In this document: in pieces, positions 1 through 33,355 of the stretch
How positions within the stretch are numbered: the stretch's first letter is position 1
How the letters are laid out: each line of letters starts with the position of its first letter
From: Clostridia bacterium
GTDB taxonomy: Bacteria > Bacillota > Clostridia > UBA1381
Direction of reading: 5' to 3'
DNA: 33,355 nt
Assembly (NCBI GenBank): GCA_017935675.1
Contig: JAGBHE010000063.1
Coordinates: 1-33,355, forward strand
Position numbers and translations under genes: made by a program
Notes under the pieces: generated by a model
Seen by the model: the letters and a program-made list of their open reading frames with translations, nothing else
Databases searched by the model: none
Told to the model about the DNA's origin: nothing

Positions 1-142
1 TGCATATTGCGAAGTCGGATTTTTCGTCAGATTGTTCAAAAAATCCGACGCATACTGGCGTATGCTGAGGACTTTTTTGGGCGATATGACGGAAAATCAG
101 CAAGCAAGATGTGCTTAATTTAATTTACGGATAGGCTCTTAA
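1..142. repeat. Hairpin-rich non-coding element at the left edge
   Basis: No convincing reading frame. Two adjacent perfect hairpins are visible: GTCGGATTTTT at 14-24 pairs with 39-49 (11 bp), and GCATAC at 50-55 pairs with 60-65 around a four-base loop. The compact palindromic layout outside any gene suggests a dispersed intergenic element or the tail of something beyond the window. No second copy was noticed here, so its repeat nature is inference. Confidence 0.35.
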
Positions 143-149
143 TAAAAAC

Positions 150-186
150 GAGCTGCTGCATACGGCTTTATCCTATGCAGCAGCTC
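150..186 (-). terminator. Rho-independent terminator of the DUF975 gene
   Basis: A perfect 13-bp stem (150-162 with 174-186) around an 11-base loop lies just past the stop codon of the leftward gene. Read on the minus strand it is followed by a T-rich run, the expected layout of an intrinsic terminator. Confidence 0.8.
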
Positions 187-197
187 ATTTTATTGCT

Positions 198-866
198 TTA
201 AACCTCAGGTCCGTAATTCGCGGACGATTCCCTGTTGTAATTTCCGGTGAAGGGATTATACCCGCCTGCCGGGTAATAATCCCCGTCACACGCCTTTATG
301 TACTTATAATATGCCGCCATTGTTGCCTGGTAATACGGCACGGCGTATATGCCTACAAGCCCGAAGGTTACAGCGGTAAGCAACCCCCATCCGATAAAAG
401 ACAATGAAAGAAAAAACAGCTCAGCCTTGTGATGATTCATAAGACGCCTGCTTTCGGTTATTGCCTCCGAAGGAGTCATATTCCTGTTTTCATTTATAAT
501 GTACGGAGCCATGGAATAGGACAGCGCTTTAATTATTCCGGGAATATAAAACAGCAGCGACCATAGAAATGTAAAAAGCATGGTAAGCCAATATGTACCC
601 AACGCCTTCAAATAGAAATTCTGCTCTCTGAAGGGCATGAAAATTTCAGCAACGGACGGCTGAATTCCATCGGTAAGATTATAATAAATATATAAAATTC
701 CATAAGCCACACCCGGTACAAAGGCGACAGCAGCAGCAATCCCCACAACAGGGACATTAATCACCATGCAGCAAATAATAACCACCAAGTTGCATAAAAA
801 CAATATGCCAAGTCTTCCTTCGATAAGCTGCTTGGCATAATCCTTCAGCTGAACTCTTGAAAACAT
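198..866 (-). CDS. DUF975 family integral membrane protein
   Basis: A 222-residue multi-helix membrane protein. The sequence shows the DUF975 pattern: an N-terminal hydrophobic pair, then a central YIPGIIKALSYSMAPYI stretch, a soluble loop with a PSEAITESRRLM helix, and a C-terminal FIGWGLL segment ending in a YYQATMAAYYKYI helix. The family is common in Firmicutes and has no settled function. The start is the internal ATG at 866, because GGAGGAAG lies at proper distance there; the longer frame reaching 920 begins inside the leader and has no ribosome binding site. The gene is alone, with its own promoter and terminator. Family assignment is from remembered motifs. Confidence 0.8.
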   Translation of the reverse strand: MFSRVQLKDYAKQLIEGRLGILFLCNLVVIICCMVINVPVVGIAAAVAFVPGVAYGILYIYYNLTDGIQPSVAEIFMPFREQNFYLKALGTYWLTMLFTFLWSLLFYIPGIIKALSYSMAPYIINENRNMTPSEAITESRRLMNHHKAELFFLSLSFIGWGLLTAVTFGLVGIYAVPYYQATMAAYYKYIKACDGDYYPAGGYNPFTGNYNRESSANYGPEV

Positions 867-924
867 ATAACTTCCTCCATCCGTCAGCCGCCTGCGGGCG
901 GCAAAATAAAATACAAACATTTAC

Positions 925-953
925 AGTATATCACAACAATCTGTATATGTCAA
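925..953 (-). promoter_or_regulatory. Sigma-A type promoter of the DUF975 gene
   Basis: On the minus strand TTGACA (953-948) is followed after 17 bases by TATACT (930-925). It is divergent from the symporter gene, whose own extended -10 (TGTTATAAT) ends at 1015. Confidence 0.75.
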
Positions 954-1087
954 TCAAAAAAAAATAAAATTTTTTTCAAAAACCCCTTTATTTTTTATAA
1001 AATATATGTTATAATAAAAGTTGTAGTACAGAAACATGGCAAATTTCTCCTGAAAATCTAAAAAAGTAACATGGAAGGATGGTAAAA

Positions 1088-2623
1088 ATGCAAAATTTAC
1101 ATCAAGTTCAGGTATCTACTGTTGTCGCGCTTGTTTTATTTGCTTTGATAATGGTAGTCATAGGTCTTATAAGCTATCAAAAAACAAAAACAATGGACGG
1201 ATTTCTTCTCGGTGGAAGAAAAATCGGTCCCTGGGTTTCCGCTTTTGCTTACGGAACATCTTATTTTTCAGCGGTTATTTTCATAGGCTATGCGGGAAAG
1301 CATGGCTGGGACATAGGAATAGGCAGCATCTGGATAGGCGTCGGCAACGCAGTTCTCGGCTGTATGCTTGCCTGGCTTCTTGCGGCAAAGCGCACCAGGC
1401 GCATGACCCATGCAATGCAGGCAAAAACAATGCCTGAATTTTTCGAGGCAAGATATGCCTCCCGTTCAATGAAGATATTTTCCGCAATCATTATCTTCGT
1501 ATTTCTCGTTCCATATTCAGCCGCAGTTTATAAGGGACTCGGCTCTATGTTCAACACAATATTCCCCGCGGTACATGTTAATTACTGTATGCTTATTATA
1601 GCGATACTTACAGCTACATACCTTGTTATGGGCGGCTATGTTGCAACTGCATACACAGATTTTGTCCAGGGAATTATCATGATTATAGGTGTATTCGCCA
1701 TGGTTTTTGCCGTTTTAAAAACCGAATCGGTAGGCGGCTTTTCAAAATGGTTTGAAAACCTTGCCGCAATCCCCGATAACGGCGACGGAATCACAGGCGG
1801 ACAGCTTACTTCAATAATAGGCGGTTCAAGCTGGAAATTCCTCTGCACAAATATTCTTCTGACAAGCTTCGGCACATGGGGACTTCCTCAGATGGTTACG
1901 AAATACTACGCAATAAAGGATGAAAACTCAGTTAAGCAGGCAACAATCATTTCAACTGTTTTCTGTCTGATAATCGGCTGCGGAGCATATTTTATAGGTT
2001 CTCTTTCAAGGATAGTACTGAACAATCAGCTCCCTGCCGGAGGAAAAGACTCGGTTATACCTCAGATGCTTATTACTGCACTGGGAGGAAACAGCCTGAC
2101 CGTTGTTATACTGGCAGTTATCCTTATTCTCCTGCTCTCGGCGTCAATGTCAACGCTTGCTTCGGTTGTGCTGACCTCATCATCGGCAATTACGGTAGAC
2201 CTGCTTCCCGAAATAACAGGGAAAAAGAATGATAAAAACCAGGTAATACTGTCACGTAGCTTGTGCTTGCTGTTTGTAGCGCTGTCATATCTTTTCGCCA
2301 CAATGAACATTACGATAATAGTAAACATCATGTCCTTCTCATGGGGTGTGGTTTCCGGATGCTTCATAGGTGCGTACATATGGGGAATTTATTCAAAGAA
2401 GATTACAAGAGCCGGTGCATGGGCAGGAATGATATGCGGTCTTCTCACCGTTGCGGTTCCTACAATTATTCTGAGCTCCTCAGGCGGCTTTGCAGCAGCG
2501 GCTTCCAAAGCTCCCGAAATGGGTGTTGCCGCAATGGCAGTTTCAATAATTATAGTGCCGGTAGTAAGCCTGTTTACAAAAGGATATAAAGAAGAACACA
2601 TTAAGACAATTTTTAATAATTAA
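1088..2623 (+). CDS. Sodium:solute symporter family transporter
   Basis: A 511-residue, about 13-helix secondary transporter of the SSS family (the Na+/proline, pantothenate and sugar symporter group). Evidence: the early TMDGFLLGGRKIGPW segment typical of SSS helix 1 to 2, then FAYGTSYFSAVIFIGYAG and YLVMGGYVATAYTDFVQG, the signature-like region around helix 5. It most likely couples Na+ entry to uptake of a small organic acid or similar solute; the substrate cannot be read from sequence. The start is taken as ATG 1088, since AAGG at 1075-1078 is well spaced for it, while ATG 1079 overlaps that site. The acyl-CoA synthetase gene follows after 23 bases, so the imported solute may be a carboxylate that is then CoA-activated (inference). 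A TGTTATAAT extended -10 ends at 1015. Confidence 0.85.
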   Translation: MQNLHQVQVSTVVALVLFALIMVVIGLISYQKTKTMDGFLLGGRKIGPWVSAFAYGTSYFSAVIFIGYAGKHGWDIGIGSIWIGVGNAVLGCMLAWLLAAKRTRRMTHAMQAKTMPEFFEARYASRSMKIFSAIIIFVFLVPYSAAVYKGLGSMFNTIFPAVHVNYCMLIIAILTATYLVMGGYVATAYTDFVQGIIMIIGVFAMVFAVLKTESVGGFSKWFENLAAIPDNGDGITGGQLTSIIGGSSWKFLCTNILLTSFGTWGLPQMVTKYYAIKDENSVKQATIISTVFCLIIGCGAYFIGSLSRIVLNNQLPAGGKDSVIPQMLITALGGNSLTVVILAVILILLLSASMSTLASVVLTSSSAITVDLLPEITGKKNDKNQVILSRSLCLLFVALSYLFATMNITIIVNIMSFSWGVVSGCFIGAYIWGIYSKKITRAGAWAGMICGLLTVAVPTIILSSSGGFAAAASKAPEMGVAAMAVSIIIVPVVSLFTKGYKEEHIKTIFNN

Positions 2624-2646
2624 AAAACTGATAGGAGATTTTTACC

Positions 2647-4281
2647 ATGCCAATTACTGAATTATTGGAAAGAAACGCAAGAGAATTTCCAAGCGATACG
2701 GCTCTTGTGGAAATTAACCCTCAGCTGATTGAAAAATCAAAGGTAACATGGCGCGAATACGCCCTTATCGAACCGGTTAACGCGAAAAAAACAAGGCGTG
2801 AAATGACCTGGTCCGAATTTGACAAAAGCGCAAACAGGTTTGCAAACCTTCTTTTGTGCCGCGGCATAAAAAAAGGGGATAAGGTTGCAGTATTGCTCAT
2901 GAATTCCCTTGAATGGCTTCCTGTTTATTTCGGAATACTTAAAACAGGTGCTCTTGCAGTTCCCCTGAACTACCGCTACACAGCCCAGGAAATAAAATAT
3001 TGTCTTGAGCTTGCGGATGTTGATGCGCTTGTATTCGGCAGTGAATTCATCGGACGTGTTGAGGAAATTTTTGAACGTATTCCAAGAGTAAAGCAGTTGT
3101 TTTATGTTGGCGAAGACTGCCCCACCTTTGCAGAAAGCTATGAGCTTCTCGTAACCTATTGCTCATCAAAGGCTCCCGGCATAAAGCTTACAGAGAATGA
3201 CGACGCGGCAATTTACTTTTCTTCGGGAACAACAGGCTTCCCCAAGGCAATTCTGCATAACCATGAAAGCCTTTCACACTCGGCAATTGTCGAGCAGAAG
3301 CACCACGGTCAGAAAAAGGAGGATGTTTTTCTTTGCATTCCGCCCCTTTATCACACAGGCGCAAAAATGCACTGGTTCGGAAGCCTTATTTCAGGCGGAA
3401 AGGCAGTTCTGCTGAAGGGTGTAAAACCCGAATGGATCCTTCAGTGCATCTCTCAGGAGAAATGCACAATCGTATGGCTGCTTGTACCGTGGGCACAGGA
3501 TATTCTTGACGCAATAGACAGCGGAGAAATTGACGTAAGCAACTATGAGCTTTCCCAGTGGCGTCTTATGCATATCGGCGCTCAGCCTGTTCCCCCCAGC
3601 CTTATAACACGTTGGAAAAACCATTTCCCTAAGCACGATTATGATACGAACTACGGACTGAGTGAATCAATAGGTCCCGGCTGTGTGCATTTAGGAGTTG
3701 AAAACATACATAAGGTAGGCGCTATAGGTAAAAGCGGCTATGGCTGGCAGACAAAAATTGTTGACGATAAAAGGAATGAAGTGAAACAGGGCGAGGTCGG
3801 CGAGCTTGCAGTAAAAGGCCCCGGAGTTATGACCTGTTATTACAATGATGAGAAGGCAACGGAAAGTGTTCTTGAAAACGGGTGGCTCTATACCGGGGAT
3901 ATGGCACGTGAGGACGAGGACGGTTTTATCTTCCTCGTTGACCGCAAAAAGGACGTTATTATCTCCGGAGGCGAAAACCTGTACCCGGTTCAGATAGAAG
4001 ACTTTTTAAGAAAGCATGACGCAATAAAGGATGTTGCTGTAATAGGATTGCCTGATGCTCGTCTCGGCGAAATTGCTGCTGCAATTATTGAGCTTAAACC
4101 CGGCATCGAATGTACAGAAGATGATATTAATAATTTCTGTCTCGATCTGCCGAGATATAAAAGACCACATAAAATTATATTCGCCGATGTGCCGAGAAAT
4201 CCCACAGGCAAAATCGAAAAGCCAAAGCTGAGACAAATCTACTGCGGCAAAAGCCTGGTTGAAGCCCAGACTGAGGGCTAA
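2647..4281 (+). CDS. AMP-forming acyl-CoA synthetase (class I adenylate-forming enzyme)
   Basis: A 544-residue ANL-superfamily ligase that activates a carboxylic acid with ATP and joins it to CoA through an acyl-adenylate. Visible motifs: P-loop FSSGTTGFPK at 191-200, NYGLSESIG as the aromatic/TE motif, GWLYTGDMA, DRKKDVIISGGENLYP hinge, and the C-terminal catalytic lysine in NPTGKIEKPK (Lys522). Length and order are normal, so it should be active. GGAG lies before ATG 2647. It sits 23 bases after the symporter gene and shares a terminator downstream, so both form one two-gene unit. The acid is unknown: fatty, aromatic and bile acids are all possible, and there are no neighbours that would decide. 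Confidence 0.85.
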   Translation: MPITELLERNAREFPSDTALVEINPQLIEKSKVTWREYALIEPVNAKKTRREMTWSEFDKSANRFANLLLCRGIKKGDKVAVLLMNSLEWLPVYFGILKTGALAVPLNYRYTAQEIKYCLELADVDALVFGSEFIGRVEEIFERIPRVKQLFYVGEDCPTFAESYELLVTYCSSKAPGIKLTENDDAAIYFSSGTTGFPKAILHNHESLSHSAIVEQKHHGQKKEDVFLCIPPLYHTGAKMHWFGSLISGGKAVLLKGVKPEWILQCISQEKCTIVWLLVPWAQDILDAIDSGEIDVSNYELSQWRLMHIGAQPVPPSLITRWKNHFPKHDYDTNYGLSESIGPGCVHLGVENIHKVGAIGKSGYGWQTKIVDDKRNEVKQGEVGELAVKGPGVMTCYYNDEKATESVLENGWLYTGDMAREDEDGFIFLVDRKKDVIISGGENLYPVQIEDFLRKHDAIKDVAVIGLPDARLGEIAAAIIELKPGIECTEDDINNFCLDLPRYKRPHKIIFADVPRNPTGKIEKPKLRQIYCGKSLVEAQTEG

Positions 4282-4286
4282 TAAAA

Positions 4287-4329
4287 AAAACGGATTGCAT
4301 ACATGATAATTCATGCTGCAATCCGTTTT
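4287..4329. terminator. Bidirectional intrinsic terminator between convergent genes
   Basis: A 13-bp perfect stem (4287-4299 with 4317-4329) with A-rich left and T-rich right flanks serves both the rightward acyl-CoA synthetase and the leftward membrane protein gene, which end 58 bases apart. Confidence 0.85.
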
Positions 4330-4339
4330 AAAATATTAT

Positions 4340-6337
4340 TTATTTCACAAATATCTCATCATACACCGCCCTGCGTTCTTCTGAAGTTATTTCCTCTGTT
4401 CTGCGGTAAATATATATTGCCGTACCGTCCGGAAGCTCAAAGCTTTTATCCGTTTTTTCGTATTTTTCACCAAATCCCGTACCCTCTGTTATATGAATAT
4501 AGGGAACACTTATTGTCTTCTGCGCATTCGGGTCAAGATGCAGCTGCAGAGGACTGGGAACAACGACAAAATCAGCGTCAAACAGCGTGTCCGAAAGCCC
4601 GTCTCTCGCATCAACCTCAGAAACAGGCAGAAGATAGCTTTCCCTGTTAATATCATATTTTTGCCGCACGGACAATGACGCTTCTGCGTTTTTAAAAGAA
4701 TCGTAATTAAGCTTAAGTGACGAGGACAGAATACATGCCGTTTTACCCGTCATTCCTATTTCACCGTCAAGATACTCCGCCGCCTCAAGTATAACGTCTG
4801 TATTATCGTCAACAGGCGGATAGGCTGAAAATGATGGAATTGCGGAAATGCCTTTTATTTCAGTAATTGCCCCGGGCTGAACTCTCGGAAGGAATATGCT
4901 TACAGTCTGCAAAGCGCAAAGCACGAAAACAGCGGCTGAAAAAATTCTTCTGCCGGAGACCGCGCCGCACAGGGAAAGCAGGAGTATGCAAAAGCACGGA
5001 ACATATAAGGCAAGATGCTGCTGACCATGGGTCTGCACAGAGGTAAAAAGTGCGAAACAAAGCAATGCCTGAAGCAGCATAAAAAGCTCCGGGCAAAGGA
5101 AGCTGCGCTTTTTCTGCGCCGCCTGACGTACAACGGCGTATATCGACAAAAGCACTGCCGCTGCTGCGCCGAAATATCTTGTGAAAAGCAGTAAATCAGT
5201 TCTCAGCCCCAGCGCATACGCCGAGTACATTCCCCTGTAATCCGCCATAAGCTTTCCGGTAACAAATTCCTGCGTGAAAAACAAAAGGGTGAACGCAAAA
5301 CCGCAAAGCACATGAACAGCCCTCGAAAAACTCCGCTTCGGTACTGATTCTGCAAAGCACATTATTATAAATGAAAGAGCATAAAAGGAATACCATCTTC
5401 TCATAAGCACGCATACTGCCAGTAAAACTCCGCCAAGCAGCGAGCCTTCCTTTTTATGACCGTACAGGTAAATCATTGCCGCTGCCAGGGCAGGAACTGC
5501 ACCGCCGATATCAATAAATCCCGTATCTGCCGCAAAAACGAGATACGGAACGCAAAGCAATACGCATAAAACACTCTTGAATCCGCTGCCGAAAAGCTTT
5601 TTTGCACCAAAACTCAGAATGACAATAAGAGGCAAAAGATAAAAGTTTATGATTGAAAGCACAAATACAAGCCTTGACTTTCCGAAAAGCCTGCACATTA
5701 TACTCGCCGGTATGGCTATTATATAATTGTAATCGCTTTCAAAAACAGAGCAGTAAACCTGTCTGAAATACTCCAAGGACGGGAAAATTTCATTAAGGCG
5801 GTGAACTGCCGTGAAATAGCCGGCATTATCCCAAATAAAAATCTGCCGCATAAAACGACAGTATATAACAGCCTGAAGATTAAGCACAGCCGCAGCCGCA
5901 ATAATAAAAACCACATCGCGCTTTTTTATCCTTGAATGTGCCGCCGACTCCAATATTCCCACACAGTCCTTTATCAGTATAAGAACAAAAGCACCCAGAA
6001 GAAGACCCGCCCCGGCAATGCATAAAATCGGCTCAAAGCTTCTGCAGCTGCCTATAAATACAAGCCTGCATCGAAATGCGGCAAGACACGACAGAATGTA
6101 AATCAGCACCGCACGCGGAGCAAAACCGTAAGCATGGTCTTCAAGATATAAATAAATGCGATGTCTGAAAAATAACACGCATAAAAACAACGCCGCAAAA
6201 CAGGCAATGCCCGCTGCAGCGTTTATTTCAACTCCCCACGCATCGAAAAAAAACGAAATCATGCGCGACATAAGAAATATCAGAACGGGCACAAATAAAA
6301 CACACATTATGTTCTCCGCCGCGAGAAGCTTCTTCAT
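4340..6337 (-). CDS. Large polytopic membrane protein, GT-C glycosyltransferase-like
   Basis: About 665 residues with a dozen or more hydrophobic helices in the first 480 and a soluble C-terminal domain of about 180 residues. FIWDNAGYF (Asp171) in the first large loop resembles the acidic motif of GT-C fold enzymes such as PMT/ArnT, and a second acidic DYNYIIAIP stretch follows. This suggests a polyprenyl-phosphate-sugar dependent transferase acting outside the membrane, but no specific family was recognised. GGAGG at 6349-6353 serves either ATG 6337 or GTG 6340. It is last in a leftward operon after a YerC-type regulator and an amino-acid ABC transporter; a functional link to those is not evident. 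Confidence 0.6.
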   Translation of the reverse strand: MKKLLAAENIMCVLFVPVLIFLMSRMISFFFDAWGVEINAAAGIACFAALFLCVLFFRHRIYLYLEDHAYGFAPRAVLIYILSCLAAFRCRLVFIGSCRSFEPILCIAGAGLLLGAFVLILIKDCVGILESAAHSRIKKRDVVFIIAAAAVLNLQAVIYCRFMRQIFIWDNAGYFTAVHRLNEIFPSLEYFRQVYCSVFESDYNYIIAIPASIMCRLFGKSRLVFVLSIINFYLLPLIVILSFGAKKLFGSGFKSVLCVLLCVPYLVFAADTGFIDIGGAVPALAAAMIYLYGHKKEGSLLGGVLLAVCVLMRRWYSFYALSFIIMCFAESVPKRSFSRAVHVLCGFAFTLLFFTQEFVTGKLMADYRGMYSAYALGLRTDLLLFTRYFGAAAAVLLSIYAVVRQAAQKKRSFLCPELFMLLQALLCFALFTSVQTHGQQHLALYVPCFCILLLSLCGAVSGRRIFSAAVFVLCALQTVSIFLPRVQPGAITEIKGISAIPSFSAYPPVDDNTDVILEAAEYLDGEIGMTGKTACILSSSLKLNYDSFKNAEASLSVRQKYDINRESYLLPVSEVDARDGLSDTLFDADFVVVPSPLQLHLDPNAQKTISVPYIHITEGTGFGEKYEKTDKSFELPDGTAIYIYRRTEEITSEERRAVYDEIFVK

Positions 6338-6355
6338 CACTAACCGAACCTCCGT

Positions 6356-6640
6356 TTATTTTCCTTCAAGCCTGTCAAGTACATAGGAATATCCCCCGGC
6401 TCCGTACATAAGGCATCTGTTTACTCTTGAAATCGTTGCTGTTGACGCACCTGTTTCAGCAACAATCTCCGAAAAGGTTTTCTTTTCACGAAGCAGCCTT
6501 GCAACCTCAAGTCTCTGCGACAATGCCTGAAGCTCTTTAATGGTGCATACATCCTCAAAAAAATTGTAGCACTGCTCCGGCGTTTCAAGAGACAGAACAG
6601 CTGCACACAGCCTGTCCGTATCATCATTTTTTACCGTCAT
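6356..6640 (-). CDS. YerC/YecD family TrpR-related regulator
   Basis: A small protein of 94 residues with the TrpR fold: QALSQRLEVARLLREKKTFSEIVAETGASTATISRVNRCL is laid out like the Trp-repressor helix-turn-helix, and the DRLCAAVLSLETPEQCYNFF start is typical of the YerC/YecD family of Firmicutes. It probably binds DNA as a dimer; the effector is not known. ATG 6640 is chosen because AAAGGTGA lies five bases before it; a GTG at 6649 overlapping the upstream stop is the alternative. Because it sits inside an amino-acid transporter operon whose promoter carries a perfect palindrome, autoregulation of the operon is a reasonable inference. Confidence 0.8.
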   Translation of the reverse strand: MTVKNDDTDRLCAAVLSLETPEQCYNFFEDVCTIKELQALSQRLEVARLLREKKTFSEIVAETGASTATISRVNRCLMYGAGGYSYVLDRLEGK

Positions 6641-6645
6641 ACAAA

Positions 6646-7431
6646 TCACCTTTCACTCAGCTTACTGAGAAACGCCCGCGTTCTTTCATTCTGCGGATTA
6701 TCAATCACATACTGAGGTGCTCCCTCCTCAACAACAACACCGCCGTCCATGAAAATAATTCTGTCCGCCACGTTACGCGCAAACTCTATTTCATGAGTAA
6801 CAATTATCATTGTCATCTGCTTCCTTGCCAAATCCCGGATTACCTTTAGAATTTCTCCCGTAAGCTCCGGATCAAGCGCAGAGGTAGGCTCGTCAAAAAA
6901 CAGTACCTTCGGATTCAGAGCAAGAGCCCTTGCTATGGAAACCCTTTGCTGCTGACCGCCCGAAAGCTCGCACGGATAATTGGAAAGCTTCTGAGAAAGC
7001 CCCACCCTGTCAAGCAGCTGAATACAGGTTTGCTCAATCTCCTTGTATATCTGTTTTTTATTTTGCCTGAAATCCGCCCGCTCCTTAGCAAGCAGCTTCG
7101 GCGCAAGCATTACATTTTCAAGGGCGCTGTACTGGGGAAACAGGTTAAATGATTGAAAAACCATTCCGAAATTAAGCTGCATGTCCCGTATTTCCGAGGC
7201 TGATTTTTTCCTCTTGTCCGAGGCGTCAAAAATAGGCTTTCCCTCAACTAAAATCTGACCCTTATCCGCCGTTTCAAGAAAGTTTATACACCTCAGCAAA
7301 GTAGTTTTCCCGCTGCCGGAAGAGCCGAGAATTGCCACAACCTCGCTTTTTTCCATTGAAAAGCTGACACCCTTAAGAACCTTTGTTTTTCCGAAATTTT
7401 TGTGAATATTCTTCACCTCAAGAATAGCCAT
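6646..7431 (-). CDS. Polar amino-acid ABC transporter, ATP-binding protein
   Basis: A 261-residue GlnQ/HisP-type ATPase. Walker A GSSGSGKT at 36-43, LSGGQQQRVSIARAL signature, Walker B VLFFDEPTSALDPE and the IIVTHEIEFARNVADRIIFM H-loop region are all intact. It powers uptake of a polar amino acid or a derivative together with the permease just upstream (18 bases away) and the lipoprotein at the head of the operon. There is an insert of about 15 residues after the Q-loop (KLLAKERADFRQNKKQIYKEIEQ) that is slightly longer than in GlnQ. Confidence 0.93.
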   Translation of the reverse strand: MAILEVKNIHKNFGKTKVLKGVSFSMEKSEVVAILGSSGSGKTTLLRCINFLETADKGQILVEGKPIFDASDKRKKSASEIRDMQLNFGMVFQSFNLFPQYSALENVMLAPKLLAKERADFRQNKKQIYKEIEQTCIQLLDRVGLSQKLSNYPCELSGGQQQRVSIARALALNPKVLFFDEPTSALDPELTGEILKVIRDLARKQMTMIIVTHEIEFARNVADRIIFMDGGVVVEEGAPQYVIDNPQNERTRAFLSKLSER

Positions 7432-7449
7432 ATCAATCTCCCCGCATGT

Positions 7450-8097
7450 TTATGAATGGTAATAGTCCAGCTTCTTTTCAATAAACCAGAACAAAATCGT
7501 CAGCAATCCGCAGAATATAAGATAAAACGCTCCCGAATAAAACAGCGGCCATATAAGCGCCTTTGCGGATATGTATCTCTGTGCAACCATGATTATCTCC
7601 TCAACGGCAATTATCCTTGCAAGAGACGTATCCTTTACAAGTGTTATTATCTCGTTGCTCATGGGAGGAACAATCCTCTTGATAACCTGAAACAAAACTA
7701 TTCTGAAAAAAACCTGCACCTTTGTAAGGCCAAGCACCTGCCCTGCCTCATACTGCCCCTTTGATACCGATTCGATTCCGCCTCTGTATATTTCCGAAAA
7801 ATATGCGCTGTAATTCACAACAAAGGCTATCAGCACCGCAGTTGTTCGCGCCATCGCGTCCATGTCCCACAAAAGACCGGGCCCGTAAAACACAAGAATA
7901 ATCTGAAGCATAAGCGGCGTTCCGCGGATAATCCACACAAACGTCCTAACCAGTATTTTTATCGGCAAAAACCTGCACATGGAGCCAAAGGTTATTATAA
8001 GCCCCAGGGGCAAGGATAATAAAAGCGTAGCAATGAAAATAAAAAACGTTGTTTTAAAGCCTGAAAGCAGCGTTAATGTAACTTCTAAAAATCCCAT
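7450..8097 (-). CDS. Polar amino-acid ABC transporter, permease
   Basis: A 215-residue inner-membrane permease of the His/Glu/Gln/Arg family. The ABC-permease EAA-like loop is visible as QYEAGQVLGLTKVQVFFRIVLFQ, followed by IVPPMSNEIITLVKDTSLA, a hallmark of this family. ATG 8097 is preferred: AAAGG lies 10 bases upstream and the product then starts directly with the family's usual GFLEVTLTLLSGFKTT. The longer frame up to 8154 would add 19 residues without a site. A single permease gene implies a homodimer. Confidence 0.92.
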   Translation of the reverse strand: MGFLEVTLTLLSGFKTTFFIFIATLLLSLPLGLIITFGSMCRFLPIKILVRTFVWIIRGTPLMLQIILVFYGPGLLWDMDAMARTTAVLIAFVVNYSAYFSEIYRGGIESVSKGQYEAGQVLGLTKVQVFFRIVLFQVIKRIVPPMSNEIITLVKDTSLARIIAVEEIIMVAQRYISAKALIWPLFYSGAFYLIFCGLLTILFWFIEKKLDYYHS

Positions 8098-8177
8098 TTG
8101 TGCAAAACCTTTCACTATATGCAAAGGGCAGAGGACGCGCACGCCCTCCACCAATGCATTTTTTTTATAATATCCGC

Positions 8178-9029
8178 TTACTTAATCAATATAGGCGTAA
8201 GCTCATATGTTTCGGCAATCTTCTCCATTGTGCCGTCAGCCTTAAGCTCGTCAATTATCTTGTCAACCTCGTCAACAAGGTCGCTGCCCTTTCTGAATCC
8301 GATACCGTATTCCTCAACGCCAAGGTCAAGACCTTCAATTATCATAAGGTCGGAATAATCAGTACCCTCTCCAACCATAGAGAATGCAAGCGTATAGTCA
8401 AGAACCGCAGCGTCAGCTGTGCCGGACTTAACCTCAAGAAGAGCGTCTGTCTGCTTGGGAACAGCAACGTAAGCTGCCTTCTGAAGCTCGCTGTCGCCCT
8501 TTATCGCATCCTCACCGGCAGAGGAGGTTTCAGCAACGAGATTTGCATCCGAAAGCGATGATGCATCAGTATACTTATCCTTGTTTGCAGCCTTTATAAC
8601 AACAACCTGCTTGTTTTCGATATACGGCTTTGAGAAATCAAGATTCTGCTTTCTTTCCTCATCAATTGTAAATCCGTTCCAGATACAATCAATGTTCTTA
8701 GCGTTAAGCTCAACTTCTTTTGTATCCCAGTTGATTTCAACAAAGTTTGGCTCAACTCCGAGTTTTTCACATACAGCCTCAGCAAACTCCGTATCAAAGC
8801 CTACAAACTTACCGCTTTCGTCCGTATAATTCATCGGCTCATAAACAGTGTAGCCGATAACAAGCTCTCCGTTTTTCTTTATGTAATCAAGATCCTCAAT
8901 CTTTCCGGAAGGCTGAGTAACAGCCGGCTCGGAAGCCTTTTCCTGCGTTACTTCAGACTTCTCACCGCAGCCTGAAATACAGCCTGCAGCTGTTATAAGA
9001 GCTATTGCAAGTGCTAATATTTTTTTCAT
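8178..9029 (-). CDS. Amino-acid ABC transporter substrate-binding lipoprotein
   Basis: A 283-residue SBP family 3 (PBP2-type) protein. A type II signal ends in AAGCISGC, giving a lipid-modified cysteine on the outer face of the membrane. The mature part contains GELVIGYTVYEPMNYTDESG, VGFDTEFAEAVCEKLG and the WDTKEVELNAKNIDCIWNGF motif, which together place it in the cystine/glutamine/polar amino-acid binding group. Substrate is not fixed by sequence. ATG 9029 starts a normal signal peptide and has AAAGGA about 12 bases upstream; an ATG at 9050 without a clear site is the alternative. It is the first gene of the operon. Confidence 0.92.
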   Translation of the reverse strand: MKKILALAIALITAAGCISGCGEKSEVTQEKASEPAVTQPSGKIEDLDYIKKNGELVIGYTVYEPMNYTDESGKFVGFDTEFAEAVCEKLGVEPNFVEINWDTKEVELNAKNIDCIWNGFTIDEERKQNLDFSKPYIENKQVVVIKAANKDKYTDASSLSDANLVAETSSAGEDAIKGDSELQKAAYVAVPKQTDALLEVKSGTADAAVLDYTLAFSMVGEGTDYSDLMIIEGLDLGVEEYGIGFRKGSDLVDEVDKIIDELKADGTMEKIAETYELTPILIK

Positions 9030-9091
9030 TTCTAAAATCAATCCTTTCATTTTTCCGGCGGATTACTCTGCCGCCCCTTTTTGACTTTCAC

Positions 9092-9120
9092 ATTTTAACA
9101 CTTTAGTGCACTAAAGTCAA
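9092..9120 (-). promoter_or_regulatory. Promoter of the amino-acid transporter operon with embedded operator
   Basis: On the minus strand TTGACT (9120-9115) and TAAAAT (9097-9092) are 17 bases apart. The spacer holds the 18-bp perfect palindrome ACTTTAGTGCACTAAAGT (9100-9117), which overlaps the -35. TTGACTTT at 9081-9088 is a further inverted half matching 9113-9120. This is the expected place for a repressor that blocks RNA polymerase; the YerC-type protein of the same operon is a candidate. Confidence 0.7.
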
Positions 9121-9234
9121 TAGAAAAAAACATTATTCATTTAAATATACAAAAAAATATTTATTTTTCTTTGCAATACCGTCATTTTGCATAATAATCG
9201 GACAAGCCTTATCCTTTTGGTGATTTTTGCAACA

Positions 9235-9277
9235 TACCTAAAAAGAAATGCAAGGAAATTGCATTTCTTTTTAGGTA
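9235..9277 (+). promoter_or_regulatory. Perfect 19-bp inverted repeat upstream of kduI
   Basis: Arms 9235-9253 and 9259-9277 are exactly complementary around five bases. The right arm runs into TATAAT at 9276-9281, a likely -10 for the kdu operon with no good -35. This suggests an activator or repressor site, though an RNA hairpin or transposon end cannot be excluded. The rest of the 360-base gap is the operon promoter on the left and a foldable leader on the right. Confidence 0.5.
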
Positions 9278-9310
9278 TAATAAATTTATAGGCGGTATGC
9301 CTTAAAGAAG

Positions 9311-9380
9311 TGCCGATTAATTACAGCGGGCAGTGAACATAGTCAGATGTGCTGAGCCCACAGGCTTTAATTAACCGGCA
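9311..9380 (+). ncRNA. Possible structured 5' leader of the kdu operon
   Basis: TGCCG at 9311-9315 pairs with 9376-9380, continuing after one mismatch with TTAATTA at 9317-9323 and 9368-9374, to give a 13-position outer helix. Inside, GGGC at 9328-9331 pairs with 9356-9359 and ACAT at 9037+300 (9337-9340) pairs with ATGT at 9347-9350. The nested stem ends 18 bases before the kduI ribosome binding site. It could be a cis-regulatory RNA or a DNA operator. It matches no riboswitch class I can name. Confidence 0.4.
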
Positions 9381-9410
9381 GATCCTTAATAATAAACGGA
9401 GGTTTTTAAA

Positions 9411-10247
9411 ATGAAGCTTGATATCAGACATCCGGTTCATCCGGAGGATTCAAAATTTTACACAAATGAGGATTTGAGAGAACGCTATCTCATTGAAACG
9501 GTTTTTATAAAGGATGAGATAAACCTGTGCTACAGCCATTTTGACAGAATAGTAGCCGGCGGAATCATGCCTGTAGACAAAGCTCTTAAGCTTGAGGGCG
9601 GAAAGGAATTCGGATCGGAATATTTTCTTGAGCGCCGTGAGCTTGGAGTTATCAATATCGGCGGACAAGGCAGGATAACTCTTGACGGCAAGGAATACAT
9701 ATTAAATCCCCGTGACGGAATATATGTTGGCATGGGTACAAAGGACGTTATCTTTGAAAGTGTTGACAAGGCAGCCCCTGCAAAATTCTACATGAATTCC
9801 TGTCCTGCACACAAAACTTATCCGACAGTGCACATCGACATCACGAAAGCGAAAAAGGTTCCCTGCGGAAGTGACGAAGAAAGCAACAAACGCGTTATCA
9901 ATCAGTACATCCATCCCGAGGTAATGGATTCCTGTCAGCTTTCAATGGGACTTACGGAGCTTCAGCCCGGCAGTGTATGGAACACGATGCCCTGTCATAC
10001 TCATGAAAGACGTATGGAGGTTTATTTCTATTTTGATATTGACGAGGATTCGGTTGTATTCCACATGATGGGCGAGCCGGACGAAACGAGACATATCGTT
10101 ATGCGCAACGAGCAGGCAGTTATTTCTCCCAGCTGGTCAATACACAGCGGCTGCGGAACAAAGAATTACACCTTCATCTGGGGCATGTGCGGTGAAAACC
10201 AGACCTTTACCGATATGGACGCAGTTGCAATGAAGGATCTTAAATAA
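9411..10247 (+). CDS. kduI: 5-dehydro-4-deoxy-D-glucuronate isomerase
   Basis: A 278-residue cupin enzyme that converts 5-keto-4-deoxyuronate, the product of unsaturated uronides from pectin or glycosaminoglycan cleavage, to 3-deoxy-D-glycero-2,5-hexodiulosonate in the cytoplasm. The zinc site is visible as [14 protein letters not shown] (two His and a Glu) with a further His in SIHSGCGT. The N-terminal region [17 protein letters not shown] and the [10 protein letters not shown] motif are standard for the family and the length is normal. GGAGG precedes ATG 9411. It is followed 19 bases later by the dehydrogenase that takes the next step. Confidence 0.95.
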
Positions 10248-10266
10248 AGGAAAGAGGTAAAATAAT

Positions 10267-11064
10267 ATGTTGGAAAAATTCAGCTTAAAGGGGAAAATTG
10301 CCCTTGTTACAGGAGCTTCCTACGGAATAGGCTACGCAATTGCGAAAGCGTATGCCGAAGCCGGTGCTGTTATTGTGTTCAATGATATCAATGCCGAGCT
10401 TGTTGAAAAGGGGCTTGCCTCATACAAAGCAGACGGGATTGAGGCTCACGGCTATGTATGTGACGTTACTGACGAAAAAGCCGTAAGTGACACTGTTGCA
10501 AAAATCGAAAAGGAAATCGGCGTGATTGACATTCTCGTAAACAACGCGGGAATTATCAAGCGTATTCCTATGTGCGATATGTCGGCAGAGGATTTCAGAA
10601 AGGTTATTGATGTTGACCTTAACGCACCGTTTATCGTTTCAAAGGCTGTTATCCCTTCAATGATTAAAAAGGGTCACGGCAAGATTATAAACATTTGCTC
10701 CATGATGAGCGAGCTTGGCCGCGAAACCGTATCGGCATATGCCGCAGCAAAGGGCGGTCTTAAAATGCTTACAAGAAATATCGCATCAGAATACGGCGAG
10801 TTCAACATTCAGTGCAACGGAATCGGTCCCGGTTATATTGCAACGCCGCAGACAGCTCCGCTCCGCGAGCTGCAGCCTGACGGCTCAAGGCATCCCTTTG
10901 ACCAGTTTATAATTGCAAAAACTCCCGCAGCGCGCTGGGGAACTCCCGAAGACCTTATGGGTCCGGCAGTATTCCTTGCTTCCGACGCATCGGATTTTGT
11001 CAACGGACATGTTCTTTACGTTGACGGCGGTATTCTTGCTTATATCGGCAAGCAGCCCAAATAA
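10267..11064 (+). CDS. kduD: SDR oxidoreductase, KduD/gluconate 5-dehydrogenase type
   Basis: A 265-residue classical short-chain dehydrogenase. TGASYGIG binds the cofactor, NNAG is present, and YAAAK carries the catalytic Tyr and Lys. Next to kduI it most likely reduces or oxidises 3-deoxy-hexodiulosonate to 2-keto-3-deoxygluconate with NAD(H). The HPFDQFIIAKTPAARWG segment is shared with proteins often labelled gluconate 5-dehydrogenase, so the alternative reaction on 5-ketogluconate remains possible. AAAGAGG lies upstream of ATG 10267. Confidence 0.85.
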   Translation: MLEKFSLKGKIALVTGASYGIGYAIAKAYAEAGAVIVFNDINAELVEKGLASYKADGIEAHGYVCDVTDEKAVSDTVAKIEKEIGVIDILVNNAGIIKRIPMCDMSAEDFRKVIDVDLNAPFIVSKAVIPSMIKKGHGKIINICSMMSELGRETVSAYAAAKGGLKMLTRNIASEYGEFNIQCNGIGPGYIATPQTAPLRELQPDGSRHPFDQFIIAKTPAARWGTPEDLMGPAVFLASDASDFVNGHVLYVDGGILAYIGKQPK

Positions 11065-11076
11065 AGGGAGAACAGT

Positions 11077-11871
11077 ATGATAAAATTACAGATTAAAAGC
11101 GCTGACGGCAAAGTGCTTGCCGAAGCCGCGGGAACATATGCAAGCTGCGTATACAGGCAGAAATACAATGACGGCGATTATATTGAGCTGACATGCGACA
11201 GTGAATTTGTTGTTATGAAGCTTGCCTCCCATCTTGCGGACAGCATTGTGTATCTGCCGGAAAAGAGCTTCAGATATGATATCCCGAAGGGTGACAAGCG
11301 CAGGATATATGCGCCGAACACGTGGGATACCGATCTTAATATCGTAACAGTCCGTGAAGCGTCTGATGATGAAGCCTACGGCTACAGAAATATTGCTCAA
11401 AACAGCGCGGCGGTACGGTTTGAGGATAAGTATTTCCCATTTGCCAGAGCAAACCACGTTACACGTGATGAGGTAACCTTTGAGGAACGCAACTCCATTG
11501 ACGGTATTATATGCCAGGATAGTCACGGCTTCTGGCCGTTTCAGTCATATGCCGGAGGCGCAAGAGAGGACATAGAGTATTATCTGTATTTCGGCCGCAA
11601 TGTATCCGTTGATACGATTATATTTTATCTGAGAGCGGATTTTAATAACGATCATGACACCTACTGGAAATCCTTTGACGCGGAATTTTCCGACGGCAGC
11701 AAAATGTCCTTTTCCTTTGAAAAGAGCAATTCCGGTCAGAAATTCCGTCTGAGCGAACCGAAAATTACATCATATATACATCTCACTAATTTCAAGCAGG
11801 CGTCAAACCCATTATCATGGGCGGCACTGTCACAGATCGAGGTATACGGAAATTATCTTCCGGAAAAATAA
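11077..11871 (+). CDS. Uncharacterised protein of the kdu operon, likely beta-sandwich
   Basis: A 264-residue soluble protein with no signal peptide or membrane helix. I do not recognise a named family with certainty. The N-terminal 85 residues are followed by a conserved-looking NTWDTDLNIVTVREASDDE stretch and by ARANHVTRDEVTFEERNSIDG. The C-terminal half (from about residue 155) reads like a galactose-binding-type beta-sandwich: DIEYYLYFGRNVSVDTIIFYLRADFNNDHDTYWKSF and ending in ALSQIEVYG. The gene starts 12 bases after kduD with GGGAG in between, so it is co-transcribed. A role in recognition or turnover of a uronate-containing sugar is inference from context only. Confidence 0.65.
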   Translation: MIKLQIKSADGKVLAEAAGTYASCVYRQKYNDGDYIELTCDSEFVVMKLASHLADSIVYLPEKSFRYDIPKGDKRRIYAPNTWDTDLNIVTVREASDDEAYGYRNIAQNSAAVRFEDKYFPFARANHVTRDEVTFEERNSIDGIICQDSHGFWPFQSYAGGAREDIEYYLYFGRNVSVDTIIFYLRADFNNDHDTYWKSFDAEFSDGSKMSFSFEKSNSGQKFRLSEPKITSYIHLTNFKQASNPLSWAALSQIEVYGNYLPEK

Positions 11872-11878
11872 CAAGTAA

Positions 11879-11917
11879 AAAATGACCTGTTCTCCTGTCC
11901 CGGAGTCGGGTCATTTT
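11879..11917 (+). terminator. Terminator of the kdu operon
   Basis: AAAATGACC at 11879-11887 pairs with 11909-11917, with an inner CTCC/GGAG helix. It starts seven bases after the stop codon. The T tract is short. Confidence 0.7.
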
Positions 11918-11937
11918 GCTTAAAAAAATTTATTGTC

Positions 11938-11966
11938 TTGACATATCCCTGCAATTGATGTATAAT
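11938..11966 (+). promoter_or_regulatory. Consensus sigma-A promoter of the ArsR-type gene
   Basis: TTGACA at 11938-11943, 17 bases, then TATAAT at 11961-11966: a perfect match to the housekeeping consensus, which fits a gene held down by its own repressor. Confidence 0.85.
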
Positions 11967-11975
11967 AATACTTAA

Positions 11976-12030
11976 GCGATTGCGGAACGCAATCGCAATT
12001 CGGAATGCGTAATTCGTAATTCGTAATTTT
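11976..12030 (+). repeat. Dispersed short-period repeat, copy A
   Basis: GCGATTGC at 11976-11983 pairs with GCAATCGC at 11989-11996. From 11989 a 42-base stretch with a nine-base-like period of AATTCG/AATGCG units runs to 12030. It aligns without gaps to 27055-27096, differing mostly by G/T and A/G exchanges inside the units. It lies in the leader of the ArsR-type gene. Confidence 0.65.
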
Positions 12031-12060
12031 ACATTTTCAATTTGAAGGGGGCGTACTGCT

Positions 12061-12402
12061 ATGGTTATTGATGGGGATACAGGTGCGGAAATGTCCATGC
12101 TGCCGGACAAGCTTGTGGGAAAACTATCCTCATTTTTTAAAGTGCTTGGTGACGACACAAGGGTAAAGATAATATATGCACTGTCGCGGCAGGAGCTTTG
12201 TGTAACGGATATAGCGGCTCAGCTCGATATATCCCAGTCAGCAATCTCCCACCAGCTTAAGCAGCTGCGCGCGGAGGGACTTGTCAGGGTGCGCCGTGAC
12301 GGAAAAAATATATTCTACGCACTTGATGATAATCATGTTCTTGATATAATCAATGTTGCCATTTCGCATATAAGACATAAGGTCCGCGACGGTGAGCTGT
12401 AG
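12061..12402 (+). CDS. ArsR/SmtB family metal-sensing repressor
   Basis: A 113-residue winged-helix regulator. VTDIAAQLDISQSAISHQLKQLRAEGLV is the recognition helix-turn-helix. An intact alpha-5 metal site is visible: Asp90, His92, His103 and His106, with the D-x-H ... H-x-x-H spacing of the Zn sensors CzrA/SmtB. The ELCVCD motif of the alpha-3 site is incomplete, with Cys47 but Thr in place of the second Cys, so a Zn/Co sensor using alpha-5 is the best reading. AGGGGG precedes ATG 12061. The usual partner, a metal efflux pump, is not next to it: the following gene is on the other strand. Confidence 0.85.
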   Translation: MVIDGDTGAEMSMLPDKLVGKLSSFFKVLGDDTRVKIIYALSRQELCVTDIAAQLDISQSAISHQLKQLRAEGLVRVRRDGKNIFYALDDNHVLDIINVAISHIRHKVRDGEL

Positions 12403-12415
12403 CTCACAAAAAGGT

Positions 12416-12447
12416 AGAAACCCGCGTGTATGCCGCCGCGTGTTTCT
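12416..12447 (+). terminator. Probable terminator after the ArsR-type gene
   Basis: AGAAAC at 12416-12421 and CGCG at 12423-12426 pair with 12437-12440 and 12442-12447 with one mismatch; the following sequence is only moderately T-rich. A separate 7-bp hairpin (12392-12398 with 12401-12407) spans the stop codon. Confidence 0.45.
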
Positions 12448-12527
12448 TCCTCGCCATTACCGGAGCGAACTGCATGACCTTGCTTACTTCACTCATATTT
12501 TAACGTTTTTTATCCGGCATATTCAGA

Positions 12528-13943
<1,416 letters not shown>

Positions 13944-13946
13944 TTA

Positions 13947-14144
13947 TTAATGTCCCCCTTTCAGCGTTAAAAACAGCTTTTTCTCAATTGCGCTGCCGTC
14001 ACTCCTGTCTATACCGGCATAATCCTCATAGTTGGTAATAACAACTGAGGTTGTGGTGTCGTAGCCCTTCTCTTTAATCTTGTCAAGGTCAAACTTTATA
14101 AGCGGCTGCATCATCTGAGGTCTCATCGCTTTTCGGATCGTCAA
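13947..14144 (-). pseudogene. C-terminal remnant of a PTS EIIA domain, out of frame with EIIBC
   Basis: A 65-codon open frame overlapping the end of the EIIBC gene by 56 bases. Residues from about 16 on, IKFDLDKIKEKGYDTTTSVVITN, match the last third of glucose-family EIIA domains of BglF-type permeases. The part of EIIA with the phosphorylatable His and its partner His is missing. In intact BglF proteins the IIA domain follows the IIC domain by a linker. Here the linker end (SDDAA) is joined directly to the IIA tail in another frame, so a deletion with a frameshift explains the arrangement. Independent translation from ATG 14120-14117 cannot be ruled out but would give a non-catalytic piece. 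Confidence 0.75.
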
Positions 14145-15495
14145 ATCCCAAAATCAATGCTGCTATAAAAGAAACAACAAGCGCTATGGCGCTGCCGATT
14201 ACGGCATTTGTAATATTCGTAAAACCCTCCGTGCCTATATATCCTGGCAGCGCCAAAAGGCCGGGAGAACCCGAGGTGTATCGTCCCACTCCCATAATTC
14301 CAAGATACAATCCCGACACTGCGCCTCCTATGCTTGCCGCAATCAACGGTTTTTTCAGCTTCAGATTTACTCCGTAAAGCGCCGGCTCGGTAATTCCGCA
14401 GACTGCCGTAATACCCGAAGAATACGCCTCCTGACGCATAATTTTATTTTTCGTTCTAAGCGCAACGGCAAATGCCGCACCGCCCTGAGCAATGTTAGAA
14501 CCGAGCATACCGGGGCCGACAACAGTATCAAATCCCGCTGTTGCGATATTATTAATTCCTATCGGAATAAGACCGTAATGAGTACCGGTCATAACCAAAT
14601 ATGGTGATACGCCTCCGATAATCAGCGGAACAAGCCAGCTCGCATACTTATTTAAAAACGATATGCCCGACGCAATACCGTCACCTATAATCGTACCGAG
14701 AGGCCCTAATACAGTTATTGCAATTGTGCCTGTTACAACAAGCGTAATAAGCGGCTTGGTAAAAAACTTAACCGGCTTGGGCGATATTTTATCGGCAATA
14801 GGCTCTACATATGACATCAGCCAAATTGAAAGTATAATAGGTATAACCGAGGATGAATAAGTCGCCGGTGTAATGGGAATACCCATAAATCTTAATGCTT
14901 CACCGCTTTCTTTAACGCCGCCAAGCATCGAAACAAAATCCGGATGAAGCAAAATTCCCGCAATAGACATCGCCATAACCGCGTTGCAGTTAAGCTTCCT
15001 CGCTGCTGAATACGCAATCAGAAAAGGCAGAAAATAAAACGCCGCGTCAGAAAATACCGTTAAAATACTGTATGTCTGTGTGGATTTATCAATCCAGCCA
15101 AATGCGACAAGCAGCGCCATAAACGCCTTCAAAATACCGGCTCCCGTAATTGCCGGAATAATAGGCGTAAAAATGCCCGCAACCGTGTCTAAAATTTTGC
15201 TCAGGGCGCTTCTGTCGTCATTTTCATTTTTTTCTCTGTCCGCTCCGTCAAAATTACCCATCATATTTAGCTCGCGGTATACATTGGGCACATCACTGCC
15301 GATTATTACCTGAAACTGTCCGCCCTTGCTTACAACCCCCATAACTCCGCGTGTTTCCTCTAAGCCCTTTTTGTCAGCCTTGCTTTCGTCTTTCAAATTA
15401 AATCTTAAACGTGTGGCGCAATGCGTGAATGATATTATATTTTCTTTACCGCCTATATTGTTTAAAATCGTCTTTGCCAGCGCTTTATAATCCAT
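14089..15495 (-). CDS. Beta-glucoside PTS permease, EIIBC domains only
   Basis: A 468-residue BglF/BglP-type permease. EIIB comes first, with the phosphorylated Cys26 in THCATRLRF; EIIC follows with about ten helices, including GICTEPALYGVNLKLKKP (written here GITEPALYGVNL), a signature of the glucose/beta-glucoside class. It imports and phosphorylates an aryl- or beta-glucoside. The protein ends right after the linker, so it has lost its own EIIA and must be fed by an EIIA from elsewhere, if it still works. ATG 15495 is chosen because AAGGAG is nine bases upstream; the frame up to 15552 lacks a site. The GH1 gene follows in the same operon. Confidence 0.85.
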   Translation of the reverse strand: MDYKALAKTILNNIGGKENIISFTHCATRLRFNLKDESKADKKGLEETRGVMGVVSKGGQFQVIIGSDVPNVYRELNMMGNFDGADREKNENDDRSALSKILDTVAGIFTPIIPAITGAGILKAFMALLVAFGWIDKSTQTYSILTVFSDAAFYFLPFLIAYSAARKLNCNAVMAMSIAGILLHPDFVSMLGGVKESGEALRFMGIPITPATYSSSVIPIILSIWLMSYVEPIADKISPKPVKFFTKPLITLVVTGTIAITVLGPLGTIIGDGIASGISFLNKYASWLVPLIIGGVSPYLVMTGTHYGLIPIGINNIATAGFDTVVGPGMLGSNIAQGGAAFAVALRTKNKIMRQEAYSSGITAVCGITEPALYGVNLKLKKPLIAASIGGAVSGLYLGIMGVGRYTSGSPGLLALPGYIGTEGFTNITNAVIGSAIALVVSFIAALILGFDDPKSDETSDDAAAYKV

Positions 15496-15511
15496 AAGCT
15501 TCAGCTCCTTT

Positions 15512-15542
15512 ATACTAAAATGCATTTTATGCTGTTTAGTAT
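15512..15542 (-). promoter_or_regulatory. Inverted repeat in the leader of the beta-glucoside operon
   Basis: ATACTAAA at 15512-15519 is repeated inverted at 15535-15542, just upstream of the ribosome binding site of the PTS gene. It may be an operator for a GntR-like repressor. I see no LicT-type antiterminator site or regulator gene next to it. Confidence 0.4.
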
Positions 15543-15686
15543 TTGTTTTCATAACAATTTTATTCAGCAGAAGTTCATATGCCTGAAAAATTAACGGTCA
15601 TAGAACGCAGAATATTGATATTTATTATGACTTGGCAAGGCTTCTGCCTTCGGTTCAAACTTAAATGAGTTCGCAACTTTTTTTCC

Positions 15687-15715
15687 GTGAAAAGGTGAAT
15701 AAAAGATGATATAAT
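15687..15715 (+). promoter_or_regulatory. Extended -10 promoter of the Y RNA-like cluster
   Basis: TGATATAAT at 15707-15715 is an extended -10, with GTGAAA at 15687-15692 as -35 after 17 bases. Transcription would begin near 15722, about 30 bases before the first tRNA-like RNA, on the same strand as the three RNAs and the DUF2828 gene. Confidence 0.65.
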
Positions 15716-15753
15716 CAGGTTGTAAGAACGGATAAGAAATGATTTACCGTGTA

Positions 15754-15847
15754 AAGGCACCAACAGCAATCATGAATAGCTACGTGGTTAAAGCGGCGGA
15801 TTCATACTCCGCGTTCGTGGGTCCGAATCCCACTTCAAAGGTGCCTT
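15754..15847 (+). ncRNA. Y RNA-like RNA 1 with tRNA-like cloverleaf (anticodon CAU)
   Basis: Terminal helix AAGGCACC (15754-15761) pairs with GGTGCCTT (15840-15847). ACAGCAA (15763-15769) lies on the 5' side only. A short helix TGAA/TTCA (15773-15776, 15834-15837) then leads to a tRNA body: TA, D stem GCT/AGC (15779-15781, 15792-15794) with GG in the loop, position-26 G, anticodon stem GCGGA/TCCGC (15796-15800, 15808-15812) with loop TTCATAC, a four-base variable loop, and T stem GTGGG/CCCAC (15817-15821, 15829-15833) with loop TCCGAAT. The seven-base acceptor stem and CCA end of a real tRNA are absent. A tRNA-mimicking Y RNA (YrlA-like) is the best interpretation, given the downstream Ro60-like gene. 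Confidence 0.75.
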
Positions 15848-15857
15848 GAGCAAATTA

Positions 15858-15973
15858 AAGACGCATACAGCAATACCAAAGCTTACATTCATCATTAGCC
15901 GGATTACCGGCACTTGCTTAAAGAGCAAGGGCGGGCGGTTCAAAAGACCGCATATGAACAAGAAATGCGTCTT
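15858..15973 (+). ncRNA. Y RNA-like RNA 2 with tRNA-like cloverleaf
   Basis: Terminal helix AAGACGCAT (15858-15866) pairs with ATGCGTCTT (15965-15973), nine bp. ACAGCAA follows at once (15867-15873). Short helix TTCAT/ATGAA (15888-15892, 15954-15958) carries a cloverleaf: D-like hairpin GCCGG/CCGGC (15898-15902, 15907-15911), anticodon-like stem CTTGC/GCAAG (15913-15917, 15925-15929) with a seven-base loop, a five-base variable loop and a T-like arm GCGGT/ACCGC (15935-15939, 15947-15951) that includes TTCAA. The helix sequences differ from RNA 1 but the plan is the same, which argues for selection on structure. The long 5' internal loop (about 14 more bases than RNA 1) is distinctive. Confidence 0.7.
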
Positions 15974-15981
15974 GTTTATTA

Positions 15982-16060
15982 AAGGCACCAACAGCAACCA
16001 TTTATAAACAAATCTCTTATATGTTTAATTAATTTGGGGTTGATTACCCATAGGTGCCTT
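15982..16060 (+). ncRNA. Y RNA-like RNA 3, same terminal helix, no full cloverleaf
   Basis: Terminal helix AAGGCACC (15982-15989) pairs with GGTGCCTT (16053-16060), identical to RNA 1; an 18-base stretch (15980-15997) including ACAGCAA is identical to 15752-15769. The interior has only two hairpins: TAAACA/TGTTTA (16005-16010, 16022-16027) and GGGT/ACCC (16037-16040, 16046-16049), the second resembling a T arm. The keeping of the ends with loss of the tRNA body suggests that the ends are the protein-binding part. Confidence 0.65.
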
Positions 16061-16131
16061 GTGGTATTAATATTATCATCTGACTGCACGACATATTTTG
16101 CTTTGCGCAGATTGGAATGGAGGAATTTAAA

Positions 16132-17592
16132 ATGCTGAATTATTTGAAGAATGAATCTAATATGACCTATACCGAAAACGGCGCAGTTACATATGAAAGC
16201 ACTATGAGTAATTGTCTTGACCTTTTTGCCGCAATCGGAGCAATCAGAAGAGAAGCTGATGAGGAAATCATAAATCTCTTTAAAAGAGCGTATGCGGAAA
16301 ATCCTGATATTGCAATGAAAATACTTTTTTTCGGCCGGGACGTACGCGGCGGCTTGGGCGAAAGACGTGTGTTCAGAGTAATTGTGAATTGGCTCTCTGA
16401 CCACGAACCCGAAGCTTTGCGCAAGAACATTGCTCTCATTCCGGAGTACGGCCGCTTTGATGATCTTGCAGCATTAATCGGAACAGCTTGTGAAAAGGAT
16501 GCAATTAACGAAATTCGCTTGCAGCTTGAAAAGGATACGGCGTCTGAAAATGAGGTGTCCCTGCTTGCAAAATGGCTGCCGTCTGTGAACGCATCCAATA
16601 AAAATACTGTCCGTACCGGAAAACATATTGCCAAAGCGCTTAATATGACAGATAAGGAATACCGCAAGCTTCTTTCCGGGCTCAGGCAGAAAATTAAGAT
16701 TATTGAAAATAATCTGAGGGAAAAAGACTATTCCTTTGACTACTCCAAACAACCGTCAAAGGCTATGTTTAAATACAGAAGGGCATTTATGCGAAATGAC
16801 GGAGAAAGATACCGGGACTTTCTGACACAGGTGCAATCAGGCGATGCAGCAATGCATACCGGGACGCTGATGCCTTATGATATTATTATGCCTTGCTTTA
16901 GCGAATGGTCGGCTGATCACACTTTGACAGAGGCTGAACGAGCAGCTATGGATACAACATGGAACGCACTTGAAAACTTTGCCGGTGATGAAAATGCGAT
17001 TGTGGTTGTTGACGGTTCGGGTTCAATGTATTGGGGAAAGCCTATACCTGAAACGGTTGCAATTTCTCTTGGAATATATTTTGCAGAAAGAAATAAAGGA
17101 GCTTTTCATAATCATTTTATCACCTTTTCCGAAAATCCTGAGCTTGTTGAAATTAAAGGACGTGATATAGCTGAAAAGGTAAGATACTGTGCAAGCTATA
17201 ACGAGGCAGCAAACACAAACTTGAAGAGAGTGTTTGAATTGATACTTAATACCGCGGTGAAAAACAATGTGCCGCAGGAAGAGCTTCCCCAAAAAATATA
17301 CATAGTATCGGACATGGAGTTTGATTACTGCATGGATAATGCAGATATAACTAATTTTGAATATGCCCGCAAGCTGTTCACCGAGCATGGATATAAGCTT
17401 CCGGATGTGGTTTTTTGGAATGTATCAAGCAGAAACAGACAACAGCCTGTTACGAAAAACGAGCAAGGTGCTGCACTTGTATCCGGTTGTACGCCGCGGC
17501 TTTTCTCCATGGTTGCGGGCGGCTTTGCATCGCCGTATGCTGTAATGATGGAAATAATCGGATCAGAACGCTACGCGAAAATATCGGCATAA
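16132..17592 (+). CDS. DUF2828-type protein with vWA domain, Ro60-like
   Basis: A 486-residue cytoplasmic protein. Residues 1-285 are helical and repeat-like (AIGAIRREADEEIINLFKRAY, ILFFGRDVRGGLGERRVFR), and residues 288-480 are a von Willebrand A domain with a full MIDAS: DGSGS at 294-298, Thr362 in ANTNL and Asp394 in VSDMEFD. This is the DUF2828 family plan, which parallels Ro60/Rsr: a helical-repeat ring for RNA plus a vWA domain. The family's function is not established; RNA binding is inference, strengthened by the three Y RNA-like units 70-380 bases upstream. ATG 16132 has GGAGGA at the right distance; ATG 16117 overlaps that site and is unlikely. RNAs and gene could share one transcript. 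Confidence 0.8.
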   Translation: MLNYLKNESNMTYTENGAVTYESTMSNCLDLFAAIGAIRREADEEIINLFKRAYAENPDIAMKILFFGRDVRGGLGERRVFRVIVNWLSDHEPEALRKNIALIPEYGRFDDLAALIGTACEKDAINEIRLQLEKDTASENEVSLLAKWLPSVNASNKNTVRTGKHIAKALNMTDKEYRKLLSGLRQKIKIIENNLREKDYSFDYSKQPSKAMFKYRRAFMRNDGERYRDFLTQVQSGDAAMHTGTLMPYDIIMPCFSEWSADHTLTEAERAAMDTTWNALENFAGDENAIVVVDGSGSMYWGKPIPETVAISLGIYFAERNKGAFHNHFITFSENPELVEIKGRDIAEKVRYCASYNEAANTNLKRVFELILNTAVKNNVPQEELPQKIYIVSDMEFDYCMDNADITNFEYARKLFTEHGYKLPDVVFWNVSSRNRQQPVTKNEQGAALVSGCTPRLFSMVAGGFASPYAVMMEIIGSERYAKISA

Positions 17593-17668
17593 ATTTTAAA
17601 ATATTAACAAGGGATATAAAAAAAACGATTTATTGTGGTTTGATTAAAAATGAAAGAAGGAGTTTAGT

Positions 17669-18514
17669 ATGTTTAAATCGGAGCAATGCTCTGCTTTGCT
17701 TGCAAGGAGCAGAGCTTGCGACAGATTGCAAGCAAGCGCAGGAAGCGTCAGCTCCTCAGGGTTTCAGCGGGAGATTATAACTCCCACTGAAATTCTGAGA
17801 TGGGGCCCGCCGCCTAAGAGGCGGGGGACATCTGCGCATAGGTTATATGTTACCGGTGATACTCATATCCCTGCCGATATTCAAAAATTAACCTCTAAAC
17901 GATTCCCTGTGCAAAAAGAAATGACAAAATCGGATTATTTGATTATATGCGGTGATTTTGGCGGTGTGTGGGATGGAAGCAATGAGGAAAAGCATTGGAT
18001 AAAGTGGCTGAAAAATAAAGGTTTTACAACCTTGTTTGTTGATGGTAATCATGAAAACTTTGAAATGCTCTGTTCTTTGCCGATTGTCGAATTCGGGAAC
18101 TCTTATGTGCATAAGGTAGATGAAGGTATTTTTCATTTGATGCGAGGAGAAATTTACACTATTGATAATAAAAAAATCTTTACCTTTGGAGGAGCTGCTT
18201 CTCATGATAAGGAAAATAGAAAAGAAGGCAGGAACTGGTGGCGGGAAGAAATGCCCTCCTGTGATGAATATAAAAGGGCTGAAGAATCTTTATTAAAAAA
18301 TGATTTTTCCGTTGATTATATTATAACACATTCAGCTCCCGAATCTATACAAAGTAAAATTGCACCGGCATATGAGAAAAATGAATTGACGGATTTTTTG
18401 GAATCAATAAAAGACAAAACAATTTATAACAAATGGTTTTTTGGACATTACCACAAGGATATTATTTGCGATGAAAAACATATAGGCATATTTAATGAAA
18501 TAATAGAATTATAA
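17669..18514 (+). CDS. Calcineurin-like metallophosphoesterase with element-derived N-terminus
   Basis: Residues 58-281 are a complete metallophosphoesterase: YVTGDTHIP, CGDFGGVWDG, VDGNHENF, ITHSAPE and FGHYHKD supply the two-metal site in order. Substrate unknown; relatives are small single-domain phosphatases or phosphodiesterases. Residues 2-57 (FKSEQCSALL...RRGTSA) are translated from an IS200/IS605-like right-end sequence (17672-17834) that also occurs at 23557-23716. The ribosome binding site AGGAG and ATG 17669 seem to belong to the original gene, with the element inserted between ATG and the first conserved strand without breaking the frame. No in-frame ATG exists between the element and YVTGDTH. 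It lies 77 bases after the DUF2828 gene, so co-transcription is likely. Confidence 0.8.
   Translation: MFKSEQCSALLARSRACDRLQASAGSVSSSGFQREIITPTEILRWGPPPKRRGTSAHRLYVTGDTHIPADIQKLTSKRFPVQKEMTKSDYLIICGDFGGVWDGSNEEKHWIKWLKNKGFTTLFVDGNHENFEMLCSLPIVEFGNSYVHKVDEGIFHLMRGEIYTIDNKKIFTFGGAASHDKENRKEGRNWWREEMPSCDEYKRAEESLLKNDFSVDYIITHSAPESIQSKIAPAYEKNELTDFLESIKDKTIYNKWFFGHYHKDIICDEKHIGIFNEIIEL
17672..17834 (+). mobile_element. IS200/IS605-like right-end fragment, copy 1
   Basis: Shares with 23557-23716 the start TTTAAATCGGAGCAA, the GCGTCAGCTCC hairpin region, ACTGAAATTCTGA and the terminal hairpin CCGCCT/AGGCGG (17810-17815, 17819-17824) followed by GGGGGACATCT. In IS200/IS605 elements this end encodes the omega-RNA scaffold of TnpB and the terminal hairpin used by TnpA. 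No transposase or TnpB is present here, and no left end. Confidence 0.65.
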
Positions 18515-18587
18515 CTATGCGCTAATCTTATCCTTTGGCTCTGTCCTCATACATCTTCGCAAACAACAGCCGAGAATATATCAAGCA

Positions 18588-18629
18588 AATACAGACCGAC
18601 ACATTTATGCCGGACTGTATTTTTTTTTA
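18588..18629 (+). terminator. Terminator after the phosphoesterase gene
   Basis: AATACAG (18588-18594) pairs with CTGTATT (18615-18621), with an inner CCG/CGG helix, followed by a nine-base T run. The upstream 73 bases hold nothing recognisable. Confidence 0.8.
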
Positions 18630-18647
18630 AAATTTTTAAAAAACCTC

Positions 18648-18715
18648 TTGACAAACAAGTACTGCATGGTGTATTATATACATATACTGCAAATGTAGTA
18701 CTGCAAAATGTAGTA
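18648..18715 (+). promoter_or_regulatory. BlaI-type promoter with three operator boxes
   Basis: TTGACA at 18648-18653 and TATTAT at 18672-18677 (18-base spacer). Three dyads of the BlaI/MecI class (TACTACA-like, TGTAGTA-like) are seen: TACTGCATGGTGTA at 18660-18673 between -35 and -10, TACTGCAAATGTAGTA at 18685-18700, and TACTGCAAAATGTAGTA at 18699-18715, the last two sharing a TA. The spacing predicts tight autorepression of the operon. Confidence 0.8.
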
Positions 18716-18731
18716 GAAAGGAAACATAGCT

Positions 18732-19118
18732 ATGAAACTAAAAAAAATACCCGAAACAGAATTGGAAATTATGCAGGTGGTGTGGTCAAACGACACACCG
18801 ATTACAACCACAAGCATAAAACGGGAGCTTGAAAAAAATCGTCCGTGGAGTCAAGGCTCATTACAATCTTTGCTTACGCGCCTTATTGACCGCGGATTTT
18901 TGAAAGGAGGAATGGAAGGTAAAAATAAAACCTTTGAGCCCCTTGTGAGCGAAAAAGAGTATCTCGCGTTGGAGAGCGCGTCGCTTTTAAAGAAGCTGCG
19001 CCCAAGAGGCTCCATAACGGAGCTTGTAACAGCGCTTTACGATACAAAAGAAATATCAGATAAAGATATTGAGGAGCTGGACGCTTTTATTGAAACGATA
19101 AAGAAAGAGGAAAAATAA
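18732..19118 (+). CDS. BlaI/MecI family transcriptional repressor
   Basis: A 128-residue winged-helix repressor of the penicillinase-repressor family. PETELEIMQVVWSNDTPITTTSIKRELE and WSQGSLQSLLTRLIDRGFLKG make the DNA-binding domain, and the C-terminal third (KDIEELDAFIETIKK) the dimerisation helix. It is expected to bind the three boxes just upstream and to be cut by the BlaR1-type protease of the next gene. AAAGGA precedes ATG 18732. The next gene starts directly after the stop codon, so the two are translationally coupled. No beta-lactamase gene is in the operon. Confidence 0.92.
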   Translation: MKLKKIPETELEIMQVVWSNDTPITTTSIKRELEKNRPWSQGSLQSLLTRLIDRGFLKGGMEGKNKTFEPLVSEKEYLALESASLLKKLRPRGSITELVTALYDTKEISDKDIEELDAFIETIKKEEK

Positions 19119-20549
19119 ATGGAAAATTTATTTATTGATATTCTTGAAATCACACTCCCCATATCGGCGTGGATTGCGCTGCTGCTTCTTTGCTCCCCGC
19201 TTTTAAAGCGCAGCTACGTCGCGAAATGGAGATATTTTATGTGGCTGTTTGTAGCGGTGCGGCTTGTATTGCCATTCAGGCTTCGCTCGTCTATAACAAT
19301 GAAAATTCCGTCGGAAGTATCATCGGAAATACATGTTATGGGTAACACTGTGAATACAGCGGCAAGCGCGCCGTCGCTTTCACAGATACTTACAGTGTTA
19401 TGGATTATCGGAATGGCAGTGTTCGCGATATATCAGATAATCAGCTATATTTCATTTAAACGGCTTGTAAAACGCTGGAGCAAGGATATAAGCGATAATC
19501 GGATATTAAATGCGTTTGAGAGCGCAAAAGCTGTTGTCGGAGTAAAAAGAAGCGTGAATATAAGGTACTGCAAGGCAGTTACAACTCCGATGATATTCGG
19601 AATGATAAATCCCGTGCTGCTTCTGCCGTATGTGGATTTTACCGATGATGAGCTGCCGATAATATTGCGTCATGAGCTTGTGCATCTGCGCCGTCACGAT
19701 ATTTGGTACAAGCTTTTGCTTGTAGCGGCGCGTACAATTCACTGGTTTAATCCCCTGTCATATCTGATGGTAAGAGCAGCGAACAAGGATATGGAGCTTG
19801 CCTGTGATGCAGAGGTTATAAAATGCGAAAACTCAGCTTTCAGAAAGCATTACTGCGAGGCTATTATGCGCCTTGTTCACAACGGACGCGGAAACAAAAC
19901 GGCTCTTTCCACCTGTTTCTTCTTCTCAAAGAAAACGGTTATGGAAAGATTTAAAAACATAGTTGATGAAAAAATCAAGCGAAACGGCGTTATAATGTTC
20001 TGTGTGGTGGCGGTATCGATAGCCGTATCGGGCGGAATTATATCCTTTGCCACCGAGCAGGTCGAGGAGATCGCGGAGGATAATCTGCAAATTATAGAAC
20101 GTCCTGTGGAAACGCCGAAACCAACCGCAGAGCCTGCGCCTTCGCCGGCAATAACAGATAATTCAAACGTACATGAGGAGCGGAGCAATAGCAAAAGCAC
20201 AGATAATTCAAGCATTTATGAGGAGCGGAGAAACAGCCCAAGCGTCGATGCAGCTGAAGATATGCCCGTTTACGGCAATGCTGATGTTCAGCAAGAAAAT
20301 ACGAGCATTCAGCAGGAGAGTATGTATATTGATGACGCTGCAAAAACGCCTGCTGAAGAAGCTGCCGGCGAAGCAGTGACGGATATTGAGCAGGGCGCTG
20401 ACAAAGACAGCGTGTATGAACAGCTTGGCGAACCGGAGAGTGTTTCAGGCAACGGTAATAAGGAAACTTATACTCTCTCCGACGGTTCAACTGCAGTGGT
20501 ACAGTATGACGAGGGTGTGTTGGACGCGGGATATATTTTAGTAGATTAG
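19119..20549 (+). CDS. BlaR1-type M56 metalloprotease with unusual C-terminal domain
   Basis: A 476-residue membrane protein. Residues 1-310 are the M56 antirepressor: helices near 10-30, 38-55 and 90-112, zinc motif HELVH at 185-189, third ligand Glu226 in MELACD, and a further helix at about 294-316. Canonical BlaR1/MecR1 carry a penicillin-binding sensor after this. Here there is instead a low-complexity acidic linker (about 320-425, rich in Glu, Asn, Ser, Pro) with two related NNVHEER/SSIYEER-like repeats, and then a 50-residue module (YEQLGEPESVSGNGNKETY ... LDAGYILVD) resembling a BamE/SmpA-like fold. The same module makes up the secreted protein at 23189-23437. Signal is therefore not beta-lactam in any direct way; an envelope cue is possible. 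Confidence 0.85.
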   Translation: MENLFIDILEITLPISAWIALLLLCSPLLKRSYVAKWRYFMWLFVAVRLVLPFRLRSSITMKIPSEVSSEIHVMGNTVNTAASAPSLSQILTVLWIIGMAVFAIYQIISYISFKRLVKRWSKDISDNRILNAFESAKAVVGVKRSVNIRYCKAVTTPMIFGMINPVLLLPYVDFTDDELPIILRHELVHLRRHDIWYKLLLVAARTIHWFNPLSYLMVRAANKDMELACDAEVIKCENSAFRKHYCEAIMRLVHNGRGNKTALSTCFFFSKKTVMERFKNIVDEKIKRNGVIMFCVVAVSIAVSGGIISFATEQVEEIAEDNLQIIERPVETPKPTAEPAPSPAITDNSNVHEERSNSKSTDNSSIYEERRNSPSVDAAEDMPVYGNADVQQENTSIQQESMYIDDAAKTPAEEAAGEAVTDIEQGADKDSVYEQLGEPESVSGNGNKETYTLSDGSTAVVQYDEGVLDAGYILVD

Positions 20550-20570
20550 AAAGGATAAAATGAGTAAATC

Positions 20571-23156
20571 ATGAAAAAGATAATTTCAATAATACTGACG
20601 GCAGCAATGCTTACCGTGCCGTCAGTGATGCCCGCATCAGCGAGGACGTGGATAAAGGTATCCTCGTGGGCATACAACGATGTAAGCAATTTCAAAAAAG
20701 AGGGACTTATACCGTCAATGATGGACGATGTAGAGGACTACACGCAAAACGTAACCAGACAGCAGTTTGCCGAGCTTCTGTTCCGAACGCTTGTAAAGGC
20801 GAAGAGGGAAAATGATTACGAGGTTAAGCCCGAAAATTCATACTACGAGGACGTGGCGAGCGCGGCAATGAATGAGTTTGCCTCAAACAGAGTAATAGAG
20901 GGCGAAACGGAAGGTGAGGACGAGCATGGTATGCCGCTTCGCTACTTCCGTCCCGACCGTCTGTTAACGCGCGAGGAAGCGGCGGCGATAATGCGCCGCG
21001 CATCAGCGTACTACTGCGAATATGCGCTAAAAAACGACTTAACACGCTTTAATGAACCGTCGGACTTCTCCGATGTGTCCGACTGGGCGAAGGAGGACGT
21101 AAGAATAATGCTCAGCAGCGGTCTGATGTTGGGCATGGACAACGGTAGATTTATGCCGAAGGGCAACATCACAATCGAGCAGGCGATAAGCCTCATATAC
21201 CGCTTTTATAACAACCTTCCGTCCGCGCCTGCGCCCGACGGAGCGGAAATAATAAACGGCAATGACACGCTTGTGCAGGAGTACACGAACGGTATACGCG
21301 AGACAAAGACAGGGAACATTTTAAATTTAAAGCGCGGCAGCGATACACTTATGGAGTTTGAGACGGATATTTATACAAATATCCACTGTGCGACAAATAA
21401 CGGCACAATATATGCCGCGGCTCAGAACGTAAATGATAAAACGGATGTTTACAATGCGCAGACAAAGGAGCTTCTGTTTAAAATTCCGTACACAATACAC
21501 AAGGTGACGACGGATTACATATACACGCAGTCCTCAAATATAGGACCTATGACCTTCGGTATGTACGATTACAGCGGCAATGAGCTTTTGGAGCCGAAGT
21601 ATTCGCTTGAGGAGCTTGACATACTTATCGCGAACAATTTCCGGGCGCCTGCAGAGGAATATACCGCGTCTGACGGCTGGATTTACTACGCCGACTGGAA
21701 GGACACGGGCGCGCTCTACAAGATTGATACAAACGGCGAGAACAAGCAGAAGCTCTCAAGTCAAGACTGCTTTAATATTGAGTACATAAACGGCTGGCTG
21801 TGGTACTCCGTGCGCGGCGAGAACGAAAACAAGCTGTTTTGTGTACGTGAGGACGGTAAGTATGAACAACAGATAGGAAAGCGCGAATCTAATATACTTT
21901 CGACAAACTATATGCTGACCGCAGCGGAAAATGCAGAGGTATGGGACGAGAATGAGGCCGTTTTGCAGGTATGGTGGATTGACAACGAGGCCGTTTTCAC
22001 AGACGATGGCTGGGTATACTTTGTTGAAAGACAGAACGATGCGGAAAACGGCATTGAACGTTCCTACGGCAATATAAAGCGCGTCAGGATGGGTGATGAC
22101 GGCACGGCGCAAATTGAGCAGATTTCCGATGTTATTGTCGATTACAGCGAATACGGATATTCAAACTGCCAGAGTATTCAGTATTCAAACGGCAGGCTGT
22201 ATTTTATGGATTACCAAGAGCAGCAAAAGGAAAGAAAAGATAAAAAACTGTGGAATACCGACCTCTATGTCTTTGACGGCAGCAACGTTACAAAAATAAA
22301 CAAGGACACGACCTTCTCTGACTTCGCGTTTTTGGAGGACGGCTCGCTTGTCATGCAGCATCAGGGCGAGGACGAGGCTAAGTGGTACATTGCCGATCCC
22401 GACGGAGAGAATATGCGCGAATGGGAGGAAGGCATGGCAGAGCTTAACCGTCAGCTTGAGGAGGCAGGAAAGACAACCCCCCAGCCGGAGCGCACCGACG
22501 GCGAGATCTGGACACAGGAATATACATACGATGATTTAAACGACGATAAATTTACCGTCAGCGAGATGAACACCTACAAATGGGAGGTATATAACCGGGA
22601 CGGTGAAGAACACTCCTCACAGGAACGTATATCGACGGATTTGTATGCGACCGACAGCGCGGGCAATAAAACCTGCATTGAAAAAGACTCGATGCTTTAC
22701 AGCCTAAGGCGTATAGGCGATGTGCTGTATTATAATGTCGGGGAAACTTATTTGAGCAGCAGCCTTGTTTCCTATGACATGGTAAGCGGCGAAAGAAAGG
22801 TTATCGCAAATGATGTGGACTACGCCTTCCATGAGGAATATATGGGCGAGGACTGGTTCGTGTACTTTGACAAGAGCCGGAATCTGTGGCGGTACGACAT
22901 AAAGAGCGGCAAGTCATACGATGTGCTGCCCAACGACAGCATTAAAAAATACGGTAAGACGCTTTCCATCTTTTACAACACCACCTATTCAGGCAAGCTG
23001 TATAAGATAAGCGAGGGCGGACGCTTCACGCTTATAGACGATGCCGTGCATTATTGGACATTTGTGCCCAACGGCGAAAAAACGGGTACTACGCGATACG
23101 GCGACAAGCAGGATAGAAAACAGCTGTCGATAGGATATCTGTGGCAGGTGTTTTAA
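20571..23156 (+). CDS. SLH-domain surface protein with beta-propeller-like repeats
   Basis: An 861-residue exported protein. Signal peptide 1-24 ends in ASA. About 30-215 contain three SLH-type repeats (SSWAYNDVSNFKKEGLIPS, YYEDVASAAMNEFASNRVI, DFSDVSDWAKEDVRIMLSSGLM...RFMPKGNITIEQA) that attach proteins to cell-wall polymers. The rest has repeated WIYYADW, GALYKIDTNGENKQKLSSQD and WLWYSVRGENENKLFCVREDG units of the DUF5050/low-density-receptor-like propeller sort, then a second set to the end. No catalytic motif is visible. It probably displays or senses something at the wall. It lies 21 bases after the BlaR1-type gene and is likely a target of the same repressor. Confidence 0.8.
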   Translation: MKKIISIILTAAMLTVPSVMPASARTWIKVSSWAYNDVSNFKKEGLIPSMMDDVEDYTQNVTRQQFAELLFRTLVKAKRENDYEVKPENSYYEDVASAAMNEFASNRVIEGETEGEDEHGMPLRYFRPDRLLTREEAAAIMRRASAYYCEYALKNDLTRFNEPSDFSDVSDWAKEDVRIMLSSGLMLGMDNGRFMPKGNITIEQAISLIYRFYNNLPSAPAPDGAEIINGNDTLVQEYTNGIRETKTGNILNLKRGSDTLMEFETDIYTNIHCATNNGTIYAAAQNVNDKTDVYNAQTKELLFKIPYTIHKVTTDYIYTQSSNIGPMTFGMYDYSGNELLEPKYSLEELDILIANNFRAPAEEYTASDGWIYYADWKDTGALYKIDTNGENKQKLSSQDCFNIEYINGWLWYSVRGENENKLFCVREDGKYEQQIGKRESNILSTNYMLTAAENAEVWDENEAVLQVWWIDNEAVFTDDGWVYFVERQNDAENGIERSYGNIKRVRMGDDGTAQIEQISDVIVDYSEYGYSNCQSIQYSNGRLYFMDYQEQQKERKDKKLWNTDLYVFDGSNVTKINKDTTFSDFAFLEDGSLVMQHQGEDEAKWYIADPDGENMREWEEGMAELNRQLEEAGKTTPQPERTDGEIWTQEYTYDDLNDDKFTVSEMNTYKWEVYNRDGEEHSSQERISTDLYATDSAGNKTCIEKDSMLYSLRRIGDVLYYNVGETYLSSSLVSYDMVSGERKVIANDVDYAFHEEYMGEDWFVYFDKSRNLWRYDIKSGKSYDVLPNDSIKKYGKTLSIFYNTTYSGKLYKISEGGRFTLIDDAVHYWTFVPNGEKTGTTRYGDKQDRKQLSIGYLWQVF

Positions 23157-23188
23157 GATAAAGGATATTGGATAAAAGGAGCAGGAAA

Positions 23189-23437
23189 ATGAAAAAGATA
23201 ATTTCAATTTGTATTGCTGCGGCGGCTTTGTTTACAAACATAGCCTACGCGGCATCGGTAAGCGATGTAACATCAATTCCGGCAGGAGCTTCAAGGGACG
23301 AGGTTCACGCACTTCTCGGCGCTCCGCACTCAAGCAGTGTATCGGGGAAAAAAGAAATTTATATACTCCCAAACGGTCAGAATGCGGTATTCCGTTATTT
23401 TGACAACATGCTTGATATGGGATTTATATTAGTGTGA
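23189..23437 (+). CDS. Small secreted protein with the BlaR1-tail module
   Basis: An 82-residue protein: signal peptide 1-22 (MKKIISICIAAAALFTNIAYA), then a single module DEVHALLGAPHSSSVSGKKEIY ... MLDMGFILV. It aligns along its length with the last 50 residues of the BlaR1-type protein (LGxPxS, KExYxLxxGxxAVxxY, LDxGxILV). LLGAPH...Y is like the first motif of BamE/SmpA-type domains. AAGGAG lies before ATG 23189; the frame up to 23168 has no site. The gene closes the operon. Its stop codon TGA (23435-23437) is the first triplet of the following mobile-element end, so the last residue (Asp in the paralogue) may have been lost. Confidence 0.75.
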   Translation: MKKIISICIAAAALFTNIAYAASVSDVTSIPAGASRDEVHALLGAPHSSSVSGKKEIYILPNGQNAVFRYFDNMLDMGFILV

Positions 23438-23716
23438 CATCCTCCCCCACCTAAAGAGGTGGGGGCTTCCTTTTGTAAAATGCAAACAGTCGGTTCTCGT
23501 TCGATAGCACCAATGTGCTAAGCATAAGCGAGCTAACCCCGTGTGTCCCACGGTTTTTTTAAATCGGAGCAACGCTCCATCAAGCTCGCTTGAAATGGAG
23601 CTTGTGAACGATTGCAAACCGTGCAGGGAGCGTCAGCTCCGAAGTATCAGTGGGAGATTTGGGCTGCCACTGAAATTCTGAAATGGGGCCCGCCGCCTAT
23701 AGAGGCGGGGGACATC
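23435..23716 (+). mobile_element. PATE-like IS200/IS605 remnant with both ends, copy 2
   Basis: About 280 bases, flanked by terminal hairpins: left CCCCCACCT/AGGTGGGGG (23444-23452, 23457-23465), right CCGCCT/AGGCGG (23693-23698, 23703-23708), and both ends bearing GACATC. No tnpA or tnpB frame is left inside. 23557-23716 matches 17672-17834. Inner hairpins GGAGC/GCTCC at 23566-23578 and 23627-23640 suggest a folded RNA, as in omega-RNA scaffolds. This fills most of the 370 bases between the flanking genes. Confidence 0.65.
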
Positions 23717-23811
23717 TTGCTTTTAGTTATATTTATTTTATGTAAAATTTATGTTATAATGCAGAAAATAGATATACTGTATATCTATAAAATTTTTGCG
23801 AGGTGTTTATT

Positions 23812-23994
23812 ATGAGTAAACAAGAGTTAAGACTACACAGATGTTGTTTTACAGGACATCGTCCTAACAAAATGAATTTGGGACAAAAAGCAATGGATGA
23901 GGCAATTGCAAGCAGGTATGTAACTATGCAAAAAAAACATACCCGAAAAAGTAATAATTTAAAAAAATTCAACAATATTAAACATTTATATTGA
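23812..23994 (+). pseudogene. Truncated DUF1273 (SLOG-type) gene
   Basis: A 60-codon frame with ATG 23812, GAGG upstream and a TATAAT at 23755-23760. Residues 8-31 (RLHRCCFTGHRPNKMNLGQKAMDEAI) match the start of DUF1273 proteins, which normally run to about 170 residues with a nucleotide-binding Rossmann-like fold. The remaining frame (SRYVTMQKKHTRKSNNLKK) is unlike the family, and the gene stops. The body was lost by deletion. Confidence 0.7.
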
Positions 23995-24019
23995 AAAATG
24001 CACATTTATATGTTATAAT
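23991..24019 (+). promoter_or_regulatory. Promoter of the nfn operon
   Basis: TTGAAA at 23991-23996, 17 bases, then TATAAT at 24014-24019 with an extended TG at 24011-24012. It overlaps the end of the broken DUF1273 frame. Confidence 0.8.
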
Positions 24020-24055
24020 TACATGGTTAATATAAACGATGAGGTGACTTTTAAA

Positions 24056-24901
24056 ATGGCATACAAGATACTTACAAAAAAAACGCTGAATCCCCAGGTT
24101 TTTCTGATGGAGATAGAAGCGCCGGCAGTAGCTGCCAAGGCTGAGCCGGGACAATTCATTATTCTCCGTACAGATGATAAGGGAGAGCGTGTTCCGTTCA
24201 CAATTGCTGATTTTGACAGAGAAAAGGGTTCTGTTACCATAATTGTTCAGGTAGTCGGAAAGACTACAAAGGATCTCGAAAAATTTGAGGCGGGAATGGA
24301 GCTGCAGGATTTTGTCGGTCCTCTCGGTATGCCGACAGAGCTTGAGGGGAAGAAAAAGGTAGCTGTTATCGGCGGAGGTCTCGGAACAGCAATAGCTTAC
24401 CCCCAGGCAAAGAAGCTTCACGCCATGGGAGCATGTGTTCATCTTATTGCAGGCTTCCGCAGCACCGAATTTATAATTCTCGAAGAAGAGCTTAAAGAGG
24501 TTGCGGATAAGCTTATAATAACAACAGACGATGGCTCCAACGGCTTAAAAGGCTTTGTAACCGACCGTCTTAAGGAGCTGCTTAAAAGCGGAGAAAAATA
24601 TGATGAGGTAATAGCCATAGGTCCTCTCGTTATGATGCGTGCCGTCTGCGCGGTTACAAAGGAATATGATATACCCACAACTGTCAGCATGAACCCCGTT
24701 ATGATTGACGGCACAGGCATGTGCGGCGGCTGCCGCGTTATAGTCGGCGGCGAAACAAAATTCGCATGCGTTGACGGCCCGGATTTTGACGGTCATAAAA
24801 TTGATTGGGATCTTGCCATGAACAGACAGAGAATGTTTAAAGAGCTTGAACAGCACTCCTTTGCCGAAGGCACTTGCCGGCTGGCGGACAGAAAAAACTA
24901 A
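24056..24901 (+). CDS. nfnA: NADH-dependent ferredoxin:NADP+ oxidoreductase, small subunit (NfnA/SudB-like)
   Basis: A 281-residue ferredoxin-NADP reductase-type flavoprotein. PFTIADF region binds FAD, KVAVIGGGLGTAIAYPQAKKL binds NAD(P), and MIDGTGMCGGCRVIVGG ... CVDGP holds the [2Fe-2S] cluster (Cys223, 226, 238, with Asp219 as likely fourth ligand as known for NfnA). With the large subunit it couples reduced ferredoxin and NADH oxidation to NADP+ reduction by electron bifurcation, a key link between fermentation and NADPH in anaerobes. The ATG at 24056 has GAGGTG upstream; the frame from 24023 adds 11 residues without support. It is also annotated as sulfide dehydrogenase subunit beta in related genomes. 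Confidence 0.85.
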   Translation: MAYKILTKKTLNPQVFLMEIEAPAVAAKAEPGQFIILRTDDKGERVPFTIADFDREKGSVTIIVQVVGKTTKDLEKFEAGMELQDFVGPLGMPTELEGKKKVAVIGGGLGTAIAYPQAKKLHAMGACVHLIAGFRSTEFIILEEELKEVADKLIITTDDGSNGLKGFVTDRLKELLKSGEKYDEVIAIGPLVMMRAVCAVTKEYDIPTTVSMNPVMIDGTGMCGGCRVIVGGETKFACVDGPDFDGHKIDWDLAMNRQRMFKELEQHSFAEGTCRLADRKN

Positions 24902-24917
24902 CAAGGAGCAGATTAAA

Positions 24918-26309
24918 ATGATAAATAATGATTTAAAAAAGACACCCATGCCGGAGCAATGCCCCTCGGAGCGGAATAAGAACTTTCTTGAGGTTACAAC
25001 AGGCTACACCGAGGAAATGGCAGTAAACGAGGCAAGACGCTGCCTCAACTGTAAGACAAAACCGTGTATGAACGGCTGCCCGGTGCATGTTAAAATTCCA
25101 GAATTTATAGCATATGTTGCCGAAGGAAAATTTGAAGAGGCTTATCTTAAAATTAAGGAAACAAACGCTCTTCCCGCTGTATGCGGCCGTGTATGCCCTC
25201 AGGAAACCCAATGCGAATCAAAGTGTGTTCGCGCAATCAAGGGCGAAAGCGTAGGCATAGGAAGACTTGAAAGATTTGTTGCCGACTACCACATGAAGCA
25301 CGTTGAGGATATAATAGAAAAAATCCCGTCAAACGGTAAAAAGGTTGCGGTGGTAGGCTCCGGTCCGTCGGGACTGACTGTTGCCGGAGACCTTGCAAAG
25401 CGCGGCTATGAGGTTACTGTCTATGAAGCATTCCACACTGCCGGCGGAGTTCTGATGTACGGTATTCCCGAATTCAGACTGCCTAAGGACATTGTTCAGA
25501 AGGAAATCGAAAATCTTAAAAAGCTTGGTGTTGACATTGAAACAAATGTTGTTATCGGAAAAACCATTCTCTTAGACGAGCTTTTTGAAGATTATGGCTT
25601 TGATGCGGTTTATATCGGCTCAGGCGCAGGTCTTCCCTCATTTATGGGAATTGACGGAGAAAGCCTTAACGGCGTTTATTCGGCAAACGAATTTCTCACC
25701 CGCATTAATCTTATGAAGGGCTATAAGTTTCCTGAATATGACACACCCGTTTACATAGGAAAAAGCGTTGCCGTTCTCGGCGGCGGTAATGTTGCCATGG
25801 ACGCTGCAAGATGCGCAAAAAGACTCGGCGCCGAAAATGTATATATTGTTTACAGACGCGGTCTTGAAGAGCTTCCCGCAAGAGCCGAGGAGGTAATGCA
25901 CGCTAAGGAGGAGGGTATTGAGTTCAAGCTTCTCACCAACCCGACAAGATTTATCGGAGACGATAAAGGCTGGCTTAAGGAAATGGAGGTTGTCTCCATG
26001 GAGCTTGGCGAGCCTGATGCCAGCGGCAGACGCCGTCCTGTAAAAATTGAAGGCTCAGAGCATATCCTCCCTATTGACACCGCGGTCATTGCAATCGGAC
26101 AAACACCAAATCCCCTTATAAAGAAAACCACCGAAGGACTGGACACCAACAAAAAAGGCTGCATAATTGCAGATGAGGAAACCGGAAAAACAAGCAAGAA
26201 GCATGTTTATGCCGGCGGCGACGTTGTTACGGGAGCCGCAACGGTTATCCTTGCCATGGGCGCCGGTAAGGCTGCCGCAGAGGCGATTGACAAAGAATTA
26301 AGCGAATAA
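24918..26309 (+). CDS. nfnB: NfnB/GltA-type FAD/[4Fe-4S] large subunit
   Basis: A 463-residue flavoprotein. Two [4Fe-4S] sites are visible: Cys42, 45, 50, 54 and Cys89, 93, 99, 103. FAD-binding GSGPSGLTVAGDLAKRG and NADP-binding GGGNVAMDAARCAKRLG follow, then GGDVVTGAATVILAMGAGK near the end. The pairing with NfnA, 16 bases upstream, favours NfnB. Free-standing homologues are annotated as NADPH-dependent glutamate synthase small chain, which has the same fold. AAGGAG precedes ATG 24918; an in-frame start at 24846 would sit inside nfnA. Confidence 0.9.
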   Translation: MINNDLKKTPMPEQCPSERNKNFLEVTTGYTEEMAVNEARRCLNCKTKPCMNGCPVHVKIPEFIAYVAEGKFEEAYLKIKETNALPAVCGRVCPQETQCESKCVRAIKGESVGIGRLERFVADYHMKHVEDIIEKIPSNGKKVAVVGSGPSGLTVAGDLAKRGYEVTVYEAFHTAGGVLMYGIPEFRLPKDIVQKEIENLKKLGVDIETNVVIGKTILLDELFEDYGFDAVYIGSGAGLPSFMGIDGESLNGVYSANEFLTRINLMKGYKFPEYDTPVYIGKSVAVLGGGNVAMDAARCAKRLGAENVYIVYRRGLEELPARAEEVMHAKEEGIEFKLLTNPTRFIGDDKGWLKEMEVVSMELGEPDASGRRRPVKIEGSEHILPIDTAVIAIGQTPNPLIKKTTEGLDTNKKGCIIADEETGKTSKKHVYAGGDVVTGAATVILAMGAGKAAAEAIDKELSE

Positions 26310-26316
26310 ATAAATA

Positions 26317-26348
26317 CTGTCCGGAAAACATATCCGGGCAGTTTTTTT
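26317..26348 (+). terminator. Terminator of the nfn operon
   Basis: A nine-bp stem with one G-T pair (26317-26325 with 26333-26341) followed by seven T, seven bases after the nfnB stop codon. Confidence 0.9.
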
Positions 26349-26384
26349 ACCACAAAAAAAATCTGAAAAATTTTCTGAATATGC

Positions 26385-26413
26385 TTGATTTTTATATAGC
26401 TATATGATATAAT
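26385..26413 (+). promoter_or_regulatory. Promoter with palindromic operator before the XRE gene
   Basis: TTGATT at 26385-26390, 17 bases, TATAAT at 26408-26413 with extended TG at 26405-26406. The spacer contains the 12-bp perfect palindrome ATATAGCTATAT (26394-26405). Autoregulation by the encoded XRE protein is plausible. Confidence 0.65.
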
Positions 26414-26445
26414 CGTCAAAGTAACCGAAGGGACGGTGAAATGAT

Positions 26446-27036
26446 ATGAAAAAAGGAACGGAAGCTTCTGTAGGCTTCTATCTTCGCAGATTCCGCAAAA
26501 GCAAAAATATTACTCAGGCAAGGCTTGCCGAAATTCTCGGAGTAAGCCTGAAAACCATATCAGCCTGGGAGCTCGGCACAAGGAAGCTGCCGTCAGACGC
26601 TATGATCAAGCTTCTCAGGTATTATGATATCAGTCTTCGTGATTTTTACCGCACAGGTGATTCGCATCAGGCAGACTGCTGTATTTACGTATGCAAAAAA
26701 TGCGGCAATATTATTTTTACTTCTGCCGATGCGAAGGTGAGCTGCTGCGGCATGACGCTTCATGCCGGCGAGGCGAATACAATTTCCGAATGTCCCGAGA
26801 TTTTGCCTTCAGTGTCTGACGGCCGCCTGACGGTCCGGGCAGAGCATGAAATGACACCTGACCACTGCATTATGTTTATTGTCTACATAAGCGCATGCGC
26901 AAGTGAACTGGTAAAGCTTTATCCCGGAGATCGTCCCGAAGCCTCCTTTACATGGCGCGGCAGCGGCAAAATCCTGATCGGCTGCTCGCTCCACGGTCTT
27001 CACACGCTGCAAATTGCACAGACCTGTCCGCCATGA
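26446..27036 (+). CDS. XRE regulator fused to a desulfoferrodoxin-like domain
   Basis: 196 residues. 8-66 is an XRE helix-turn-helix (ARLAEILGVSLKTISAWELGTRKLPS). 78-108 is a desulforedoxin-like knuckle with Cys83, Cys86, Cys100 and Cys101 for a Fe(SCys)4 site. 125-190 resembles superoxide reductase: His134 and His140 in AEHEMTPDHC, LYPGDRPEASF, and Cys180-x-x-His183 in GCSLHGL. The first His of the usual four-His, one-Cys centre (His49 in Desulfoarculus enzymes) is not present where expected, with a Cys116 nearby instead. It may be a redox-sensing regulator with a sensing iron centre, not an enzyme (inference). The palindrome in its promoter may be its own site. Confidence 0.8.
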   Translation: MKKGTEASVGFYLRRFRKSKNITQARLAEILGVSLKTISAWELGTRKLPSDAMIKLLRYYDISLRDFYRTGDSHQADCCIYVCKKCGNIIFTSADAKVSCCGMTLHAGEANTISECPEILPSVSDGRLTVRAEHEMTPDHCIMFIVYISACASELVKLYPGDRPEASFTWRGSGKILIGCSLHGLHTLQIAQTCPP

Positions 27037-27041
27037 TTAAG

Positions 27042-27096
27042 GCAATTGCAAAATGCAATCGCAATGCAGAATGCATAATGCAGAATGCAGAATTTT
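27042..27096 (+). repeat. Dispersed short-period repeat, copy B
   Basis: GCAATTGC at 27042-27049 and GCAATCGC at 27055-27062 are followed by four GCAGAAT or GCATAAT-type units to 27096. It aligns without gaps with 11989-12030. It fills most of the gap between the XRE and AraC genes. Confidence 0.65.
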
Positions 27097-27173
27097 GTTT
27101 ATATATAAGAAAAACGCAGTTTTTCAACCGTAATTTCCCATTGTAATCGAATATAAAGAAAGGAAGATAGCAC

Positions 27174-28037
27174 ATGTATCAGCAGTTTGTTTTAAAAAAA
27201 TCCATCAATGTCAATTCAATTTTTACGGCATATGATGACATAAAACGCTTTGATTTTGTCTTTAACGGTGAACAGCACGATTTCTGGGAGCTTGTTTATG
27301 TTGCAAGCGGTAAAATCGGAGCTACGGCTGATAACAGAGTATATGAGCTTTCAGAGGGTCAGATTATTTTCCATAAGCCGATGGAATTTCATAAGCTGTG
27401 GTCCAGCGGCGGTACGGAACCACATGTTATAATATTGTCCTTTGATGCCGACGGACCCGGAATGAAGCGCTTTGAAAACAGTATCTTTCTTATGCCCCCC
27501 GACGGCTCGGATGAGCTTTTCAAAATATTCGAGGAAATAGACACTGTATTTGACCGGCGTTCCGACTTTTCTCTGCAGCTTAAAGAGAATTACGACGAAT
27601 ACGCTGTCAATATGCTTGCGCTTCGCATGGAAATGCTTCTGATTAAAATTCTAAACGGAACGAAGCAGACGGTCAGAGAGGATCACCATGCAGGCGCAGA
27701 AATTTACAGAAAAATAATAAGTGTTATGAACGAAAACATAGGTGAAAACCTTACAATCAGTCAGATAGCGGATATATGCCATATAAGTGAAAGCTATCTG
27801 AAGAAGATTTTTACCAAATACTCGGGCTGCGGCGCGGCAAAATACTTTTTGCGTCTTAAAATATCAAGAGCCTGCACCATGCTTCTCAACGGCGCAAGTG
27901 TTTCAAAAATCAGCGATTCGCTTTCCTTCGGGAATCAGCAGTATTTCAGCACGGTTTTTAAGCGTGAAACGGGCTACAGTCCTACAGCATATAAAAAACA
28001 TATATTAATTGAGGGAAACAGAGACACACGACGATAG
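27174..28037 (+). CDS. AraC family transcriptional regulator
   Basis: 287 residues. 30-150 is a cupin-like sensor (QHDFWELVYVASGKI, GQIIFHKPMEFHKL), and 180-280 the double helix-turn-helix of AraC proteins (LTISQIADICHISESYLKKIFTKYSGCGAAKYF, VSKISDSLSFGNQQYFSTVFKRETGYSPTAYKK). It most likely activates the ABC exporter gene 19 bases downstream or another sugar- or drug-related target. AAAGGAAG lies upstream of ATG 27174. Confidence 0.93.
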   Translation: MYQQFVLKKSINVNSIFTAYDDIKRFDFVFNGEQHDFWELVYVASGKIGATADNRVYELSEGQIIFHKPMEFHKLWSSGGTEPHVIILSFDADGPGMKRFENSIFLMPPDGSDELFKIFEEIDTVFDRRSDFSLQLKENYDEYAVNMLALRMEMLLIKILNGTKQTVREDHHAGAEIYRKIISVMNENIGENLTISQIADICHISESYLKKIFTKYSGCGAAKYFLRLKISRACTMLLNGASVSKISDSLSFGNQQYFSTVFKRETGYSPTAYKKHILIEGNRDTRR

Positions 28038-28056
28038 TTTTTAAGAGGTGCTTGTC

Positions 28057-29898
28057 ATGAATGAAAACGAAATAATCGATAGTCTTCTGAAGGATCAGGA
28101 CACAAATACAGAACCTGAACAAGAGACAAAAACAATTCCCGACTATGAGGAAATGTTCAGCAGCGGCAACAGGAAAAAAACACCCTTTGACATACTTAAA
28201 ATAATTGCATCCCGGAACAAGGCGGAAATTCTTATATCATCAGTGCTTTTTACCATAAAGAGCTGTGCGGTATGGATTATACCTATTATAACGGCAAATG
28301 TTATAAACATCGCCACAACCGGCGGTGAGGACGCAATGCATAAAATGCTTATTAATATTGCCCTGCTCATGGTTGTAATATTTCAGAATATACCGTCTCA
28401 TGTGATATATGCACGGTTCACGGATAAAATGCTCCGTACAACCGGGGCAGGGCTTCGCAACACCGTGATTAAAAAGCTGCAGCATCTTTCAATCTCCTTC
28501 CACAAGGAAATTGAATCGGGACGGCTTCAGTCAAAATTCATGAGAGATATTGAAGCGGTTGAATTTTTCAACAATCATTTTATGAAGAGCGTGATACCAT
28601 GCATTATCGGGATAATAATATCAATCGGTATATCCGCATTTAAAAGCGGCATAGTAACACTGTTTTTCCTTGTGGTTATACCGCTTAACGTAATCATGGT
28701 AACGGCATTTCAAAAAACCATGAAAAGAAACAACCGGCATTTCAGAGAAGAAAACGAAAATATTTCCGCTAAGGTTTCAAGCATGATTGACATGATTCCC
28801 GTAACCAAGGCACATGGTCTTGAAAACGAGGAAATACACAAGCTTGAGGAAAACATAAGAAAGCTCCGTGAGGAAGGGCTTATTCTTGATAAGACAAACG
28901 CCTACTTCGGCTCGATTTCGTGGGTTTTAAGTACGGCGCTCAGCGGACTTTGTCTGCTTTTCACGGGTATTCTTGCGCTTAAAGGAAAAATCCAGGTAGG
29001 CGACATTGTGCTTTATCAGACGTATTTTAACTCCATAACAGGAAATGTGCAGTCGCTTGTGAACATCTATCCGGAGCTTTCAAAGGGACTTGAATCAATA
29101 CGTTCAATTTCCGAAATAATAAACTCTGACGAAACGGAGGACAACAAAGGAAAAATCAGCCTGAAATACGTTCACGGAAGCGTTGATTTCCGGGATGTTT
29201 GCTTTAGGTACCCGCATGCTTCGGAATATTCAATCAAAAATTTTAACCTCCGGGTTTCGGCAGGGGAATGTATTGCGCTGGTGGGAGCCTCCGGCTCCGG
29301 CAAATCAACCGTTATGAATCTGGTCATAGGCTTTTTCAAAGCAACCTCGGGCGAGATTGCAATCGACGGTAAAAATATAAATCTTATTGACCTTACAAGC
29401 TACAGGCATTTTATATCCGTAGTACCGCAAAACTGCATACTGTTTACCGGTACGATACGCGATAATATAACCTACGGTCTGAGCCATGTTGACGAAGCAA
29501 GGCTTCAGGAGGTTATACACCTTGCCAACATAGACGAGTTCACGAACGAGCTTCCGGACGGAATAAATACGTTTATCGGTGAAAACGGCGGAAAGCTGTC
29601 GGGAGGTCAAAAGCAGCGGATTTCAATAGCAAGAGCGCTTATACGTGACCCGAAAATCCTTATTCTCGACGAGGCAACCTCGGCTCTTGACAACATTTCG
29701 GAATATCATGTCCAGCAAGCTATGAATGAGCTTATAAAAGGGCGTACTACCTTCATAGTAGCACATAGACTGTCAACAATACGTGACGCGGACAGAATCG
29801 TTGTCATGGATAAGGGCGAAATCGTGGAATGCGGAGACTATGACAGCCTTATGGCAAAAAAGGGATATTTCTATGAGCTTAAAAATCTGAACGGATAA
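28057..29898 (+). CDS. ABC exporter, fused membrane and ATPase domains
   Basis: A 613-residue MsbA/LmrA-type exporter. An acidic, disordered-looking N-terminus (1-40, many Asp, Glu, Gln) is followed by six helices (about 60-330) and a nucleotide-binding domain with Walker A GASGSGKST at 410-418, LSGGQKQRISIARAL and ILILDEATSALD. Substrate unknown; lipids, peptides and drugs are possible. It acts as a dimer. AGAGG precedes ATG 28057. It follows the AraC gene and may be controlled by it. The neighbouring NRPS points towards it, so export of the NRPS product is possible but unsupported. Confidence 0.9.
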   Translation: MNENEIIDSLLKDQDTNTEPEQETKTIPDYEEMFSSGNRKKTPFDILKIIASRNKAEILISSVLFTIKSCAVWIIPIITANVINIATTGGEDAMHKMLINIALLMVVIFQNIPSHVIYARFTDKMLRTTGAGLRNTVIKKLQHLSISFHKEIESGRLQSKFMRDIEAVEFFNNHFMKSVIPCIIGIIISIGISAFKSGIVTLFFLVVIPLNVIMVTAFQKTMKRNNRHFREENENISAKVSSMIDMIPVTKAHGLENEEIHKLEENIRKLREEGLILDKTNAYFGSISWVLSTALSGLCLLFTGILALKGKIQVGDIVLYQTYFNSITGNVQSLVNIYPELSKGLESIRSISEIINSDETEDNKGKISLKYVHGSVDFRDVCFRYPHASEYSIKNFNLRVSAGECIALVGASGSGKSTVMNLVIGFFKATSGEIAIDGKNINLIDLTSYRHFISVVPQNCILFTGTIRDNITYGLSHVDEARLQEVIHLANIDEFTNELPDGINTFIGENGGKLSGGQKQRISIARALIRDPKILILDEATSALDNISEYHVQQAMNELIKGRTTFIVAHRLSTIRDADRIVVMDKGEIVECGDYDSLMAKKGYFYELKNLNG

Positions 29899-29910
29899 TA
29901 AAAGTATTAT

Positions 29911-29937
29911 GGGGCTGCTGCATTAAGCAGCAGCCCC
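29911..29937. terminator. Terminator-like hairpin between convergent genes
   Basis: An 11-bp perfect GC-rich stem (29911-29921 with 29927-29937) lies 13 bases after the exporter stop codon. There is a G-rich tail and then TTTT on the plus strand, and an AT-rich tail on the minus strand. It probably serves both the exporter and the NRPS gene. Confidence 0.7.
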
Positions 29938-29980
29938 GGGGGGGTTTTGGATTCAGCCTTTGTGAGATAGATATATGATA

Positions 29981-32900
29981 TTATCCCTCCAAATATCCAA
30001 TTTTTCTGAAATATTCAATATATTTTCTAATATACTCAAAATCAATATCCGACCATTCAAAACCGAGTTTACGCAAGTACTCAACCGTAAAATTATTTTC
30101 GATACGGATATTGCTGTCGTAGTTTAACTTATCATTTTCATCCATATCATTGATAAATGTTTCAAAAATGTATTCTGTGCCTGTTTCTGTTGCAGTTTTG
30201 CGGAGTGCATCGGTAAATGTCTTGCCGTCAACGACCTGCATATTAAGTCCGCAAGCATTGAAATATTCAATCAGCTTGTCCATATACACAACTTTGGTGC
30301 TGTTAATGTGAAATACGGTTTGCTCGCTGCTGAAATTTCTTGCAATGCGCATAATGGCGTTTGCAGCATCATCAATAGGTGTGTATTCGGTGTATAAATC
30401 CATCAGGTAATCAGGGAATATTCCTAAATCCAAAATTGCTTTTACACGGTTTAAGAAAGCATTGCTTTCATGATTTCTTTGAAACTTCAAATCGCTGAAA
30501 CGATTCGTTAGGTTACCCATACGCATAATGTTCGCCTGCAAGCCTTTTGTCATAGCGTCAAGCACAGCCTTTTCAGCTTCGAATTTACTTCGTGCATAAA
30601 CATTTTCAAGAGGCTGTTCTATGTATAAGCTGCTTTCATAAAAATGCTTTTCCGTTTCGCTGATATAACCGTCAAAGTTATCACCAAAGCTGTTGCCCGA
30701 CACACTAAGGGTAGAGGTATGAATCAGCTTTGCTTCTGCTTTAAAGCAAAATTCAATCAGCTTATTTACAGTTTCAACATTGGTCTCATAAAAATACTTG
30801 TATGAGCCGTAATGCTTAACACTTGCCGCTGCATTGATTACCGTACTGACTTTTGTGATTAGTTCATCATATTTTGTGTCGGTAAGCCCAAATTTTTCTT
30901 TCTGCAAATCGGCACAAAGCACAACGATTCTCCTATCAAACAGAGTATTGTATTTTCCGCCGAAATAAAATTCCATTAGGTCTTTTAATCTGCTTTTGCT
31001 GTCTTCGCTATCCGCACCACGAACCAAGCAATATGCAGTTCCCGTATCTCCGTCAAGAAAATCAGCTAAAATATGTATGCCGAGATATCCCGTTGCACCG
31101 GCAAGCAGGATATTTCCAACCTCGGTTTTCTGCGGAGTGGTGATATTTTCAATTTTGTTCTTTTCAAGTATCTTGTTTATTGTAGTAAAATCACTGTCTT
31201 TAAATGTAACCTCAAGTTTATTTCCGTTTTCAATACATTCGCAAATATATTTAACTGTCGGATAATCAAATACATTCTGCAAATTAAAATAGATGCCTTC
31301 ATTATGTGCCTTTGATACAAACTCAATTGCCTTTAAGCTGTCTCCGCCAAGATCAAAGAAATCATCCTCCAGACCAATGGGCGAATAATTCAGCACCTTT
31401 TCCATAAGTCCGGCAATTTCTTTTTGAAGCTTCGTTTGCGGTTTTACATATTCTACATTATTTGAAATATTGGATAAATCAACTTCGGGCAATGCCTTGC
31501 GGTTAATCTTTCCGCTTGGTGTAAGGGGCATTTCAGGTAAAACCGTAAAGATATGCGGCATCATATATTTAGGCAGCTTATCTGATATTGCTTTCTTAAT
31601 TTCGGAAAGTTCAACTGACTTTTTTTCGGTGTAGAAAGCGCAGATAAGCTGCCTGCCGTTTTCATCTTTGCGTACTGTAACAACAGCCTGTGACACACCC
31701 TCCACAGAACAGATTGCGTTTTCAATTTCGCCGAGTTCTATTCGGAGGCCTCTTATCTTAACCTGAAAATCATTTCTGCCTACATAGGCAATGTTTCCGT
31801 CTTCTCGCCAATATGCAAGGTCGCCTGTTTTATACATCTTGCCTTCACCAAATGGGTTGTCTATAAACTTCTCGGCAGTCAGTTCAGGTCTGTTAAGATA
31901 CCCTGCGCCAACCCCGTCCCCGGCAATGCAAAGCTCACTGATTTGTCCCATTGGCATCGGGTTATTGTATTTATCTACAATATAAATTTGAGTATTTGCG
32001 ATGGGTTTTCCGATGGTTATATCAGTTGAGTTGATTTCACCAAAAGAAACACCTATTGTTGTTTCTGACGGACCGTATCCGTTAAAGAATTTAGCAGATG
32101 TATGATCTTCTAAAAATTCATATAAATCAGGTGTAAAATTCTCTGCGGCAACCATAATTATCTTTGCTTTTTTTATTGCCTCGACATATCTGTCATTTCC
32201 GCAAAATGCCTTTATGGTTGATGGTGTTGAATGAATTACATCGACATTATACTTTTTGATAAGTCTTGCTAAATCTTCCGCATGCATCATTTCATAGTCG
32301 TTTGCCAAAACAAGAGATAATCCGTTTAACAAAAACAATGCATAATCAACACCAAATGCATCAAAACAACATTTGAATGTAGAAATAAGCCGACTGCCTT
32401 CGTTTATCATACAATGTTGGTAATTATTATTATTATTATTATCGCAGAAGTTCATAAGATTTCTGTGTCTTATCAGTGTTCCTTTTGGTTTTCCTGTTGT
32501 GCCTGATGTATAGATACAGTAGCAATTATTATCAGATGTTATTTCTATATTCGGATTTTCTTCGTTATCTGAAATGAACTCGTTCAAATTATCTTCTGTA
32601 ATAAAGAATTTTGCACCGCTATCTTCAAGCATATAATTTATTCTATCTTGCGGAAAATCAAGGTCAATAGGTAAATATGCTGCTCCCGATTTTAGTATAC
32701 CAAACATAACAGGAATTAAGTAGCTGTTTCTTGGCAGAGCAAAAGCTACTATGTCATTGGGCTTAACGCCTTTTCCTATTAAGCTGTTTGCAATTCTGTT
32801 AGAAAGTTTATTTAATTCATTATATGTAAGAGTTTTATCACACGCAATAACCGCCGTTTTGTCAGGCGATTTCAAAACCTGTTCTTCAAACAGCTGATGT

Positions 32901-33352
32901 ACGCATTTGTCCTTCTGGTAATCTGCTTTTGTATCGTTGAAAGTATGTAAAAGTGTATTCTTTTCCTGCTGTGATACAGCAGAAATGTCTTTAATCTGCA
33001 TTTTGTTATCAAGCATTGCCAAAAGCACCTGCTTAAATCCGTCAGCAAGCCTTTTTATCGTATTCCCTTTATATAAATCTGTGCAGTATTCCGCCATTAA
33101 AACGACATCGTTTTCTCTTGGCATTACATTTAATGTTAAATCATACTTTGAGGTTGTGACAGGGATAGAGAGAAGCTCAGCTTTCTTGTCTGCAAAGGTT
33201 ACATCTGTCATTTCCTCGCTCTGATATGCAAACATCACATCAAAAAGCGGATTTCTGTTTTGAGCGTCAATATCTAATTTCTTAACAAGCTCGCCGAACG
33301 GATAGTCCTGATTTGCAATAGCGCTTATAGAATTTTCCTTTACCTCCTGCAA
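29981..33352 (-). CDS. Nonribosomal peptide synthetase, last module with reductase release (partial)
   Basis: 1123 residues of a longer protein that continues beyond the right edge. In order: the end of a condensation domain (1-125), adenylation domain (about 150-625; YTSGTTGKPKG at 281-291, NGYGPSETT at 424-432, catalytic Lys615 in TPSGKINRKAL), a thiolation domain with Ser672 in LGGDSLKAI, and a C-terminal thioester reductase (748-1123; GATGYLG at 752-758, Tyr919 and Lys923 in VYARSK). Release as an aldehyde is expected, as known for gut clostridial NRPSs making peptide aldehydes and pyrazinones. Specificity residues, by hand alignment to GrsA, read about D-A-V-H-M-A-G-I-G; I cannot name the substrate. 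A run of six Asn (305-310) interrupts the A domain. Codon use is more AT-rich than neighbouring genes. Confidence 0.9.
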   Translation of the reverse strand: MQEVKENSISAIANQDYPFGELVKKLDIDAQNRNPLFDVMFAYQSEEMTDVTFADKKAELLSIPVTTSKYDLTLNVMPRENDVVLMAEYCTDLYKGNTIKRLADGFKQVLLAMLDNKMQIKDISAVSQQEKNTLLHTFNDTKADYQKDKCVHQLFEEQVLKSPDKTAVIACDKTLTYNELNKLSNRIANSLIGKGVKPNDIVAFALPRNSYLIPVMFGILKSGAAYLPIDLDFPQDRINYMLEDSGAKFFITEDNLNEFISDNEENPNIEITSDNNCYCIYTSGTTGKPKGTLIRHRNLMNFCDNNNNNNYQHCMINEGSRLISTFKCCFDAFGVDYALFLLNGLSLVLANDYEMMHAEDLARLIKKYNVDVIHSTPSTIKAFCGNDRYVEAIKKAKIIMVAAENFTPDLYEFLEDHTSAKFFNGYGPSETTIGVSFGEINSTDITIGKPIANTQIYIVDKYNNPMPMGQISELCIAGDGVGAGYLNRPELTAEKFIDNPFGEGKMYKTGDLAYWREDGNIAYVGRNDFQVKIRGLRIELGEIENAICSVEGVSQAVVTVRKDENGRQLICAFYTEKKSVELSEIKKAISDKLPKYMMPHIFTVLPEMPLTPSGKINRKALPEVDLSNISNNVEYVKPQTKLQKEIAGLMEKVLNYSPIGLEDDFFDLGGDSLKAIEFVSKAHNEGIYFNLQNVFDYPTVKYICECIENGNKLEVTFKDSDFTTINKILEKNKIENITTPQKTEVGNILLAGATGYLGIHILADFLDGDTGTAYCLVRGADSEDSKSRLKDLMEFYFGGKYNTLFDRRIVVLCADLQKEKFGLTDTKYDELITKVSTVINAAASVKHYGSYKYFYETNVETVNKLIEFCFKAEAKLIHTSTLSVSGNSFGDNFDGYISETEKHFYESSLYIEQPLENVYARSKFEAEKAVLDAMTKGLQANIMRMGNLTNRFSDLKFQRNHESNAFLNRVKAILDLGIFPDYLMDLYTEYTPIDDAANAIMRIARNFSSEQTVFHINSTKVVYMDKLIEYFNACGLNMQVVDGKTFTDALRKTATETGTEYIFETFINDMDENDKLNYDSNIRIENNFTVEYLRKLGFEWSDIDFEYIRKYIEYFRKIGYLEG
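32423..32442 (-). repeat. Trinucleotide microsatellite inside the NRPS gene
   Basis: Uninterrupted ATT units on the plus strand (AAT read on the coding strand) that encode Asn305-310 between motifs A3 and A4 of the adenylation domain. Slippage would change the residue count in whole codons. Confidence 0.9.
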
Positions 33353-33355
33353 AAA

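What the first reader, a model, noticed from the sequence alone, without database searches (positions are those of the whole stretch)
15687..17592. Candidate Ro60-Y RNA-like locus built on DUF2828 and three tandem tRNA-mimicking RNAs
Seen: three head-to-tail RNA-like units, each with an 8-9 bp terminal helix and ACAGCAA directly after the 5' arm, lie between an extended -10 promoter and a gene for a helical-repeat plus vWA protein with intact MIDAS. Two contain tRNA-like cloverleaves. Known: bacterial Ro60 (TROVE plus vWA) partners with Y RNAs, and the YrlA class carries a tRNA-like module attached to a Ro-binding stem. Inferred: DUF2828 is a second, uncharacterised Ro60-like family with its own Y RNAs. 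I know of no description of Y RNAs with DUF2828.
Basis: partly seen in the sequence, partly recalled or inferred. Interest (0 to 1): 0.94.

Follow-up and report, generated by a model that had tools for sequence, protein, structure and literature searches.

The report
Second Ro60–Y RNA-like system
Beside a gene for a Ro60-like protein, gut bacteria and many phages carry arrays of short units that likely make small, often tRNA-mimicking RNAs sharing one end-helix and tag, which points to a likely second branch of the Ro60–Y RNA machinery that would help handle or repair damaged RNA.

Summary
Three tandem units (15754-16061) share an 8-9 bp end-helix and ACAGCAA. In 80 named bacterial DUF2828 loci, 79 carry such units (265 on the gene strand, 12 on the other). 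In 80 phage DUF2828 loci (37-47% identical protein), exact ACAGCAA with a helix occurs 183 times on the gene strand, 3 on the other; 80 phage TROVE/Ro60 loci give 7 and 7. The helix covaries strongly, also in phages, which were not used to build the model. About half of the long units contain a tRNA-type T-arm; 20 aligned tRNA-like units give a covarying cloverleaf. RtcB RNA ligase lies near DUF2828 in 50 of 80 loci. In the window's genome RtcB is elsewhere, but a 24-base element occurs exactly twice in 4.1 Mb: before the RNA array and before RtcB. DUF2828 aligns end to end with TROVE/Ro60 by profile; the vWA half carries the signal, the other half is weakly supported. Best reading: a second Ro60-like RNP with its own Y-like RNAs, tied to RNA repair. 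Binding and transcription at this locus are untested. Phage annotators already call the protein Ro-like; one 2025 paper raised Y RNAs as a possibility for one phage.

The parts
15672..15695 (+). Operator-like element CGCAACTTTTTTTCCGTGAAAAGG overlapping the -35 region; second copy only before RtcB on contig C17 of the same genome
   Evidence: exactly 2 copies in 4.1 Mb at up to 3 mismatches, 0 for the backwards control; 13-base core <130 bases before an RNA unit in 24 of 79 loci at up to 1 mismatch (gene strand 33, other strand 3), ten permuted cores 0; at 2 mismatches the strand bias drops to 63 and 34
15687..15715 (+). Extended -10 promoter (GTGAAA, 17, TATAAT with TG)
   Evidence: 10 of 12; consensus match only, the number of such sites is at chance
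15754..15848 (+). RNA unit U1: end-helix 15754-15761/15840-15847, tag ACAGCAA 15763-15769, tRNA-like cloverleaf 15773-15837
   Evidence: (62 bits, E 2.5e-12)
15858..15974 (+). RNA unit U2: end-helix 15858-15866/15965-15973, tag 15867-15873, multi-arm interior
   Evidence: (46.7 bits, E 2.5e-8)
15982..16061 (+). RNA unit U3: end-helix 15982-15989/16053-16060, tag 15991-15997, short interior without significant structure
   Evidence: (40.9 bits, E 9.0e-7)
16132..17592 (+). DUF2828-DUF7788 protein (486 aa), Ro60-like: N-terminal half plus vWA with intact MIDAS

Best explanation
The locus holds three tandem units of a conserved, covarying structured-RNA family that are likely transcribed as small RNAs and predicted to bind the neighbouring Ro60-like DUF2828 protein through their shared end-helix and ACAGCAA tag, making an RNP that would work with the ligase RtcB in handling or repairing damaged (probably tRNA) RNA. 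Shown by calls: the units, their helix covariation, their association with DUF2828 in bacteria and phages, tRNA-like interiors in many, RtcB and WYL-regulator linkage, and the shared two-copy element. Inferred: (1) transcription from the operator-like element and extended -10 promoter, with a leader of about 30 bases here; (2) the constant helix plus tag is the protein-binding handle, the variable interior (cloverleaf, T-arm variant or short linker) the effector end, as in YrlA, where a basal stem holds Rsr and a tRNA-like domain faces a partner; (3) the WYL pair switches on the RNA array, DUF2828 and RtcB under RNA or DNA damage; (4) the tRNA mimics recruit a partner such as a nuclease or act as decoys for anticodon nucleases, while RtcB reseals cut tRNAs. 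Phages carrying the same pair would use it against host RNases.
For: Association: 79 of 80 named loci have units, 265 gene strand against 12 opposite (the exception L070 has only 296 bases upstream). Strand and permuted-tag control: exact tag with helix 206/6 in bacterial loci (73 of 80), 183/3 in phage loci (65 of 80), 7/7 in TROVE loci; ten permuted tags 1-16 and 4-14 on the gene strand. Co-occurrence in 391 genomes: model hits in 13 of 17 genomes with DUF7788 and 2 of 374 without (Fisher 3.7e-19; some of these genomes gave units to the model). Covariation: bacterial set 91.6% paired, 223 double-change cells against 86.7 shuffled; phage set 89.0%, 236 against 82.9; cloverleaf 96.4%, 55 against 18.3. 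tRNA mimicry: T-arms in 67 of 245 units, 63 of 122 long ones, shuffles about 0.25 per loop type; ARAGORN 26 of 245, shuffles 0 in five rounds. Operon: RtcB within the fetched flanks in 50 of 80 loci, gap at most 168 bases in 35 of 39 downstream cases; where RtcB comes first, the array lies before RtcB in 11 of 11. WYL regulators in 54 of 80. Listeria phage LP-048 has RtcB 1.3 kb after DUF2828. Regulon. Protein: profile alignment to TROVE over 398-419 columns, prob 98.4-98.6; the TROVE profile reaches solved Ro60 and RSR. Precedent: rsr-yrlBA-rtcBA operon (PMC7790460, passages).
Against: No binding or transcript data at this locus. N-terminal half against TROVE N-terminal half alone: prob 4.6, E 0.0087, score 26.0 against 13.7-21.9 in five negative controls. 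DUF2828's vWA also matches generic vWA (score 75.6 against 104.8 for TROVE's vWA), and TROVE's vWA scores 90.1 against the same generic set of 17 sequences. The TROVE family HMM finds nothing in the genome. In phage CKA15 the one highly transcribed noncoding region with coordinates in the passages I saw, 26,236-26,727, does not contain the ACAGCAA units, which lie at 25,289-25,553. RtcB was found in only 1 of 80 IMG/VR phage loci. U3 has no significant interior fold. In one search the number of pairs with any double change (7) is not exceptional (56 of 500 shuffles). The model misses 14 of 71 phage loci at E 0.01 and 6 of 11 named phages. No structure prediction could be made.
Confidence: 0.74

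Rival explanations
1. The units are cis-acting leader elements: the protein or another factor binds them in its own mRNA to autoregulate DUF2828.
For: The last unit ends 20-40 bases before the start codon in 54 of 83 loci with units (71 bases in the window), and the array is on the gene strand.
Against: Where RtcB precedes DUF2828 the array sits before RtcB in 11 of 11 loci, with a unit between the two genes in only 1. In phages 31 of 183 units lie downstream of the gene, and in LeBron and one Staphylococcus phage I found them only downstream within the 2.5-kb flanks. Arrays of up to 8 units with tRNA-like interiors are not expected of a leader.
Confidence: 0.12
2. They are decayed or atypical tRNA genes or a tRNA cluster that happens to lie beside DUF2828.
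For: Rfam and ARAGORN score some as tRNAs; 7 of 15 Rfam hits in 14 loci span the whole tRNA model; in an E. coli phage the tag-bearing units lie between true tRNA genes.
Against: The consensus fold of 20 tRNA-like units has no acceptor stem and U1 keeps 4 of its 7 pairs; 59 of 122 long units and 119 of 123 short ones have no T-arm yet share helix and tag; the model hits only this locus in 4.1 Mb.
Confidence: 0.03
3. DUF2828 is a vWA protein unrelated to Ro60 in its N-terminal half, and its RNAs bind something else, for instance RtcB or a WYL regulator.
For: N-terminal homology is weak; the vWA half alone gives the strong score.
Against: Phage loci carry DUF2828 with units mostly without RtcB or WYL in the fetched flanks (RtcB 1 of 80, WYL 0 of 80 by tblastn with the bacterial proteins), so DUF2828 is the constant partner; the alignment is colinear end to end; HHpred by others gave Rsr as best match for the Listeria phage protein (PMC12282133, passages).
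Confidence: 0.11

Closest known systems
Bacterial Ro60 (Rsr, TROVE PF05731) with YrlA Y RNA and RtcB, e.g. rsr-yrlBA-rtcBA
   Same: A vWA-bearing Ro-like protein; neighbouring structured RNAs with an end stem and, in some, a tRNA-like module; linkage to RtcB (PMC7790460 and PMC8394870, passages).
   Different: DUF2828 is not matched by the TROVE HMM; the RNAs share a tag and helix consensus whose model has no hit below E 0.71 in 87 TROVE loci; arrays of up to 8 units; a WYL pair and a TTTTCCGTGAAAA element, where that operon has RtcR (RtcR was not searched for here).
'Ro-like RNA binding protein' of mycobacteriophages (e.g. LeBron gp53) and phrog_850
   Same: Same protein family.
   Different: The records name only the protein; the three tagged units after LeBron gp53 (one has GCAGCAA) are not annotated in the record.
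Putative Y RNAs of Listeria phage CKA15 (PMC12282133)
   Same: CKA15_055 is, by position, the DUF2828 gene; highly transcribed noncoding regions lie within 2 kb upstream; the authors suggest Y RNAs as one option (passages).
   Different: No RNA motif or family in the passages seen; the located top region is not where the tagged units are.
Ro60-related protein of Vibrio jumbo phage vB_VhaM_pir03 (PMC7765460)
   Same: The authors note a Ro60-related protein and YrlA in other phages (passages).
   Different: Whether it is a TROVE or a DUF2828 protein was not checked; no RNA given in the passages.
tmRNA and other tRNA mimics
   Same: tRNA-like module built into another RNA.
   Different: Many units have no tRNA-like part; the constant element is the helix plus ACAGCAA.

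Membership tests
Ro60/TROVE protein family (PF05731) | Match to the curated TROVE HMM | tested here: not met
   No match in the whole genome, this gene included; Pfam lists DUF2828 and DUF7788 instead
Ro60/TROVE protein family (PF05731) | C-terminal vWA with MIDAS, like Ro60's | tested here: met
   MIDAS invariant in 120 sequences; vWA against TROVE vWA prob 98.9, E 3.8e-17, better than against 17 generic vWA
Ro60/TROVE protein family (PF05731) | N-terminal HEAT-repeat ring homologous to TROVE | tested here: inconclusive
   N against N E 0.0087, colinear over 245 columns, above five controls; structure prediction unavailable
Ro60/TROVE protein family (PF05731) | Binds a Y RNA | not testable with these tools
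   Needs biochemistry
Bacterial Y RNA (YrlA) | 5' and 3' ends pair into a basal stem | tested here: met
Bacterial Y RNA (YrlA) | tRNA-like domain in at least one RNA of the locus | tested here: met
   This window U1; among relatives 50 of 77 loci have at least one T-arm unit and 27 do not at this stringency
Bacterial Y RNA (YrlA) | Match to a described Rfam Y RNA family | tested here: not met
   Only tRNA in the window at E<=1 and in 14 related loci at gathering score; 20 TROVE loci also gave only tRNA, so the test is weak
RtcB RNA-repair operon | rtcB adjacent on the same strand | tested here: met
   In relatives: 50 of 80, 39 downstream and 11 upstream, gap at most 168 bases in 35 of the 39. 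Not so in the window itself: rtcB is on another contig, with the same 24-base element. Co-transcription untested
tRNA gene | 7-bp acceptor stem with CCA site | tested here: inconclusive
   U1 keeps 4 pairs and the consensus of 20 units has none, but 7 of 15 Rfam hits in other loci span the whole model; CCA not tested

The most novel reading that the evidence does not exclude
DUF2828 proteins and ACAGCAA-tagged RNAs form a second Ro60-Y RNA lineage, spread through Clostridia, Synergistota and phages, in which one constant handle presents interchangeable tRNA-mimic or other modules, wired by a WYL-controlled operator to RtcB as an RNA-damage response that phages have taken over as counter-defence against RNA-cutting host defences.
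Probability: 0.6. Interest if true: 0.93.

Novelty: new variant of a known kind. Interest (0 to 1): 0.87.

Why it matters
It would turn an unknown domain with at least 7,884 homologues and 681 phage records (some are duplicate records of one phage) into a testable RNP, give a new family of tRNA-mimicking small RNAs with a simple signature (7-9 bp end-helix plus ACAGCAA), and make the open question of what Ro60-Y RNA-RtcB systems do directly testable in phages with laboratory hosts.

Tried and rejected
Tried without result: solved-structure search by sequence with the protein and with its profile (nothing relevant). PADLOC: no defence family for DUF2828; RtcB got only a weak hit that I do not trust. 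NCBIfam: no family for DUF2828. The metallophosphoesterase downstream (17669-18514) is not found beside DUF2828 in 80 bacterial loci, so I left it out. The DUF2828-TROVE comparison with only 7 TROVE rows was weak and was replaced by one with 72 rows.

Rejected: cis leader only; tRNA gene cluster; chance repeats. An attC-like or CRISPR-like reading was thought of but not tested as such; constant ends with tRNA-like interiors and helix covariation speak for RNA.

Bias notes: my unit finder selects for helices, so the fair tests are the strand, permuted-tag and TROVE-locus controls and the model built from bacterial loci searched in phages and whole genomes. The 80 phage loci contain near-duplicates (e.g. 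L107/L108, L122-L124); and A6 used 71 of them. T-arm counts use 245 of the 265 units, 20 being dropped because the AAG/CTT ends did not normalise. The generic vWA set kept 17 of 23 sequences tried. Searches gave slightly different vWA scores because of different gap settings (109.7 and 104.8). The permuted-tag control was not run on the 11 named phages.

Literature: a full-text search for DUF2828 gave 4 papers, judged from titles and abstract starts, none about RNA partners; further searches are (listings). Passages only were seen of PMC12282133, PMC7790460, PMC8394870, PMC7824862, PMC12714340, PMC9569102 and PMC7765460. Chen et al. 2014 (10.1261/rna.047241.114), Burroughs and Aravind 2016 (10.1093/nar/gkw722) and Sim et al. 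2020 (PMC10870794) are not held and unread. Whether Chen et al. included DUF2828-type proteins in their set I could not check.
Full report
What is in the window. The DUF2828-DUF7788 gene (16132-17592) is preceded by three head-to-tail units, 15754-15848, 15858-15974 and 15982-16061, each closed by an 8-9 bp helix that starts AAG and ends CTT-G, with ACAGCAA 0-1 base after the 5' arm. U1 contains a recognisable tRNA body. U1 and U2 fold better than shuffles, U3 does not.

The units are a family. I fetched DUF2828 relatives from 391 genomes of the class (17 with DUF7788), 80 named genome loci and 80 phage contigs. A scan for tag plus helix gave 265 gene-strand and 12 opposite-strand units in the 80 named loci, with at least one in 79; the exception, L070, has 296 bases upstream. 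An earlier, narrower scan (1.2 kb upstream only) found units in 63 of 80 loci, 167 in all, with 1, 4 and 1 units in reverse-strand, downstream and coding controls; the four downstream loci have helices of the same consensus, so they are probably real. For the exact tag with a helix, gene strand against opposite strand is 206 to 6 in bacterial loci, 183 to 3 in phage loci and 7 to 7 in TROVE loci, while ten permuted tags gave 1-16 and 4-14 on the gene strand. The named loci include seven from Synergistaceae or Synergistales by record title, each with units.

Covariation. In 113 units (A5, the window's three included) the nine-pair helix is standard in 91.6% of cells with 223 double-change cells (shuffled mean 86.7, slid 1-26); the number of pairs with any double change, 7, is not exceptional (56 of 500 shuffles). 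These units were chosen for having a helix, so the independent test is better: a covariance model made from them gave 219 matches at E<=1 in 80 phage loci, 218 on the gene strand; at E<=0.01 it hits 57 of 71 non-duplicate phage loci, and their helix has 236 double-change cells (shuffled 82.9, slid 6-36; that alignment is fitted to the model). In 87 TROVE loci the model found 2 matches, both E 0.71. In the own genome it finds only these three units at E<=1e-6. Across 391 genomes it hits 13 of 17 with DUF7788 and 2 of 374 without, the latter two on contigs of 3.9 and 5.7 kb; some of the 13 gave units to the model. Of the four DUF7788 genomes missed under the strict filters, three (L013, L019, L021) have hits when their loci are searched alone. 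In the phylum draw, six of seven further DUF7788 genomes have hits (L297-L302); the seventh, with a broken gene (L303), and a second locus of one genome (L304) have none.

What the interiors are. Unit length runs from 52 to 122 bases between the 5th and 95th percentile. 63 of 122 long units and 4 of 123 short ones contain a 5-bp arm with a T-type loop: 46 canonical TTCRANN, 5 TCCRANN, 15 TGARANN, 1 TCARANN; shuffles give about 0.25 each, and two control loops give 1 and 0, so TCARANN is at chance. 50 of 77 loci have at least one such unit. Twenty tRNA-like units align, and RNAalifold, given no template, finds D, anticodon and T arms inside the end-helix, with 11 of 22 pairs doubly changed and 55 double-change cells against 18.3 shuffled. 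Predicted anticodons are mixed, which argues against decoding. The remaining units have other or no clear interiors, so the helix and tag are the constant part.

Neighbours and control. RtcB is near DUF2828 in 50 of 80 loci (a lower bound, as many contigs end nearby), downstream in 39 (gap at most 168 bases in 35) and upstream in 11; in all 11 the array lies before RtcB. One or both of two WYL-type regulators are present in 54 of 80 (42 and 45 upstream on the gene strand, 9 and 8 on the other strand), RtcB or WYL in 67 of 80 (WYL identity). RlaP, a named RNA-repair polymerase family, is beside L073, in a cluster of six loci. In this window's genome RtcB is not adjacent but on contig C17, after the two WYL genes. 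The 24-base element CGCARCTTTTTTTCCGTGAAAARG occurs exactly twice in the 4.1-Mb genome, before the RNA array and before RtcB. Its 13-base core lies within 130 bases before a unit in 24 of 79 loci at up to one mismatch, permuted cores in 0. In 15 of the 28 loci listed there, the first unit starts 41-46 bases after the core's start; in the window it is 73. I infer an activator site at -35, with RNA 5' ends close to the first helix in those loci and a leader of about 30 bases here.

The protein. DUF2828 against a 72-sequence TROVE profile aligns colinearly over 398 columns (prob 98.4, E 5.6e-15); that TROVE profile recovers Ro60 and RSR structures. Most of the score is the vWA half (E 3.8e-17); the N-terminal halves alone give E 0.0087 and score 26.0 against 13.7-21.9 for five negative controls. 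The vWA is closer to TROVE's than to 17 generic vWA of the same clade (104.8 against 75.6; TROVE against generic 90.1). So kinship of the vWA half is solid, kinship of the N-terminal half likely but not shown.

Phages. 681 of 50,697 phage records hold the protein. In 11 named phages the model finds units at E<=0.01 in 5, while the exact tag with a helix is on the gene strand in 10 and on the other strand in none (the Vibrio D484 case is weak, and no permuted-tag control was run on these). Listeria phage LP-048 and LeBron show three tagged units each, with helix sequences of their own, and LP-048 has RtcB 1.3 kb after DUF2828. In Listeria phage CKA15, the protein CKA15_055, by position the DUF2828 gene, has HHpred best match Rsr, was detected in purified particles by mass spectrometry (20 peptides, 57.1% coverage; the authors do not conclude that it is truly particle-bound), and lies within 2 kb of three very highly transcribed noncoding regions; the authors list Y RNAs as one explanation (PMC12282133, passages). 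The one region with coordinates in those passages is not the tagged array.

How it most likely works, and what is known. Bacterial Rsr holds YrlA by its basal stem while the tRNA-like domain faces a partner, PNPase in Deinococcus; the rsr-yrlBA-rtcBA operon responds to tRNA fragments (PMC8394870 and PMC7790460, passages). The present locus and its relatives have the same anatomy with a different parts list: DUF2828 for TROVE, tagged arrays for YrlA, WYL for RtcR. By membership tests it is not a TROVE-HMM member and the RNAs match no Rfam Y RNA family, but it works, in my reading, like one. I therefore call it a new variant of a known kind.

Noticed in passing
L286 (Escherichia phage adrianh) 4200-5050: In a Felixounavirus of E. 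coli four exact ACAGCAA tags with helices (AGACCAA/TTGGTCT and AGACCGT/ACGGTCT types) lie among the tRNA genes downstream of the DUF2828 gene.
   Followed up: partly
L285 (Mycobacterium phage LeBron) 3950-4200: Three unannotated tagged units (one GCAGCAA) follow the 'Ro-like RNA binding protein' gene, one with a canonical-looking T-arm inside.
   Followed up: partly
L296 (Listeria phage cka15), record 26236-26727: The phage's most transcribed noncoding region has GGTGAAAGCC and GGTGAAATG stretches that look like the TGARANN T-arm variant of the bacterial units; not tested.
   Followed up: no
units of class TGARANN, e.g. L027 3467-3584, L054 3779-3892: A recurrent T-arm variant keeps positions 54, 57 and 58 but replaces 55-56 by GA, the bases that meet the D-loop in tRNA (loop count; the tRNA numbering is recalled).
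   Followed up: partly
L294 and L295: Two genomes without a DUF7788 match carry tagged units on small contigs, one next to a TnpB-like ORF (reading of the translation).
   Followed up: partly
L303 (G726): A DUF7788 copy interrupted by stop codons, with intact copies in other genomes of the same genus; described only.
   Followed up: no
window 17669-18514: Metallophosphoesterase (phrog_1649, 129 bits) just downstream of DUF2828; not conserved there in 80 loci, though an Enterococcus phage also has a phosphoesterase nearby.
   Followed up: partly
window 18732-20549: BlaI-type repressor and BlaR1 M56 peptidase pair.
   Followed up: no
window 29981-33355: Large ORF that reads like an NRPS-type adenylation-carrier-reductase protein; not searched.
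   Followed up: no
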